Assembly (NCBI RefSeq): GCF_900149695.1
Contig: NZ_LT703003.1
Coordinates: 1,240,001 to 1,304,000 of the forward strand
Direction of reading: 5' to 3'
DNA from: Anderseniella sp. Alg231-50
Lineage (GTDB): Bacteria > Pseudomonadota > Alphaproteobacteria > Rhizobiales > Aestuariivirgaceae
DNA length: 64,000 nucleotides
Shown one piece after another: positions 1 to 64,000 of this stretch. The notes below the pieces were generated by a model. The model was not told the origin of the DNA. It did no database searches and worked only from the letters and a program-made list of their open reading frames with translations. Positions within the stretch are counted from its first letter, which is position 1. Every line of letters starts with the position of its first letter. Both the position numbers and the translations under genes were made by a program.

Positions 1-1359
1 AAGGGCGATGATGCACCGGAACGTGGAACATCGATCCGGTTGAAACTGCGCAAGGATGCAAAGGAATTCCTGGAAGACCAGCGCCTGCAGTACATCGTAC
101 GCACCTACTCCGACCACGTCAGCCACCCGATCTATCTCGGCGAAGAGCAGGTCAATTCCGGCAGCGCAATCTGGGCGCGCGGCAAGTCCGACGTTACTGA
201 GGAGCAGCATCGTGAGTTCTTTGGCCATGTCGCCGGTGTCATCGGTGATCCGGCCATGACAATTCACTACAGGGCCGAAGGCCGAAACGAATACTCGGTA
301 TTGCTGTATGTGCCCGGTGAAAAGCCCTTTGACCTGTTTGATCCCGAGCGCAAGGGAAAGCAGAAGCTGTATGTGCGCCGGGTTTTCATTACCGATGAAG
401 CGGAGATGCTGCCGTCGTACTTGCGGTTCGTGCGCGGTGTGATTGACAGCGAAGACATGCCCCTGAACATCTCCCGCGAAATGCTCCAGGACAATCCGAC
501 GGTTCACACGATCCGCAAGGCGGTCACCAAGCGCGTGCTCAACGAACTCAAGAAATGCGCTGACAAGAAGCCGGAGGTGTTTGCAAACATCTGGTCGGCA
601 TTCGGTCCGGTGATCAAGGAAGGCCTGTATGAAGACATGGAGCGCCGTGATCAGCTTTATGACATCTGCCGGTTCCGGTCCACCACCAGCGACGGCAAGG
701 AAACAGTGGGGCTGGCGGATTACGTCTCGCGGATGAAAGAAAACCAGTCAGGGATTTACTACCTTACCGGTGACGATGCCGCCAAAGCCGAAGTCAGCCC
801 GCAGCTTGAAGGTTTCAGGGCACGTGGTATCGAGGTCCTGCTGCTGACCGACCCGGTAGATGCATTCTGGGTACGCACCTCGCTGGGCTATGACGGCAAA
901 TCGTTCAAGTCGGTGACCCAGGGCGGCGCTGACCTGGATGAGGTGCCGCTGGAAGACAAGAAAGACAACAAGGACCAGACCGACGACGCGGCGACCGCCA
1001 GCCTTGTCACGGCTCTTAAAACGGCACTGGGGGACACGGTACAGGACGTGGCAAAGTCAAACCGGCTGACATCGTCTCCCGTGTGTATCGTGGCCGGTGA
1101 CCAGGGCTTTGACCGCACCCTGGAGAAGTACCTGGCGCAACAGGAGGGCAAGACGTCGATTTCCGCGCCGGTGCTGGAGATCAATCCGGACCATGCGCTG
1201 ATTGCCAAGCTGGCCGAACGTGCCGGCAAGGGTGAGGACATGGGCGAGGCTGCGAAGTTGCTGCTCGACCAGGCGGTCATCCTGGAAGGCGAGGTGCCGG
1301 CAGATGCAGCCGGATTTGCCGAGCGCCTGTCGAAACTGATGCAGCAGGTATATGAATGA
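1..1359 (+). CDS. htpG: Molecular chaperone HtpG (Hsp90), 5' part missing
   Basis: C-terminal about 452 residues of the bacterial Hsp90 chaperone, an ATP-dependent cytosolic dimer that helps fold client proteins. The frame is open from base 1, so the gene begins left of the window; HtpG is usually about 630 residues, so most of the N-terminal ATPase domain is absent here. Visible family features are the start of the middle domain (GTSIRLKLRKDAKEFLE), the conserved stretch RGVIDSEDMPLNISREMLQ (about residues 145-165 of the visible part) with the catalytic-loop arginine region, and a C-terminal dimerisation domain ending in SKLMQQVYE. No terminator is evident in the 104 bases before the next gene. 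The family call is secure; only the true start is unknown. Confidence 0.97.
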   Translation, partial: KGDDAPERGTSIRLKLRKDAKEFLEDQRLQYIVRTYSDHVSHPIYLGEEQVNSGSAIWARGKSDVTEEQHREFFGHVAGVIGDPAMTIHYRAEGRNEYSVLLYVPGEKPFDLFDPERKGKQKLYVRRVFITDEAEMLPSYLRFVRGVIDSEDMPLNISREMLQDNPTVHTIRKAVTKRVLNELKKCADKKPEVFANIWSAFGPVIKEGLYEDMERRDQLYDICRFRSTTSDGKETVGLADYVSRMKENQSGIYYLTGDDAAKAEVSPQLEGFRARGIEVLLLTDPVDAFWVRTSLGYDGKSFKSVTQGGADLDEVPLEDKKDNKDQTDDAATASLVTALKTALGDTVQDVAKSNRLTSSPVCIVAGDQGFDRTLEKYLAQQEGKTSISAPVLEINPDHALIAKLAERAGKGEDMGEAAKLLLDQAVILEGEVPADAAGFAERLSKLMQQVYE

Positions 1360-1463
1360 GATTGCTTCATGCAGTCATCATGGAGTTGTCACAGACCGGT
1401 TGAACAACTGAGATGATTGCGAGGCAGGTTTGAGCATCTTGTTCCACGAAAGAGGCTAAACCC

Positions 1464-3044
1464 ATGTCCATCAAGATTGATCGTCTTTCCCTCACCCGCC
1501 GCAACGTGCTGCGTACTGGCGCGGCTGCATCAGCCAGCCTTGTCGCAGGCGGGCTGTTTGCACCTTCCATAAGCCGGGCATCATCAAGGCCGGTCATAAG
1601 CCACGGGCTGCAGTCAGGCGACGTTACCGGCTCGTCAGGTGTCGTCTGGGCACGCGCTGACAGGCCTGCGCGCATGAAGGTGGAATGGTCCACAACCGAG
1701 AGCTTTGCCAGTTCCACGGCAGTTCAGCCGCTCGACCTGATCGATGGAACAGATTTTGCCGGCAAGCTGCCGCTGACAGGTTTGCCGTCTGACCAGGACA
1801 TTTTCTACAAGGTTGAGATGCTTGACCTGGCGGACTTTTCCACCAGGGGTGAGGCGATGGTCGGCAAATTCCGTACCGCGCCCGTGAACAAGCGTGACGT
1901 TTCGTTTGTCTGGTCTGGTGACACCGCCGGACAGGGCTGGGGTATCGATGTGGATCGCGGCGGTATGAAGACCTATCGCACCATGGCTGGACACACGCCT
2001 GATTTCTTCATCCATTCCGGCGATACCATCTATGCCGACGGGCCGGTTACAGCGGAAAAGGAAATGCCTGACGGCGGTATCTGGAAATCGGTCACCATCG
2101 AGGAAAAAGCCAAGGTCGCCGAGACCCTCAATGAGTTCCGCGGCCAGTACAAATATAACCTGATGGACGAGCATGTCCGGGCATTCAACGCAGAAGTCCC
2201 GATGTTTGTGCAGTGGGACGATCACGAGGTTACCAACAACTGGTATCCGGGTGAACTGCTGACATCCGATGACCGCTACAAGGTGAAGTCGGCGTCGCTG
2301 CTGGCGGCCCGGGCCACCCGGGCATTTCACGAGATGAACCCGATTGCGGTGAACCCGCACGAACCTTATCGGGTGTATCGCAAGATGTCCTACGGTCCGA
2401 TGCTCGACGTCTTCATGATCGACATGCGCACCTACCGGGGCAGGAACTCGAAGAATGACCAGGCTGAACGCGGTCCTGACACCAGCTTCCTGGGCCGTGA
2501 GCAACTTGACTGGCTGAAGCGGGAAATGCAGGCTTCAAAAGCCACCTGGAAGGTTGTCGCCTCCGACATGCCGATCGGCCTTGTGGTCGGCGACGGCGAT
2601 AATTTCGAGAACGGTGCCAATGGCGACGGCCCGGCTCGCGGCCGCGAGTTCGATATTGCCGAGGTGCTGTCATTCATCAGGGCAAACGACATCCAGAACA
2701 CGGTCTGGCTGACAGCGGATGTCCATTATACGGCAGCCCACTACTACGACCCGGGCAAGGCCCAGTTTCAGGACTTCATGCCGTTCTGGGAATTCGTGTC
2801 CGGCCCGTTGCATGCCGGCAGCTTCGGCCCCAACAAGCTGGACAACACGTTCGGACCGGAAGTGAAGTATGTGAAGGCACCGGAAGAAGGCCAGGTCAAC
2901 CTGCCGCCGTCTTTCGGGCTGCAGTTCTTTGGCCACGTCAGGATCGACGGTAAATCGGAGGTCATGACGGTGACCCTGCGTGATGCGGATGATGCGTCAC
3001 TGTGGTCCGTGGACCTGGCACCAAAGCGCTCGAAGGCAATCTGA
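1464..3044 (+). CDS. phoD: PhoD-like alkaline phosphatase/phosphodiesterase, Tat-exported
   Basis: 526-residue secreted metallophosphatase of the PhoD family, expected to hydrolyse phosphate mono- or diesters in the periplasm. The N-terminus has a twin-arginine signal (LSLTRRNVLRTGAAAS, about residues 9-24) followed by a hydrophobic stretch and an ASRA/S-type cleavage region, so export would be of the folded enzyme through Tat. An N-terminal PhoD beta-sandwich (GLQSGDVTGSSGVVWARAD) precedes the catalytic domain, which shows SGDT, FIHSGDTIYADGP, WDDHEVTNNW, MIDMRTYRG and WLTADVHYTAAHYY, the usual metal-binding Asp/His/Asn positions. A Shine-Dalgarno-like GAAAGAGG lies about 8 bases before the ATG. 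It stands alone between htpG and a hairpin. I looked for a Pho box upstream and could not support one. Confidence 0.93.
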   Translation: MSIKIDRLSLTRRNVLRTGAAASASLVAGGLFAPSISRASSRPVISHGLQSGDVTGSSGVVWARADRPARMKVEWSTTESFASSTAVQPLDLIDGTDFAGKLPLTGLPSDQDIFYKVEMLDLADFSTRGEAMVGKFRTAPVNKRDVSFVWSGDTAGQGWGIDVDRGGMKTYRTMAGHTPDFFIHSGDTIYADGPVTAEKEMPDGGIWKSVTIEEKAKVAETLNEFRGQYKYNLMDEHVRAFNAEVPMFVQWDDHEVTNNWYPGELLTSDDRYKVKSASLLAARATRAFHEMNPIAVNPHEPYRVYRKMSYGPMLDVFMIDMRTYRGRNSKNDQAERGPDTSFLGREQLDWLKREMQASKATWKVVASDMPIGLVVGDGDNFENGANGDGPARGREFDIAEVLSFIRANDIQNTVWLTADVHYTAAHYYDPGKAQFQDFMPFWEFVSGPLHAGSFGPNKLDNTFGPEVKYVKAPEEGQVNLPPSFGLQFFGHVRIDGKSEVMTVTLRDADDASLWSVDLAPKRSKAI

Positions 3045-3051
3045 ACACAAG

Positions 3052-3085
3052 ACAGGCCCCGAAAGCCTTGTGCTTCGGGGCCTGT
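3052..3085. terminator. Hairpin between convergent phoD and asd
   Basis: Perfect 12-bp inverted repeat (3052-3063 against 3074-3085, GC-rich, ACAGGCCCCGAA arm) with a 10-base loop, 8 bases after the phoD-like stop and 27 bases beyond the asd stop. There is no long T-run on either side, so it may act as a bidirectional or Rho-assisted terminator. Position and stem strength are the only evidence. Confidence 0.7.
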
Positions 3086-3111
3086 TGATCAGGTCAAGAA
3101 ATCTTCAGACG

Positions 3112-4152
3112 TCAAGCTGCCTGTTGCTGCATCAGGCCGCGATTGACCAGCGTTTCTGCAATCTGCACCGTGTTCAATGCAGCGCCCTTGCGCAGGTTGT
3201 CCGACACACACCACAGGTTCAGGCCGTTGTCGATGGTGGCGTCCTCGCGAATGCGCGAAACGAAGGTGGCATAATCACCGACGCACTCAACCGGTGTCAC
3301 ATAGCCGCCGTCCTCGCGCTTGTCGACCACCAGCAGGCCGGGTGCTTCACGCAGGATGCTGCGGGCCTCATCGGCGCTGATCTCGCGTTCGAACTCGATA
3401 TTGACCGCTTCGGAGTGGCCGACAAACACCGGCACCCGGACACAGGTTGCGGTAAGCTTGATCTTGGGGTCGAGAATTTTCTTGGTCTCGGCCACCATCT
3501 TCCACTCTTCCTTGGTGTCACCGGAATCCATGAACACATCGATGTGCGGAATGACATTGAAGGCGATCTGCTTGGTGAATTTTTCAGGTGTGGGCGCATC
3601 AGTGACGAAAATGCCCTTGGTCTGGGTCCACAGTTCGTCCATGGCCGCCTTGCCGCCGCCGGATACCGACTGGTAGGTGGCCACCACCACACGCTTGATC
3701 TTTGCCGCATCATGCAGCGGCTTCAGCGCCACAACAAGCTGGGCCGTCGAACAGTTCGGGTTGGCGATGATATTCTTGCGGTCATTGCGCGCCATATAGT
3801 CTTCCAGCGCGTGTGCGTTGACTTCCGGGACGATCAGCGGCACTTCGGGGTCATAGCGGAAGGCAGACGAGTTATCGATGACGATCGGGCCCATCTTGCC
3901 GATCCTGGGCGACCACAGCTTTGACGTCTCGCCACCGGCGGACATCAGGACAAAATCGACTTTCGAGAAATCAAATGTTTCCAGATCCTGGCATTTCAGG
4001 GTTTTGTCGCCGAACGACACCTCACGGCCAACAGACCGGCGCGAGGCGATGGCGTGGACCTCTCCGACGGGGAACTCACGTTCCGCCAGTATATTCATCA
4101 TCTCCATGCCAACATTGCCGGTGGCACCAACGATAGCGATATTATAGCTCAT
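3112..4152 (-). CDS. asd: Aspartate-semialdehyde dehydrogenase
   Basis: 346-residue enzyme that reduces L-aspartyl-4-phosphate to aspartate-4-semialdehyde with NADPH, the branch-point step to lysine/diaminopimelate, threonine and methionine. Visible features are the N-terminal NADP-binding loop GATGNVG (residues 9-15), the active-site cysteine in NPNCSTAQL (Cys134), SVSGGGKAAMDEL, and the substrate-binding and C-terminal dimer regions (CVRVPVFVGHSEAVNIE). Length is normal for the family. It supplies the diaminopimelate pathway that ends in dapF, which also lies in this window (24681). It reads leftwards after leuB but is separated from it by a 319-base gap containing a strong inverted repeat, so it probably has its own leader. 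Confidence 0.97.
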   Translation of the reverse strand: MSYNIAIVGATGNVGMEMMNILAEREFPVGEVHAIASRRSVGREVSFGDKTLKCQDLETFDFSKVDFVLMSAGGETSKLWSPRIGKMGPIVIDNSSAFRYDPEVPLIVPEVNAHALEDYMARNDRKNIIANPNCSTAQLVVALKPLHDAAKIKRVVVATYQSVSGGGKAAMDELWTQTKGIFVTDAPTPEKFTKQIAFNVIPHIDVFMDSGDTKEEWKMVAETKKILDPKIKLTATCVRVPVFVGHSEAVNIEFEREISADEARSILREAPGLLVVDKREDGGYVTPVECVGDYATFVSRIREDATIDNGLNLWCVSDNLRKGAALNTVQIAETLVNRGLMQQQAA

Positions 4153-4471
4153 CTGAACTTGTCTCCAGGATGACCCTGCTCCCGCCCCAGGTATTTGAGA
4201 GGCCTTTTCGGGTCTTGGCTTCCGGCGTTATCTCCCACGGGAGATAAAGGCCGGGAGTTAACGCAAGGTTATGTCGTTGTTTTGACGGTTTTCGATTTGA
4301 CTGTTTTGGTCGGAGCAGCCGTCATCGTGCCGCCGGTGACGGCGGGTGTGGTGACGTCTGTTTTAACCTGCATCTGCATAGCCAGATCATTTCCTTGCGA
4401 AGTGTCCCGTCGAGGACGTCCCGGCTTGTAGCAGTTTTCGCAAAACAGTCAATGCGAAGTATCGTGTTTGC
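4153..4471 (-). promoter_or_regulatory. 319-base asd upstream region with a strong palindrome
   Basis: No convincing gene is present. At 4222-4254 there is an inverted repeat: an inner perfect 9-bp arm TTATCTCCC (4228-4236) facing GGGAGATAA (4239-4247) across only 2 bases, plus an outer CCGGC/GCCGG pair (4222-4226 and 4250-4254) with a small bulge. It lies about 75-100 bases upstream of the asd start, so it could be part of an untranslated leader, an operator, or a terminator for leuB (there is no T-run). I do not recognise it as a known riboswitch. Confidence 0.45.
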
Positions 4472-5581
4472 TTAAGCGACGGCGTCCAGTTCAGCCAGGA
4501 TGGCGTCACCCATTTCAACCGTGCCTACCTGCTTCATGCCGTCCTGCATGATGTCGCCGGTGCGCAGGCCCTTGTCGAGCGTTGCCGCGATGGCGGTTTC
4601 AATCTTGCCGGCCCATTCGCCCATGCCGAATGAATAGCGCAGGCACATGGCAAATGACGCAATCATGGCAATCGGATTGGCAAGACCCTGGCCGGCAATG
4701 TCGGGCGCGGAGCCGTGTACCGGCTCGTAAAGCGCCTTGCGCAGGCCGGTTTTCTCATCGGCCGCGCCCAGTGAAGCCGATGGCAGCATGCCAAGCGACC
4801 CGGTCAGCATGGCGGCGACGTCAGACAGGATATCGCCAAACAGATTGTCCGTCAGAATGACGTCGAACTGTTTCGGCGTGCGCACCAGCTGCATGGCGCC
4901 GGCGTCGGCCAGCATGTGCGACAGGTCGACGTCTTCAAACCCGTCCTTGTGTGTCTGGGTGACAATCTCGTTCCACAACACACCGGACTTCATGACATTG
5001 CGCTTTTCCATGGAGCACACCGCATTGTTGCGGGTGCGGGCCAGTTCAAAGGCCACGCGTGAAATGCGGTCGATCTCATAGCTTTCGTAAACCTGGGTAT
5101 CGACAGCCCGCTTCTGACCGTTGCCCAGCTCTGTGATTTCCTTGGGTTCGCCGAAATACACACCACCAGTCAGCTCACGCAGGATGAGAATGTCGAGGCC
5201 TTCAACCAGTTCCTTTTTCAGTGACGATGCATCAGCCAGGGCCGGATACACGATGGCCGGGCGCAGATTGGCATACAGGGCCAGGTCCTTGCGCAAGCGC
5301 AGCAGACCCGCCTCGGGCCGCTGGTCATATGGAACCGTGTCCCATTTGGGCCCGCCCACGGCACCGAAAATAATGGCATCGGCGGCCATGGCCTTTTCCA
5401 TGTCGGCATCTGAAATGCTTTCGCCATGGGCATCATAGGCGGCTCCGCCGACAAGTCCTTCATCCAGTTCAAAAGACGCGACGCCCTTGTCCTGGAACCA
5501 TTGAATGACCCGGCGGACTTCGCCCATGACCTCAGGGCCGATGCCGTCGCCAGGAAGAAGGAAAAGCTTGTGGGTTGCCAT
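4472..5581 (-). CDS. leuB: 3-isopropylmalate dehydrogenase
   Basis: 369-residue NAD-dependent, metal-requiring oxidative decarboxylase converting (2R,3S)-3-isopropylmalate to 2-oxoisocaproate (4-methyl-2-oxopentanoate), the third step of leucine biosynthesis. It shows the N-terminal [28 protein letters not shown] (substrate arginines), [10 protein letters not shown], the conserved Tyr/Lys region [15 protein letters not shown], and the metal and NAD signature [15 protein letters not shown] with [10 protein letters not shown]. The C-terminal [14 protein letters not shown] matches the NAD adenine loop. It is on the same strand as leuD and leuC but separated from them by a repeat-rich 830-base gap and several unrelated genes, so leu genes are clustered here rather than in one tight operon. 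Confidence 0.97.
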
Positions 5582-5687
5582 GATAATCTTGAGCCTCTGG
5601 ATAGGGATTTAACTGCTGGCGATTGGGTACTGTGTGACGGCGGGATTGGCAAGAGGCAAGCAAATGGAATTGGGGGCAGGTGGTTCC

Positions 5688-5763
5688 ATATCGCTCACGC
5701 CAGCAGCCTTCGGCTGCGCTCCGCGGGGGCGGGCCTGACCGGCCCGAGGCCCGTCGGGCCTAG
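5688..5763 (-). repeat. Type I dispersed palindromic repeat, minus-oriented copy
   Basis: Copy of a recurrent intergenic element, reading from ATATCGCTCACGC at 5688 through nested palindromes (CAGCCTTCGGCTG, GGGCCTGACCGGCCC) to about 5763. Similar elements occur at 5866-6178, 6773-6852, 6865-6979 and 63124-63240. The short inverted repeats in each unit would fold into several hairpins, which resembles REP/BIME-type elements. The family is defined here only by comparison within the window. Confidence 0.8.
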
Positions 5764-5811
5764 TTCCAGAGTTCAGCATACAAGCAGATGCGAGCTTTTA
5801 GACGTTATTCT

Positions 5812-5857
5812 GGTCGAACAGCTTTACTCAGCACTACGTGCTTCGCGCCGTTCTCCG
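5812..5857 (+). repeat. Type II repeat, left-hand copy bracketing the type I array
   Basis: About 46 bases beginning GGTCGAACAGCTTT and ending GCCGTTCTCCGA, with an internal hairpin (AGCACTACGTGCTT). The same ends recur in a reversed copy at 6214-6253, in tandem at 19782-19955 and at 24531-24572. With 6214-6253 it forms an imperfect inverted pair around the type I tandem array. Confidence 0.75.
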
Positions 5858-5865
5858 ACCTCGAA

Positions 5866-6178
5866 CAACCGTAGCGGTGAACTCCTCCGAAGCACGGAAC
5901 GTGCTGAGGCAAGCGCGACTGCGCGCCGCACGAAGTGCGCCCAGCGGAGCGCAGCCGAAGGCTGTTGGCGAGAGCGGTATAAACCCTTGCACGTTAGTGC
6001 TGAGGCAAGGCCGACCGGCCGCCGCACGAAGTGCGCCCAGCGGAGCGCAGCCGAAGGCTGCTGGCGTGAGCGGAATAAACCCTTGCACGTTAGTGCCGAG
6101 GCAAGGCCGACCGGCCGTCGCACGAAGTGCGCCCCAGCGGAGCGCAGCCGCCAGGCTGCTGGCGTGAGCGATATAAAC
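5866..6178 (+). repeat. Tandem array of about three type I repeats
   Basis: Three plus-oriented type I units in tandem. Each runs through GTGCTGAGGCAAG, a GC-rich palindrome (GGCCGACCGGCC or variant), CGCACGAAGTGCG, GCGGAGCGCAGC and CAGCCGAAGGCTG, ending in GAGCG(A/G)TATAAA. The second and third units have a 96-base period, measured between the two AAACCCTTGCACGTTAGTG occurrences at 5981 and 6077. Several frames stay open through the array by composition alone, so predicted proteins here are not credible genes. Confidence 0.85.
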
Positions 6179-6213
6179 CAGATCCCGATTCGAAAAACAG
6201 ACAACAATTCAGG

Positions 6214-6253
6214 ATCGGAGAACGGCCTGAGCGAAGCGAAGAAAGCTGTTCGA
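6214..6253 (-). repeat. Type II repeat, inverted right-hand copy
   Basis: Reverse-complement counterpart of 5812-5857: it starts ATCGGAGAACGGC and ends AAAGCTGTTCGA. The two copies face each other about 356 bases apart around the type I array, like terminal inverted repeats of a non-autonomous element. No flanking target duplication was established by eye. Confidence 0.7.
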
Positions 6254-6270
6254 ACAGCATAAATGTCACA

Positions 6271-6309
6271 TGAACCGCATATGAACGCCCGGCTCAGGTT
6301 CGGTTCAGG
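6271..6309 (+). promoter_or_regulatory. Paired 11-bp-spaced direct repeats (response-regulator-type operator)
   Basis: TGAAC occurs at 6271 and 6282 (11 bases apart), and G(C/T)TCAGG at 6292 and 6303 (also 11 apart) in the opposite sense, so the block is an inverted pair of direct repeats. One-turn spacing of half-sites is typical of OmpR/PhoB-family response-regulator targets. The block lies 104-142 bases upstream of the small secreted protein gene at 6413. The repeats are seen in the sequence; the regulator assignment is inferred. Confidence 0.5.
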
Positions 6310-6412
6310 GCCTTGTCGCTAGATTGGGGACAGTTGATTTGAAGACCAGCTGCTCCGGCGACGGGGCGCCACACGAAACAAGAACTGCAAACCAGACTTT
6401 AGGAGACGAGAC

Positions 6413-6697
6413 ATGTTGAAGAAAACCGCCATTGCCGCCATTGCCGCCCTGACCATCGCTGCTGCATCGGCTTCACCTGCACAGGCCCTTTCCAAGAAGG
6501 GCAAGTTTGCTCTCGGCCTTGGCCTTGGCACTGCCTTTGCCATCGCTGGTGCTCATGCCCACGGTGGATATTATGATGGCTACGGCCATGGCTATCGTGG
6601 CGGACGTCACTACCGCCGCTCAGCACGCCGCTGCGCACGCCGGTTCGGCTGGCACACATTCCGCTGGGAGCGCTGCATGTACCGCCGCGGGTACTGA
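6413..6697 (+). CDS. Small secreted Gly/Tyr/His/Arg-rich protein
   Basis: 94-residue precursor with a clear Sec signal peptide (positively charged LKK, hydrophobic AIAAIAALTIAAASA, cleavage likely after ASPAQA near residue 25). The mature part has a hydrophobic GLGLGTAFAIAG stretch, a glycine/tyrosine/histidine-rich segment (HGGYYDGYGHGYRGG) and a very basic C-terminus with two cysteines (RRCARRF and RCMYRRGY) that could form a disulfide. AGGAGACGAG precedes the ATG. Such small basic Gly/Tyr-rich exported proteins are common in Rhizobiales envelopes, but I do not recognise a specific family. It is a single-gene unit with its own operator-like block upstream and a terminator downstream. Confidence 0.8.
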   Translation: MLKKTAIAAIAALTIAAASASPAQALSKKGKFALGLGLGTAFAIAGAHAHGGYYDGYGHGYRGGRHYRRSARRCARRFGWHTFRWERCMYRRGY

Positions 6698-6724
6698 TTG
6701 ACCCCAGCTGAAGATCACATGAAG

Positions 6725-6755
6725 ACGCCGTCGGAGATTTCCGGCGGTGTTTTTT
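6725..6755 (+). terminator. Rho-independent terminator of the small secreted protein gene
   Basis: An 11-bp stem (6725-6735 with 6740-6750, two G-U pairs) is followed by a run of T residues through 6755, 28 bases past the stop codon. Confidence 0.85.
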
Positions 6756-6772
6756 GTGCGTGGGGATTAGTT

Positions 6773-6852
6773 TATATCGCTCACGCGAGTTGGCTTGCGC
6801 CAACCGCTCCGCTAGGGCGGGCCTGACCGGCCCGAGGCCCGGTCGGGCCTAG
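6773..6852 (-). repeat. Type I dispersed repeat, minus-oriented copy
   Basis: Begins TTATATCGCTCACGCGAG and contains GGCGGGCCTGACCGGCCCGAG, like the copy at 5688-5763. It faces the plus-oriented copy at 6865-6979, giving a head-to-head pair in the 306-base gap between the small secreted protein gene and the transglycosylase gene. Nothing else is visible in that gap. Confidence 0.8.
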
Positions 6853-6864
6853 TGGAAAATCTTC

Positions 6865-6979
6865 ACAACCGTAGTGATGAATTCCTCCGAAGCACGAAGT
6901 GCTGAGGCAAGGCCGACTGGCCGTCGCACGAAGTGCGCCCCCGCGGAGCGCAGCCGAAGGCTGCTTGCGTGAGCGATAA
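6865..6979 (+). repeat. Type I dispersed repeat, plus-oriented copy
   Basis: Full-length copy: ACAACCGTAGTGATGAATT, CCGAAGCACGAAGTGCTGAGG, CGTCGCACGAAGTGCG, CAGCCGAAGGCTG and GTGAGCGATAAAA. It ends 24 bases beyond the stop of the minus-strand transglycosylase gene, where its hairpins could also protect or terminate that mRNA. Confidence 0.8.
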
Positions 6980-7003
6980 AAAACACGTCGTGCTAAATCA
7001 ACT

Positions 7004-8185
7004 CTACCCGCCCAAAGCCTTCAGCACGGCCATTGACGGCCTGCCGTTCTGTTTCATGCCGGCCTTGGCCTGCACTTTCTTGATGGCGCGTGTGGTTATG
7101 GGGCCGATTTTGCCGTCTGCCTCGCCAATGTCGTAGCCCGCGGCCAGCAGCAGCTTCTGCAGCTGCAAACGCTGGGCCCGGGTGAGGCCGGGGTCATTTG
7201 TCGGCCAGCGCTTTACCAGAGGGCCCTTGCCCTTCAGGCGGTCGGACAGATGCCCGATGGCAAGTGCGTAGGATTCAGCGGCGTTATAGGAATACAGCGC
7301 GTTGAAATTGCGCGTCACTAGGAACGCCGGTCCGGATTTGCCTGCCGGCAGCAGCAGGCCGGCGGAGTAATTGCTCCTGAGCGGTGAACCATCGACATTG
7401 GTGAGGCCGCGTTTTGCCCAGGTCTGAACCGATGCGCGGCGCTTGCGGCCGCTGGGGCCCCTGTATCCTTTGGGCAGTTTAACCTCGAAACCCCATGGTT
7501 CATTGGACCGCCATCCGGCCTTCACCATGAAATTGGCGGTGGAAGCCAGCGCATCCGGTATGGAATTGACCAGGTCGCGGCGGCCGTCACGGTCGAAGTC
7601 GACGGCTAGCCGCCGGTAAGTTTCAGGAATGAACTGGGTCTGGCCGAACGCGGATGCCCAGGATGAATACAGGTCATCAAGGCGCACGTCGCCTTTCTGC
7701 ACCAATTTCAAACCGGCAATCAGCTGGCGGGTAAACAGCCGCTTCTTGCGATTGGCGCAAATCAGGTTGGCCATAGCATGGGGCAGGAAAAACTCACCTC
7801 TTATCTGGCCATAGTCGCTCTCAATTCCCCACAGGGCGGCAATTATGTAGCGGTCAACGCCATACTTTTTCTCCACGGCAGCCAGCGTCGAAGCGTGCTT
7901 TGACATTTTCGCCTTGCCGTCGGCAATACGGGCCGGGTCCACCAGGAAGGCCATGTAGTCCCAGATTCTGGTTCTGAATTCCGGTTGCGAGCGGGAAAAG
8001 CGTACGACTTTCTCATTGAACTTGGCGCCGTCCAGCGCCTTGTCCACGAGTGACGGTTTCACGCCGGCACGCTTGACGGTTTTCTTTATGCCGGCAATGC
8101 AGGATTTCGAGACCTTGGCGTGGGCTGGAGCGGTCACCCCTGCCAGCAGGGTAAGGGCCAGGGCAGCGGGTAGAATTCGCATCAT
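7004..8185 (-). CDS. Lytic murein transglycosylase (MltB family) with peptidoglycan-binding domain
   Basis: 393-residue exported enzyme that cleaves the MurNAc-GlcNAc bond of peptidoglycan, forming 1,6-anhydroMurNAc ends. I chose the ATG at 8185 because it begins a normal signal peptide (MMRILPAALALTLLAG, cleavage near AHA/K) and follows AGGAG at 9 bases; an upstream in-frame extension has no signal character. The SLT_2/MltB catalytic domain shows the general-acid Glu122 in ALWGIESDYGQIRG, SAFGQTQFIP and the DFDRDGRRDL region. A C-terminal peptidoglycan_binding_1 domain (QLQKLLLAAGYDIGEADGKIG) occupies about residues 330-393. The gene begins 22 bases after leuD and is probably cotranscribed with it, though the functions are unrelated. 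Confidence 0.93.
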   Translation of the reverse strand: MMRILPAALALTLLAGVTAPAHAKVSKSCIAGIKKTVKRAGVKPSLVDKALDGAKFNEKVVRFSRSQPEFRTRIWDYMAFLVDPARIADGKAKMSKHASTLAAVEKKYGVDRYIIAALWGIESDYGQIRGEFFLPHAMANLICANRKKRLFTRQLIAGLKLVQKGDVRLDDLYSSWASAFGQTQFIPETYRRLAVDFDRDGRRDLVNSIPDALASTANFMVKAGWRSNEPWGFEVKLPKGYRGPSGRKRRASVQTWAKRGLTNVDGSPLRSNYSAGLLLPAGKSGPAFLVTRNFNALYSYNAAESYALAIGHLSDRLKGKGPLVKRWPTNDPGLTRAQRLQLQKLLLAAGYDIGEADGKIGPITTRAIKKVQAKAGMKQNGRPSMAVLKALGG

Positions 8186-8207
8186 GTAAGATGTCTCCTG
8201 AGGATGA

Positions 8208-8813
8208 TCAGGCCCAGGGGCGGGCTTCGGCCATGTTTGCTTCATAGGCATCAATTGAGGCCTTTTTCTCAAACGTCAGGCCAATGTCATCCAGTCCGTT
8301 GAGCAGGCAGTGCTTGCGGAACGGATCGAGGTCAAACTTGACCACACCGCCATCGGGTCCGCGGATTTCCTGCGCCTCCAGATCAACGGTCACAGTGGCG
8401 TTGGCGCCGCGCCGGGCATCGTCCATCAGCTTGTCCACGTCTTCCTGGGGCAGCTTGATGGGCAGGATGCCGTTCTTGAAACAGTTGTTATAGAAAATGT
8501 CGGCAAACGAGGTTGAGATCACACAGCGGATGCCGAAGTCGAGCAGTGCCCACGGGGCGTGTTCACGCGACGAGCCGCAACCGAAATTATCGCCCGCCAC
8601 CAGGATCTGGGCATCGCGCCAGGCCGGCTGGTTCAGGGTGAAATCAGGGTTTTCCGAGCCATCGTCATTGTAGCGCATCTCATAGAACAAGGATTTGCCG
8701 AGGCCGGTGCGCTTGATGGTTTTCAGAAACTGTTTCGGAATGATCATGTCGGTATCGACATTGGTGGTCGGCAACGGAGCCGCGACACCGGTCAGTGTGG
8801 TGAACTTGTCCAT
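8208..8813 (-). CDS. leuD: 3-isopropylmalate dehydratase small subunit
   Basis: 201-residue small subunit of isopropylmalate isomerase, which with LeuC interconverts 2- and 3-isopropylmalate in leucine biosynthesis. The start at 8813 gives the family-typical [15 protein letters not shown] and length, with AGAAGGA 8 bases upstream; longer in-frame starts add an unrelated N-terminus. Conserved features are [16 protein letters not shown], the swivelling-domain motif [17 protein letters not shown] and [17 protein letters not shown]. Its partner leuC lies about 1.9 kb upstream on the same strand, separated by SDR, small and metallopeptidase genes, an unusual interruption of the common leuCD pair. 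Confidence 0.96.
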
Positions 8814-8877
8814 CAGGCTGGTCCTTCTGGTGAAATCGAATGGCTTAAGTGATGTGTGCCGTGTGATTTGGGCAAGG

Positions 8878-9663
8878 TCAAGTATTGCCTTGCTTTGCGC
8901 GCAGGTCTGCAAGGCCGATACCGGTCGTTTCAAAACCGCCGTCCACCGACAGCACCTGGCCGTTGATGTAGCTGGCCTTGTCTGAAATCAGGAAATATAT
9001 CGCTTCTGCGATTTCACGTTCTTCACCATAGCGGTTGAGCGGAATGGAGTCGTGATAACTCTGCCGGATAACCGCGTCGTGGACTTTTTTCGCCATTTCG
9101 GTGTCGACCGGGCCCGGGCAAACGCAGTTTACCCTGATGCCCTGATTGCCATACTCCGCCGCCTGCTGCTTGGTGAGGTGAATGACACCGGCCTTGGAGG
9201 TGCCGTAGGCTACCCGCAAGGTCGAGGCGCGGTGGCCGGAGATCGATGCGATGTTGACGATCGCTCCACCGCCGGATCGCAGCATGACCGGCACTGCAGA
9301 CTGAACAGTCAGGAACGGGCCGGACAGGTTGGTGGCCATGATCGCCTGCCAGATATCAAAGCCGGTCTGGGCGATGGGCCCGAAATCGGCAATGCCGGCA
9401 TTGTTGACGAGGCCGTCCAGACGGCCGAAATGGGCTGCGGTCTGATCGATGGCGCGCTGCACCTGGTCCGGGTCGGATACATCGCAATCGATGCATAATC
9501 CTGTATCGCCGGGGATTGTTTTCTCGGCAGCCGAAAGCGTTTCGCGATTGTTGTCGATCAGGGCGACGCGCCAGCCGTTTTCCAGGAACAGCCTGGCTGT
9601 GGCCAGGCCAATGCCGCGGGCAGCACCGGTCACGAGGCAGACTTGAGACGTTGCAGATGTCAT
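8878..9663 (-). CDS. Short-chain dehydrogenase/reductase (SDR)
   Basis: 261-residue classical SDR oxidoreductase acting in the cytosol on an unidentified alcohol or carbonyl substrate with NAD(P). It shows the cofactor loop TGAARGIG (residues 12-19), an acidic residue after the second strand (LIDNN) suggesting NAD preference, NNAGIAD (88-94), the catalytic Ser in IASISG (about 142), Tyr153 and Lys157 in YGTSKAG, and CPGPVDTEM after strand six. The C-terminal [14 protein letters not shown] is typical. It lies between leuD and a two-gene unit, 13 bases after the latter, so it is likely in the same transcript. The substrate cannot be read from sequence. Confidence 0.92.
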
Positions 9664-9676
9664 TGATCGTTCCGGG

Positions 9677-9901
9677 CTAGATGATGCCGTAGCGGCGCAG
9701 GAAGTAGTAGATCAGGTAGGCGCCAAGCATGTAGGCAACAGTGCGTCCGATGCGTTTGCCCCACATTTCTATGTTGTCTTCGGATTCCTCATCGGTAACG
9801 GTGCCTGTGCCGAGGAGTTTTTCCGATTGCTCGCCGAGACGCTTGAGATCAGCCTGCGCCTTGCGAACGGCTTCGTCATTGCGGTCAGGTTTGCGCGCCA
9901 T
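9677..9901 (-). CDS. Small single-pass membrane protein, unrecognised
   Basis: 74 residues starting at the ATG that overlaps the preceding stop (TGATG); a GTG three bases earlier is also possible. The N-terminal half is charged and probably helical (NDEAVRKAQADLKRLGEQSEKLLG), followed by an acidic segment (TDEESEDNIEMWG) and one C-terminal transmembrane helix (TVAYMLGAYLIYYFL) ending RRYGII. No enzyme motif is present. Tight coupling to the metallopeptidase gene upstream suggests they are coexpressed. I do not recognise the family. Confidence 0.7.
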   Translation of the reverse strand: MARKPDRNDEAVRKAQADLKRLGEQSEKLLGTGTVTDEESEDNIEMWGKRIGRTVAYMLGAYLIYYFLRRYGII

Positions 9902-10326
9902 CACTGTACCGTGCGCGGCTGCGGTGTTGAAGCCTCTATCTCGGCTTCAAGTTGGGCCACCAGCTCTTCGGACAGTTCCAGCTGGTGGGCTGCTTCATGA
10001 ACCATGACCTGGGTCAGGACCGCAGACAGTTCGTCGCCCTGTTCAACCCAGTAATCCAGAACCGCCCTGCGATACAGAACCAGTACCGGATGACCGGCGT
10101 CCGATTCCCGCAACAGGCCCATAATATCGAACGGGGTCTCACTGCCGATCTCGTCCATGGTCTCATCGTCGGGAAATTCGTCGACGGTGATGGCGATCTC
10201 GCCGGTCATCTTGCGCAGGGTCTGCGGCACCTGTTCCCAGGTCTTGCGCGCGAGATGCGAAAGGTCCTTGGCTGACGGCGCACGCATGTGCGACCAGCGG
10301 CTGTCATTGTGGAACGGTGAATTCAT
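9901..10326 (-). CDS. Zincin-like metallopeptidase family protein
   Basis: About 141 residues of the small acidic 'metallopeptidase family' proteins (PF06262-like), probably cytosolic. The key motif is HEAAHQLELSEE near the C-terminus, an HExxH zinc site embedded in a predicted helix (LTQVMVHEAAHQLEL). Upstream is the family-like sequence IAITVDEFPDDETMDEIG and VLYRRAVLDYW. The start is uncertain: GTG at 10353, ATG at 10326 and ATG at 10287 are all in frame and none has a strong ribosome-binding site; I give the middle one. The stop overlaps the start of the next small membrane protein. The substrate of this family is unknown to me. Confidence 0.75.
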   Translation of the reverse strand: MNSPFHNDSRWSHMRAPSAKDLSHLARKTWEQVPQTLRKMTGEIAITVDEFPDDETMDEIGSETPFDIMGLLRESDAGHPVLVLYRRAVLDYWVEQGDELSAVLTQVMVHEAAHQLELSEELVAQLEAEIEASTPQPRTVQ

Positions 10327-10457
10327 GGGTTCGATGATGCCAGCACGGCGCACGTATTACCAGAACGATTGTCCGGCCTGATCGTTACATCATGCTGTAT
10401 GGTTTACTGTTGCGACTGTTCCAGCACCGCAAGTGATACTTAAAGCGTCAGGAACAA

Positions 10458-10577
10458 TCAGGACATGCTTGCAGCGGCATAGGCCATCATGGCGCCGGAT
10501 GCAAGTGTTGCTACAACAAGAAAAACCAGCACACGGCGAAGGAATCGCGTGTCGGCAGCAGGTGTCGTCGTGGACAT
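10458..10577 (-). CDS. 39-residue single-pass membrane peptide
   Basis: Short gene with a convincing ribosome-binding site (GGGGGA five bases before the ATG at 10577). The product has a polar N-terminus (MSTTTPAADTRFLRR) and one hydrophobic helix (VLVFLVVATLASGAMMAYAAA), ending in SMS. A longer in-frame start at 10655 would add a non-hydrophobic leader without a ribosome-binding site. It stands alone between leuC and the metallopeptidase gene. The function is unknown; small membrane peptides of this kind often modulate a partner membrane protein, but no partner is indicated. Confidence 0.5.
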   Translation of the reverse strand: MSTTTPAADTRFLRRVLVFLVVATLASGAMMAYAAASMS

Positions 10578-10718
10578 AAGTCCCCCAATACTCAAAATAA
10601 GACGAACTGGCTCACAAGGAATACGCAAATTCGTGCTGACCGGCATGTGCCCCAAACCGGATTAACAAGGTTTGCAACATATTCGCGAACGATCCGCAAG
10701 GGCGAAGCGCAAGTTATC

Positions 10719-12128
10719 TTAAGTTAGTGTGCGGACGTCCACAAAATGCCCGGCAATCGCAGCCGCAGCGGCCATTGCGGGGGATACAAGATGGGTTCTG
10801 CCCTTGAAACCCTGACGGCCTTCAAAGTTGCGGTTCGACGTGGATGCACAGCGCTGGCCGGGCTTCAGCTGGTCGGGGTTCATGCCAAGACACATGGAAC
10901 AACCCGGCTCGCGCCATTCAAAGCCTGCAGCGGTGAATATCCGGTCCAGGCCTTCGGCTTCAGCCTGCGCCTTCACCACGCCGGAACCGGGTACGATCAT
11001 GGCATAATCCAGCCGCTCGGAGATCTTCTTGCCTTCGATGATGCGGGCGGCTTCGCGCAAATCCTCGATGCGGCCATTGGTGCACGAACCGATCCACACG
11101 ACATCAAGGCCGATATCTGTGATCCTGGTGCCGGGCGCCAGGCCCATATAGTCCAGTGCACGCTGTTTGGAGGTCCGCTTTGCCTCGTCGGCAATGTCGT
11201 CCGGGTTCGGCACGGCGCCGGCCACGGAGATAACGTCTTCCGGTGACGTGCCCCATGACACGATCGGCGGCAGTGCGGCAGCATCCAGGGTAATGATCTC
11301 GTCGAAATGCGCGCCGTCATCGGAGAACAGGGTTTCCCAGTATGCCATGGCAGCGTCCCAGTTGGCGCCTGATGGCGTCATGGGGCGGCCTTTCAGGTAT
11401 TCGTACGCCTTTTCGTCAGGGGCGATCATGCCGGCACGCGCACCACCTTCGATGGTCATGTTGCATACGGTCATGCGGCCTTCCATGGACAGGTCGCGGA
11501 AGGCCTCGCCGGTAAACTCGATCACGTGGCCGGTGCCGCCGGCGGTGCCGATTTCACCGATAACCGCCAGGATGATGTCCTTTGCCGTCGCGCCCCTGGC
11601 CAGCTTGCCGTCAACCTGCACTTTCATGTTGAGGGCTTTTTTCTGGATCAGTGTCTGGGTTGCCAGAACGTGTTCCACCTCCGAGGTGCCGATGCCGTGC
11701 GCCAGTGCGCCAAACGCGCCATGGGTTGAAGTATGACTGTCGCCGCACACAATGGTGGTGCCGGGCAGGGTGAAGCCCTGTTCCGGGCCGATAATGTGCA
11801 CGATACCTTGCCGCGCGTCGGTCTCGGAGAAGTACTGCACGCCGAATTCGGCGGCGTTTTTCGCCAGTGTCTCGACCTGGATGCGGCTTTCTTCTTCCGC
11901 AATGCCTTTCGAGCGGTCGGTGGTTGGCACGTTGTGGTCAACCACGGCCAGGGTTTTTTCCGGTGCGCGTACACTGCGGCCTGTCATGCGCAGGCCTTCA
12001 AACGCCTGCGGACTGGTCACTTCATGTACCAGGTGGCGGTCGATATAGAGCAGGCAGGTGCCGTCATCAGCCTCATGAACCAGGTGATCGTCCCAGATTT
12101 TGTCGTACAGGGTGCGTGGGCCAGCCAT
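10719..12128 (-). CDS. leuC: 3-isopropylmalate dehydratase large subunit
   Basis: 469-residue [4Fe-4S] large subunit of isopropylmalate isomerase (aconitase superfamily). Diagnostic features are [14 protein letters not shown] at the N-terminus, [27 protein letters not shown] with the substrate-contacting residues, and the cluster ligands in [14 protein letters not shown] and [23 protein letters not shown] near the C-terminus is the conserved substrate loop. The enzyme works with LeuD (8208) to move the hydroxyl group between C2 and C3 of isopropylmalate. A 459-base region without genes lies upstream and should contain its promoter. Confidence 0.97.
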
Positions 12129-12587
12129 AAAATCCTCAAGTCATTTAGAAGTGTTCTGAATTTGCGGCAAACTAGCGAGGCCGGGCGCATTTGTCATCTG
12201 GAAACGGTTTGCGGCGGTACGATTCAACAAATGGGCGATCCCGCATCGACAAGCCGGTTCGTTGAATCACGGCAGCAGAAGCTGAAATGCCGAAATTTGA
12301 CCCATCATCCACCATAATTGGCGCTGATTTCCGCCGCTGGTGTTTGCTAACTCAGAACTTCGCAGGAGTTCCCATCATTGCGGGCAATTCAGATGAACGG
12401 TCGATTTTTCCGTTGAACCAGGCGCAGCCGGTATGGCTGGTGCAGGTGGAAGCGGAATGAAAGACGGAAGTTCATCATTCTTCGGATTGAAGATCCGATA
12501 CCGGTCTGCCCGTTTCAGATGCAGCAAGGCGACGGCACAGGATGTTGAAAATCGAAACCCTCCCTTGTGCACGAGAGGAACTGCTGC
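12129..12587. other. Gene-free divergent region between leuC and a membrane protein gene
   Basis: 459 bases between the leuC start (minus) and the membrane protein start (plus). The only structure I can point to is a long-range 8-bp inverted repeat, GATTCAAC at 12221-12228 and GTTGAATC at 12261-12268. I see no convincing gene, leader peptide rich in leucine codons, or recognisable riboswitch. Promoters for both flanking genes are expected here but not assignable by eye. Confidence 0.4.
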
Positions 12588-13301
12588 ATGACCACGCTCA
12601 CTGTCCTTACCATATTGCGGCTGGTACACCTTTTCGGGCTCATCATGGGCCTGGGCGGAGCTTTGCTGGCGGACTACACCATCTTCTCGCGCGGTGTCAT
12701 CCGCCCTGTCGACGAGTATACGATTTTTCAGACCAGGTTGCTTTCGCACATCGTTGCAATCGGGCTGTGTGTTCTCTGGGTCAGTGGCTTCGCCCTGATC
12801 ATGGTCAAGCTCCAGCTTCAGCCGGACTTCATGCAAAATCCCAAAGTCTGGGCCAAGATTTTCGTGGTCGTGATGTTAACGATCAATGGTATCGCGGTGC
12901 ATAAACTCATCCTGCCGCTGTTGGCCCGATCAAAGGGAAGCAGGTTGTTTGACGGTACAACCACCCGCCAGATCGCCGGCATGACATTTCTGGGCAGTGT
13001 CTCACTGGTGTCCTGGTCGCTGCCGTTTGTGCTGGGTAAGGCGGCCGGCCTGAACTACATCACGCCGGTATCATCAATCCTGGCGGTTTATATGGTTTGC
13101 ATTCTGGCGGCATGGCTGGGCCTGTTTGCATTCATGAACTGCATAAGAAGCATCCAGCTGCTTGCTGCAAAACAATCGGTTGAACCGGAGCTGGCTGCAA
13201 TGAGCTGGGACGAGCAGATGGCCGTTCTGAGGGAAGGCTCGGTGATCGGCGCAAGACGTGAGGCTGACGCCGCCGGGGGGCTTGCGCACCTGCGGCATTG
13301 A
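12588..13301 (+). CDS. Multi-pass inner-membrane protein, unrecognised
   Basis: 237 residues from the ATG at 12588, preceded by AGAGGA at 8 bases; an ATG 21 bases upstream lacks this spacing. About six hydrophobic segments are visible: ILRLVHLFGLIMGLGGALLA, LLSHIVAIGLCVLWVSGFAL, IFVVVMLTINGIAVHKLILP, MTFLGSVSLVSWSLPFVLG, and two towards the end (ILAVYMVCILAAWLGLFAF). A conserved-looking His in the first helix (RLVHLFG) and another in helix three could bind haem or metal, as in some small membrane redox proteins, but this is speculation. The C-terminal 45 residues are hydrophilic and cytosolic. No operon partner is evident. Confidence 0.7.
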   Translation: MTTLTVLTILRLVHLFGLIMGLGGALLADYTIFSRGVIRPVDEYTIFQTRLLSHIVAIGLCVLWVSGFALIMVKLQLQPDFMQNPKVWAKIFVVVMLTINGIAVHKLILPLLARSKGSRLFDGTTTRQIAGMTFLGSVSLVSWSLPFVLGKAAGLNYITPVSSILAVYMVCILAAWLGLFAFMNCIRSIQLLAAKQSVEPELAAMSWDEQMAVLREGSVIGARREADAAGGLAHLRH

Positions 13302-13358
13302 CGGATTGCCGATGACCCATGCCGGCGCGAAGCGGGCCGAGTTTGCTAGCCGGGCACT

Positions 13359-13958
13359 CTAACTGCGGACGGGACCATCCAGCAAAGTGCGATGCGCGGT
13401 TCGCTTTAGGGTTTCAATGTATTGCGTCTGTGACTGGCCGCAGTCCCGGGTCAGCTGCTCCCAGTTCCGCACCGACAGCAGTGTCCACAGAATATCCGTG
13501 GCCTGTTTCACCGGCAGGTCGGACGCCAGGCTGCCGTCATTGTTGGCTGCATTGATCGCCGCCACGCAGCCATGGCGAACAGCCTGCATGCGATCATCCC
13601 AGGCAAGCTCGGCAGCCTCGTCAGTGTCTTTCATGGCCAGCAGGGCTTTTGCGATGCCGTGGATTTCGGGAATGTAGTTTCCCCAGGCTTCGATGAAGGC
13701 GTCGAGGCGGTCGACACCAGTGGCGGTATTCCGGCTCGATGCCAGGCGTGCGTCTATCCCCTTGATGTCATCGAGATACCGGGTGGTGGCAATGAGCAAT
13801 TCCGACCGTGTCGGGAAGTGAAGATACACGGCCTGGCGGCTGATGCCGGCCTGTCTGGCAATATCGCTCATGCGGACACCCTGGCCCTGATTGGCTTCCA
13901 GCAGTTTCCATGTCGCATTCAGAATGCGGATTCGGGTTTCGACATTGTCACTTGACAT
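13359..13958 (-). CDS. TetR family transcriptional regulator
   Basis: 199-residue repressor with an N-terminal helix-turn-helix (about residues 10-55: RIRILNATWKLLEA, then MSDIARQAGISRQAVYLHFPTRSELL) and a larger all-helical ligand-binding domain of unknown specificity. Its start codon lies inside one of two near-identical 17-bp palindromes (13951-13967 and 13977-13993), which are almost certainly its operators. Binding there would repress both tetR itself and the divergent DUF1772 membrane protein operon. The inducer is not predictable from sequence. Confidence 0.93.
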   Translation of the reverse strand: MSSDNVETRIRILNATWKLLEANQGQGVRMSDIARQAGISRQAVYLHFPTRSELLIATTRYLDDIKGIDARLASSRNTATGVDRLDAFIEAWGNYIPEIHGIAKALLAMKDTDEAAELAWDDRMQAVRHGCVAAINAANNDGSLASDLPVKQATDILWTLLSVRNWEQLTRDCGQSQTQYIETLKRTAHRTLLDGPVRS

Positions 13959-13967
13959 GGTGTAAAG
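13951..13967. promoter_or_regulatory. TetR operator, imperfect copy over the tetR start codon
   Basis: CTTGACATGGTGTAAAG matches the perfect palindrome at 13977-13993 at 15 of 17 positions and overlaps the tetR start codon (13956-13958). Occupation would block tetR transcription or its translation-initiation region, giving autoregulation. Confidence 0.7.
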
Positions 13968-13976
13968 TATCTTATA

Positions 13977-13993
13977 CTTGACACGGTGTCAAG
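13977..13993. promoter_or_regulatory. TetR operator, perfect palindrome in the divergent promoter
   Basis: CTTGACACGGTGTCAAG: perfect 8-bp arms around a central G, 26 bases centre-to-centre from the second copy. Between the two lies another small palindrome, AAGTATCTTATACTT (13965-13979), probably containing promoter elements. Confidence 0.8.
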
Positions 13994-14009
13994 CAGAAAG
14001 GAACCGATC

Positions 14010-14123
14010 ATGGCAAACCGAATTTTCATCCGGGTCGCTCACCCCGGGGCCGGATCTCCATGCACAGCGAACGGGCGCAAGTGCTGCAGCCTCATGATGA
14101 GCGTTACGGGAGAGCCGGTATGA
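14010..14123 (+). CDS. 37-residue ORF coupled to the DUF1772 gene
   Basis: An ATG preceded by AGAAAGGAACCG opens a 37-codon reading frame (begins MANRIFIRVAHPG, ends MMSVTGEPV). Its stop overlaps the next gene's start as ATGA. The good ribosome-binding site and the coupling suggest it is translated, either as a leader peptide or as the remnant of a larger gene; the first residues resemble starts of NAD(P)-binding Rossmann proteins, but the resemblance stops there. It could equally be fortuitous. Confidence 0.35.
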   Translation: MANRIFIRVAHPGAGSPCTANGRKCCSLMMSVTGEPV

Positions 14124-14614
14124 CAATGGATTTTGTGCTGATAGCCTGCTGCGTTGCTGTTATCGCGAGCGGTCTCATAGCAGGCGTGTTTCTGGCGTTT
14201 TCGGATTTTTTGATGAAGTCACTTGCTGCCGCCAGTCCGGCCGGCGGCATCGAGGCCATGCAACTGATCAACCGCAAGGTATACGGGTCGGTTTTCCTGT
14301 TCCTTCTGGTTGCCATGCTGGCGGTCTCGGCGGCGCTTGCTTTTTATGCATCGATGTACATGACAGGCCCCGCATCCGCCTGGATCATCTCGGCAAGTGT
14401 GCTGTATGCAGTCGGGATGTTTATCGTAACCGTGGTGTTCAATGTGCCCATGAACCGGCGGCTTGATGCCATGAACCATGAAAGCACTGAAACGGCGTCC
14501 TACTGGACGGTCTATGCGTCTTCATGGACGCTGTGGAATCATGTCCGGACAGTTGCGTCCGCGGCTTCGGCCGCCTGCTTTCTGATCGGTTGCCTCGCGC
14601 TTGGCGGTGGTTGA
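14120..14614 (+). CDS. DUF1772 (anthrone-oxygenase-like) membrane protein
   Basis: 164 residues from the ATG at 14120 (GGGAG about 7 bases upstream), four hydrophobic helices: FVLIACCVAVIASGLIAGVF, VFLFLLVAMLAVSAALAFYA, IISASVLYAVGMFIVTVVF and the C-terminal VASAASAACFLIGCLALGG. The sequence FNVPMNRRLDAM between helices three and four, and WTLWNHVRT near the end, are characteristic of the DUF1772 family, which includes fungal anthrone oxygenases. It is divergent from tetR and lies downstream of its operators, so it is the likely regulated target, perhaps induced by a small aromatic or toxic compound. The enzymatic activity is unproven. Confidence 0.85.
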   Translation: MTMDFVLIACCVAVIASGLIAGVFLAFSDFLMKSLAAASPAGGIEAMQLINRKVYGSVFLFLLVAMLAVSAALAFYASMYMTGPASAWIISASVLYAVGMFIVTVVFNVPMNRRLDAMNHESTETASYWTVYASSWTLWNHVRTVASAASAACFLIGCLALGGG

Positions 14615-14665
14615 ACCGCGCCTGCAGCATCATCCCGGAAGCCGGCAAAACATGCTGCCGAACAG

Positions 14666-14697
14666 AAAATGCCGGAGCGGTGGAACCGCTCCGGCAT
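14666..14697 (-). terminator. Rho-independent terminator of the alanine symporter gene
   Basis: Perfect 12-bp stem (14669-14680 with 14686-14697) with a 5-base loop; on the minus strand it is followed by TTTT. It lies 24 bases past the symporter stop. It may also serve the convergent DUF1772 gene. Confidence 0.88.
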
Positions 14698-14720
14698 CAG
14701 TGTTTGTGCATACGCTATGG

Positions 14721-16268
14721 CTAGTGCTTGAAGCGCTTGATCTCGCCGGACTTCAGGCGATCCATGTAGGAGTTCATTTCCCGCTTCACAACCGGCATCA
14801 GGAAGTAGAGCGCCGTGATGTTGACCACTGCCATGGCAAAGATTGCCGCGTCGGAGAAGTCGATCACAGGGCCCAGGCTGGCCGAGGCGCCGATGACGAC
14901 GAAGACGCAGAAGATGATCTTGAACACCAGCTCCGTGGTCTTGCCTTCGCCGAACAGGTAGGTCCAGGCTTTCAAACCGTAATATGACCAGGAGATCATG
15001 GTTGAGAAAGCAAACAGTACCACTGCAATTGCGAGCACGTACGGGAACCAGCTGAAGCCGGTCGCGAATGCTGCTGAGGTCAGCGATACGCCTGAAACAC
15101 CTCCGACTGTCGAGATGGCATTGCCTTCACCATTAAGAACGAAGTTACCGGTTGCCGGATCAACGATCAGCAGTCCGGAAATGGTGATGACCAGGGCTGT
15201 CATGGTGCAGATCACGACGGTGTCGATGAACGGCTCCAAAAGGGATACAAGCCCCTCGGTGATCGGCTCCTTTGTGCGAACCGCCGAGTGGGCGATTGCC
15301 GCAGAACCAACACCTGCCTCATTCGAGAAGGCGGCGCGCTTGAAGCCCTGGATAAGGGCGCCCACAAAGCCACCCGCTACACCAAGGCCGGTAAAGGCAC
15401 CTTCGAAAATCTGGCCGAAGGCCCAGCCGATCTTGTCGAAATTGAGCAACAGGATAACCAGAGCGGTTCCGACATAAAGGACGCCCATGAAGGGAACGAC
15501 CTTTTCAGTCACGTTGGCGATGGATTTGATACCGCCGACGATCACCGCGTACACAACCAGGGCAAACACGATGCCGGTGATCCAGCCGGGATAGGCACCC
15601 GTGATGCTGGAGATCTGGGCGTGTGCCTGATTGGCCTGGAACATGTTGCCACCGCCAAGCGCGCCGAGGATGCAGAATATCGCAAACACCACGGCCAGAA
15701 TCTTGCCGCCCGGCAGGCCGCGTTCCGCAAAACCCTTTGACATGTAATACATCGGGCCACCGGAAACGGTGCCGTCTTCATATTCGTTGCGGTATTTGAC
15801 GCCAAGCGTACATTCGGTGAATTTCGATGCCATGCCCAAAAGGCCTGCCATGATCATCCAGAATGTAGCGCCGGGCCCACCAATGCCGACGGCCACGGCC
15901 ACACCGGCAATATTGCCGAGGCCGACGGTGCCGGACAGGGCGGTTGTCAGCGCCTGGAAGTGACTGACTTCGCCCGCGTCATTGGGGTCTGCATAATCAC
16001 CCTTTACGAGCTGGATGGAATGCCGGAAACCCCTGACCTGGATGAATCCGAAGTAGACCGTGAACAATGATGCAGCTATCACAAGCCACATCACGATCCA
16101 TGGAAAACTGGTGCCTGGAAAGGGCGAGAAAATGAAACTCACGAACGGGCCGGTTATGGCGGCGAAGGTTTCATTTACAGCCTGGTCAATGCTTCTGGCT
16201 TCTTGTGCAAAAGCCGATGTAGACCCTGCTGCGCTGAGCGCGAGGGTCGTCAATGTAAGTTTTTTCAT
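14721..16268 (-). CDS. Alanine/glycine:cation symporter (AGCS family)
   Basis: 515-residue inner-membrane sodium-coupled amino acid importer. A signal-like hydrophobic N-terminus (LTLTTLALSAAGSTSAFA) precedes about ten or eleven transmembrane helices. Family motifs include SPFPGTSFPWIVMW near the start, FQALTTALSGTVGLGNIAGVA, GGGNMFQANQAHAQ, and FSNEAGVGSAAIAHSA, where Asn/Ser residues contribute to sodium and alanine binding. It is the second gene of a two-gene unit with uspA, 11 bases downstream of it, and ends at a strong terminator. Transport specificity within the family (alanine or glycine) cannot be fixed from sequence alone. Confidence 0.93.
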   Translation of the reverse strand: MKKLTLTTLALSAAGSTSAFAQEARSIDQAVNETFAAITGPFVSFIFSPFPGTSFPWIVMWLVIAASLFTVYFGFIQVRGFRHSIQLVKGDYADPNDAGEVSHFQALTTALSGTVGLGNIAGVAVAVGIGGPGATFWMIMAGLLGMASKFTECTLGVKYRNEYEDGTVSGGPMYYMSKGFAERGLPGGKILAVVFAIFCILGALGGGNMFQANQAHAQISSITGAYPGWITGIVFALVVYAVIVGGIKSIANVTEKVVPFMGVLYVGTALVILLLNFDKIGWAFGQIFEGAFTGLGVAGGFVGALIQGFKRAAFSNEAGVGSAAIAHSAVRTKEPITEGLVSLLEPFIDTVVICTMTALVITISGLLIVDPATGNFVLNGEGNAISTVGGVSGVSLTSAAFATGFSWFPYVLAIAVVLFAFSTMISWSYYGLKAWTYLFGEGKTTELVFKIIFCVFVVIGASASLGPVIDFSDAAIFAMAVVNITALYFLMPVVKREMNSYMDRLKSGEIKRFKH

Positions 16269-16279
16269 GAGACGTTTCC

Positions 16280-16717
16280 TTATCCGACAACCGTTACCGG
16301 TACAGTTGCTGTCATGACGAGATTGGCAGTTGATGAGCCAAACAGGCGGCTTGCAAACCCGCCTTCAGATGATCGTGCAACGACAATCTGATCTGCGCCT
16401 TCTTCGACAGCCACGGCATTCAGCAGGTCTGCAACGTCTCCGTGCTTCACCACGCCGCGCGCGGAAAAGCCGTCGGCCTTCAAGGCATCGACAGCCGGCG
16501 AGACAACACGGGTGTTGGCGGCGGCAATTTCTTCCTCTCGCCGTTTGTGGCGTTGTTCGTTTTCCTCCGGTGTCTGGAAGCTGTAGGGTGACCATTCGAT
16601 CACGTACACAGCTATTAATTCGCACGTCCCTATTTGCTTTGCTTGCTTCTTGGCGAAGGCAACGGCACGTTCCCCTGAACCGCTCCCGTCAAGGCCAATT
16701 ACTATTTTGGCAGACAT
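16280..16717 (-). CDS. Universal stress protein (UspA family)
   Basis: 145-residue single-domain Usp, cytosolic, with the alpha/beta fold of the adenine-nucleotide alpha-hydrolase superfamily. The start KIVIGLDGSGSGERAVAFA carries the first strand, an Asp and a Ser/Gly loop. The usual C-terminal ATP motif G-2x-G-9x-G(S/T) is altered here to ARSSEGGFASRLFGSSTANLV-like sequence; the first Gly is replaced by Ala, so nucleotide binding is uncertain. It is 11 bases upstream of the alanine symporter gene and cotranscribed with it. Usp proteins paired with transporters are often regulators of the transporter; that role is an inference. Confidence 0.88.
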   Translation of the reverse strand: MSAKIVIGLDGSGSGERAVAFAKKQAKQIGTCELIAVYVIEWSPYSFQTPEENEQRHKRREEEIAAANTRVVSPAVDALKADGFSARGVVKHGDVADLLNAVAVEEGADQIVVARSSEGGFASRLFGSSTANLVMTATVPVTVVG

Positions 16718-16948
16718 TGCACCCTCCGTTTTTGTTTTGTGCCCGTCCAGTAAGGCACAATTTGTCGCAGGCTGGAAGTTCTATTCATGCTACGGAGAGT
16801 ATTGGGCATCGTCGGCACAAGTACCGGCCACCCAATACACAAATATGCGCAGTACTGATGAAATCGATAAAATCGCCAGTAATTTGCTCAATGTTGCTTA
16901 AAACATCTGCTGGTATAGCTGGCCGCAAAACAACAGGGATGCGGTACG

Positions 16949-17185
16949 ATGTTTAATAATGAAAGCGATAGAAAATCTTTCGATGTTCAGTTGGTGCTCA
17001 GTGACGGGCGGTCGGTGAACGGTACACTGCTGCTGCCCATGAGCAGCGACATCAAGCGTGCTCTCAGCGGTGACAGCCCGATATTGGAGTTCAGGCACCA
17101 GGATGGCCGTGAATCAATGATTGCCAAGACAGCGATTGTAGAGATCATGATTCTGGAACAGGCAGCCGCCGAAGTGGCTGCCTAG
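16949..17185 (+). CDS. Small hypothetical protein, 78 residues
   Basis: Unrecognised, predicted cytosolic protein. Sequence alternates short strands: FDVQLVLSDGRSVNGTLLLP, then SPILEFRHQDGRESMIAK and AIVEIMILEQAAAEVAA, consistent with a small beta-barrel-like fold plus a C-terminal helix; LSDGRSVNG(T) resembles the strands of RNA- or nucleotide-binding small barrels, but this is only a shape impression. AGGGA lies 9 bases before the ATG. It is divergent from uspA across a 231-base AT-richer region. No transmembrane segment or signal peptide. Confidence 0.7.
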   Translation: MFNNESDRKSFDVQLVLSDGRSVNGTLLLPMSSDIKRALSGDSPILEFRHQDGRESMIAKTAIVEIMILEQAAAEVAA

Positions 17186-17253
17186 ACCAACTCCGGACAC
17201 GCTCGCAACTGTTTCCGGTGTTAGCCATTTTCAGGTTTATTCTCGGACAGCAA

Positions 17254-17282
17254 TTGCAATTTACGTGAAAATCGACCATATA
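17254..17282 (+). promoter_or_regulatory. Possible sigma-70-type promoter of the cold-shock gene
   Basis: TTGCAA (17254-17259) and CATATA (17277-17282) are spaced by 17 bases, about 145 bases before the cold-shock start. If used, it would give the long untranslated leader that is usual in cold-shock mRNAs. Consensus match is moderate. Confidence 0.3.
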
Positions 17283-17429
17283 CGGATGTGTATAGACCGA
17301 ACTTGTCTGATGATGCCTCGATATGCGGTACGCCGTTTAACTTCGTTATTCCTGACAATGTGAGCAATGTACTGACCCAGCCGTCACAAGGTGTGAATGA
17401 GCGGGTTTCTCCTTGAAGGGACTACGACC

Positions 17430-17642
17430 ATGCCAACAGGCACAGTAAAATTTTTCAACACAACCAAGGGCTACGGCTTCATTGAGCCGGAAGACGGTTC
17501 CAAGGATGCCTTTGTCCATATCTCCGCAGTTGAGCGCGCAGGCATGGGCACCTTGAACGAAGGCCAGAAGGTCAAGTTCGAGCTGGTTACCGACCAGCGC
17601 AGCGGCAAGATGTCTGCTGACAACCTGGAAGACGCTTCTTAA
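17430..17642 (+). CDS. Cold-shock domain protein (CspA family)
   Basis: 70-residue single cold-shock domain that binds single-stranded RNA or DNA and melts secondary structure. The ATG at 17430 gives the canonical start [25 protein letters not shown] precedes it. RNP1-like KGYGFIEP and RNP2-like DAFVHISAV are intact, as is the hydrophobic GQKVKFELV. It stands alone with a long leader (from 17186) and a strong terminator. Whether it is cold-induced cannot be read from the sequence; many alphaproteobacterial paralogues respond to growth phase instead. Confidence 0.95.
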
Positions 17643-17672
17643 GTCCAGCGACTTTCAGTTACGTTTTCGAGA

Positions 17673-17705
17673 CCCTGCAGGCCCCCGTGGCCTGCGGGGT
17701 TTTTT
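17673..17705 (+). terminator. Rho-independent terminator of the cold-shock gene
   Basis: An 11-bp stem (17673-17683 with 17689-17699, one G-U pair) with a 5-base loop, followed by six T residues. It touches the 3' end of the convergent DUF599 gene. Confidence 0.92.
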
Positions 17706-18423
17706 ATTTGCGCAGTTTTTCTTCTTCGTTCACGGCATCCACATAGGTGCCGATGGCACGCGCCGTGGTGGTCAGTGTCTGTCGGTAGAACAGCATTGCC
17801 ATGACGGTGCACGTCGCAACGATGCACGGCACCGGCCCCAGCAGCAGGAACAGGGCGGCCACCGCGTAATAGTAGCCGCGGATGCCATTGTTGAAACTGC
17901 GGACGGCTTCCGTCAGCACGGTGGCCGTGGCGTCGATCTGAATGGCGAATTGCGGGGTTTCTTCCGCCTGGTCCGGCAATCCGCCGCTTAGCGCGACCGT
18001 GTAGATGAGTTTGCGCAGCGAATAGGTGAAGGCAAAGAAACTGATCCCCAGGATCAGCACGACGACGGACAGGTTCGCCGCCAGCAGTTCAGTGCTCATG
18101 GGTGCCACAAAATGCAGTTGTGACAGGATGGCGTGAACCGATGTGACATTGGCAAAGGTGCCGAGCAGTGCCGCCAGTACGATCAGTGACGCAGAGCCGA
18201 AAAATGCCACCGAACTGATGATCTGGTTGAGCAATATGGCATCAAACGGCCGTTGCGCGCGCCGGGTGGACAATCGCATCCAGCGCAGGCGTACGATACC
18301 CAGTTGCGCGTTCAGTGTACCGCGCCCGAACAAGGACAGAATTGGCGAATAAAGCCACCAGGCCGCAAACAGCAGGGCAAAGGCGACAAGGTGAAGACTG
18401 GTAAGATCAGGCGGTAAGGACAT
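17704..18423 (-). CDS. DUF599 family inner-membrane protein
   Basis: 239-residue membrane protein of the DUF599 family. From the ATG at 18423 the sequence is SLPPDLTSLHLVAFALLFAAWWLY (helix one), then a cytosolic loop with RWMRLSTRRAQRPFDAILLNQ, helix two FFGSASLIVLAALLGTFANV, helix three LSVVVLILGISFFAFTYSLR and a C-terminal helix AVAALFLLLGPVPCIVATCT. NNGIRGYYYAVAALFL is the family's best conserved region. Upstream in-frame TTG at 18489 is unlikely because it adds a non-hydrophobic extension. The start is only 77 bases from the divergent methyltransferase start. Function of the family is unknown. Confidence 0.85.
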   Translation of the reverse strand: MSLPPDLTSLHLVAFALLFAAWWLYSPILSLFGRGTLNAQLGIVRLRWMRLSTRRAQRPFDAILLNQIISSVAFFGSASLIVLAALLGTFANVTSVHAILSQLHFVAPMSTELLAANLSVVVLILGISFFAFTYSLRKLIYTVALSGGLPDQAEETPQFAIQIDATATVLTEAVRSFNNGIRGYYYAVAALFLLLGPVPCIVATCTVMAMLFYRQTLTTTARAIGTYVDAVNEEEKLRK

Positions 18424-18500
18424 GGAGTGTGTGCTACAGCGGAACACGGCACAGGGGAAGGGGCTTTGGACCACCTCCTGAATTGACAAGGATCTTTCAC

Positions 18501-19304
18501 ATGAGTGATCGAGAAAAATTCGTTGCCTCCAACAAAGCGGCCTGGAACGAGGCGGCTCCGCGTCATGCGGCCCACAACCAGGCGCAGCTGCGCGAGCGCT
18601 TTGCGCAAGGCGGATACAATTGCCTGGCAGATGAAGTCATCAGCATGCTGGAGCGGATCGGCGTCACCGGCAGATCGGCGGTTCAGGTCGCGTGCAATAA
18701 TGGCAAGGACCTGTTGTCGTTGAAGAACATGGGAGCAGGCGCATGCCTCGGGATTGACCAGGCAGATGTCTTTCTGGAACAGGCGCGCGAGCTGGCTGAA
18801 ATCGCCGGGCACGCAAGTGATGTGAGCTTTGCGGCAGCGGATGTCTATGCGTTGCCGGCAGACCTGAAAGGCCGCTTCGATATTGTGATGACCACAATCG
18901 GTGTGCTCGGATGGATGCCGGACCTGGACGGGTTTTTCTCTGCGGTTTCAGATCTGATTGTTCCCGGCGGGCACTGGGTCATGGAAGAAATGCACCCGGT
19001 CTTGTTCATGTATGAGCCGGATGAGAACGGCGGGCCGTCCAGGCTTGAGCATTCCTACTTTCAGGCCGACCCATTCGTGGAAACCACGGGCCTGGATTAT
19101 TTCGGCCACGAGCAATACGCCTCGAAACCACACTACTCCTTTACCCACAAGATGTCGGATATCGTCAATGCAGCTGTCAGGGTTGGACTTGAACTGCAGC
19201 ATATGCACGAGGTCGGGCACAACATATCAAACTTCTGCGCCGACCTTGAGCACGCCGAAGCCACGCCACCGCTGGGGATGTACATGCTGTGGCGCAAGAA
19301 ATGA
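18501..19304 (+). CDS. SAM-dependent methyltransferase
   Basis: 267-residue class I methyltransferase, cytosolic, substrate unknown. The ATG at 18501 is preceded by AAGGA at 8 bases and gives MSDREKFVASNKAAWNEAA, a start common to one methyltransferase subgroup. Motif I appears as VQVACNNGKDLLSL (about residues 57-70, a variant of the E/DxGxGxG loop), followed by the acidic residue in ACLGIDQAD, motif II-like FAAADVYALP and DIVMTTIGVLGWMPD. The C-terminal domain contains HPVLFMYEPDENGG. The variant motif I (CNNGKD) is seen in tellurite-resistance/cyclopropane-like relatives and does not preclude activity. Confidence 0.88.
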   Translation: MSDREKFVASNKAAWNEAAPRHAAHNQAQLRERFAQGGYNCLADEVISMLERIGVTGRSAVQVACNNGKDLLSLKNMGAGACLGIDQADVFLEQARELAEIAGHASDVSFAAADVYALPADLKGRFDIVMTTIGVLGWMPDLDGFFSAVSDLIVPGGHWVMEEMHPVLFMYEPDENGGPSRLEHSYFQADPFVETTGLDYFGHEQYASKPHYSFTHKMSDIVNAAVRVGLELQHMHEVGHNISNFCADLEHAEATPPLGMYMLWRKK

Positions 19305-19336
19305 CCGTTGGTCGGGGCGGCGCGCACCAGGCAATG

Positions 19337-19354
19337 CGGGTTTATGCAAACCCG
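19337..19354. terminator. Hairpin downstream of the methyltransferase gene
   Basis: 7-bp perfect stem CGGGTTT/AAACCCG around a 4-base loop, about 33 bases past the stop. A wider imperfect GC-rich pairing (about 19314-19381) surrounds it. No T-run, so the terminator assignment is tentative. Confidence 0.4.
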
Positions 19355-19392
19355 TCCTGCTGCACAGAGCGCGCCGCGCCCTGTTTAAGAGG

Positions 19393-19671
19393 TTACTGCG
19401 CCGGTGCGGTTGTAGCCGGCGGTGCAGCCTGTTCCTGAGCGGCAGGCGCGCTTTCCGTTGCGGGCGGCACGATGACCTGCTCACTGGTTGTTCCAGTGGT
19501 CGCGCCGGTCGTTATCGCCGGGCGATCAGAGCCTGCAAACGAGAAGAAGGCGATCATTGCAAGCAGGATTGCCACTGCCAGACCGATGAGCCATCCGTTT
19601 GAGCCGCCGGAGCGGGTGCGATAATCAGGTGCGTGTGATGAGCGATGCTCGTTTTGATAATCTGTGGCCAT
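19393..19671 (-). CDS. Small single-pass membrane protein with Ala/Thr/Pro-rich tail
   Basis: 92 residues from the ATG at 19671, chosen because GGAG lies 8 bases upstream. A hydrophilic N-terminus (MATDYQNEHRSSHAPDYRT) precedes one transmembrane helix (GWLIGLAVAILLAMIAFFSFAG) and a low-complexity periplasmic tail rich in Ala, Thr, Pro and Glu (ATESAPAAQEQAAPPATTA). The arrangement suggests an N-in/C-out anchor with an extended linker. No enzyme motif; I do not recognise the family. Confidence 0.72.
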   Translation of the reverse strand: MATDYQNEHRSSHAPDYRTRSGGSNGWLIGLAVAILLAMIAFFSFAGSDRPAITTGATTGTTSEQVIVPPATESAPAAQEQAAPPATTAPAQ

Positions 19672-19781
19672 GATAAAAACTCCATTACTCATGGCCCCCA
19701 AGCCCTTTCAATGATGTATTCCAACATTCCAATATGCCGATGCGTGGGCTGAAATAGGGTATTTTTGGACGGTTTTGGGCA

Positions 19782-19955
19782 TCGGAACGGCTTATCTGCC
19801 TGCGGTAGGGGTTGTGGACTCTAGCTGGTCGAACAGCTTACCCGCCTTCGGCGGGCTGTTTGGGTTGTAGCTGGTCGAACAGCTTATCTGCCTACGGCAG
19901 GCCGTTAGGACGTAATCGGTCGAACAGCTTATCTGCCTACGGCAGGCCGTTCTCC
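19782..19955 (+). repeat. Four tandem type II repeats
   Basis: Four copies with starts (T of TCGAACAGCTT or variant) at about 19782, 19829, 19875 and 19920, a period of 45-47 bases. Each copy is TCGAACAGCTTA(T/C)C followed by a perfect short hairpin (for example CTGCCTACGGCAG or CCCGCCTTCGGCGGG) and GGCCGTT or similar. The loop arms vary while staying complementary, as in REP-type elements. The block fills most of the 385-base gap between the small membrane protein gene and rplS; the remainder has a terminator (20007-20031) and nothing else I can name. Confidence 0.85.
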
Positions 19956-20006
19956 ATGCCAGAAAATGCCTGGCGGGCTTTGTTGTGTGCTTGAAGGGGC
20001 CAACAG

Positions 20007-20031
20007 AAAAGGCCGGGAACAGGTCCCGGCC
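20007..20031 (-). terminator. Rho-independent terminator of rplS
   Basis: 8-bp perfect stem (20011-20018 with 20024-20031) with a short loop; reading the minus strand it ends in TTTT (20010-20007). It lies 26 bases past the rplS stop. Confidence 0.93.
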
Positions 20032-20056
20032 CTTTATAATTCCTCAGTGCTGCTGC

Positions 20057-20737
20057 TTATTCTGCGTCGGCGGACTTTTCGGCAGCTTCCTGGTCAACCT
20101 TGGCACGCGGTGCCTTGCCTTCCAGCAGTTCCTTGGCCTGAACAATCCATTCGTCGCGCTCGATGCGACCGCCGAGCGACAGCTTTTCGTCGTAATCGGC
20201 AATGTCGTCCTTCTTCCACTTGGCGATCTGGGTCAGGCTGGTCACGCCTTCGCCGGCCAGCTTTTCAGCGAGCACGTCACCAACGCCGGAAATCAGCGAT
20301 ACATCATCAACCACCTGGGGTGCATTTGCTGCCTCAGCCTTGGCTGCTGCTGCTTCAGCGGCGCCCGGGATCACGATTGACCGCTTCTTTTCAGCAATAC
20401 GTGCGCGCTTGCCGGTGCGGCCACGCAGGTAATACAGCTTTGCGCGGCGAACCTTGCCGCGGCGCAGAACCTTTACGCCTTCAACCAGCGGCGAGTAGAT
20501 CGGGAACACCCGCTCCACACCTTCGCCATAGCTCAGCTTGCGCACGGTGAAGTTTTCATTGATGCCGGCACCTGCCCGGGCGATCACGACGCCTTCATAG
20601 TTCTGGATACGCGAACGTTCACCTTCGGTCACACGCACAGCGACAACGACAGTGTCGCCGGGGCCGAATTCCGGAATCTCGCGTTTGGCAGTAATGGCTT
20701 GCGCCTGCTCGAGCTCGAGCTGCTGGATAATGTTCAT
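20057..20737 (-). CDS. rplS: 50S ribosomal protein L19 with C-terminal helix-hairpin-helix extension
   Basis: 226 residues; the L19 core (about 1-120: [53 protein letters not shown]) is standard and sits at the 30S-50S interface. L19 is usually about 115-130 residues. Here an Ala-rich linker (125-139) leads to a roughly 60-residue domain beginning [19 protein letters not shown] (147-165), a helix-hairpin-helix-like GVGxxxAxKL motif, then [20 protein letters not shown] and an acidic end. Similar tails occur in some alphaproteobacterial L19 and NADH-dehydrogenase proteins. The tail is in frame with no interruption. The gene closes the ffh-rpsP-rimM-trmD-rplS group and has a 192-base leader. Confidence 0.96.
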
Positions 20738-20929
20738 CGGACGAATTCCTTTTTGGTGCGGCCCGCATCGATTTCAATGCAGACAAGTCGCTCCAACATT
20801 TTCAGATACAATCATGTTTCGGCAATCTGATGGCCTGAGCCGGACCGCCGGATGATCTTGCGATGCGGGTCTTTACCCGTGTGAAGGTGCAAAAGTCAAT
20901 GTCTATCCGCATATTTGGGTTATTTGTTT

Positions 20930-21619
20930 CTAGTCTTTTGGCCGAATGAGGTCCGGTCTGCGCGCCTTGGTCAGTTTTTCCGACTGTTCCTGCTTCCAGC
21001 GCGTGATGGCGGCATGGTCGCCGGACAGTAAAACCGGCGGTATTTCTAGGCCCTCCCATTCACGAGGCCTGGTGTATTGCGGATGTTCAAGGCGTCCGCG
21101 CTCGAAGCTTTCGTCATGGCCGGATGCGGCATTGCCCATAATGCCGGGCAGCAGGCGCACGATTGCATCCAGAACGACATGGGCTGCCGGCTCTCCGCCT
21201 GACAGCACGTAATCTCCCACCGACACTTCGGTCAGGCCGCGCGCCTCGATAACCCGCTCATCGACCCCTTCGAACCGGCCGCACACGATCATGACGCCGC
21301 TGCCGGCGGAAAGTTCCCGTACATAGTCTTGCGTCAGCGGTCTGCCACGCGGGCTCATCAGCAGCCGGGGCCGGGTATCTTCGGCCGTGGTTGCCGCGTC
21401 GATGGCACGAGCCAGCACATCGGGTTTCAACACCATGCCCGGACCGCCGCCTGCCGGAGTGTCGTCCACCGACGCATGCTTGTCGGTTGCATGCCGGCGG
21501 ATATCGCGCGCCTCAAGCGACCAGATACCGTCCTCCAGGCCCCGGCCTGCCATGGACAGGCCGAGCGGCCCGGGAAACATGTCCGGGTAAAGCGTCAGCA
21601 CTGTCGCTAGGAATGGCAT
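20930..21619 (-). CDS. trmD: tRNA (guanine-N1)-methyltransferase
   Basis: 229-residue SPOUT-class enzyme that methylates G37 of tRNAs reading CNN codons, preventing +1 frameshifting. The ATG at 21619 starts the conserved [17 protein letters not shown]. The SAM-binding trefoil knot is seen in [24 protein letters not shown] and [19 protein letters not shown]; the C-terminal domain contains [21 protein letters not shown], with the catalytic Asp in HDESF region and tRNA contacts. It follows rimM by 63 bases in the usual ribosome-maturation operon. Confidence 0.96.
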
Positions 21620-21682
21620 GTTCAGGCGGTGGCCTTCTTCAAGAGTTCTTGCGGAAACCACGAGGATGGTTGCCGGCCCGGG

Positions 21683-22204
21683 TTATTCGGTATCGTCGCC
21701 CAGCAGTCCGTCCGGAGGATCGATAGTCAGGGTACCGGCGTCAAGGCTGATGTCCGGCACGGTCTGCCGGCTGAACGGCATCAGCACGGTGGATTTTACA
21801 TCGTGCAGCTTCAGTTCGAGCAGCTCGCCGGCACCAAAGTCGACGATGTCCACCACCGTCGCGATCCGGGTGCCGGTCTGATCCAGTACGGAAAGGCCGA
21901 TCAGGTCTGCATGGTAGACTTCGTCGTCTTCCGGCTCCGGCAACCGGTCGCGCGCAATGGACAGTTCAAGTCCCCTCAGGGTCTCGGCCGTGTTGCGATC
22001 GGTTACACCTTCGATGCGGGCACGAAACTGGTCCTTGTGGACCTTGAGTGATTTTATCTTGAGCACTGTGCCGTTTGAAGTATCCAGCGGGCCATAGGAC
22101 GCAATGGCTTCAGGCTCGGCGGTGAAGCTTTTCAGCTTCACCTCGCCCTGAATACCATGCACGCCGGTTATGACGCCAAGCACAATGCGTGAATGCTCAG
22201 GCAT
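21683..22204 (-). CDS. rimM: 16S rRNA processing protein RimM
   Basis: 173-residue assembly factor that binds ribosomal protein S19 and helps mature the 3' (head) domain of the 30S subunit. The N-terminal RimM domain shows LGVITGVHGIQGEVKLKSFT, and a C-terminal PRC-barrel follows (DEVYHADLIGLSVLDQTGT, VDIVDFGAGELLELKL, VLMPFSRQTVPDI). Length is normal. It starts 15 bases after the rpsP stop, consistent with cotranscription. Confidence 0.95.
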   Translation of the reverse strand: MPEHSRIVLGVITGVHGIQGEVKLKSFTAEPEAIASYGPLDTSNGTVLKIKSLKVHKDQFRARIEGVTDRNTAETLRGLELSIARDRLPEPEDDEVYHADLIGLSVLDQTGTRIATVVDIVDFGAGELLELKLHDVKSTVLMPFSRQTVPDISLDAGTLTIDPPDGLLGDDTE

Positions 22205-22219
22205 TCAGGCACCATCCCC

Positions 22220-22684
22220 TTAAGAGGCTGCTTCTTCGGCCGGTGCTTCTTCAGCTGGCGCTTCGGCCACAACTTCTTCCGCAGGAGCAGGAGCTGCGGC
22301 AGCTTCCTTGGCAGCAGCAGCTTCGGCTTCAGCAGCTTCCTTGGCAGCGGTCGCTGCTTCGGCTTCGGCTGCTTCACGTTCCACACGCTTCTTGCCCGGC
22401 TTGGCCTTGTTCGGGTTGTTGCGAGGCTCGCGCTTTTCGAGACCGAGCGCATCCAGGAAGCGCAGCACGCGGTCGGTTGGCTTGGCGCCGACGCTCATCC
22501 AGTGTTTTGCACGATCAACATCGATACTGACGCGATCTTCCGAGTCCTTCGGCAGCAACGGGTTGTAGGTGCCGATCTTCTCGATGAAGCGGCCATCGCG
22601 CGGTGCATTCACGTCGGCTACTACGATACGGTAGTAAGGACGCTTTTTTGAGCCGCCACGGGCCAGTCTGATTTTCAATGCCAT
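22220..22684 (-). CDS. rpsP: 30S ribosomal protein S16 with Ala/Glu-rich C-terminal tail
   Basis: 154 residues from the ATG at 22684 (AAGGAG at 9 bases); the TTG six bases upstream is unlikely. The S16 core occupies about 1-90 ([53 protein letters not shown]) and binds 16S rRNA in the 30S body. Bacterial S16 is usually about 80-100 residues. Here a basic stretch ([11 protein letters not shown]) is followed by about 50 residues made almost only of Ala, Glu, Pro and Lys. Such tails are common in alphaproteobacteria; their function is unknown. Confidence 0.96.
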
Positions 22685-22739
22685 GTCCAAATTCTCCTTG
22701 GGTGTTCACATGTCTGGTTGAATTTTTTCGAATTCGTCG

Positions 22740-24329
22740 TCATTTCTTTTTCTTGGCAAAACCGGGCAGGCCCTTGAAACCGCCACCACCGCCGAGGCCG
22801 GGCAATCCGCCCTTGCCGCCGAGGCCCGGAAGCCCGGGCATGCCGCCGCCCATGCCGGGCAGTCCAGCCGGCATTTTCGGCATCTTGCCGCTGGCGAGTT
22901 CCTTCAGCTCCGGCGGCACTGCATCGGGATCCATCTGGGCAAGCTCGGCCTGCATTTTTTCCATTTCTTCGGCTGACGGCATGCCGGCACCGCCGCCCAT
23001 GCCCATCATCTTGCCGAGCATGCCGCCTTTGCCCTTGCCCATCTTCTTCATCATGCCGGCCATCTGGATATGCATTTTGAGCAGACGATTGATTTCCTGG
23101 ACTTCAACGCCGGAACCCTTGGCAACACGCTTCTTGCGCGAGGCATTCATGAGTTTCGGGTTGCGTTTTTCCTTTGCCGTCATCGACGAGATTATCGCGA
23201 GCTGGCGCTTGAGCACCGAATTGTCGAGATCGGCATCTTCAAGCTGCTTCTTCATCTTGCCGAGGCCGGGCATCATGCCCATCAGGCCCGACATGCCGCC
23301 CATTTTCTGCATCTGCTTGAGCTGATCAGCGAGGTCTTCGAGATCGAAAACCCCTTTCTTCATGCGGGCAGCCATCTTGGCTGCCTTGTCGTGATCTATG
23401 GTCTGGGCGGCTTTTTCAACCAGCGAGACCACGTCGCCCATGCCGAGAATGCGCGATGCGATACGCTCGGGGTGGAAGTCTTCCAGGCCGTCGAGTTTTT
23501 CGCCGGTACCCAGCAGCTTGATCGGCTTGCCGGTAACGGCGCGCATCGACAATGCCGCGCCACCGCGGCCGTCACCGTCAATACGGGTCAGGACCAGGCC
23601 GGAAATGCCGACCTGTTCATCAAAGGAGCGTGCCAGGTTGACCGCGTCCTGGCCGGTCAGGGCATCGGCAACCAGCAGGGTTTCGGCAGGCTTGGCAATA
23701 TCGCGAACCGTCTGCACTTCCGCCATGAGCTCTTCATCGATGAAGAGACGCCCGGCGGTGTCCAGCATGACGACGTCATAGCCGCCCTTCTTGGCTTCCG
23801 ACATGGCGCGTTTGGTGATGGCCGCCGGGTCCTCGCCCTTCACGATGGGCAGCGTGTCGACCGAGATCTGCTCGCCCAGGATGGCAAGCTGTTCCTGCGC
23901 GGCAGGCCGCCTCGTGTCCAGCGAGGCCATGATGACCTTCTGCTTGTCACGCTCAAGAAGCCGCTTGGCTATTTTGGCGGTTGTGGTGGTCTTACCGGAG
24001 CCTTGCAGGCCGACCATGAGGATCGGCACCGGCGGTGCCGCCTTCAGGTTAAGGGGTTCGGGCTCCTTGCCCAGCATGTCGACAATGGCGTCATTGACGA
24101 TCTTGACGACCATCTGACCCGGCGTCACCGACTTGATGACTTCCTTGCCGATTGCCCGTTCCCTGACCTGCTCGATAAAGTTGCGAACCACTTCAAGCGC
24201 GACGTCTGCCTCGATCAGGGCGCGGCGCACTTCACGCATGGCGGTGTCGACGTCAGCCTCCGACAAGGCACCACGGCCTGTCAGCTTGTCGAATATACCG
24301 CCGAGGCGATCTTGAAGTGTTTCAAACAT
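22740..24329 (-). CDS. ffh: Signal recognition particle protein Ffh (SRP54)
   Basis: 529-residue SRP GTPase that binds 4.5S RNA and signal peptides and docks with FtsY (encoded at 26809). From MFETLQDRLGGIFDKL, the N and G domains show GLQGSGKTTTTAKIAKRL (P-loop, about residue 106), DTRRPAAQEQL, DTAGRLFIDEEL and TRIDGDGRGGAALS. The methionine-rich M domain follows (QLKQMQKMGGMSGLMGMMPG, SRKKRVAKGSGV). The C-terminal 80 residues are Met-, Gly- and Pro-rich (LGKMMGMGGGAG, then GMGGGMPGLPGLG), longer than in E. coli (453 residues) but common in Rhizobiales. I chose ATG 24329 because upstream sequence is not conserved. Confidence 0.96.
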   Translation of the reverse strand: MFETLQDRLGGIFDKLTGRGALSEADVDTAMREVRRALIEADVALEVVRNFIEQVRERAIGKEVIKSVTPGQMVVKIVNDAIVDMLGKEPEPLNLKAAPPVPILMVGLQGSGKTTTTAKIAKRLLERDKQKVIMASLDTRRPAAQEQLAILGEQISVDTLPIVKGEDPAAITKRAMSEAKKGGYDVVMLDTAGRLFIDEELMAEVQTVRDIAKPAETLLVADALTGQDAVNLARSFDEQVGISGLVLTRIDGDGRGGAALSMRAVTGKPIKLLGTGEKLDGLEDFHPERIASRILGMGDVVSLVEKAAQTIDHDKAAKMAARMKKGVFDLEDLADQLKQMQKMGGMSGLMGMMPGLGKMKKQLEDADLDNSVLKRQLAIISSMTAKEKRNPKLMNASRKKRVAKGSGVEVQEINRLLKMHIQMAGMMKKMGKGKGGMLGKMMGMGGGAGMPSAEEMEKMQAELAQMDPDAVPPELKELASGKMPKMPAGLPGMGGGMPGLPGLGGKGGLPGLGGGGGFKGLPGFAKKKK

Positions 24330-24680
24330 CTGTTGTTTCCCAAACCGGTTACGCAAAGCGAAATGGCACCCGTGCACGAACCTTCGCGGACGGATGTGGA
24401 CCCCTGACCTCCCGGATGCGGTTGAAACCGTTCCATGTGTCAGTAAGCCTGCCAATTCATTTTGGCATCTGGAGTGGCCGGTTCAATAGGGTAATTGCAG
24501 TCAAAGGTCAATCTTATCCTGTATATCCCGGCGAACGGCTTTGCTCAGCACTTCGTGCTTCGCGCCGTTCTGTTTGCTGGTAGGCGACTAAGCACTGCGC
24601 ACGCGCCTCACACCGTTATGAAGCGCCCACGGCGTCTTGCCTCTGGCAAGTTGGGTGCTTTTCACCATATAAGGCGCTTA
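24330..24680. other. Divergent intergenic region between ffh and dapF
   Basis: 351 bases with no gene I can support; contains one type II repeat (24531-24572, listed separately). Promoters for ffh (minus) and dapF (plus) must lie here but I cannot place them. Confidence 0.4.
24531..24572 (+). repeat. Solitary type II repeat
   Basis: GCGAACGGCTTTGCTCAGC followed by the hairpin AGCACTTCGTGCT and GCGCCGTTCTG. Most similar to the copy at 5812-5857, with the 5' end changed from TCGAACAGCTT to GCGAACGGCTT. Confidence 0.65.
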
Positions 24681-25541
24681 ATGAGCACGAACACACATAT
24701 TCCGTTTCGCAAGATGAACGGGCTGGGCAATGATTTCATCATTGTTGACGGCCGGTCCGAGGTGCGCCGTTTCACGCCTGAACAGGTTCATGCCTGGTCG
24801 CACCGGCAGACCGGTATCGGCTGTGACCAGTTCATCGTCATGGAACAGTCCGACGTGGCTGATTTGCGCATGCGGATCTACAATGCCGAAGGCCATGAAG
24901 TGGAAAGCTGCGGCAATGCCTCGCGCTGCGTGGCTGATATCCTGTTTTCCGAGACCGGCGCCGATACGGCCACCATTGACACCAAGGGCGGGTTCCTGGC
25001 CTGCCGCAAGGCGGATGCGGGCCTGGTGAGCGTCGACATGGGCGTGCCGAAATTCGGCTGGCAGGATATCCCGCTGGCCGAAGAATTTCATGATACCCGC
25101 GGCATCGAACTGCAGATCGGGCCGATTGATGCACCCATCCTGCATACGCCGTCTGTCGTCAATGTCGGCAATCCGCATGCGATTTTCTGGGTGGATGATA
25201 TCGACGTGACGGACCTGTCAAAGACCGGGCCGCTGCTGGAAAATCACCCGATGTTTCCCGAACGGGCCAATATCTCTTTGGCCCGTGTGCTGTCGCCCGC
25301 CCAAATCGAGGTGAAGGTCTGGGAGCGCGGCGTCGGTTTGACCCGCGCCTGCGGCACGGCTGCCTGCGCGGTTGCGGTGTCGGCGGCGCGCACCAAGCGG
25401 AGCGGCCGTGAAGTCACCATTACGCTGCCGGGCGGCGACCTGCTGATTGAATGGGATGAGCGCGATCATATCCTGATGACCGGGCCGGTCAGTTATGATT
25501 TCGAAGGTGACCTGTCTGTGCTGGAAGATGCAGCGCCGTGA
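24681..25541 (+). CDS. dapF: Diaminopimelate epimerase
   Basis: 286-residue cofactor-independent epimerase converting LL- to meso-diaminopimelate for peptidoglycan and lysine. The ATG at 24681 is preceded by AAGGCG and starts [18 protein letters not shown], the family's N-terminal motif. The two catalytic cysteines are both present: [15 protein letters not shown] and [16 protein letters not shown]. Its stop overlaps the mtaB start (GTGA), so the two are translationally coupled. This is the fixed order dapF-mtaB-ftsY in many alphaproteobacteria. Confidence 0.97.
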
Positions 25542-26808
25542 ACAAGCCGGTCGACATTGTCAACTTCGGCTGCCGGCTGAATGCCTACGAGGCGGAAGTC
25601 ATGCGGTCTCATACCGATGCGGCCGGTCTGGACAACGCAGTCGTGATCAATACCTGCGCGGTGACAGCCGAAGCCCAGCGCCAGGCCCGGCAGGCCATCA
25701 GGCGGGCCCGCAGGGACAGGCCGGGTGCACGCATTATCGTGACCGGGTGTGCCGCCCAGGTGGACGGACCGGCATTTGCGGCCATGGACGAGGTGGACCT
25801 CGTCGTCGGCAACGAGGAAAAGCTCCAGGCAGACACCTGGCGCAAAAGCGCCATGGATTTCGGCCTGGCCGGCGAAACGCCGGTACGGGTCAATGACATC
25901 ATGGAGGTCAGGGAAACCGCGCTGCACATGCTGGATGGTTTTGGCGAGCGCACGCGGGCATTCGTGCAAGTGCAGACGGGATGCGACCATCGCTGCACAT
26001 TCTGCATTATCCCGTTTGGGCGTGGCAATTCGCGCTCGGTGGGTGCCGGTGAAGTGGTGACCCAGATCCGCACGCTGGTGGCGTCGGGCTGTCCTGAAGT
26101 GGTGCTGTCGGGAGTTGATATCACGTCGTACGGCAAAGACCTTCCTGGCCAGCCCAGCCTGGGCAACCTGGTGCGGCGGATACTGAAAACCGTGCCGGAG
26201 CTGCAGCGCTTGCGGATTTCGTCAATCGACTCGGTTGAAGCTGACGAGGACCTGCTGATCGCGATCGAAGAAGAAGAGCGCCTGATGCCGCATCTGCATT
26301 TGTCCCTGCAGGCGGGCGACGACATGATCCTGAAGCGCATGAAACGTCGGCACCTGCGCGACGACGCCATCCGGTTTTGCGACGATGTTCGGCGCAGGCG
26401 GCCGGATGTGGTCTTCGGCGCGGATATCATTGCCGGCTTTCCGACCGAAACCGATGCGATGTTTGAAAACTCGATCAGGCTGGTAGAGGACTGCGGGCTG
26501 ACCTTCCTGCATGTTTTCCCCTATTCCGTCCGGCCCGGCACCCCGGCGGCAAAGATGCCGCAAGTCAACGGGGCCGACATCAAGGCGCGCGCCAAAGCAT
26601 TGCGTTCTGCAGGTGAAAAACGCTTGTCGGGCTTTGTGACGTCACAGGTCGGACAAACCAGGGATGTCCTGTTTGAAACCGAATCGCGCGGCCGCACGCC
26701 GCATTATCTCAATGTCGATATTGCCGGGCGCAGCATGAAACCCGGCGAGATCGCATCGGTGCGCCTTTTGCAGACAGCCGGACATGATCTGGCCGGGGAG
26801 CTGGTTGT

Positions 26809-26812
<4 letters not shown>
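25538..26812 (+). CDS. mtaB: tRNA t6A37 methylthiotransferase MtaB
   Basis: 424-residue radical-SAM enzyme that adds a methylthio group to t6A at position 37 of ANN-decoding tRNAs. Three modules are visible: N-terminal MTTase domain with cysteines in [26 protein letters not shown] and IVTGCAAQ (second 4Fe-4S cluster); radical SAM core with CxxxCxxC in [18 protein letters not shown]; and a C-terminal TRAM domain ([20 protein letters not shown]). Start is GTG at 25538, overlapping the dapF stop by 4 bases; the stop overlaps the ftsY TTG start. MiaB and RimO are the nearest relatives; the order between dapF and ftsY supports MtaB. Confidence 0.95.
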
Positions 26813-28405
<1,593 letters not shown>

Positions 28406-28413
<8 letters not shown>

Positions 28414-29035
28414 GATTGCCGACAAGCCGAAAATAAATCCGGTGCTGAAACTGGCGCTGGAACTCGGGCCGCTGGTGGTTTTCTTTTTTGTGAATGCCAA
28501 GGGCGCTGCGCTGATCGAGCGCTTCGGGCTTGAAAACCTGTTTCCGCAGCCGATTTTTCTGGCAACGGCCGTGTTCATGGTGGTGATGCTGGCATCGATT
28601 GCGGCCAGCTGGATTCTCAGCAGACACCTGGCCATCATGCCGTTGATCACCGGTGTGGTTGTGCTTGTGATGGGTGGGCTGACGCTATGGCTGCAGGACG
28701 ACACGTTCATCAAGGTCAAGCCGACAATCGTCAATGTGTTCTTCGGCGCGGTCCTTCTGGTCGGCCTGGCGTTCGGGCGTTCTCTGCTGGCCTATGTGTT
28801 CGACGCTGCCTTTGCGCTCGACAATCAGGGCTGGCGAAAGCTGACGCTTCGATGGGGTGTTTTCTTCTTTGTTCTTGCCGGCCTGAACGAATTTGTCTGG
28901 CGTACGCAATCCACCGATTTCTGGGTTGCGTTCAAGGTGTGGGGAACAATGCCGCTGACCATGATTTTTGCGCTGGCGCAGTTGCCTTTGATGCAGAAAC
29001 ACATGCTTCCAGACCCCGAAGATGAGCAAATTTGA
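28406..29035 (+). CDS. yciB: Inner-membrane septation protein YciB (IspA-like)
   Basis: 209-residue polytopic membrane protein of the YciB/septation protein A family, linked in other bacteria to cell-envelope integrity and division. The TTG at 28406 (AGGAAGGA 7 bases upstream) starts [30 protein letters not shown]; the family hallmark is the motif ELGPLxVFFxxN with the following helix. About five or six transmembrane helices follow ([71 protein letters not shown]). [11 protein letters not shown] and FWVAFKVWG are conserved. Its start lies within the ftsY 3' end (8-base overlap), so expression is coupled. Confidence 0.94.
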
Positions 29036-29180
29036 AGGTTTTTCACATTACGTAAGGTAAGATTTACAATAAAATGTGAGACATACGGATAAGAATAGTA
29101 TATGCAAGAGGAAGTGTGTACAGATTGTGCACATGTGAAAAAGTAGTGTGACTATTAAACAAAGCCGGGGGGCTAATATT
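29036..29180 (+). promoter_or_regulatory. AT-rich region upstream of the MarR regulator
   Basis: The most AT-rich stretch around, holding CACATT (29044) and AATGTG (29073) as inverted arms, TTACGTAA (29048-29055) and TGTGCACA (29126-29133). These palindromes are candidates for the MarR operator and its promoter; none is provable by inspection. Confidence 0.4.
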
Positions 29181-29648
29181 ATGGATGATCGTCCAGATTC
29201 TAGTAATGTATCCAATGACAGGGACGGCACTGCGCCCGTCAGCTTCTGGTTAAAGCGTGCCGCTCAATACTCAGCTGATTTATATTCAGATCGCCGTGGA
29301 AAATCCGGCCTGACTCAGCGCCAATTCACGGTTTTAGAAGCAGTTTTTCACAATGAAGGCCAGAGCCAGACTACTCTGGTGAAGGAAACCGGCATTGATC
29401 GATCAACGCTGGCTGACCTGGTGAATCGACTGGAAACCCATGGTTATTTGTCCCGCAAGCGCAGTGACAAGGACGCCCGGGTCAACTTCGTTTCGTTGAC
29501 GGAAGCCGGCCGCGACATGCTGATCAATGCGCAGCCACAGGTGTCGCTGGTGGATCAGGCACTCGTGGAAGCGCTGCCGGAACGCAATCGCAAAGCGTTC
29601 GTTGCATCGCTTCAGTTACTGTCGGAAAAGCTTGACGAAGCTGAATAA
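29181..29648 (+). CDS. MarR family transcriptional regulator
   Basis: 155 residues from the ATG at 29181 (GGGGGG upstream); a GTG at 29148 would add 11 residues. The winged helix is seen in GLTQRQFTVLEAVFHNEG, TTLVKETGIDRSTLADLVNRLETHGYL (recognition helix) and the wing SRKRSDKDARVNFVSLTEAG. N- and C-terminal helices make the dimer. It is followed by a terminator and convergent with ccmG; no divergent partner gene exists, so its targets are probably itself and genes elsewhere. The ligand is unknown. Confidence 0.92.
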   Translation: MDDRPDSSNVSNDRDGTAPVSFWLKRAAQYSADLYSDRRGKSGLTQRQFTVLEAVFHNEGQSQTTLVKETGIDRSTLADLVNRLETHGYLSRKRSDKDARVNFVSLTEAGRDMLINAQPQVSLVDQALVEALPERNRKAFVASLQLLSEKLDEAE

Positions 29649-29694
29649 CCGTTCACATTTTCGTGAACAGAGACGCTCGGGGCGAAGATGGAGG

Positions 29695-29728
29695 GGCCCG
29701 CTGGCCAGTTATGGCTGGCGGGCCTTTT
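29695..29728 (+). terminator. Terminator of the MarR gene, overlapping the ccmG 3' end
   Basis: GGCCCGC (29695-29701) pairs with GCGGGCC (29718-29724), with further weaker pairs inside, followed by TTTT. It overlaps the last codons of convergent ccmG. Confidence 0.75.
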
Positions 29729-30299
29729 CTATTGCCGGAATAACATCCTCACGCATGGCACGTTCGGTGATCGGTCCGGTAAATTTATAGACAATCGTGC
29801 CCTCGCCATTGATCACAAAAGTTTCAGGCACACCGTAGACACCCCAGTCAACGGACGTGCGGCCGTTGGCATCAACACCGACACTTGTGTACGGATTGCC
29901 CAGGGCATTGAGAAACCGCAAGGCGTTTTCACGCTGGTCCTTGTAATTGAGACCGGTGAGATCGATGTCGTCGCGCTTTGCCATCTCCATGAGTTGCGGG
30001 TGTTCTTCACGGCAAGGTCCGCACCAGGATGCCCAGACATTGACCAGAGTAATCTTGCCCTGAGCCAGGCTCTTTGAAGCGAGACCGGGAACCGCGGTTC
30101 CGTCGATCGTAAGGCCTTCCAGGGCCGGAAGGTCAAACGAGGGTGCCGGCTGGTTGATCAGGGCAGAGGGCAATTTGGAGGGATCGCCGCTTTGCAGGCC
30201 CGTCATGAAGATGGCTGCAAGGCCAGCAAACACCATAACAGGCACAAGTACCCAGGAACGGCCTTGCTTTTGCGGATTTTCGGAGACCTGATTGCTCAT
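29709..30299 (-). CDS. ccmG: Cytochrome c biogenesis thioredoxin CcmG (DsbE)
   Basis: 196-residue membrane-anchored periplasmic thioredoxin that keeps apocytochrome c haem-binding cysteines reduced. One N-terminal helix (WVLVPVMVFAGLAAIFMTG) anchors it; the redox motif is NVWASWCGPCREEHP, with WCGPC as active site. GVYGVPETFVINGEG has the cis-proline. It is last in the minus-strand ccmA-B-C-D-G series, and its ATG overlaps the ccmD stop by ATGA. Confidence 0.95.
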   Translation of the reverse strand: MSNQVSENPQKQGRSWVLVPVMVFAGLAAIFMTGLQSGDPSKLPSALINQPAPSFDLPALEGLTIDGTAVPGLASKSLAQGKITLVNVWASWCGPCREEHPQLMEMAKRDDIDLTGLNYKDQRENALRFLNALGNPYTSVGVDANGRTSVDWGVYGVPETFVINGEGTIVYKFTGPITERAMREDVIPAIEKARQP

Positions 30300-30475
30300 C
30301 GCTCAACCTGTCCTGATTTGCGGCGCCGGTCAGCACCTTCGTCTTCGAGCTGCTGCAGACGCCTGGTTACAGAGCGCGCGCGCGAGAAAATCCACAATGC
30401 CAACGCGCCAAGTACGACAATCGTGACAGCATAGGACGAAATAACGAAGCCCATATGGGGAGCAGAAAAATCCAT
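30296..30475 (-). CDS. ccmD: Haem exporter protein CcmD
   Basis: 59-residue single-pass protein of the CcmABCD haem-loading complex, helping release holo-CcmE. Translation of the minus strand from the ATG at 30475 gives MDFSAPHMGFVISSYAVTIV, one transmembrane helix (SSYAVTIVVLGALALWIF) and a charged cytosolic tail (RRLQQLEDEGADRRRK). AAGGAG precedes the ATG with good spacing, and the stop overlaps the ccmG start. The helix position, Tyr in the helix and basic tail fit CcmD, as does the gene order. Confidence 0.92.
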   Translation of the reverse strand: MDFSAPHMGFVISSYAVTIVVLGALALWIFSRARSVTRRLQQLEDEGADRRRKSGQVER

Positions 30476-30490
30476 GTGTCCCGAACCTCC

Positions 30491-31225
30491 TTACTGCAAC
30501 GCGCCGGTTCGGGCCAGCTCGGTCTGGCGGATGCGGCGGGCGCCGATTTCGGAACGAATGGAAATCAGGTGCAGGGCCAGGAACAGGAAACTGTAGGCCA
30601 GCCCCATCACCAGCAGCGGAGTCAGGATGGACGGGTGAATGGTGGGGCCGTCGGTGCGGAACACGCTCGCCGGCTGATGCAGTGAATACCACCAGTCAAC
30701 CGAGAACTTGACGATTGGCACATTGATAAAACCGACAATAGCGACGATGGCGGCAATGCGGGACGCGCTGCGCGGATCATCGATCGCCTGCCATATGGCA
30801 ATATAGCCCAGATACAGCAAAAACAGCACAAACATGGAGGTGAGGCGGGCATCCCAGACCCACCATGTGCCCCACATCGGCTTGCCCCATAGTGATCCGG
30901 TAGCAAGGGCGAGAAAGCAGAATGCCGCGCCAATCGGGGCGGCTGCCTTGGCCGCAATATCGGCAAGCGGATGACGAAAGACGATACCGATGATACTGGC
31001 AACGGCCATCACCGTGTACACCATCAGGGCTGACCATGCCGCGGGTACGTGAACATACATGATGCGCACGGTTTCACCCTGCTGATAATCGGCGGGCGCC
31101 CGTGTCAGGCCGAGGAACAGACCGACACCGAACAATGCGAAAGTGATCATCCACACCCACGGCTGGACTGTGTTCTGCAGGCGCATGAAGCGGGTAGGAT
31201 TGGCAAATCTCTCTATCGAACTCAT
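30491..31225 (-). CDS. ccmC: Haem-handling protein CcmC
   Basis: 244-residue, six-helix membrane protein that presents haem to CcmE in the periplasm. The haem-handling signature WGTWWVWDARLTS is intact, and two flanking histidines are plausible haem ligands (VRIMYVHVPAAW and LFLALHLISIRSE-like region). The N-terminus is SIERFANPTRFMRLQ. It lies 15 bases upstream of ccmD and 73 bases downstream of ccmB. Confidence 0.95.
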   Translation of the reverse strand: MSSIERFANPTRFMRLQNTVQPWVWMITFALFGVGLFLGLTRAPADYQQGETVRIMYVHVPAAWSALMVYTVMAVASIIGIVFRHPLADIAAKAAAPIGAAFCFLALATGSLWGKPMWGTWWVWDARLTSMFVLFLLYLGYIAIWQAIDDPRSASRIAAIVAIVGFINVPIVKFSVDWWYSLHQPASVFRTDGPTIHPSILTPLLVMGLAYSFLFLALHLISIRSEIGARRIRQTELARTGALQ

Positions 31226-31298
31226 AACAACAATCTGTAATACCAGCCGATAGAGCGCGCAATGGCGACATGGTCACATGCCGGTCAATCAGCGGTGA

Positions 31299-31970
31299 TC
31301 AGCGCATGTAGCTGCGCAGCGCCGCAGCAGAGGCAAACGGCGTAACAACCAAAGCCGCCAAGACAATGGCAATCAGGATGATAAGGGCTGTGCCGGTATT
31401 GTCGATGCCGGACTGGGCGCCCGACGAGGCCAGAACGCCGAATATCATCACCGGCACATAAAGCGGCAGCACCAGAAGCGAGACCAGCAATCCACCCTGA
31501 CGCAGGCCGACCGTGATGGCGGCACCCAGGCTGGCCAGCAGCGACAGCGCCAGCGAACCGGTCACCATGGCAATCCCCAGCGGCGCGATGAGCGCCGTAT
31601 CGAGGTTGAGCAGGAAACCCAGAACCGGGGCCGCGATTGCCAGCGGCAGTCCGGACGTGAGCCAGTGAATGGACGCTTTGGCCAGAACGACGATCTCCAG
31701 CGGTGTCGATGAAAGCGCCATGATTTCCAGGGACCCGTCATCATGGTCAGCCTGGTACAACCGGTCAGCCGACAACAGCACCGACAGCAGCAGGGCGATC
31801 CACAAGGCACCAGGTGCAATGCGCTGCAGAAGCTGCTGGTCCGGGCCCAGGCCCAGCGGCAGCAGGACAATGACGGTCAGAAAGAAGCCGATAGCCGTGC
31901 CGATGCTGCCGCCCTGCCGGACGGCAAGCGTGAAATCACGGGCAATGACTGATTTGAAGGCTGACGTCAT
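31299..31970 (-). CDS. ccmB: Haem exporter permease CcmB
   Basis: 223-residue membrane subunit of the CcmAB ABC transporter, which drives release of haem-CcmE from CcmC. The ATG at 31970 lies one base after the ccmA stop; an upstream in-frame start would overlap ccmA. Six hydrophobic helices are visible (IGFFLTVIVLLPLGLG, LWIALLLSVLLSA, PLALAIAAPVLGF, LALSLLASLGAAITVG, LVLPLYVPVMIFG, ALIILIAIVLAALVV-like). LYVPVMIFGVLASSG is characteristic of the family. Confidence 0.94.
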   Translation of the reverse strand: MTSAFKSVIARDFTLAVRQGGSIGTAIGFFLTVIVLLPLGLGPDQQLLQRIAPGALWIALLLSVLLSADRLYQADHDDGSLEIMALSSTPLEIVVLAKASIHWLTSGLPLAIAAPVLGFLLNLDTALIAPLGIAMVTGSLALSLLASLGAAITVGLRQGGLLVSLLVLPLYVPVMIFGVLASSGAQSGIDNTGTALIILIAIVLAALVVTPFASAAALRSYMR

Positions 31971-31971
31971 T

Positions 31972-32589
31972 TCATCCGGCCCGTTTCGGCAGGTTCGCAA
32001 AATCCAGAATATCGCTGGACTTGACCGGCAGTTCTATGTGCGTGGAGGCAATGATGATGCCCCCGGCGTCCAGATGCCGGACCATCATCCCGGCCAGCAG
32101 TTCCTGTGATGCGGTGTCCAGGCCGACTGTCGGCTCGTCAAGCAGCCACACGGGCTTTTCAACCAGGGCAAGCCGGGCCAGGCCCAACCGGCGTTTTTGA
32201 CCGGCCGACAGGCGCTGGGCCTGAAACTCGCCCAGTGCGCTGAGGTTCATCGCAGTCATTGCGCCGGCCACATCACCGCCGCCGAAAAACCCGGCCCAGA
32301 AGTTGAGGTTCTCCGCGACCGAAAGGTGCAGCTTGATGGCATCCTGGTGGGCAATGAAATGAACATGTTCGCCAAGCAGTGCATCTGCGGGCAGGGTGGA
32401 CTGTTCAAGAGCCAGAGATCCGCCGGCAGGCTCGGCCAGGCCGGCGACAAGACGCAGCAGCGATGTCTTGCCGGCACCGTTGGGCCCGCGCAACACCAGC
32501 ATGCGGCCCGCACTGGCGGCAAAATCCAGACCGGCAAACACCAGTCGCCCGCCGCGCTCACATGCCAGTTGTTGCCCCACGATCTTCAT
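31972..32589 (-). CDS. ccmA: Haem exporter ATP-binding protein CcmA
   Basis: 205-residue ABC ATPase; drives CcmB/C/D in cytochrome c maturation. I start it at the ATG at 32589 (MKIVGQQLACERGGR); in-frame sequence continues upstream into acnA antisense and is not part of the gene. Walker A is GPNGAGKT (35-42), the signature is RLSAGQKRRLGLARL, Walker B is VWLLDEPTVGLD, and the switch His is IIASTHIEL. It leads the ccmABCDG operon, divergent from acnA across 126 bases, so that short region should carry both promoters. Confidence 0.94.
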   Translation of the reverse strand: MKIVGQQLACERGGRLVFAGLDFAASAGRMLVLRGPNGAGKTSLLRLVAGLAEPAGGSLALEQSTLPADALLGEHVHFIAHQDAIKLHLSVAENLNFWAGFFGGGDVAGAMTAMNLSALGEFQAQRLSAGQKRRLGLARLALVEKPVWLLDEPTVGLDTASQELLAGMMVRHLDAGGIIIASTHIELPVKSSDILDFANLPKRAG

Positions 32590-32715
32590 GCGAGCGGTGT
32601 GTAGCGCAAACAAACCGCAGTTGAAAGTGTCGTCCTTTGGTATGAGCCACTGGTACTTGACGAAAGATTTGTCTAGAAGACGGCCATCACAAAAATTCCA
32701 CGGAGCCAATACCAG

Positions 32716-35415
32716 ATGACCGATCAGTCGCTTGACAGTTTCAAATGCCGCAAGACCCTCAAGGTGGGAAACAAGGCGTATGTGTATTATTCGCTCAAGG
32801 CGGCTGAGAAAAACGGTCTGGACGGCATTTCCTCGCTGCCCTCGTCCCTGAAGGTATTGCTGGAGAATCTGCTGCGCCACGAAGACGGGCGCACGGTTAC
32901 CAAGACCGATATCGAGGCGATGGCCAAATGGGTCAAGGCCAAGGGAAAATCCAAACGCGAGATCGCATTCCGCCCGGCCCGTGTCCTGATGCAGGACTTT
33001 ACCGGCGTTCCCGCCGTCGTTGACCTGGCAGCGATGCGTGATGCCATGGTTGATCTCGGCGGCAACCCGAAGAAAATCAATCCACTGGCGCCGGTGGACC
33101 TGGTCATCGACCATTCGGTGATGGTGGACTTCTTCGGCACTGCAGGGGCGTTCAAGAAAAACGTCAACATGGAATATGACCGCAATGGCGAGCGCTACAA
33201 GTTCCTGAAATGGGGCCAGGACGCATTTGACAATTTCAGGGTTGTCCCGCCCGGAACCGGTATCTGTCACCAGGTGAACCTGGAATACCTGGCAAAAACC
33301 GTGTGGACCAAGAAGCAGAAGGTCAACGGCAAGGCGGCAACAGTTGCCTATCCCGACACGCTGGTGGGCACTGATTCACATACAACCATGGTCAACGGCC
33401 TGGGCGTGCTCGGTTGGGGCGTGGGCGGCATCGAGGCTGAAGCCGCCATGCTGGGACAGCCGATTTCCATGCTGATCCCGGAAGTGGTGGGTTTCAAGCT
33501 GACCGGCAAGCTGGCCAAGGGCACCACCGCGACAGACCTGGTGCTGCGGGTTGTCGAAATGCTGCGCATGAAGGGCGTGGTCGGAAAATTTGTCGAGTTC
33601 TATGGCCCCGGCCTGAGCAACCTGTCGCTGGAAGACCAGGCAACCATCGCCAACATGGCCCCGGAATACGGTGCGACATGCGGTTTCTTCACTGCATCCA
33701 ATGAAACACTGGAATACCTGAAGGGCACCGGGCGGGCCAAGGCCCAGGTCGACCTGGTTGAAAAATACGCCAAGACACAGGGCATGTTCCGCACCAAGTC
33801 CACGCCGGACCCGGTGTTCACTTCAACTCTTGACCTGAACCTCGGCGATGTGGTGCCCGCGATTTCCGGGCCCAAGCGGCCACAGGACCGGGTCATCCTG
33901 TCGGAAGCAACATCAGCATTTGCCACGGCCATGGAAACCGAGTTCAAGCAGGCTGATGAAATGGCAAAGCGCCATGAGGTGTCCGGTGCGAACTATGATC
34001 TCGGCCATGGCGACGTGGTTATCGCTGCGATCACCTCCTGCACCAACACCTCCAACCCGTCGGTGATGATCGGCGCCGGACTGCTGGCCCGCAATGCCGC
34101 TAAGTTCGGCCTCAAGGTGAAGCCATGGGTGAAGACGTCGCTGGCGCCGGGATCCCAGGTGGTGACGGAATATCTGAAATCTTCCGGCCTGCAGAAGGAC
34201 CTGGACAAGATGGGATTTGACCTGGTGGGCTATGGCTGCACCACCTGTATCGGCAATTCCGGTCCGCTGCCGGAAAACATTTCCGAGGCCATCAAGGACA
34301 ATAACCTCGTGGCCTGTTCGGTATTGTCGGGCAACCGCAATTTCGAAGGCCGGGTAAACCCGGACGTGCGCGCCAACTACCTTGCCTCGCCGCCGCTGGT
34401 GGTTGCCTATGCGCTTGCCGGATCAATGAACATCAACCTGACAACCGACCCGCTCGGTCATACAGCGAAAGGTGAACCGGTGTATCTGGCCGACATCTGG
34501 CCGGATGCCAAGGAAGTGGCCGAATTCGTGCGCAAGAACGTGACCCGCAAGGCTTATCAGAGCCGCTACAAGGACGTGTTCAAGGGCGACGCCCAATGGC
34601 GCAAAATCAAGGTTGACGGCGGCATGACATATGGCTGGGAATCAACGTCTACCTACGTCCAGAACCCACCATACTTCGAAGGCATGAAGATGGAGCCGGA
34701 TGCGATCCAGAATGTGGTGAATGCCCGTATTCTGGGCCTGTTCAAGGATTCCATCACCACCGACCACATTTCCCCCGCCGGATCGATCAAGGCGGAAGGC
34801 CCGGCCGGTGATTACCTGACAGAACACCAGATCCGTCCCATCGACTTCAATTCCTACGGCGCCCGGCGCGGCAACCATCAGGTGATGATGCGCGGCACGT
34901 TCGCCAATATCCGCATCAAGAACCTGATGCTGTCCGGCGTCGAGGGCGGTTATACGAAACATTATCCATCCGGCAAGCAGATGGCGATCTATGATGCGGC
35001 CATGAAGTACAAGGCCGAAGAGGTGCCATTGGTGGTGTTTGCCGGCAAGGAATACGGCACCGGCTCGTCACGGGACTGGGCGGCCAAGGGCACGCGCCTT
35101 TTGGGCGTGCGGGCCGTGATAGCGCAGTCGTTTGAGCGAATTCACCGCTCAAACCTGATCGGCATGGGAGTGCTGCCGCTGCAGTTCCAGGGCGACGACA
35201 GCTGGGAAGCGCTAGGCCTGAAGGGCGACGAGACCGTTACCATCAACGGGCTTGACGGCAAAATGAAGCCACAGCAGACTTACGACGTGGAAATCACAGC
35301 TGGCGGCAAGACCAGAACCGTTACGGTCAAGAGCCGGATCGATACTGCAGATGAACTGGACTATTTTACCAATGGAGGCATCCTGCCTTATGTGCTGCGC
35401 CAGTTGGCAGCGTGA
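32716..35415 (+). CDS. acnA: Aconitate hydratase A
   Basis: 899-residue monomeric [4Fe-4S] aconitase interconverting citrate and isocitrate in the TCA cycle. Cluster cysteines are at 442 ([11 protein letters not shown]), 508 and 511 ([11 protein letters not shown]). Other family sequences are [49 protein letters not shown] and the swivelling domain [14 protein letters not shown]. The AcnA/IRP1 class, rather than AcnB, is shown by length and start. It is divergent from ccmA and followed by an exported DUF1223 gene. A GC-rich hairpin (35434-35459) follows. Confidence 0.97.
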
Positions 35416-35433
35416 CCGCAGGTGCATGAGTTT

Positions 35434-35459
35434 GCGGCGTGATGATCGCGTCACGCCGC
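35434..35459 (+). terminator. Hairpin after acnA
   Basis: Perfect 9-bp stem GCGGCGTGA/TCACGCCGC (35434-35442 and 35451-35459) with an 8-base loop, 18 bases past the acnA stop. No T-run follows, so it may only partly terminate. Confidence 0.55.
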
Positions 35460-35480
35460 CGGTTTGAGGAATATCGATAA

Positions 35481-35502
35481 CTACTCACTCACTCGTGAGT
35501 AG
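35481..35502. promoter_or_regulatory. Inverted repeat upstream of the DUF1223 gene
   Basis: CTACTCAC (35481-35488) and GTGAGTAG (35495-35502) are perfect 8-bp arms around a 6-base centre. ACTCAC within the centre gives an alternative overlapping pairing. It lies about 34 bases upstream of the ATG, a good position for a repressor operator; the regulator is unknown. Confidence 0.45.
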
Positions 35503-35535
35503 CAGTTGAATGGTAGTTGGGTCATAAGTCACCGC

Positions 35536-36306
35536 ATGGACAAATTGACACATATCTCCCGCCGCGGGTTGCTTGCCGGTGGTGCGGCCATCGCAGCGAC
35601 CGCTGCGACAGGTGTATCCGGACCGGCTCTGGCATCGCGCGAGACCCCGGTTTTCGTGGAACTTTTCACCTCGCAAGGGTGTTCTTCATGCCCGCCTGCC
35701 GACGCCTTCATGGGTGAGCTGATCCAGCGCCCGGGCGTGATCGGCGTGTCGATGAACGTCGATTACTGGGACTATCTCGGATGGCGCGACACCCTGGGTT
35801 CGGCAGCATTTTCACGGCGCCAGAGAGAATACGCCGTCCGGCGTGGTGACGGCCGGGTGTACACGCCACAAATGGTGATCAATGGCCGCGCCCATGCGGT
35901 CGGCTCGCACAAGCAGGCGGTGATGCGGGAAGTTGAACAGCAAGCCGGCGTTCCCGATACCTATTTTGTGCCGATCAAGGTCTCGTCAAAAGGCGGCGAA
36001 CTGCATGTCGACGTGGCCGGCGGCCCGACGGACCGTATCATCCAGTCATCGACAGTTTGGGTGATGTCGGTCGAACCGAAAGTCTCGGTGGCCATCAGGC
36101 GTGGTGAAAACACCGGCCGGAACATCGATTACTATAACGTGGTTCGCCAGATGACACCGATTGGCATGTGGCGGGGCGAGGCAGCCTCGTTCAACCTGCC
36201 CAAGGCGCAGATCGTCAACAAGCAGAACAGCATGTGTGTGGTGGTTCTTCAGGTGGACGGCGGCGGCCCCATCCTGGGCTGTGCCAAGATGGAAATGTCA
36301 GCCTGA
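35536..36306 (+). CDS. DUF1223 thioredoxin-like protein, Tat-exported
   Basis: 256 residues from the ATG at 35536 (a TTG 30 bases earlier has no ribosome-binding site). The N-terminus is a twin-arginine signal, HISRRGLLAGGAAIAATAA, with cleavage near ALA/S. The mature domain is thioredoxin-like: VELFTSQGCSSCPPAD has a CxxC (Cys49, Cys52) as in redox-active DUF1223 proteins, followed by GVIGVSMNVDYWDYLGW and VYTPQMVINGRAHAVGS. Tat rather than Sec export suggests a cofactor or prefolding. It lies downstream of acnA but has its own inverted repeat; its physiological role is unknown. Confidence 0.87.
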   Translation: MDKLTHISRRGLLAGGAAIAATAATGVSGPALASRETPVFVELFTSQGCSSCPPADAFMGELIQRPGVIGVSMNVDYWDYLGWRDTLGSAAFSRRQREYAVRRGDGRVYTPQMVINGRAHAVGSHKQAVMREVEQQAGVPDTYFVPIKVSSKGGELHVDVAGGPTDRIIQSSTVWVMSVEPKVSVAIRRGENTGRNIDYYNVVRQMTPIGMWRGEAASFNLPKAQIVNKQNSMCVVVLQVDGGGPILGCAKMEMSA

Positions 36307-36325
36307 ACGCCGGAGCGTTTTCGCC

Positions 36326-36613
36326 TTAAAGTCCTTCGACAATGACGAACTGGCCGTTGGCCGCGCCGGCGCGTTGCTGGCGTGCTGCGGTATATTCCGG
36401 CGAGTTGTAGAAGGTGCGTGCGGCATCCATGTCGGGAAACTGCAGGATAACAACCCGGCGGCTTTCGTCGTCGCCCTCGACGGTTTCAACCGCGCCACCG
36501 CGGGCAAGATAGGTGCCGCCGTACTTGGCAATCGCGGCAGGCGCCGCGGCCTTGTAGTTTTCATACTGGTCGGCATTGGTTACATCGATGCGCGCGATGA
36601 TATAGGCAGCCAT
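36326..36613 (-). CDS. DUF1330 family protein
   Basis: 95 residues, ferredoxin-like dimeric alpha/beta barrel fold (DUF1330). The sequence AYIIARIDVTNADQYENYKAAAP, then GGTYLARGGAVETVEGDD and RVVILQFPDMDAARTFYNSPEYTAARQQR are diagnostic. AGAGGAG precedes the ATG. Related proteins are small cytosolic proteins of unknown function that may bind or degrade small ligands. It is the last gene in a minus-strand row with the dehydratase upstream, but a palindrome (36691-36713) separates the two. Confidence 0.9.
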   Translation of the reverse strand: MAAYIIARIDVTNADQYENYKAAAPAAIAKYGGTYLARGGAVETVEGDDESRRVVILQFPDMDAARTFYNSPEYTAARQQRAGAANGQFVIVEGL

Positions 36614-36690
36614 CTGGACGTCTCCTCTTTGGGTAAAACCGGGTCGCGTGAATTTCTCTGGAGCAACTTTGACAGCGATCAGTTTTATGA

Positions 36691-36713
36691 TTTTTGATTG
36701 GTTTAATCAAAAA
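36691..36713. promoter_or_regulatory. AT-rich palindrome between the dehydratase and DUF1330 genes
   Basis: TTTTTGATT and AATCAAAAA form perfect 9-bp arms around a 5-base centre. On the minus strand it would be 11 bases past the dehydratase stop, with T-rich flanks, so it may be a weak terminator; it may also be an operator about 80-100 bases upstream of DUF1330. The TTGAT/ATCAA half-sites resemble FNR/FixK boxes but the spacing (7 instead of 4) is wrong. Confidence 0.45.
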
Positions 36714-36723
36714 CCATACTGAT

Positions 36724-37650
36724 CTAAACGGCGAACTTCGCAGGATCAACATTTGCGCCGCATATCACGGCACAGATTTTTTCATTGTCTTTCGGTCTGT
36801 AAATTCCGCCCAGCAAGGCAGCCAGCACCGTTGCGCCGCCGGGTTCGGTCATGATGCGGTGATTGTGCCAAAGCCACATCTGGGCAGCTGCAATAGCTTC
36901 ATCGGACACCAGCAGGCTGTCATCGACATGAACCTGCGCGATGTCAAAAGCCATGGCGCCGATCTCCGATGCGCCGAGCGAATCGGCAGCGATACCCGAA
37001 ACGTCGACCCTGGCAGGCGCGCCTGCTGCACGTGCGGCATGCAGGGCAGTGCAGGTTTCCGGCTCGACGGAGATGATGTTGGCGCGCTCGCCATACCAGG
37101 CAGCAATGCCGCCGATCAGGCCGCCACCGCCCACGGCGACGAGAACCGTATCGAGACCGGGGCACTGGTCTTCCAGTTCAAGGCCGAGCGTGCCCTGGCC
37201 GGCAAGGGTCGGTTCGGCGTTGTAGGCATGAACCGAGACCGCACCGGTGCGGGCGATGTGGGCTTCACACAAGGCAAGCGCTTCTGCGTAGTTTGCGCCT
37301 TCCTGTATGACTTCAGCGCCATAGGACTTTATCCGGGCGACCTTGGCCGGCGCAGATATCGAGGGCACGAAGATGTGTGCCTCAAGTCCCAGGGCCTGGG
37401 CCACATAGGCAACCGCAGCCCCGTGATTACCACCGGAGGCTGCGGCAACACCTGCGGTTTTCGCCGCATCATTGCCGATCAGCGAATTGAATGCGCCGCG
37501 CGTCTTGAACGAACCGGAATACTGAAAGCATTCGAGTTTCAGGATGACCGGCTGTTCGATGTCCGGCAGTGCAACCTGCATGACAGGTGTGCGGCAGATG
37601 CGCGATGCAATGCGTGCGTAGGCGAGCTCAATGTCTTTTTGGGTGATCAT
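36724..37650 (-). CDS. Threonine/serine dehydratase family, PLP-dependent
   Basis: 308-residue fold-type II pyridoxal-phosphate enzyme that deaminates threonine or serine (or racemises serine). The PLP lysine is Lys49 in YSGSFKTRGAFNSL; the cofactor-phosphate loop is VGGGGLIGGIAAW; ASGGNHGAAVAY contains the carboxylate-binding Asn/Ser. No C-terminal ACT-type regulatory domain is present, so it is the short catabolic/racemase class rather than feedback-regulated IlvA. Exact substrate is open. It is the downstream neighbour of folD (31 bases), which may indicate cotranscription in one-carbon/serine metabolism. Confidence 0.88.
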   Translation of the reverse strand: MITQKDIELAYARIASRICRTPVMQVALPDIEQPVILKLECFQYSGSFKTRGAFNSLIGNDAAKTAGVAAASGGNHGAAVAYVAQALGLEAHIFVPSISAPAKVARIKSYGAEVIQEGANYAEALALCEAHIARTGAVSVHAYNAEPTLAGQGTLGLELEDQCPGLDTVLVAVGGGGLIGGIAAWYGERANIISVEPETCTALHAARAAGAPARVDVSGIAADSLGASEIGAMAFDIAQVHVDDSLLVSDEAIAAAQMWLWHNHRIMTEPGGATVLAALLGGIYRPKDNEKICAVICGANVDPAKFAV

Positions 37651-37680
37651 GTTCTGTGTGCGATTGGATGAGGAGGATTG

Positions 37681-38598
37681 CTATAGCGTGGAGAAGCCGG
37701 TGTCATAGTGGCTCTTTTGTGCGCGCGCGGCAACCAGTGCATTGCGCATCAGGATTGCAACCGTGACAGGGCCGACACCGCCGGGAACGGGCGTGATCCA
37801 GCCGGCTGTTTCAAGGCAGGCATCGAAGTCCACATCGCCAACAGTTTTGATTTCACCGTCCACCTCAACCTGGTTGATGCCGATGTCTATGAGCGCGGCT
37901 CCCGGTTTGATCATGTCCGCGGTCACCAGCTTCGGCTTGCCGACAGCTACAAACACCGCGTCGGCGCGCCGTGCATGCATGGCCACCGAACGGGTCATGT
38001 GATGGCACACGGTGACGGTGGCACCTTCGGCCATCAACAGGAACGCGATCGGCTTGCCGACAATTTCCGAATGGCCGATGACAACCGCTTCAAGGCCTTC
38101 CAGTTTCAAACCGGTGCGGCGCAGCAGTTCAACCGACGCCATGGCGGTGCACGGACCCAGCGACAGATCGCGATACACGATATTGCCGATGGAGGCGGGG
38201 TGCATGCCTTCAACGTCTTTCATGGGATGGATGGCGGTCTGCAGGGCGCGCATGTTGAAGTGTTCCGGTACCGGGCGCTGCAGGATGAGGCCGGTTATGC
38301 GCGGGTCGGTATTGCAGGCATTGATCGCTGCAGTGATTTCCTCAGCGCTGATCGAAGCGGAAAAGTTGCGTTCCTCGAACTGGATGCCGGCGCGTTCCGC
38401 GACCCGGGCCTGGTTGCGTACATAAAGTGCCGCTTCCGGCACGTCGCCGATGGTCATGGACACCAGCTTGACCGGCCAGCCGGCAGAGGCCAGCTCGCTG
38501 ACACCTGAGCTGACTTCGCTCAGGATTTCATCTGCTACAGGCTTGCCGCGCAGGACATTGTGCGGGGCGGGAGTGGCGGTTGCGGCTAAGGCAGTCAT
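37681..38598 (-). CDS. folD: FolD-like methylene-THF dehydrogenase with altered catalytic residues
   Basis: 305-residue member of the methylene-tetrahydrofolate dehydrogenase/methenyl-THF cyclohydrolase family. Overall motifs are recognisable: YVRNQARVAERAGI, LILQRPVPEHFN, KDVEGMHPASIG, GHSEIVGKPIAFLL, DIGINQVEVDG and WITPVPGGVGPVTVA. However, the catalytic lysine of the YVxxK motif is replaced by Gln63, DVDG is changed to DVEG, and PCTP is PCTA. In characterised FolD enzymes the lysine is essential for cyclohydrolase activity, so this protein may only act as a dehydrogenase or have another substrate. AGGAAC precedes the ATG. A canonical FolD would be expected elsewhere. Confidence 0.85.
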   Translation of the reverse strand: MTALAATATPAPHNVLRGKPVADEILSEVSSGVSELASAGWPVKLVSMTIGDVPEAALYVRNQARVAERAGIQFEERNFSASISAEEITAAINACNTDPRITGLILQRPVPEHFNMRALQTAIHPMKDVEGMHPASIGNIVYRDLSLGPCTAMASVELLRRTGLKLEGLEAVVIGHSEIVGKPIAFLLMAEGATVTVCHHMTRSVAMHARRADAVFVAVGKPKLVTADMIKPGAALIDIGINQVEVDGEIKTVGDVDFDACLETAGWITPVPGGVGPVTVAILMRNALVAARAQKSHYDTGFSTL

Positions 38599-38674
38599 GA
38601 AGGTTCCTGTCAGAATGGGGCGTACTGAATACAGACATTAGGTGTTTGGTGTACATGCTTCTTGCTCATGAGCG

Positions 38675-39373
38675 TCATGCATTGATCTCCATGCGAAGAC
38701 CGCGGGCATCCAGCTCGGGTATGGCAGGAAAAACAATGTTATGACCACTGGCGATACGGCATGCCGACCATGCGCAGGCGCAGGCATCGAGAATGTCGTC
38801 GTCTGCGGCCTGTGACTTCTTCCACTGCGGGTGCTGCAGCCTGGCCAGGGGAAATCCGCCGGCCATCAGCAGCGCGCGGCGAAGCGCAGCGCCGTCAGCG
38901 GTTTTCTTGGCGTGCTGTACTGCGTACCCGTTATTCATGGCGCAAAACGCCACTTCAGGATGGATTTCGAACACCCGGGACTGCGATTGCGGTGTGATGG
39001 CTGCATCGACCTCACGCATTTTGGGGAACAGCATGAATGCCTGCTTGGGGAACTTCCGGCCCAGTATCCGGGTGTTGATTTCGCAGGCGTCGCGGTAATC
39101 ATCGGTCATGACGGCATCGCGGCAGGGGACCGGAAAGACCGATGATCGGCGTGGACCGATATACCGGCGCGCCAGAGCCTCGCAGGACCGCGTTCTGTCG
39201 GAAGGAAAACCGATCGGCATGTCCACGCCGATGTGAGTGGCGTCAGTGTCCAGTGCAGTGCGAATGTCCGGAATGATGCTGGCGCGCGGTGTTGCATCGG
39301 CCTTGCCGGACCACGACACCATCACCCACCCCGCCTTGCAGCCATCCAGTCCAACGAACAAATTCTCAGGCAT
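38675..39373 (-). CDS. DUF429 domain protein
   Basis: 232-residue cytosolic protein of the DUF429 family (predicted RNase H-like fold). The start ENLFVGLDGCKAGWVMVSW, then THIGVDMPIGFPSDR with its conserved Asp residues, RRSSVFPVPCRD and the Cys/Trp-rich end (DDDILDACACAWSACRIA) are family features. No function has been established for most members. Its start overlaps the 3' end of pdxY by 8 bases, implying coexpression. Confidence 0.88.
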   Translation of the reverse strand: MPENLFVGLDGCKAGWVMVSWSGKADATPRASIIPDIRTALDTDATHIGVDMPIGFPSDRTRSCEALARRYIGPRRSSVFPVPCRDAVMTDDYRDACEINTRILGRKFPKQAFMLFPKMREVDAAITPQSQSRVFEIHPEVAFCAMNNGYAVQHAKKTADGAALRRALLMAGGFPLARLQHPQWKKSQAADDDILDACACAWSACRIASGHNIVFPAIPELDARGLRMEINA

Positions 39374-40205
39374 TGGTGGAGCGCACCGAGGTTATGTTGC
39401 CGGTGTGAGGCGGCTGGTCGATCAGGTCGTTCCAGGCGGCGAGGTCAAGCTCGTCGCCTGCAGACAGCGCCGTGGCTTCAACGACCCGGAATGCAGTGTT
39501 GCCGGCATGCAGCAGTGCATCCCTGGGCGACGATTTGAGAATCCGGGCCGCGAATATGCCGGCAAACAGGTCGCCGGTGCCGTGTGGCGGGTCGGGAAAG
39601 GCGAGAGTTTCATGCAAGGTTGCAGACCCGGCCTCGACCAGCAGATTGCCGATGCCGAGCGTGTCCGGGAAGGCCGATGTCACGATAGCCGTGTCGGCCC
39701 CGAGGGAGCGTGCCGCATGCACCATAGAGGTGTTGTCGCTGCTTTTGTCACCGGTCAGCACATCAAGTTCAAACCGGTTCGGCATGGCGATGTCGGCAAG
39801 CGGCAGAAGATGCGTCTTGATCGCTGCGATAACCTCGTCCGCTACATATGTGCCGTATGAATCAGCACACACCGGATCGACGAGGACCTGAAACTGCTGG
39901 CGGGCATCCTGCAGGCGCTTGATGAAATCGGCCGTTGCCGTAACCTGGTCCGCGTCACGGAAATACCCGGTCATCACCAGGTCGATCTCACGGCGCCACT
40001 CCGACCGTTCAAAGCTTGCCAGCATATCGGTGACGGCCTGGGCCGGGGTGATCATGCCCGATGGTTTGCCATGACCTGGGTGATGCGCCCAGGTGACGGT
40101 GGGCACTTCCCAAACATCTACGCCTAAACGGCGCGCGGCAAAGGCGGACGCCGTGTTGCCGATATAACCGCGTGAAATGCGCGAGGAGATGGAGACGATG
40201 GCCAT
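39366..40205 (-). CDS. pdxY: Pyridoxal kinase
   Basis: 279-residue ribokinase-fold enzyme that phosphorylates pyridoxal to PLP. VSISSRISRGYIGNTASAFAARRLG is the substrate-binding start, VPTVTWAHHPGHG the pyridoxal lid, and PPHGTGDLFAGIFAAR contains the anion-hole GTGD with the catalytic Asp. DVLTGDKSSD and ANRFELDVL fit pyridoxal kinases. It provides the cofactor for enzymes such as the nearby PLP-dependent dehydratase. Overlaps the DUF429 gene by 8 bases. Confidence 0.91.
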   Translation of the reverse strand: MAIVSISSRISRGYIGNTASAFAARRLGVDVWEVPTVTWAHHPGHGKPSGMITPAQAVTDMLASFERSEWRREIDLVMTGYFRDADQVTATADFIKRLQDARQQFQVLVDPVCADSYGTYVADEVIAAIKTHLLPLADIAMPNRFELDVLTGDKSSDNTSMVHAARSLGADTAIVTSAFPDTLGIGNLLVEAGSATLHETLAFPDPPHGTGDLFAGIFAARILKSSPRDALLHAGNTAFRVVEATALSAGDELDLAAWNDLIDQPPHTGNITSVRSTNA

Positions 40206-40368
40206 GGGGTTTGTGCGGTTTCAAACGGTGTCGGGAAACTTGTGAGCTGTCAGTATGTCCGAATGGTTGCAGGGTGGCTAGATGGCTTTGATCAATCCAC
40301 CCTTGTTATTGTGCGCTGCAATATATTATGAACGGCGCACATGGAGATTGTGCAGGGGAATAGCTTAC

Positions 40369-41247
40369 ATGACTGTCAGGCCGCGCCGCAGTGTTTTGTA
40401 TATGCCGGGGTCCAATACCCGCGCGCTGGAAAAGGCAAAGACGCTTGCCGCCGATACGCTGATCCTTGACCTGGAAGATGCGGTTGCGCCGTCGGCCAAG
40501 GCTGAAGCGCGCGGCTTCGTGTGTGAGGCGGTGAAGGTGGGCGGCTATGGCAGGCGCGAACTGGTCATCCGTATCAATTCGCTGACATCCGAATGGGGCC
40601 TGGATGATCTGTCAGCCGCTGTGCAGGCTGGCCCGGATGCCATCCTGGTGCCGAAAGTTTCCACACCGTTTGATATAGCAACCGTCGACAAGGCAATGGC
40701 GGATGCGCCGGAAACGCTATCCATCTGGGCCATGATGGAAACACCGCTGGCCATGCTGAACGCGCGCGAAATCGCATCTGCGACGTCTGAATATGCCCGC
40801 TTTGAGTGCATGGTGATGGGCACCAATGACCTCGCCAAGGAAACCGGCGCTGGCCTGGGCGGCGATCGGGTTGCCATGCTGCCATGGCTGATGACCTGCG
40901 TGGCGGCAGCGCGCGCCTATGGCCTGGTGATTGTCGACGGCGTCTACAACGATTTCAGGAATGATGAAGGCTGTGCCAGCGAATGCGAGCAGGGCCGCCT
41001 GATCGGCATGGACGGCAAGACACTGATCCACCCGGGCCAGATCGCGCCGGCCAATGCGGCCTTTGCGCCATCGCCGGAGCAGATAGCAGCGGCCAATGAC
41101 ATCATTGCGGCGTTTGCCCTGCCGGAGAATGCCGGCCTTGGCGCCATCAATCTCAATGGCCGGATGGTCGAACTGTTACATTGTGACATCGCGAAAAAGA
41201 CGGTTGCCATGAGCGAGGCGATCTCGGCACTGGAGGCAGCATCATGA
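40369..41247 (+). CDS. CoA ester lyase, (3S)-malyl-CoA thioesterase/malyl-CoA lyase family
   Basis: 292 residues of the HpcH/citE TIM-barrel family. The ATG at 40369 follows AGGGGAA and gives TVRPRRSVLYMPGSNTRALEKAK, the family start. Arg residues (VIRINSL), the Asp/Glu metal ligands (LILDLEDAVAP, IWAMMETPLAML) and IHPGQI are visible. Its stop overlaps the mesaconyl-CoA hydratase gene by 4 bases (ATGA), which points to the ethylmalonyl-CoA pathway. In that pathway one paralogue cleaves beta-methylmalyl-CoA (Mcl1) and another hydrolyses malyl-CoA (Mcl2); the length fits Mcl2 better, but I do not decide. Confidence 0.85.
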   Translation: MTVRPRRSVLYMPGSNTRALEKAKTLAADTLILDLEDAVAPSAKAEARGFVCEAVKVGGYGRRELVIRINSLTSEWGLDDLSAAVQAGPDAILVPKVSTPFDIATVDKAMADAPETLSIWAMMETPLAMLNAREIASATSEYARFECMVMGTNDLAKETGAGLGGDRVAMLPWLMTCVAAARAYGLVIVDGVYNDFRNDEGCASECEQGRLIGMDGKTLIHPGQIAPANAAFAPSPEQIAAANDIIAAFALPENAGLGAINLNGRMVELLHCDIAKKTVAMSEAISALEAAS

Positions 41248-42299
41248 GCATGGCATCGGCCAAAACCACGTCTGGTAACTTCTTTGAGGATTTTTCCGTC
41301 GGCCAGGTCATCCGGCATGCGGTCCCGCGTACGGTGGGCGAGGGCGAACGCGCGCTTTATACCGGGCTGTACGGCATGCGCTGCGCCGTGCAGTCGTCGG
41401 ATGCCTTCGCCAGGGCAATCGGGTATGCCGAAGCCCCGCTGGACGACATGCTGGTGTTCCATATTGTATTCGGCAAGACCGTGCCGGATATTTCCCTCAA
41501 TGCCGTCGCCAATCTGGGATATGCCGATTGCCGCTTTCTGAAACCGGTGTTTGCAGGAGACACGCTGCATTCGCAGTCCGAGGTCATCGGCGTGAAGCAG
41601 AATTCAAACGGCAAGACCGGCGTGGTCTATGTGCGTTCGACGGGGACGAACCAGAACGGTGAACCGGTGCTGGAGTTTGTGCGCTGGGTCATGGTGCGCA
41701 AGCGTGATGCGGCATCGAACGCGCCTGATCCGGTCGTGCCGGAATTGCCGGACCATGTATCGCCCACCGATCTGGGTTCAGCGTGTCCGGTGATTGATCC
41801 GGCACTGTGGGATGCCGGTCTTTCCGGTTCGGCGCATTTCTGGGACGATTATGAAACCGGTGAGCGCATTGATCATGTCGACGGCATGACGGTGGAAGAA
41901 GCCGAACACATGCTGGCAACAAGGCTCTATCAGAACACCGCGAAAGTGCATTTCAACCAGTTCACCGAGGGCCAGGGCCGGTTTGGCCGCAGGCTGATCT
42001 ATGGCGGGCATGTGATTTCGCTGGCCCGTGCGCTGTCGTTCAACGGCTTGGCCAACGCGTTCCATATTGCAGCCATCAACGGCGGTGCGCACGTGGCACC
42101 ATTGTTTGCCGGTGAAACGGTTTTCAGCTGGTCCGAGGTGCGCGACACCGCAAGACTGGACGGCCGCGATGATGTCGCCGCCCTGCGCTTGCGCACTGTC
42201 GCGACCAAGGATGCACCGTGCAGTTCATACCCGGAAACCGGCGACGACGGCGTTATTCTTGATCTCGATTACTGGGCGCTGATGCCGGTCAGATCATAA
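41244..42299 (+). CDS. mch: Mesaconyl-CoA hydratase (double MaoC)
   Basis: 351-residue protein made of two MaoC (hot-dog) domains. The first has FFEDFSVGQVIRHAVPRTVGEGE and SSDAFARAIG; the second has DDYETGERIDHVDGMTVEEAEHM, VHFNQFTEGQGRFGRRLIYGG and HVISLARALSFNGLANAF. These sequences match the mesaconyl-C1-CoA hydratase of the ethylmalonyl-CoA pathway that I know from Rhodobacter sphaeroides. It makes beta-methylmalyl-CoA for the neighbouring lyase. The start overlaps the lyase stop by 4 bases. Sits 113 bases upstream of sdhC. Confidence 0.91.
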   Translation: MSMASAKTTSGNFFEDFSVGQVIRHAVPRTVGEGERALYTGLYGMRCAVQSSDAFARAIGYAEAPLDDMLVFHIVFGKTVPDISLNAVANLGYADCRFLKPVFAGDTLHSQSEVIGVKQNSNGKTGVVYVRSTGTNQNGEPVLEFVRWVMVRKRDAASNAPDPVVPELPDHVSPTDLGSACPVIDPALWDAGLSGSAHFWDDYETGERIDHVDGMTVEEAEHMLATRLYQNTAKVHFNQFTEGQGRFGRRLIYGGHVISLARALSFNGLANAFHIAAINGGAHVAPLFAGETVFSWSEVRDTARLDGRDDVAALRLRTVATKDAPCSSYPETGDDGVILDLDYWALMPVRS

Positions 42300-42412
42300 T
42301 GGGATGCGCCGACACGGAGCGAAATTAAACCAACAGCGCATTGCATGCGTTACGCTGCACATAGTATGACAGGGACGATCCTGCCCAGACGACATCATCA
42401 GGGACATTTCGA

Positions 42413-42808
42413 ATGGCGAATTCACCAATGAAAGAGCGGCCGCTCTCTCCGCATCTGAGTATCTACAAACCGATGCTCACCATGATGATGTCGATTGTGC
42501 ATCGTATCACCGGGGCGGGCTTGTATTTCGGCATGGCACTGTTCGTGTGGTGGTTGTTTTCGGCGGCGCATTCACAAAGCTATTTTGACTTTGTGCAAGG
42601 CTTCATCGGCTCGTGGTTCGGGCGCCTGGTACTGTTCGGTTTCACGTGGGCGCTGGTGCACCATGCACTTGGCGGGCTTCGGCATCTGCTCTGGGATACC
42701 GGGCGCGGCTTCGACCTGGAAAAAATAGAATGGATGGCGCGGGCAACCATTGCCGGCTCGGTCACCCTGACGCTGCTGATCTGGATTGCAGCCTATGCGG
42801 CGAGGTAA
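42413..42808 (+). CDS. sdhC: Succinate dehydrogenase cytochrome b556 subunit
   Basis: 131-residue membrane anchor of complex II. The start ERPLSPHLSIYKPMLTMMMSIVHRITGAGL has the SdhC signature with haem-proximal residues (SIVHRITG), and three helices follow. His in ALVHHALGGLRHLLWD is the usual haem b ligand. It leads the sdhCDAB operon; sdhD follows by 6 bases. The 113-base upstream region separates it from mch, so a promoter probably lies there. Confidence 0.95.
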   Translation: MANSPMKERPLSPHLSIYKPMLTMMMSIVHRITGAGLYFGMALFVWWLFSAAHSQSYFDFVQGFIGSWFGRLVLFGFTWALVHHALGGLRHLLWDTGRGFDLEKIEWMARATIAGSVTLTLLIWIAAYAAR

Positions 42809-42814
42809 CAAGAC

Positions 42815-43195
42815 ATGAGCATGAGAACACCATTGGGCAAAGTGCGCGGGCTGGGATCGGCCAAGTCCGGCACGGAGCATTTCTGGCAGCAGCGGCTGAC
42901 CGCAATTGCCAATATTCCGCTGGTGATCTTCCTGGCCTGGTTCTGCGTTTCCAAGGTGGGTGCTGATCGTGCGGAAATGGCGCAGGCGCTGTCCAACCCG
43001 CTGGTCGCGCTGATGCTGGTGTTCACCATTATCTCGATCACCTGGCACATGCGGCTCGGCATGCAGGTGGTCATTGAAGATTATGTGCATGGCGAGGGCA
43101 GCAAGCTGATCTGCCTGCTCGGCAATACGTTCTTCTCGCTGGCGGTGGCCCTGACCGGCCTGTTCGCCGTACTCAAGATTTCCTTCGGAGGCTGA
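42815..43195 (+). CDS. sdhD: Succinate dehydrogenase hydrophobic anchor subunit
   Basis: 126-residue second membrane anchor of complex II, with SdhC holding haem b and the ubiquinone site. It shows [26 protein letters not shown], a conserved N-terminal stretch, then three helices ([52 protein letters not shown]). [16 protein letters not shown] includes the conserved His and the quinone-site Asp/Tyr. GAGG precedes the ATG. Confidence 0.94.
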
Positions 43196-43202
43196 CCGGC
43201 AC

Positions 43203-45035
43203 ATGGCTGCGACGAACGCATACGAGTTTACCGATCACCAGTTTGACGTGGTTGTCGTCGGCGCCGGCGGCGCCGGTCTTCGCGCCACGCTTGGCATGGC
43301 CGAGCAGGGCCTCAGGACGGCCTGTATCTCCAAGGTGTTCCCGACCCGGTCGCATACGGTGGCGGCGCAGGGCGGCATTGCCGCCAGCCTGCACAATATG
43401 GGGCCCGACCACTGGCAGTGGCACATGTATGACACGGTGAAAGGATCCGACTGGCTGGGTGACACCGACGCCATGGAATACCTGGCACGCGAGGCACCGG
43501 CGGCGGTTTATGAACTTGAGCACTATGGCGTGCCGTTCAGCCGGACCGAAGAGGGCAAGATCTACCAGCGCCCGTTCGGCGGGCACATGCAGAATTTTGG
43601 GGACGGTCCGCCGGTGCAACGTACCTGCGCTGCGGCTGACCGGACCGGGCATGCCATCCTGCACACGCTTTACGGGCAAAGCCTGAAACACCATGCGGAA
43701 TTCTTCATCGAGTATTTCGCCATCGACCTGATCATGTCCGACGACAGTGTCTGCACCGGCGTGGTGGCGTGGAACCTGGAAGACGGCACCATGCACCGGT
43801 TTGCCGCCAAGATGGTGGTGCTGGCGACAGGCGGCTATGGCCGCTCGTACTTTTCCGCGACATCCGCCCATACCTGTACCGGCGACGGCAACGGCATGGC
43901 GGCGCGGGCCGGTCTGCCGCTGCAGGACATGGAGTTCGTGCAGTTCCATCCGACCGGGATTTACGGTGCCGGCTGCCTGATCACCGAGGGCGCGCGCGGC
44001 GAGGGCGGTTACCTGACCAATTCCGAGGGCGAGCGTTTCATGGAGCGTTATGCACCCAACGCCAAGGACCTTGCATCGCGTGATGTGGTGTCGCGCTGCA
44101 TGACCATGGAAATTCGCGATGGCCGCGGGGTCGGCAAGGACAAGGACCATATCCACCTGCACCTGGACCATCTTGATCCGGCTGTTCTGCACGAGCGTCT
44201 GCCCGGTATTTCCGAGAGCGCCAAGATTTTTGCCGGCGTCGACCTGACCCGTGAACCGATCCCGGTTCTGCCGACGGTGCACTACAATATGGGCGGTATT
44301 CCTACCAACTACTGGGGCGAGGTTCTCAACCCTACCAAGAAGGATCCCGACGCTATCCAGCCGGGCCTGATGGCGGTAGGTGAGGCTGGATGTGCATCGG
44401 TGCACGGCGCCAACCGACTGGGGTCAAATTCGCTTATCGACCTGGTGGTGTTCGGCCGTGCAGCTGCGATACGGGCCGGCAAGGTGGTCGACCGTGACGA
44501 ACCTGTACCGGCCATCAATGAAGCCGGTGTCGACAAGATCATGGGCCGGTTTGATCGCCTTCGTCAGGCGTCGGGTGCGGTGCCGACGGCAAACCTGCGT
44601 CTTGAAATGCAGCGCGCCATGCAGGAAGACGCGGCTGTTTTCCGAACCCAGGACACGCTGGCACAAGGCTGCAAGCGGCTTGATGCGGCATGGAAGAAGA
44701 TGTCCGACCTGAAGGTGACCGACAGATCAATGATCTGGAATTCAGACCTGGTGGAAACGCTGGAACTGGAAAACCTGATGGCAAGCGCCATCACCACCGT
44801 TTATTCCGCCGAAGCGCGCAAGGAAAGCCGTGGCGCGCATGCGCGCGAGGATTACAAGGCAGGCCCCTATGACGGGCGTGACGACAAGAACTGGCGCAAG
44901 CACACGCTGTCGTGGGTTGATGACAAGGGCAAGGTCAAGCTGGATTATCGTCCGGTGCACACCGAGCCCCTGACGACACCGGCCGAAGGCGGTATCGACC
45001 CGAAGAAAATCGCGCCAAAAGCGCGGGTTTACTAG
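43203..45035 (+). CDS. sdhA: Succinate dehydrogenase flavoprotein subunit
   Basis: 610-residue catalytic subunit that oxidises succinate to fumarate with covalently bound [22 protein letters not shown] is the dinucleotide fold; the FAD-linked His is in [15 protein letters not shown]. Substrate-site sequences are [23 protein letters not shown], with [14 protein letters not shown] and [16 protein letters not shown]. Length and C-terminus ([12 protein letters not shown]) are standard. Starts 7 bases after sdhD. Confidence 0.98.
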
Positions 45036-45060
45036 GTCACAGGGTACGGGACAGGAAAAC

Positions 45061-45840
45061 ATGGTTGAACTGACACTTCCAAAAAACTCCCAGGTCGGCG
45101 AAGGCAAAGTGTGGCCGAAGCCTGATGGTGCAAACCGTACCCGCGAGTTCAAGGTGTATCGCTGGAGCCCGGATGACGACTCCAACCCGCAGGTTGATAC
45201 CTATACGATTGACCTGGACGATTGCGGGCCGATGGTCCTCGACGCGCTGATCAAGATCAAGAACGAGATTGATCCGACGCTGACCTTCCGGCGCTCGTGC
45301 CGGGAAGGCATTTGCGGATCATGTGCCATGAACATTGACGGCACCAACACGCTGGCCTGCACCCGTGGCATTGATGAAGTGGACGGTGACGTTCGGGTTT
45401 ATCCGCTGCCGCACATGCCGGTGGTCAAGGACCTGGTGCCGGACCTGTCACGGTTTTATGCGCAGCACCGCTCGATCGAACCGTGGCTCAAGACCGAAAC
45501 GCCTGAGCCCAGGACCGAATGGAAGCAGTCGCACCAGGACCGTGAAAAGCTCGATGGCCTGTACGAGTGCATTCTGTGCGCGTGCTGTTCGACGTCGTGC
45601 CCGTCCTACTGGTGGAATGGCGATCGCTATCTCGGGCCTGCCATCCTGCTGCAGGCGTACCGCTGGCTGATTGATTCACGTGACGAGGCGACCGGTGAGC
45701 GGCTTGATGATCTGGAAGACCCATTCCGGTTGTACAGGTGCCACACCATCATGAACTGCTCCAAGGCCTGCCCGAAGGGTTTGAACCCGGCAAAGGCCAT
45801 TGCGGAGATCAAGAAAATGATGGTCGAGCGCCGGGTGTAG
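45061..45840 (+). CDS. sdhB: Succinate dehydrogenase iron-sulfur subunit
   Basis: 259-residue electron-transfer subunit. The N-terminal plant-type ferredoxin domain ligates [2Fe-2S] through [15 protein letters not shown] and NTLACTRG. The C-terminal domain binds [4Fe-4S] and [3Fe-4S] through [18 protein letters not shown] and [17 protein letters not shown]. It is the last gene of sdhCDAB, 25 bases after sdhA. Confidence 0.98.
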
Positions 45841-45907
45841 ACATTTCCGGTTTTGCTGAAACTGCGGTAGATTGACGGCTTCACTGGTTTGCTGGAGTGT
45901 GCCGGAA

Positions 45908-46894
45908 ATGCGATGCCTCTCAAGTCTTTTTCTGTCCCTGTTGATAGTGGCATCATCGCCTGCACAGGCATTTGATTGCGCCAAGGCAAGTACCGAGACA
46001 GAAAAACTGATCTGTTCCGACGATGGCCTCAAGCAGGCAGACGATGATCTTGGCCGGGCGTGGCGCAAGGCACGCGGGCTGGTCGGCGAGGCGGAGTTCA
46101 AGCTGCTGCGGCAGAACCAGCGGGCCTGGCTGAAGACCCGCGACGCACGCTGCGGGTACGGCAGTGATGCGGAACGGATTGCCTGTCTGGCGCAGCAAAC
46201 CACACAGCGCACATTGATCATTGCGGCGAAAGCGAAGACCGGGCCGGGATCCGATGCCGCCATGGTGCCGTTCGCCAGGGCCCAGGCAGGATCAAAGACG
46301 GCCTATGAGGTTGAAATCGCCGGGGTGCGGTTTGCCACTCCCGCCGAAGCCGGGAAAGCGTCATTCAACAAGGTGGTGGATGATCTGGTCAGCCAGGCGC
46401 CGTTCACCGAAAAGATCGATTTCGAGACGGCAGGTCAGCTCAGCTACAATCAATCCATCACCCTGGAATATGCCGCGCCCAACCTGGTGTCGGCGCTGGT
46501 GCAGACATGGCGCTATGACGGCGGCGCGCACGGCAATTATGTCTTTTCCTCCATTAATGTCAGTCCCGACACCGGCGAGCTGACCTATGACAGGCTGTTT
46601 TCACCGGACGCGAAGGCGAAGCTCGCTGATGTGTGCGAAAACCGGCTTTACGGCCATGACACGGACAAGGCTGTCGGCAAGGCGCAACTCAAGGAGATGT
46701 TTTTTCCTGAGCATGAGAAGACCGTTCTCACGGCGATTGGCAATCTGTCTGCGTGGACCTTCAGGGCAGACGGGGCCAGGGTGCATTTTTCACCTTATGA
46801 ACTGGCGCCTTATGCCGCCGGCAGCTTTGAATGCCGGCTACCGCTGGCCGTGTTGCGCAAGCTGTCCAAAGCCGCGCAACACCTGCCGCAATGA
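45908..46894 (+). CDS. Exported protein with LprI-like and DUF3298-like domains
   Basis: 328 residues from the ATG at 45908 (GGAG upstream). Signal peptide MRCLSSLFLSLLIVASSPAQA, then an LprI/DUF1311-like domain with four cysteines: FDCAKASTETEKLICSD, LRQNQRAWLKTRDARCGYGS and IACLAQQTTQR. The C-terminal half shows TAYEVEIAGVRFATP and YDGGAHGNYVFSSINV, then SPDTGELTYDRLFSPDAK, typical of DUF3298/DUF4163-type periplasmic proteins related to lysozyme-inhibitor families. Likely a periplasmic protein; inhibition of lysozyme is only a suggestion. No clear operon partner. Confidence 0.8.
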   Translation: MRCLSSLFLSLLIVASSPAQAFDCAKASTETEKLICSDDGLKQADDDLGRAWRKARGLVGEAEFKLLRQNQRAWLKTRDARCGYGSDAERIACLAQQTTQRTLIIAAKAKTGPGSDAAMVPFARAQAGSKTAYEVEIAGVRFATPAEAGKASFNKVVDDLVSQAPFTEKIDFETAGQLSYNQSITLEYAAPNLVSALVQTWRYDGGAHGNYVFSSINVSPDTGELTYDRLFSPDAKAKLADVCENRLYGHDTDKAVGKAQLKEMFFPEHEKTVLTAIGNLSAWTFRADGARVHFSPYELAPYAAGSFECRLPLAVLRKLSKAAQHLPQ

Positions 46895-47005
46895 TGAAAA
46901 CGGGCATGGTTAACTGAATGTCAATCTGGTTGCTGCAATTTTACCCAACAGGAGTTCAACGCGACTCGGGATTGATGCAGTCAGTCAGTCAAGGACACGA
47001 AACCC

Positions 47006-47434
47006 ATGCAAAATGCCGCTTTATCCGTAGATACAGCCAAGCCGACACCGCCTGTGACGGTGGCCTACCCATCCGCGCAGTGTGAAAACAGCCCCTATTC
47101 CAGCATTGTCGGGCGGGGCAGTGTGCCGTTATTGATCGAAGATTGCCTGCTGGCGGAAGTGCCGCGCGACCAGTTGAACCGCGAATGGGAGGCCTGCAAG
47201 ACGATTTCCGATGTGGATGCGGCCGACTATTGCCGCCGTGCGGCAGGGCGTCTGTCACGCGCTTTTGAAAGCGAAATTGCGTCAGCAGACCTGTCTGATA
47301 TTGTTGCCAATGCGGCGGTGTTGTTCCTGCTTTCACTGCGCAAGAGCGGTGTTGCCTCACCGGACCAGATTGGTCCCTGCGAGGTGTGTTATGACGGCAC
47401 GGAAGACGGCGGCCGGGTCAGCGCGGCCGGCTAA
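47006..47434 (+). CDS. Hypothetical protein, 142 residues
   Basis: Unrecognised. Mostly hydrophilic and helical after residue 50 (LIEDCLLAEVPRDQLNREWEACK, DYCRRAAGRLSRAFESEIA), with a Cys-x2-Cys near the end (GPCEVCYDG) and other cysteines at positions that could bind a metal. AAGGACACGAAACCC precedes the ATG. No transmembrane segment or signal peptide. Short spacing (36 bases) to the VOC-family gene suggests a two-gene unit. Confidence 0.6.
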   Translation: MQNAALSVDTAKPTPPVTVAYPSAQCENSPYSSIVGRGSVPLLIEDCLLAEVPRDQLNREWEACKTISDVDAADYCRRAAGRLSRAFESEIASADLSDIVANAAVLFLLSLRKSGVASPDQIGPCEVCYDGTEDGGRVSAAG

Positions 47435-47470
47435 TTCGCATTTGCCGGCGATCTGTGGTCTTGTCAGGCA

Positions 47471-47911
47471 ATGACTGACGAAAGTATTCCGCAAGAACCG
47501 TTCATGGATGCAGTGGAGTTCGGGCACTCGCTCGGACCGGGCATCGGCTTCAACCTGCTGGTCAGCGACACCTCGAAACACCGCGATTTTGCCGTTGCGG
47601 TGCTGGGGGCAAAGGTTGTGCATCACAGTGACGATTTTTCGGTGTTCTCGCTGAGCGGGTCGATATGGATGGTGCATGCCGACCATACCTACAAGACCAA
47701 TGTCCTTTACGGCATTGCCACCCAGGCGCAGGGCCGCGGCGCCGGTGCGGAGCTGAGAGCCTATGGCGTGGATCCGGACAATGCGGAAACGGCCGCGCGC
47801 GCCGGCGGATGGACGGTACTGGCCGGCGCCATGGATAAGCCGCACGGGCTGCGCGAGGCGGTTATCCTTGATGACGACGGTTACGCCTGGGTGCCGGGAG
47901 TGGCGATTTAG
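47471..47911 (+). CDS. VOC (glyoxalase/dioxygenase) superfamily protein
   Basis: 146 residues of VOC fold: GIGFNLLVSDTSKHRDFAVAV, LGAKVVHHSDDFSVFSLSGS, WMVHADHTYKTN, then GAGAELRAYGVDPDNAETAA with metal-ligand-like Glu and a final beta strand REAVILDDDGYAWVPG. Members bind metal and small substrates; the activity here is unknown. The start is ATG 47471 (an internal ATG at 47504 is also in frame). Cotranscribed with the preceding hypothetical gene. Confidence 0.75.
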   Translation: MTDESIPQEPFMDAVEFGHSLGPGIGFNLLVSDTSKHRDFAVAVLGAKVVHHSDDFSVFSLSGSIWMVHADHTYKTNVLYGIATQAQGRGAGAELRAYGVDPDNAETAARAGGWTVLAGAMDKPHGLREAVILDDDGYAWVPGVAI

Positions 47912-47968
47912 GGGTGGGGTTCATGGAGCGGGTGAAAGCACTGTCGTGCAACTCCGAGCTCTCAGCGT

Positions 47969-48190
47969 CTAACCAAGATTCAACTCTACGCAATTGAGCT
48001 CGTAGTAAACGTATGCCCATGTCAGGCCACCAAAGATTGCCGCAACGGCCGCCACTATCGCCGCGTCTGTTCGGCCAAGTTTTCTCAGTACAAGAGCAAG
48101 GACAAGGCCGAGTATTGCAATGCCCCAACTTTCAAAGTCCAGGAAAGTAGAGTGGAGGCATTCTTCAAAAGACATTGAATCTGAATTCAT
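47969..48190 (-). CDS. Small hypothetical membrane protein
   Basis: 73 residues from the ATG at 48190; a TTG upstream would add 7 residues. Two hydrophobic helices (SWGIAILGLVLALVL and AAIVAAVAAIFGGLTWAYVYY) with a short basic loop (RKLGRTD) between them. The base composition is more AT-rich than neighbouring genes, the ribosome-binding site is weak and no family is recognisable, so this could be a recently acquired or decaying gene. Confidence 0.5.
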   Translation of the reverse strand: MNSDSMSFEECLHSTFLDFESWGIAILGLVLALVLRKLGRTDAAIVAAVAAIFGGLTWAYVYYELNCVELNLG

Positions 48191-48253
48191 CGCGATCTGG
48201 CCGGTTATCAATCCTCATGAGTTAGATAAACGGCAAACTTGGCATGTACCGCC

Positions 48254-48847
48254 TCACATCGAGCCTGACTTGAGCCATTTATTCCGCAAAAGGGAATTCG
48301 TGTAGCAGATGGCCTCGCCATAGACTTCCTCGATGATGGAGGATGGCATCGGCCACGGCAGGCGAACCTCGCCGCAGGCTTCGTCGCCGTCGACGAAGTT
48401 CAGGTCGGCATTGTGCTTGTCGGCCAGATGCCGCATGCGACGGTTCGACGACCTGCACCACAGCATGACCGAACTGACGCCGCGATTTTGCAAAGCTGCG
48501 ATGATGCGGGCAAACAGGGCATCGCCGACGCCCTTGTCCTGCCATTCCGGCACCACGGAAAATGCCGCTTCCGCACGCACCGGCAAACTGTTTGCAAGCA
48601 GCTTTATCTCGCCGACACCCAGCAATTCGCCGTCTACGAAGGCGCCGAACACCATATTGCCGTTCGAGAATGCCGAACGCGCATAAATATCAAGAAAACT
48701 GTCATGGACGCAGCTGCCGAAGCGCATGGCCCGTGAAGCCGGATCAAGCCGGTCGAAATGGCTTCTGAACAAGTCCTGCTCGCTACTCCAAAGCCTGCGG
48801 ATTGTAATGGCGGTTGCCGTCTCCAACACGGTGGAATGCATTGTCAT
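48254..48847 (-). CDS. GNAT family N-acetyltransferase
   Basis: 197-residue acetyl-CoA-dependent transferase fold. ATAITIRRLWSSEQDLFRSHFDRLD resembles the start of GNATs linked to acetyl-CoA/ADP-forming ligases, with ASRAMRFG following. The acetyl-CoA loop is seen as VVPEWQDKGVGDALFARI (Q/RxxGxG/A), and HLADKHNADLNF is the C-terminal strand-helix. AAAGGAT precedes the ATG. It is divergent from mmsA across a region with a 15-bp inverted repeat. Substrate unknown. Confidence 0.87.
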   Translation of the reverse strand: MTMHSTVLETATAITIRRLWSSEQDLFRSHFDRLDPASRAMRFGSCVHDSFLDIYARSAFSNGNMVFGAFVDGELLGVGEIKLLANSLPVRAEAAFSVVPEWQDKGVGDALFARIIAALQNRGVSSVMLWCRSSNRRMRHLADKHNADLNFVDGDEACGEVRLPWPMPSSIIEEVYGEAICYTNSLLRNKWLKSGSM

Positions 48848-48906
48848 GGTATTATCCTTTTCAGCCCCCCGTTTGAAAAACCAAGTCTACTGCAGGATAA
48901 TGTAGT

Positions 48907-48949
48907 GTTGCATTGCAGCATGGTGAAGGCCAAAATGCTGCGTTGCAAC
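48907..48949. promoter_or_regulatory. Long inverted repeat between GNAT and mmsA genes
   Basis: GTTGCATTGCAGCAT (48907-48921) faces ATGCTGCGTTGCAAC (48935-48949): 13 of 15 positions pair, with 13 bases between. A third half-site, ATGCTGCAAC, is at 48980. It lies about 60 bases upstream of the GNAT start and 155 upstream of the mmsA start. Such TTGCA/TGCAA sites resemble targets reported for short-chain acyl-CoA regulators, but that is a weak resemblance. Confidence 0.55.
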
Positions 48950-49102
48950 AAAAAGTGATGACGAAGCCGCCACAATCATAATGCTGCAACGGCACGCAAA
49001 CTGATGCTTGCCTAAGCCTATCAGGCTGATTAGGTTTCGCCCGGATTGGAACAACAAATTCAAGGGAGCTGTCCGCCGACAGCGGACGGGTATGTGCTGA
49101 GT

Positions 49103-50602
49103 ATGGTCAAGGAAATCGGTCACTTCATTGGCGGTAAACTGGTTGCGGGGACATCAGGGCGGTTTGCCGATGTTTTCGACCCGAACACGGGAGAGGTTCA
49201 GGCGAAAGTCGCCCTGGCCAGTGAAGCCGAGCTGAAAACGGCTGTTGCAGACGCCAAGGCGGCACAGCCGGCATGGGCGGCGACGAACCCGCAGCGGCGC
49301 GCCCGCGTCATGGCAAAGTTTGTCGAACTGGTGAACGCCGAAAAGGAAGAGCTTGCCCAGATGCTGTCTTCCGAACACGGCAAGACCATACCCGACAGCC
49401 ACGGCGATATTCAGCGCGGCATCGAGGTGTGTGAGTTTGCCACCGGCATTCCGCACCTGCTGAAGGGCGAGTACACCCAGAATGCAGGCCCCGGCATCGA
49501 CATTTACTCCATGCGTCAGGCGCTCGGCGTCACCGCCGGCATCACACCGTTCAATTTCCCCGCGATGATCCCGATGTGGAAGTTCGCGCCGGCCATCGCA
49601 TGCGGCAACGCGTTTATCCTGAAACCGTCCGAGCGCGACCCGTCGGTACCGATGCGGCTGGCTGAACTGATGATGGAAGCGGGTCTTCCCGCCGGTATCC
49701 TGAACGTGGTCAACGGCGACAAGGCATCGGTTGATGCGATCCTTGACGATGAAGACATTCAGGCCGTCGGGTTTGTCGGCTCAACGGCAATTGCCGAATA
49801 TGTCTATTCGCGCGGCTGTGCCGCCGGAAAACGGGTGCAGTGCTTCGGCGGTGCGAAAAACCACATGATCATCATGCCGGATGCGGACATGGACCAGGCG
49901 GTCGATGCGCTGATCGGTGCCGGTTACGGCTCGGCCGGTGAGCGCTGCATGGCGATTTCCGTCGCGGTTCCGGTGGGTGAAGAAACTGCAAACAGGCTGG
50001 TCAGCAAGCTGATGCCGCGGGTTGAGAACCTGCGCATTGGTCCGTCAACCGACCGGGAAGCCGATTACGGGCCCGTGGTCACCGGCCAGGCGCTGGACCG
50101 GATTCGCGATTATGTCGAAGTCGGTATCGGTGAAGGTGCAACGCTTGCCGTGGACGGCCGTGACTTCAAGATGCAGGGTTATGAAAACGGCTACTTCATG
50201 GGCGGCTGCCTGTTCGACAATGTGACCAAGGACATGCGCATCTACAAGGAAGAGATTTTCGGTCCGGTATTGTCGGTGGTGCGGGCCAAGAATTATGAAG
50301 AAGCACTTGATCTGCCGATGAGCCATGAATACGGCAATGGTGTAGCCATCTATACCCGCGACGGCGACGCGGCGCGTGACTTTGCCGACCGCATCAATAT
50401 CGGCATGGTCGGCGTCAATGTGCCGATCCCGGTGCCGTTGGCCTATTACACGTTCGGCGGCTGGAAAAAGTCATCGTTCGGGGACCTGAACCAGCATGGC
50501 CCGGACTCGGTGCGATTTTATACGCGCACCAAGACCGTCACCTCGCGCTGGCCGTCCGGCATCAAGGACGGTGCGGAGTTCTCCATTCCGACCATGAACT
50601 AG
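49103..50602 (+). CDS. mmsA: Methylmalonate-semialdehyde dehydrogenase (CoA-acylating)
   Basis: 499-residue aldehyde-dehydrogenase superfamily enzyme producing propionyl-CoA (from valine or myo-inositol breakdown) with NAD and CoA. MVKEIGHFIGGKLVAGTSGR is the typical start; catalytic Cys is in YGSAGERCMAISVAVP; SALGVTAGITPFNFPAM-like and VGFVGSTAIAEYVY contribute the cofactor fold. The family's missing catalytic Glu region is FGGAKNHMIIMPDAD, which fits MmsA. The propionyl-CoA produced can enter the TCA cycle as succinyl-CoA through methylmalonyl-CoA. A promoter region with an inverted repeat lies upstream, a terminator downstream. Confidence 0.95.
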   Translation: MVKEIGHFIGGKLVAGTSGRFADVFDPNTGEVQAKVALASEAELKTAVADAKAAQPAWAATNPQRRARVMAKFVELVNAEKEELAQMLSSEHGKTIPDSHGDIQRGIEVCEFATGIPHLLKGEYTQNAGPGIDIYSMRQALGVTAGITPFNFPAMIPMWKFAPAIACGNAFILKPSERDPSVPMRLAELMMEAGLPAGILNVVNGDKASVDAILDDEDIQAVGFVGSTAIAEYVYSRGCAAGKRVQCFGGAKNHMIIMPDADMDQAVDALIGAGYGSAGERCMAISVAVPVGEETANRLVSKLMPRVENLRIGPSTDREADYGPVVTGQALDRIRDYVEVGIGEGATLAVDGRDFKMQGYENGYFMGGCLFDNVTKDMRIYKEEIFGPVLSVVRAKNYEEALDLPMSHEYGNGVAIYTRDGDAARDFADRINIGMVGVNVPIPVPLAYYTFGGWKKSSFGDLNQHGPDSVRFYTRTKTVTSRWPSGIKDGAEFSIPTMN

Positions 50603-50636
50603 AGCAGAACTGCTTGAGATTGCAGTTGCCGGTACA

Positions 50637-50664
50637 ACAGCCGCGGACAACAGTTCGCGGCTGT
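50637..50664 (+). terminator. Hairpin after mmsA
   Basis: Perfect 9-bp stem ACAGCCGCG/CGCGGCTGT (50637-50645 and 50656-50664) with a 10-base loop, 34 bases past the stop, followed by CTTGTTT. Probable terminator. Confidence 0.7.
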
Positions 50665-50813
50665 CTTGTTTAAAGCTTTGTTTATCATGTCTTTAATTCA
50701 GTACACGCCCGGCGGCTTTGTAGAGCGGGTTGGAGCGAACTTTGTGACGTATCGTTAACACCCGTCATGCGACGCTCAGTTCCTGAATTTCCGGGTTTGG
50801 GGACGAAAAAGAC

Positions 50814-52034
50814 ATGGCGAGCTGGGTTTTTATTCTTGTTGCCGTAGTGGCGGCACTGTCGATGCTGCTTGTGTTCAATTGGCGACGGCCGGTCAGGCTG
50901 AACCGCAGTGTCCTGATAAACCGGCCTGCGGAGGAGATATGGACCTCCATCGACTATCTGTCCGGCGATTTTTCATGGCAGCAGCATTTTGAGCATGCCG
51001 AAACGGTTGATAACGGCCACGTCCGGATGGTTTATTCGCTGAAGCGCGATGACGGCAGCAAGGTCGGCTGGAACCTGCAGTTTGAAATACTCGAGCGCAA
51101 TGTCGGCAAGTTCATCAAGGTGCGGCGCACCGATATCGAGGATTTGTCGAAAAATGACCGTCTGCTGGAGCGGGAGATTAACCTTGAGCCGCAGGAAAAC
51201 GGGACCAGGGTAACATTTCGCGAAGTCTGGGGACCGCGCACGATAACCGGTTTTGCCCTGGTGCACATGGATGCCGCGGCGATGCTTGCCCGGCTGAAAA
51301 GCTGGGTTGAAACCGGAAATGCCAATCCAAAGGGATCAAACGGCTGGACGTCGGCGGTAATATCGTGTGCCTCTCTGCTGGCCACAGCGGCCGCATTTTC
51401 GCTGCTGCTGGGTTGGGAAATCGGTGCGATCTTTGTCGGGCTGCTGGTGCTGCACGAACTCGGCCATCTGATATCGTTCCGGATGATCGGCCAGCCATGG
51501 GGCAAGATTATCTTCATCCCGTTTCTGGGAGGCGTGGCGGTGTCCCGCGTGCCGCATCTGCGGCTTGCAGATGATGCGTTCTGCGCGATCATGGGTGCGG
51601 GATTGTCTGTGATTGCCCTGGTGCCGGCTGTCATCGTCAATGCGTGGCAGGTTACATCGCCGGGAGTTGTGCAACTGGCCTATGTTATGGCTGCCATTGC
51701 GGGCGGGCTCAACCTGTTGAACCTGTTGCCCGTATTCCCGCTTGACGGCGGGCGCGTGCTGCGTGCGGTGATGCAGTCGTTTCTGCCGAAGCATGTACGC
51801 AACGCAATGTTCACGGTAGCGGGTATCGTGGCAATCGGCGGGGTGTTTCTGCAGAATCCGGTACTGGTTGCCATTGCCGTGGTGGCGTTTTTCCAGAGTA
51901 CCCGGCTGGGCCCGGCAAGGGACGGTGTTGCGCTGATGAAACCCTACAGGGCCTCCGTCATGTGCGCGGCCTACCTGTCGCTGGTGGTGTTGCATGGCGC
52001 CGCGGCGGTCACCTTCTGGCCGAGCCTTGGATGA
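50814..52034 (+). CDS. SRPBCC domain fused to site-2 protease (M50) domain
   Basis: 406-residue membrane protein. An N-terminal helix (WVFILVAVVAALSMLLVFNW) precedes a soluble SRPBCC/polyketide-cyclase-like domain (30-170: VLINRPAEEIWTSIDYL and RVTFREVWGPRTITGF), which binds hydrophobic ligands in other proteins. The C-terminal half is an M50 site-2 protease core: HELGH (214-218) gives the zinc motif and NLLPVFPLDGGR (303-314, with Asp311) supplies the third ligand, within about five more helices. S2P enzymes cleave transmembrane segments of regulators. A ligand-sensing protease is the obvious speculation. It is not in an operon with mmsA or zapE. Confidence 0.85.
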   Translation: MASWVFILVAVVAALSMLLVFNWRRPVRLNRSVLINRPAEEIWTSIDYLSGDFSWQQHFEHAETVDNGHVRMVYSLKRDDGSKVGWNLQFEILERNVGKFIKVRRTDIEDLSKNDRLLEREINLEPQENGTRVTFREVWGPRTITGFALVHMDAAAMLARLKSWVETGNANPKGSNGWTSAVISCASLLATAAAFSLLLGWEIGAIFVGLLVLHELGHLISFRMIGQPWGKIIFIPFLGGVAVSRVPHLRLADDAFCAIMGAGLSVIALVPAVIVNAWQVTSPGVVQLAYVMAAIAGGLNLLNLLPVFPLDGGRVLRAVMQSFLPKHVRNAMFTVAGIVAIGGVFLQNPVLVAIAVVAFFQSTRLGPARDGVALMKPYRASVMCAAYLSLVVLHGAAAVTFWPSLG

Positions 52035-52111
52035 TTTTTCCTACGCAGGGTTGAACAGCTTGAACGAGCACGTTACCAGTGGTGTGCTTTCGTAATCCAC
52101 CGCGGACCACA

Positions 52112-53248
52112 ATGCCCAGGCGACCATCTACCCGCTATAACAACCTGATTGAAGACGGCAGGCTGGAAACAGATGCTGGTCAGCTTGATGTGCTCAAGCG
52201 GCTGGATGCACTGGCCCAGCAGCTGGATGGCTATGGTCCGCCCGCGCCCGCAAACGGCCTTGCATGGCTGTTCAAGCGCAAGTCGTCCGGTGCTGCTCCG
52301 CACAGCGTCTATATCTGGGGAGACGTGGGCCGTGGAAAGACGCTGGTCATGGACCTGTTCCATGATGCCATTACGCCAAAGACCAAGCGCCGCATTCATT
52401 TTCACGCGTTCATGCAGGAAGTGCACCGTGACATCCACGCCTACCGCAAGGACCAGGACAAGGGGCTGATTGATGCCGATGCAGATCCCATCGCCGCGGT
52501 TGCCAGAACCATTGCCGGCGAGGCAGGCGTCTTGTGCCTGGATGAATTCCAGGTCAAGGACATCACAGACGCCATGATACTGGGGCGCCTTTTCGAGGCC
52601 CTGCACAAGGCCGGGTGCGTTATCGTGGCGACTTCCAACATTCCTCCGGACGAGCTTTATCGCAATGGGCTGAACCGCAAACTGTTCGAGCCATCTATCG
52701 AATTCATCAAGTCCCGCTTCGACATTGTCCAACTGGACGGGCCGTCAGACTACCGGCTGGACAAACTGTCCGGTGAAGAGGTTTATTTCTGTCCGCTGGG
52801 ACCCGGTTCACTGGCACGGCTCAAGCTGTTGTGGCGCAAGGTGACAGGCCAGGACAACGGTGCGCCGGGTGAATTGCAGGTACAGGGGCGGGTGCTGGAG
52901 GTGCCGCAGACAGCCCGGGGAGCCGCCTGGTTCACGTTTTCCGAGCTGTGCGACAACCCGCTGGGCGCTGCCGACTACCTGGTGATCGCGGATGCCTACA
53001 AGGTTGTGTTCATAGAAGGCGTGCGTGAACTGGGCGAGGCCCAGGGCAACGCGGCGCGGCGCTTCATCAACCTGATCGATACGCTGTATGATGCACATGC
53101 CCGGGTGGTGATCAGCGCGGATACGCCGCCTAACGGCATATACCGCTATGCCGATACACCGATTGAGTTTGCCCGTACCGTTTCCAGGCTGACGGAAATG
53201 CAGTCTGCACAATGGTGGCAACAGGCCCCAAACGCGGTTGCCGACTGA
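52112..53248 (+). CDS. zapE: Cell division protein ZapE (AFG1-like ATPase)
   Basis: 378-residue P-loop ATPase. Walker A is GDVGRGKT (70-77), Walker B is GVLCLDEFQVKDITDAM, and sensor-like VIVATSNIPPDELY follows, then LNRKLFEPSIEFIKSRFDIV. ZapE interacts with the Z-ring in E. coli; mitochondrial AFG1 homologues handle membrane proteins. The ATG at 52112 starts PRRPSTRYNNLIEDGRLETD; an in-frame GTG 33 bases earlier is less likely. Its place directly before mdh is conserved in alphaproteobacteria. The 183-base gap before mdh suggests a separate promoter for mdh. Confidence 0.94.
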   Translation: MPRRPSTRYNNLIEDGRLETDAGQLDVLKRLDALAQQLDGYGPPAPANGLAWLFKRKSSGAAPHSVYIWGDVGRGKTLVMDLFHDAITPKTKRRIHFHAFMQEVHRDIHAYRKDQDKGLIDADADPIAAVARTIAGEAGVLCLDEFQVKDITDAMILGRLFEALHKAGCVIVATSNIPPDELYRNGLNRKLFEPSIEFIKSRFDIVQLDGPSDYRLDKLSGEEVYFCPLGPGSLARLKLLWRKVTGQDNGAPGELQVQGRVLEVPQTARGAAWFTFSELCDNPLGAADYLVIADAYKVVFIEGVRELGEAQGNAARRFINLIDTLYDAHARVVISADTPPNGIYRYADTPIEFARTVSRLTEMQSAQWWQQAPNAVAD

Positions 53249-54394
<1,146 letters not shown>

Positions 54395-54405
54395 CGACGT
54401 TTTGG

Positions 54406-54465
54406 CGCAACGCCGCGACCATTTTGGCAGACGGAATGCCAAAAGGCTTTGCGGCGTTGCGTTTT
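54406..54465 (+). terminator. Compound hairpin after mdh
   Basis: Outer 11-bp perfect stem CGCAACGCCGC/GCGGCGTTGCG (54406-54416, 54451-54461) encloses an inner 8-bp stem TTTTGGCA/TGCCAAAA (54422-54429, 54437-54444), then TTTT. Located between mdh and sucC, it could be a terminator with read-through or processing that lowers sucC expression relative to mdh. Confidence 0.8.
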
Positions 54466-54533
54466 CGTTGTTCACTAGGCTCCACAATACTGATCCAGTT
54501 TACGACCAGACACTCAAACGGGACTGAAACAAG

Positions 54534-55727
54534 ATGAATATTCATGAATATCAGGCCAAGGCGCTGTTGAAATCATTTGGCGTATCGGTCTCCGACGGTG
54601 TGCCGATCATGAAGCCGGAAGAAGCCGAAGCAGCTGCCAAATCGCTTCCCGGACCTGTGTGGGTGGTCAAGTCGCAGATCCATGCCGGTGGTCGCGGCAA
54701 GGGCCGCTTCAAGGAACTGGGCGCTGATGCCGCCGGCGGTGTCCGGGTGGTGAAGTCGGTCGAGGATGTGGTGAAGAACGCATCTGAAATGCTGGGCAAT
54801 ACCCTGGTCACCAAGCAGACCGGCCCGGCGGGCAAGCAGGTCAACCGGCTTTACATCGAAGACGGTGCCGACATTGCGCGCGAGCTCTACTTGTCGATCC
54901 TGGTGGACCGCACGGTTGGCCAGGTTGCCTTCGTGGTGTCGACCGAGGGCGGCATGGACATCGAGGCGGTGGCGGAAGAGACGCCCGAAAAAATCATCAA
55001 TGTCGCCATTGACCCGATTGCCGGCATCACCGATGCGGATGTTGCAAAACTGTGTGATGGCCTGAAACTGGAAGGGGCCGCGCGCGAAGACGGCCAGACG
55101 CTGTTTCCAACCCTGTACAACGCATTTACCGAAACCGACATGAGCCTGCTCGAGGTCAATCCGCTGGTGGTGCTCGGGGATGGGCACCTGCGGGTGCTCG
55201 ATGCCAAGGTGTCGTTCGACGGCAATGCGGAATTCCGCCATCCCGACCTGGCCGAGCTTCGTGACCTGACCGAAGAAGACGCCAAGGAAGTCGAGGCCTC
55301 GAAACACGACCTTGCCTATATTGCGCTGGACGGTGACATCGGCTGCATGGTGAACGGCGCAGGCCTTGCCATGGCAACCATGGACATCATCAAGCTGTAT
55401 GGCGCATCTCCTGCAAACTTCCTGGACGTGGGCGGCGGTGCCACCACTGAAAAGGTGACGGCTGCCTTTAAGATCATCACGTCCGACCCGCAGGTGAAGG
55501 GCATTCTGGTAAACATTTTCGGCGGCATCATGCGCTGCGACGTGATTGCGGAAGGTGTTGTCACCGCCGTCAAGGAAGTCGGCCTGCAGGTACCGCTGGT
55601 TGTCCGGCTTGAAGGCACCAACGTGAAAAAGGGCAAGGACATCATCAACCAGAGCGGGCTGAATGTTATCGCTGCTGATGATCTCGACGATGCCGCCCAG
55701 AAGATCGTCAAGGCAGTGAAGGGTTGA
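54534..55727 (+). CDS. sucC: Succinyl-CoA synthetase beta subunit
   Basis: 397-residue ATP-grasp subunit that, with SucD, makes ATP (or GTP) from succinyl-CoA. [17 protein letters not shown] is the hallmark start; [18 protein letters not shown] is the nucleotide loop, and [16 protein letters not shown] and [16 protein letters not shown] the carboxylate/magnesium and subunit-contact region. The stop overlaps or abuts the next gene, which encodes an unrelated exported protein. Confidence 0.97.
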
Positions 55728-55735
55728 TCGCGGAC

Positions 55736-56332
55736 ATGACATTCAAGTTACGCAGGCTTGCGCTGGCGGCGGCCATTGGCGTGGCCGCGGTGCAGGCGGT
55801 CGGGTCACAGGTGCACGCACAGGGTCCGGTTGATGATGAAGCCGACCCGGTTTTCGTGTTCAACAAGGTCTGTTATTCCCAGGTGCCGTCGATCGGCGCC
55901 ATTCGCGATATGGCAACCAGGCTGGCCTGGCAGGCACTGGAAAAGACCGACCTGAAACCGTTCTCACCTGATCCGAACCCTGAAGTGCTGGAAGGCTGGG
56001 ATGTTCAGGTCGGCAAGAAATTCTTCCGGCTGGGGCTGGTGCGAACCGCGGTCAGCGACAAGTTCAAACAGACATTCCCTGACTTTGCCGACGGCACTGC
56101 AACGTCATGCACGCTGGTGCTTGATGGCGGCAGTGATGCTGCAAAGGTGTCGGAAGGCATGCAGAAGCTGGCCGGCAAGGAGCCCGCCAGCAAGGATGTG
56201 CCGGACGGAGAGTTCAGAACCACCACGTGGGCCGGCGGTAACGAGAATTTCAAGGTGTTCCTGATTTCCAAGGCGGCGGCGGCCGGGGAAACCGGATTGT
56301 TGAACGTGACGATTTTGGCAAAGGCAAAGTAA
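55736..56332 (+). CDS. Exported protein of unknown function inside the suc operon
   Basis: 198 residues from the ATG at 55736; a TTG 12 bases earlier overlaps the sucC stop and is possible. A signal peptide ([19 protein letters not shown], cleavage near VHA/Q, residue 28) indicates the periplasm. The mature protein has two cysteines ([19 protein letters not shown], Cys46; [13 protein letters not shown], Cys125) that might form a disulfide, [14 protein letters not shown]-like and an alternating strand region ([16 protein letters not shown]). No family is recognised. It starts 8 bases after sucC and precedes sucD, so it is cotranscribed with TCA genes. Confidence 0.8.
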
Positions 56333-56381
56333 TGCCTGGTGCTTCTGCGGGAAGCGCCGAATGACAGAAAGAAGTGAAGCG

Positions 56382-57284
56382 ATGTCCATTCTTATCGACA
56401 AGACCACCAAAGTTCTCGTGCAGGGGCTGACCGGCAAGACCGGGACGTTCCACACCGAACAGGCGCTTGCCTATCATGGTACGCAGATGGTGGGTGGTAT
56501 CCATCCGAAAAAGGGTGGCGAGACATGGACGGGCCAGGGCGGTGAGACACTGCCGGTTTTTGCAAGCGTGGCGGAAGGCAAGCAGGTAACCGGTGCTGAC
56601 GCGTCGGTCGTGTACGTGCCGCCGGCAGGGGCAGGCGCTGCGATAATCGAGGCGATCGATGCCGAAATCCCGCTCATCGTCTGCATCACCGAAGGCGTGC
56701 CGGTGATGGACATGGTGAAGGTGAAGGCGCGGCTTGAAAAGTCGAATTCGCGTCTCGTCGGGCCCAACTGCCCGGGCATCCTGACACCTGATGAATGCAA
56801 GATCGGCATCATGCCCGGCAACATCTTCTCAAAGGGATCCGTCGGGGTTGTGTCGCGGTCCGGCACGCTGACCTATGAGGCAGTGTTCCAGACCACCAAT
56901 GAAGGCCTTGGCCAGACGACGGCGGTCGGCATTGGCGGTGACCCGGTGAAGGGCACGGAGTTCATTGACGTGCTTGAGATGTTCCTGGCTGACGATGAAA
57001 CCAAGTCAATCATCATGATCGGTGAAATCGGCGGTTCTGCGGAAGAAGATGCCGCCCAGTTCATTGCAGACGAAGCGAAGAAGGGCCGTGCAAAACCCGT
57101 TGCAGGTTTTATCGCGGGACGCACGGCGCCTCCCGGCCGCACCATGGGCCATGCCGGTGCAGTGATTTCCGGCGGCAAGGGTGGTGCCGAAGACAAGATC
57201 GAGGCAATGCGCAGCGCAGGTATCGCAATTGCAGATTCTCCGGCCACGTTAGGCAAAACACTCGCTCAGCGGTTGAAAGCCTAG
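56382..57284 (+). CDS. sucD: Succinyl-CoA synthetase alpha subunit
   Basis: 300-residue subunit that binds CoA and carries the phosphohistidine intermediate. The ATG at 56382 gives [20 protein letters not shown] (CoA-binding domain); [17 protein letters not shown] and the catalytic His257 in [17 protein letters not shown] are visible. Its length is normal. Unusually, sucC and sucD are separated by an exported-protein gene of about 600 bases. Confidence 0.97.
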
Positions 57285-57383
57285 CAAAAACGGCTATGTT
57301 GAATTGGCGTGGATTTTTTTGAGTTCACGCCAAGGCAGATTCATAAAGGCTCACTGCAGGTTTCATCCGGCAGAGTAGGTAAC

Positions 57384-60350
57384 ATGGCCAAGACAGACGC
57401 GAACGACGTGTTCGAACAAACGTCATTTCTTTACGGCGGAAACGCCCAATTCATCGAACAACTGCAAGCTGCTTATGAGCGCGATCCGAATTCGGTAGAT
57501 CCCGGATGGCAGGACTTCTTTGCAAATCTCGGAGATGATCCGGCGGACGTCACAGCGAAAGCCGATGGCCCAAGCTGGGCCCGTCCGGATTGGCCGCAGC
57601 CGCTCAACGGCGAAATGGTGTCGGTGCTGGACGGTGACTGGACCGCAGTTGAGCAGTCTATCGGCGGCAAGCTGGCGGGAAAAGCCGTCAAATCCGGCGA
57701 CACACTCGACATCGAGGAACTGCGCAAGGCGACGCTGGATTCAGTGCGCGCCCTGATGATGATCCGCGCCTACCGCATGCGCGGGCACCTGATTGCAGAT
57801 CTTGACCCGCTGAACCTGCGTGAAAAACAACCGCATCCAGAACTGGACCCCGCATCATACGGGTTCGGGCCGGATGACCTTGATCGCGAGATCTTCATCG
57901 ATAACGTGCTGGGTCTGGAGCGTGCCACCATCAACCGGATCGTGGCCATTCTGAAGTCGACCTACTGCTCGACCATGGCCGTCGAGTTCATGCACATGTC
58001 CGATCCACGCCACAAGGCATGGTTGCAGGAGCGCATTGAAGGACCGGACAAGTCCATCGAGTTCACGATTTCCGGCAAGAAAGCCATTCTCAACAAGCTC
58101 ATCGAGGCGGAAGGCTTCGAGGCCTACCTCAATGTGAAGTATACCGGCACCAAGCGCTTCGGCCTCGACGGCGGTGAATCGATCGTTCCGGCGCTCGAAC
58201 AGATCATCAAGCGCGGCGGCAATATGGGTGTCAGTGACATCGTGCTGGGCATGGCGCATCGTGGCCGGCTGAACGTGCTGGCCAATGTGATGGGCAAGCC
58301 GTACACGGCGATCTTCCACGAGTTCAAGGGCGGGTCGTCCACGCCGGAAGAAGTCGAAGGATCCGGTGATGTGAAATATCACCTCGGTTCATCCTCCGAC
58401 CGGGAATTTGACAACAACAAGGTTCACCTGTCGCTGACCGCCAATCCGTCTCACCTTGAGATCGTTGATCCGGTTGTGCTGGGCAAGGCACGCGCCAAAC
58501 AGGACCAGCTTGGCCGGGACCGGTCCAAGGTCATGCCGCTGCTGATCCATGGCGACGCAGCTTTTGCGGGCCAGGGCGTGGTGGCGGAGTGCTTCGGCCT
58601 GTCGGGCCTGAAGGGCCACCGCTCGGGCGGGTCCATTCACTTCATCATCAACAACCAGATCGGTTTCACGACCAGCCCGATCTGGGCGCGTTCATCGCCG
58701 TATCCGTCCGATGTGGCCAAGATGATTGAGGCGCCGATTTTCCACGTTAACGGCGATGATCCGGAAGCGGTCGTCTATGCCGCCAAGATCGCTACAGAGT
58801 TCCGCCAGACCTTCGGCCATCCCGTTGTGCTCGACATGTTCTGCTATCGCCGCTTTGGCCACAATGAGGCCGATGAACCGGCCTTTACCCAGCCCGTCAT
58901 GTACCGGCGGATTTCAAAACACGTGCCGGTCACACAGCTTTACGCGCAACGGCTGGTGGATGAAGGTTCCATAACCGACGCCGACTATGCCGACATGAAA
59001 GCGGCTTTCCGCAGCAGGATGGAAGGTGATTTCGAAGCGGCTGACAATTACAAGCCCAACAAGGCAGACTGGCTGGACGGGCGCTGGTCCGGGCTCAAGA
59101 CGACCAAGATTGATGATGATCCGCGCAAGGGCCAGACCGGCGTGGATACCAAGGCGCTGAAAAAACTTGGCGAGCAGATGTATACGGTGCCGGCTGACTT
59201 TAACATCCACCGTACCCTGAAGCGGGTGATTGACGGCCGGTTGAAAGTGATGAAAGCCGGTGTTGGCCTGGACTGGGCGACGGCTGAATCGCTGGCATTT
59301 GCAACACTGCTCGAAGACGGCAGCCGGGTCAGGCTGTCCGGACAGGATGTCGAGCGCGGCACATTCTCGCAACGCCATGCGGTCTGGATTGACCAGGAAA
59401 CCGAACGCCGTTATGCGCCGCTGAAACATCTGACCGGCGAAAAGAGCAACGAATTTGAAATCATCAATTCAATGCTGTCGGAAGAAGCGGTGCTAGGCTT
59501 TGAGTACGGTTACACGCTGGCGGAACCGCGCACCCTGGTATTGTGGGAAGCCCAGTTTGGCGATTTCGCCAATGGGGCACAGGTGATTTTTGACCAGTTC
59601 CTGTCGTCCGGTGAACGCAAATGGCTGCGCATGTCGGGTCTCGTCTGCCTGCTGCCGCACGGCTATGAGGGCCAGGGGCCTGAGCACTCCTCGGCTCGGC
59701 TTGAACGTTTTCTGCAGATGTGTGCCGAAGACAACATGCAGGTTGCAAACTGTACGACGCCGGCCAACTACTTCCACATTCTGCGCCGCCAGATGCACCG
59801 GGATTTCCGCAAACCACTCATCCTGATGACGCCGAAATCCCTGTTGCGCCACAAGAAGTGCGTTGCTTCGCTGGAGGAGATGGGGCCTGATTCATCGTTC
59901 CACCGGGTTCTGTGGGACGATGCCGAGTATAAAAAAGACTCACCCATCAAGCTGGTGAAGGACGAGAAGATCCGCCGGGTCGTCCTGTGCACCGGCAAGG
60001 TCTATTACGATCTGCTGGAAGAACGCGAGAAGCGTGGCATCAATGACATTTACCTGATGCGTGTCGAGCAGTTGTATCCATTCCCGGCGAAAGCGCTGGT
60101 CAATGAACTTTCGCGCTTCAAGGATGCCGAGATCATGTGGTGTCAGGAAGAACCGCACAACATGGGGTCGTGGACATTCATCCAGCCTTACATGGAATGG
60201 GTGCTGAACCGGATTGAAGCGAAGCATCGCCGGCCGAGCTATGCGGGCAGGCCCGCATCAGCGTCTACGGCGACCGGGTTGATGAGCCGTCATTTGAAGG
60301 AACTGGCCGCGTTCCTTGAAACGGCGCTTGGTAACGGCAAAGCAGGTTAG
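57384..60350 (+). CDS. sucA: 2-oxoglutarate dehydrogenase E1 component
   Basis: 988-residue thiamin-diphosphate-dependent decarboxylase of the 2-oxoglutarate dehydrogenase complex. The ATG at 57384 gives AKTDANDVFEQTSFLYGGNA; an upstream start is possible but adds an unconserved tail. ThDP-binding and active-site sequences include GMAHRGRLNVLANV, IHGDAAFAGQGVVAE, INNQIGFTTSPIWAR and CYRRFGHNEADEPAFTQP. C-terminal LRRQMHRDFRKPLI and WCQEEPHNMGSW fit E1o. It begins 99 bases after sucD and is followed by sucB and lpd for the full complex. Confidence 0.97.
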   Translation: MAKTDANDVFEQTSFLYGGNAQFIEQLQAAYERDPNSVDPGWQDFFANLGDDPADVTAKADGPSWARPDWPQPLNGEMVSVLDGDWTAVEQSIGGKLAGKAVKSGDTLDIEELRKATLDSVRALMMIRAYRMRGHLIADLDPLNLREKQPHPELDPASYGFGPDDLDREIFIDNVLGLERATINRIVAILKSTYCSTMAVEFMHMSDPRHKAWLQERIEGPDKSIEFTISGKKAILNKLIEAEGFEAYLNVKYTGTKRFGLDGGESIVPALEQIIKRGGNMGVSDIVLGMAHRGRLNVLANVMGKPYTAIFHEFKGGSSTPEEVEGSGDVKYHLGSSSDREFDNNKVHLSLTANPSHLEIVDPVVLGKARAKQDQLGRDRSKVMPLLIHGDAAFAGQGVVAECFGLSGLKGHRSGGSIHFIINNQIGFTTSPIWARSSPYPSDVAKMIEAPIFHVNGDDPEAVVYAAKIATEFRQTFGHPVVLDMFCYRRFGHNEADEPAFTQPVMYRRISKHVPVTQLYAQRLVDEGSITDADYADMKAAFRSRMEGDFEAADNYKPNKADWLDGRWSGLKTTKIDDDPRKGQTGVDTKALKKLGEQMYTVPADFNIHRTLKRVIDGRLKVMKAGVGLDWATAESLAFATLLEDGSRVRLSGQDVERGTFSQRHAVWIDQETERRYAPLKHLTGEKSNEFEIINSMLSEEAVLGFEYGYTLAEPRTLVLWEAQFGDFANGAQVIFDQFLSSGERKWLRMSGLVCLLPHGYEGQGPEHSSARLERFLQMCAEDNMQVANCTTPANYFHILRRQMHRDFRKPLILMTPKSLLRHKKCVASLEEMGPDSSFHRVLWDDAEYKKDSPIKLVKDEKIRRVVLCTGKVYYDLLEEREKRGINDIYLMRVEQLYPFPAKALVNELSRFKDAEIMWCQEEPHNMGSWTFIQPYMEWVLNRIEAKHRRPSYAGRPASASTATGLMSRHLKELAAFLETALGNGKAG

Positions 60351-60452
60351 GGTGAGGCTTGGCGAAGTTGATCTCCCTGACAGTTTGATTTGTGTATCTT
60401 TGTTGCGGTCATGTTCCGACCGGGCAGCAACAGTCTTTAAAGGACGGACGTG

Positions 60453-61664
60453 ATGTCGAATGAAATCCGGGTGCCAACACTGGGTGAGTCAGTAACCGAA
60501 GCCACAATTGGCCAGTGGTTTAAAAAACCAGGCGAGGCAATTACCGCCGATGAACCATTGGTGGAACTTGAAACCGACAAGGTGACCGTCGAGGTACCTG
60601 CTCCCGCAGCCGGTGTCATGGGCGAAATACTCGTCCAGGAAGGCGACACGGTCGAGGTCGGTGCCCTGCTCGGGACAGTTGCGGAAGGTGACGGCGCAGC
60701 ACCGGCCAAGCCCGCGGCAGCGGAAAAACCTGCTGCAGCGGCGGCAGCCGGCACGGAAGTCGGCGGCGGCGGCGCACCGGCTGCAGCAGCAGCACCATCA
60801 GCCGCCAAGATGCTGGCAGAAAACAACATGTCGGCTGACCAGGTCGCTGGTTCCGGCAAGCGCGGACAGGTATTGAAGGGCGATGTGCTGGAAGCGCTTG
60901 AGAAGGGCGCCAAGGCCCCGGCGTCGGCACCGGCTGCGCGCGCGCCGTCTTCAGCCGACGATGCACCGCGCGAAGAACGGGTGAAGATGACCCGGTTGCG
61001 CCAGACAATTGCGCGGCGGTTGAAAGATGCCCAGGACACTGCGGCCATGCTGACCACCTTCAACGAGGTGGACATGAGCGCGGTCATGGACCTGCGCAAG
61101 CGCTACAAGGAACTGTTTGAGAAAAAGCACGGTGTGAAACTTGGTTTCATGGGTTTCTTCACCAAGGCTGTGTGCCATGCGTTGAAGGAAGTCCCGGCCG
61201 TCAATGCCGAGATCGACGGCACCGACATCGTCTACAAGAATTTCTGTCATGTCGGCGTGGCGGTCGGTACCGCCAAGGGCCTTGTTGTGCCGGTGGTGCG
61301 CAATGCCGACGACATGTCGATTGCCGAAGTTGAAAAGGACATTGCACGGCTTGGTGGCCTGGCGCGCGATGGCCAGCTTTCCATGGCGGACATGCAGGGC
61401 GGCACGTTCACTATTTCCAATGGAGGGGTTTACGGCTCACTGATGTCGACGCCCATTCTGAATGCCCCGCAGTCGGGTATCCTCGGCATGCACAAGATCC
61501 AGGAACGACCGATGGCGGTGAACGGCGAGGTGAAGATATGTCCGATGATGTATCTTGCCCTGTCCTATGATCACCGCATTGTTGACGGCAAGGAAGCCGT
61601 GACTTTCCTGGTGCGGGTAAAAGATTCGCTGGAAGACCCCGAGCGCCTGGTGCTTGACCTGTAA
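60453..61664 (+). CDS. sucB: Dihydrolipoyl succinyltransferase (E2)
   Basis: 403-residue core of the 2-oxoglutarate dehydrogenase complex. One lipoyl domain (1-77) carries the lipoylated Lys43 in [12 protein letters not shown]; an Ala/Pro-rich linker follows; a peripheral-subunit-binding domain ([20 protein letters not shown]) and the catalytic domain end with [17 protein letters not shown], containing the active-site His and Asp. [11 protein letters not shown]-like substrate-channel sequence is present. The ATG at 60453 follows AAAGGACGG; a GTG immediately upstream is an alternative. Confidence 0.97.
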
Positions 61665-61690
61665 TACCCTCGGTTTAAGGGATAAATCTC

Positions 61691-63088
61691 ATGTATGATC
61701 TTGTTGTAATCGGCACAGGCCCCGGCGGCTATGTGGGAGCCATCCGTGCTGCCCAGCTGGGCATGAAGGTTGCCGTCGTTGAAAAACGCGCCGCCCATGG
61801 CGGCACCTGCCTGAATGTCGGCTGTATACCGTCCAAGGCTCTGCTGCATGCATCGGAACTTTTCGAGGAGGCCGGGCACGCTTTCAAGAACATGGGCATC
61901 AAGGTGTCGGCACCCAAGGTCGACATGAAGCAGATGCTGAAATTCAAGCAGGACGCCATTGACGGCAATACCAAGGGCATCGAGTTTCTGCTCAAGAAAA
62001 ACAAGATCGATGCGTTCCACGGCACTGGTAAAATCCTCGGCGCGGGCAAGGTCCAGGTGACCCCTGAAAAAGGTGACGCCCAGGTTCTCGAGACCAAGAA
62101 CATCTGCATTGCGACCGGGTCTGACGTGGCGCAGCTGCCGGGCATCGACATTGACGAAAAGCAGGTCGTGTCTTCCACCGGCGCGCTGGAACTGACCAAG
62201 GTGCCGGGTCACATGGTGGTGGTGGGCGCAGGTGTCATCGGGCTCGAACTGGGTTCGGTGTGGCGCAGGCTCGGTGCCAAGGTGACCGTGGTAGAGTTCC
62301 TTGATCACATTCTGCCGGGAACGGACAGCGAAGTAGCCAAGAAGTTCAGGGTCATGCTGGGCAGGCAGGGTTTCCAGTTCAAGCTGGGTTCCAAGGTGAC
62401 CGGTGCCAAGACATCAAAATCTGGGGTCAAGGTGACCATCGAACCGGCCAAGGGCGGTGATGCTGAAACACTGGACGCCGACATCGTGCTGGTGGCCATC
62501 GGGCGCGTACCCTACACCGACGGACTGGGGCTGGAAGACGCCGGCGTTGCGCTCGATGAGCGCAAACGCGTGATCGTGAATGACCATTTTGCCACCAATG
62601 TCCCGGGTATTTTCGCCATCGGAGACGTGGTGCGCGGCGCTATGCTGGCCCACAAGGCAGAGGAAGAAGGCGTCGCACTGGCGGAGCTGCTGGCCGGCCA
62701 GGCGGGCCATGTGAACTACGGCATCATTCCCGGCGTCGTCTACACCTATCCGGAAGTGGCATCGGTAGGCAAAACCGAGGACGAACTGAAGGGTGAGGGC
62801 GTGGCCTACACGTCGGGCTCATTCCCGTTCATGGCCAATGGCCGCGCCAAGGCCAACCAGACAACCGACGGGTTTGTGAAAGTGCTGGCGGATGCCAAGA
62901 CAGACCAGGTGCTGGGCGTGCACATTCTTGGCCCTCAGGCCGGCGAACTGATCCATGAATGTGCTGTGCTGATGGAATTCGGCGGGTCGTCGGAAGACCT
63001 GGCGCGCACCTGCCATGCGCATCCGACCCTGTCGGAAGCGGTCAAGGAAGCAGCCCTTGCCGTCGACAAGCGCGCCATCCATTCATAG
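61691..63088 (+). CDS. lpd: Dihydrolipoyl dehydrogenase (E3)
   Basis: 465-residue FAD- and NAD-dependent flavoprotein that reoxidises dihydrolipoamide in the E2 component. The FAD loop [17 protein letters not shown], redox disulfide [17 protein letters not shown] (Cys40 and Cys45), NAD loop [19 protein letters not shown] and the C-terminal His-Glu pair ([14 protein letters not shown]) are intact. It closes the sucCD-AB-lpd cluster, 26 bases after sucB, and is followed by a type I repeat. Confidence 0.97.
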
Positions 63089-63123
63089 GACAGACTGCCT
63101 GCCGGTACATACAACTGGCTGTT

Positions 63124-63240
63124 TTATATCGCTCACGCAGCAGCCTGGCGGCTGCGCTCCGCGAGGGCGCACTTCGTGCGGCGGCCGGTCGGCCTTGCCT
63201 CAGCATTTTCGTGCTTCGGAAGGGAATTCATCACCAACGT
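63124..63240 (-). repeat. Type I dispersed repeat, minus-oriented copy
   Basis: Complete copy running TTATATCGCTCACGCAGC, GCGCACTTCGTGCGGCG, GGCCGGTCGGCCTTGCCTC and CGTGCTTCGGAAGGGAATTCATC. Reversed, it matches the 6865-6979 copy in almost all parts. It fills the gap between lpd and the convergent oxidoreductase gene, a position typical of REP-like elements. Confidence 0.8.
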
Positions 63241-63262
63241 CATCCCAGCGCGGGCGCTTAAA

Positions 63263-64000
63263 TCAGATTTCCGATTCTGGCTTCAGCCTGCTGCCGTCGA
63301 TCATGCGGGTGTAGCTGAACGGGGCAGGGTCGACCACGGGCGTCTTGCCGGTAACAAGATCGGCCATCAGCTCGCCAGCGCCGGGGCCGATGCCGAACCC
63401 GTGCCCGGAAAATCCGGTTGCCAGAAACAGGCCGGGTACCCGGTCAATACCGGAAATCACCGGAACCGCGTCCGGTGTCACGTCGATGACGCCGGCCCAC
63501 TTGTTGGTGATCCTGACCCCCTTGAATTCAGGATGATCGGCGGCCAGTTCGTTCAGGCATTCATCCAGCACCCAGTCGACCGGCTTCGGGTCCAGCACGC
63601 GAACCTTCTCAAACGGTGACATCTCATCAAGAGACCAGCGCGAAGCCAGCATGGCTTCGGAAATGAAGCGTTTGCCGATGCGCAGTTTCAGGTACGGCCA
63701 TTCAGACCGCAGCGCCGGCAGGAATGCTCTCAGGTATTTGAAGGATGCCGGGATGATGTCAGATACGGTGACCGCATTGTGGGCAATGGTGTAGCCGCCG
63801 TCCGCACGCTTGCGGACCGCGTATTTGCCGCCTGCAAACGACGTCGCATAGGGCAGGTCCAACGGCTCGGTTGCCTGCACGCTGGACAAGGTGATGAGTT
63901 GCGGCAGGTCCAGTCCGAGATTGCCCAGGAAGCGCCGTGACCAGGCGCCACCGGCATACACAACGGACGTACACCTGACCGGGCCGCGCTCCGTCATGAC
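63263..64000 (-). CDS. FAD-dependent oxidoreductase (DAO family), N-terminal part outside window
   Basis: The reading frame is open to the right edge, so the 5' end lies beyond 64000; at least 246 residues are visible. The sequence matches the DAO fold of sarcosine/glycine oxidases and D-amino-acid dehydrogenases: VVYAGGAWSRRFLGNLGL, GGYTIAHNAVTVSDIIPA, AGVIDVTPDAVPVISG and the C-terminal FAD motif LFLATGFSGHGFGIGPGAGELMAD. N-terminal Rossmann motif GxGxxG would lie to the right. Substrate class cannot be set without the missing part. Confidence 0.88.
   Translation of the reverse strand, partial: VMTERGPVRCTSVVYAGGAWSRRFLGNLGLDLPQLITLSSVQATEPLDLPYATSFAGGKYAVRKRADGGYTIAHNAVTVSDIIPASFKYLRAFLPALRSEWPYLKLRIGKRFISEAMLASRWSLDEMSPFEKVRVLDPKPVDWVLDECLNELAADHPEFKGVRITNKWAGVIDVTPDAVPVISGIDRVPGLFLATGFSGHGFGIGPGAGELMADLVTGKTPVVDPAPFSYTRMIDGSRLKPESEI

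Follow-up and report, generated by a model that had tools for sequence, protein, structure and literature searches.

A conserved, lysine-free FolD subfamily in several phyla, probably tied to catabolic one-carbon oxidation

Judged from its sequence, a gene of Anderseniella sp. Alg231-50 encoding a FolD homologue is a member of a conserved subfamily, here called Q-FolD, which occurs in several phyla and lacks the catalytic lysine of the family. The subfamily is probably tied to catabolic one-carbon oxidation, for example to the burning of methylamine methyl groups.

Results

The gene and its neighbours

The gene occupies positions 37681 to 38598 of the stretch of DNA that was analysed (the window, 64,000 nucleotides). 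The plus-strand frame from 37681 is interrupted by stops; the minus strand contains an intact open reading frame of 305 amino acids with its ATG at 38598. These coordinates and the motifs YVRNQ (residues 59-63, with Gln63 as the last), DVEG (128-131) and PCTA (149-152) agree with the original prediction, from which the strand was missing. The product matched the Pfam domains THF_DHG_CYH (97.8 bits, cut-off 32.8, E 6.1e-28) and THF_DHG_CYH_C (196.3 bits, cut-off 27, E 2.7e-58). It stayed below the curated NCBIfam FolD cut-offs in all 25 listed of the 30 matched models, the best score being 273.7 bits against a cut-off of 421 (PRK14189). The AlphaFold model (pLDDT 90.4) had FolD and MTHFD2 as top Foldseek matches with TM values of about 0.9, and the protein is thus predicted to have the FolD fold. 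Its nearest named relatives, at 93-94% identity, are from Anderseniella MAGs (L003, L004).

The FolD homologue is one of four consecutive genes on the minus strand, spaced by -8, 76 and 30 bases, of which the pyridoxal kinase gene (39366-40205; TIGR00687, 146 bits, cut-off 144.5) is likely the first. This gene overlaps by 8 bases the gene of a DUF429 protein (38675-39373, recognized by ORF and Pfam), which lies 76 bases upstream of the FolD homologue. The next gene downstream, after a gap of 30 bases, encodes a serine/threonine dehydratase (36724-37650; NCBIfam PRK08246, 410 bits, cut-off 331), next to which the FolD homologue had been proposed to work. The adjacency of the two genes stands, but this neighbour is a local one, seen in 10 of the 80 related loci, all within the window's own clade of the tree. 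No C1 demethylases are among the neighbours of the Q-FolD gene in the window itself. The DUF429 gene separates the kinase and FolD genes; in more distant kin a soxB-like amine oxidase gene lies upstream of the kinase gene. At 40282-42299 of the window, genes for a CitE/HpcH-type lyase and a mesaconyl-CoA hydratase-like protein adjoin with a 4-base overlap.

Altered residues and conservation of the subfamily

The key residues of the human enzyme are Tyr52, Lys56, Gln100, Leu101, Asp125, Gly273 and Gly276, and the ligands of the NADP 2'-phosphate in human MTHFD1 are Arg173, His196 and Ser197 (PMC3368264). The role of Asp125 and the importance of the Lys, Gln and Asp are also described in PMC3338484. 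In the window protein Gln63 (codon 38410-38412, minus strand, as for all codons given here) replaces the catalytic Lys (human Lys56, E. coli Lys54), Arg108 (38275-38277) replaces human Leu101, changing QLPLP to QRPVP, and Glu130 (38209-38211) replaces the pterin-binding Asp (human Asp125, E. coli Asp121). The positions of the 2'-phosphate ligands are taken by His176 (38071-38073, for Arg173), His199 and His200 (37999-38001, for Ser197); of the three ligands only the His is kept. In human numbering, L101R, R173H and S197H had escaped the original prediction, and D125E had been noted only as DVEG.

A first homologue set consisted of the FolD-family frames of the fetched loci, near-copies included, those above 300 bits being regarded as close. 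Column 63 of this set was Gln in 93 of the 94 close homologues (one gapped) and Lys in all 20 others. After removal of identical sequences and addition of more genomes, the 153 distinct FolD-family proteins had Gln in 88 cases, Lys in 64 and a gap in one. Lysine was absent from this column in all 89 subfamily rows (88 Gln, 1 gapped), in agreement with the predicted loss from the YVxxK motif. Arg108, Glu130 and His176 were each present in 89 of the 89 distinct subfamily rows and His200 in 87, whereas the same columns of the 64 Lys-type rows contained Leu (54), Asp (64), Arg (63) and Ser (60). Tyr59 and Gln107, the counterparts of human Tyr52 and Gln100, were unchanged across 31 aligned sequences, and the PGGVGP motif and the remaining NAD(P) domain were conserved in the Q-FolD alignment. 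The subfamily thus retains the Tyr, the Gln and one 2'-phosphate ligand, with the Lys, Leu, Asp, Arg and Ser replaced.

In a maximum likelihood tree of the 153 proteins (quick search, LG+C20), the whole Q set, including the gapped row, was on one side of a single branch with an SH-aLRT value of 100. Two long Lys-type rows from Inquilinus join the tree beside the Q set and may be misplaced. The carriers are labelled in the records as Alphaproteobacteria, Gammaproteobacteria, SAR324, Verrucomicrobiota and Kiritimatiellota, a spread that the original prediction had not noticed. The Q-FolDs of Mycobacterium sp. KBS0706 (L028) and Mesoflavibacter sp. (L044) cluster with those of Inquilinus and Pacificispira; these two records are probably misnamed.

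The dN/dS ratio of the window gene was 0.046-0.066 relative to three close relatives, and 0.072 and 0.150 relative to two more distant ones. Values in this range (0.046-0.150) indicate that Q-FolD evolves under purifying selection and has not begun to decay. A chance substitution or a pseudogene is ruled out by the conservation of the columns together with the low dN/dS, and the altered active site looks like specialisation rather than decay. A search of literature titles and abstracts, a weak one in which many terms matched the word 'fold', did not find a lysine-lacking FolD subfamily.

A second FolD in the carrier genomes

The only other FolD-family match in the window's genome is a canonical FolD (G000:C1:1115534-1116382), 41% identical to Q-FolD and carrying YVRNK, DVDG, PCTP and GRSNIVGKP. 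This rules out Q-FolD as the only FolD of the genome and bears out the earlier suggestion that it is a second one. In 50 carriers drawn from the best 80 of 371 homologue matches, a second FolD-family gene was found in 49; the lysine was read in 43 of these 49 second FolDs, and in two more (G077, G079) the second FolD was a divergent Lys-bearing form. The carrier without a second gene is a 2.0-Mb MAG (G081). In the search of relatives 13 of 14 carriers had a second match, and an 89%-complete genome (G008) showed the Q type only. Since nearly any genome is expected to have a FolD of this kind, its presence says little.

A stand-alone cyclohydrolase of the FTCD_C type (PF04961) was rejected as the usual partner: it was found in 5 of 51 carriers and was absent from the window's genome. 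In two Inquilinus-type genomes (loci L154 and L155 of G079 and G077, respectively) the divergent FolD (YAAAK, LELPLA, GRGRAVGRA) directly adjoins an FTCD_C cyclohydrolase gene. It is possible that this pair represents another split of dehydrogenase and cyclohydrolase, an exception that is telling, though small.

Neighbourhoods in related loci

The gene surroundings were compared in the best 80 of the 371 matches, which are not a random sample, with flanks of up to 6 kb, some of them cut by contig ends. Neighbour genes were called with a home-made script, which kept 112 of 114 FolD frames, and the counts given below are approximate. The labels mgs-, DMGDH/FAD-GcvT-, MttB- and GbcA-like are based on family matches below the curated cut-off, on gene order and on known pathways.

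Fhs was in the flank of 17 of the 80 loci. Nine loci had a run of three N-methylglutamate-synthase-like genes, in the order GS-III-type ligase (where the contig reaches), amidotransferase-, GXGXG- and glutamate-synthase-type genes, a 129-aa gene, Q-folD and fhs. Other flanking genes encoded FAD-GcvT demethylase-like proteins (8 loci), MttB-like proteins (5), an MTHFR-pterin-binding fusion (5), the formate channel FocA (5), GbcA-like Rieske oxygenases (4) and corrinoid proteins (3). At least one of the eight tallied C1 families was present in 27 of the 80 loci and a soxB-like amine oxidase in 11 further ones, all in the window's clade, with neither in the flank of 42 loci; these are raw, uncontrolled counts. 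Read by eye, Q-FolD was within 5 kb of Fhs in 11 of 50 genomes versus 6 of 50 for Lys-FolD. Methyl-group demethylases, Fhs and formate dehydrogenase, the partners found elsewhere, were not in the original prediction, but the genomic context fits the repurposed role in one-carbon metabolism that it had suggested.

Lys-FolD directly adjoins Q-FolD in four loci (L070, L073, L156, L163), the first three of which (L156 being from genome G127) have the order fhs, Q-folD, Lys-folD. A plasmid of Ponticoccus alexandrii carries in a row a formate dehydrogenase pair (fdhF), fhs, Lys-folD, Q-folD and tdm, and on a Paracoccus aminovorans plasmid Q-folD adjoins a BCCT transporter gene. In three Kiritimatiellota loci (L053, L057, L076) Q-FolD is the sole FolD in the flank, with Lys-FolD elsewhere in the genomes.

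Two conserved neighbours were observed besides. The 129-aa gene between the mgsC-like gene and Q-folD (L045:5315-5701, and L050, L051, L055, L064, L065, L074, L079 and L081) had no match in NCBIfam at 1e-10 or in Pfam at 1e-5. The fusion of MTHFR, DUF5981 and a pterin-binding domain lies near Q-folD in L053 (7026-9476, 817 aa), L048, L049, L057 and L076, and is accompanied by FocA, fhs and a corrinoid protein in L053, L057 and L076.

Co-occurrence and the window's own genome

Among 192 alphaproteobacterial genomes, the window's own included, 12 were carriers, defined by a match to Q-FolD above 300 bits; for four carriers (the window's own genome, G127, G160 and G290) the Gln itself was read. 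Fhs above the cut-off was present in 12 of 12 carriers versus 77 of 180 others (Fisher p 6e-5), and a DMGDH-like demethylase, with E 1e-90 as the limit, in 12 of 12 versus 55 of 180 (Fisher p 2e-6; no more than five candidates were scored initially in the listed genomes); both p values ignore kinship, the 12 carriers spanning 10 families. In six of the ten carrier families, Fhs and the demethylase are both present in sister genomes free of Q-FolD (G132, G237, G288, G246, G240, G202) as well, so that Q-FolD is an optional extra and the pathway does not require it. In the carriers drawn from the best matches, Fhs was found in 48 of 51 (47 of 50 plus the window's genome). An mgsC-like protein was rejected as a general partner, its association being weak (4 of 12 carriers versus 15 of 180, p 0.02) at a threshold, E < 1e-250, that was chosen after the list was seen.

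In the window's genome Fhs is encoded at G000:C1:1197003-1198667. About 700 bases away, on the opposite strand and with one small gene between, there is a gene for an 837-aa FAD-GcvT demethylase-like protein, and within 12 kb of Fhs there are genes for a formate dehydrogenase alpha subunit (over the cut-off) and an FdhD-like protein (just under it). With the Fhs-linked demethylase as query, five places in the genome matched with E values of 1e-90 or lower, and with an amine-oxidase query ten places matched (frames of 807-852 aa, the 837-aa gene included). Contig 2 encodes a protein 89% identical to the gammaproteobacterial mgsC-like protein. With Fhs, formate dehydrogenase and demethylases present, the genome has the components of a THF route leading from methyl groups to CO2. 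An fhs double mutant of Ruegeria pomeroyi is reported to be unable to use glycine betaine as its only source of carbon (PMC4744692), an observation in favour of the THF route in that clade.

Discussion

Q-FolD is like the bifunctional FolD (EC 1.5.1.5 / 3.5.4.9) in having both Pfam domains, the fold, Tyr52, Gln100 and PGGVGP, at about 40% identity, but differs from it by Lys56 to Gln, Leu101 to Arg, Asp125 to Glu, Arg173 to His and Ser197 to His and by scores below the NCBIfam cut-offs. Because two defining residues (Lys and Asp) are absent, we file it in the FolD superfamily and not as a bifunctional FolD. From the NADP-specific MTHFDs it differs in keeping one of the three 2'-phosphate ligands. 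Animal MTHFD2 and MTHFD2L, which have a mitochondrial oxidative role, are among the best structural neighbours of the predicted model (6s4a, 6jib, 7qei). NAD use has been reported, and MTHFD2 is named bifunctional (PMC5718140). The likeness to Q-FolD is one of overall structure. Yeast Mtd1, a monofunctional NAD-dependent dehydrogenase, would belong to the same enzyme type should the preferred reading of Q-FolD as a catabolic NAD-leaning dehydrogenase be correct, but its sequence match is weak (1edz, 2.9e-10, versus 7.8e-66 for the bacterial FolD 5nhs), and it is hardly an orthologue. In Methylobacterium, dehydrogenase and cyclohydrolase are split between two proteins, MtdA and Fch. MtdA belongs to another family, and no chain of that name was among the 27 PDB matches of the window's FolD homologue; as a further difference, FTCD_C is absent from 46 of the 51 Q-FolD carriers searched.

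The residue set, as read from the alignments, fits methylene-THF oxidation with a leaning to NAD+ and weak or no cyclohydrolase activity. Use of NAD+ is probable, because two of the three ligands of the NADP 2'-phosphate are gone. A Lys-to-Gln mutant of the human enzyme has reportedly lost the cyclohydrolase and kept the dehydrogenase. Loss of the cyclohydrolase with the lysine is not inevitable, however, since the K53A mutant of Bombyx MTHFD kept both activities, with a cyclohydrolase kcat/Km of 0.097 versus 0.13 for the wild type (PMC6443876). From the residue set, the single tree branch, the neighbourhoods and the co-occurrence we infer, with a modest preference over other readings, that Q-FolD is a catabolic, NAD-leaning methylene-THF dehydrogenase with weak or no cyclohydrolase activity, which works beside the canonical FolD and hands its product over to it.

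In such a pathway the methyl groups of sarcosine, dimethylglycine, N-methylglutamate, TMAO and related compounds would reach methylene-THF through FAD-GcvT demethylases, Tdm and Mgd; alternatively, they would enter as methyl-THF through corrinoid systems and MTHFR. Q-FolD would perform the first oxidation, from 5,10-methylene-THF to 5,10-methenyl-THF, probably with NAD+. Conversion of the methenyl-THF to 10-formyl-THF would fall mainly to the cell's own Lys-FolD, and in Inquilinus-type genomes a separate FTCD_C-type cyclohydrolase may open it. Fhs working in reverse would then yield formate and ATP, and formate dehydrogenase would yield CO2 and reductant.

Q-FolD could also still be bifunctional, a catabolic NAD-linked copy of FolD in which Gln63, Arg108 and Glu130 form a compensated site. 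We regard this as a serious possibility, although on balance an unlikely one. The cyclohydrolase retained by Bombyx K53A (PMC6443876) speaks in its favour, as do the fixed set of changes, with the new Arg108 beside Gln107, and the three Kiritimatiellota loci where Q-FolD is the sole FolD in a flank with MTHFR, FocA, Fhs and a corrinoid protein (Lys-FolD being elsewhere). On the other hand, Lys56 possibly transfers a proton in the cyclohydrolase step (PMC3368264), and a bifunctional Q-FolD would be redundant in the four loci where Lys-FolD directly adjoins it. The same adjacency is what one would see if Q-FolD had little or no catalytic activity and acted as a partner protein with a folate-binding or regulating function, such as one subunit of a heterodimer with Lys-FolD. 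The conserved Tyr, Gln, PGGVGP and rest of the NAD(P) domain argue against such a role, as does the strong purifying selection, and we find it very doubtful.

It is improbable, if slightly less so, that Q-FolD uses another one-carbon carrier or substrate, or runs in a different direction, with binding in the pterin pocket altered by the replacement of Asp by Glu and of Leu by Arg. The pterin-contacting Asp, or a carboxylate at position 125, is termed invariant in MTHFDs in PMC6443876, and a Glu in 89 of 89 rows is in accord with a changed substrate, yet Glu retains the carboxylate. Moreover, the enzymes encoded nearby (Fhs, GcvT-domain demethylases, MTHFR) act on THF, and PMC4744692 describes the marine heterotrophs that it covers as lacking the H4MPT route.

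The preferred reading, a catabolic dehydrogenase beside Lys-FolD, can be taken further, though only tentatively and as an unlikely possibility. Q-FolD might represent an undescribed bacterial class, a lysine-free, NAD-linked methylene-THF dehydrogenase of FolD fold with a catalytic set of its own (Tyr59, Gln63, Gln107, Arg108, Glu130), passing methenyl-THF to Lys-FolD, perhaps in a mixed dimer.

If Q-FolD is a catabolic dehydrogenase, annotation pipelines mislabel such an enzyme as bifunctional, as seen with WP_074967161.1 and WP_031322007.1, and models of methylated-amine oxidation in sea and soil would have the wrong cofactor and hence the wrong energy yield. A survey of the family describes most bacteria as having a single FolD and reports no ancient duplication among prokaryotes at the stem of any major phylum (PMC11064299); a paralogue common to several phyla qualifies this picture as it is given there. 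The Q-FolDs also offer a natural lysine-free set for testing the cyclohydrolase mechanism, on which the Bombyx mutant and the human mutant, as the latter is reported, disagree. If Q-FolD does represent an undescribed class, the NADH-yielding burning of methyl groups would be kept apart from NADPH-linked biosynthesis within the same folate pool.
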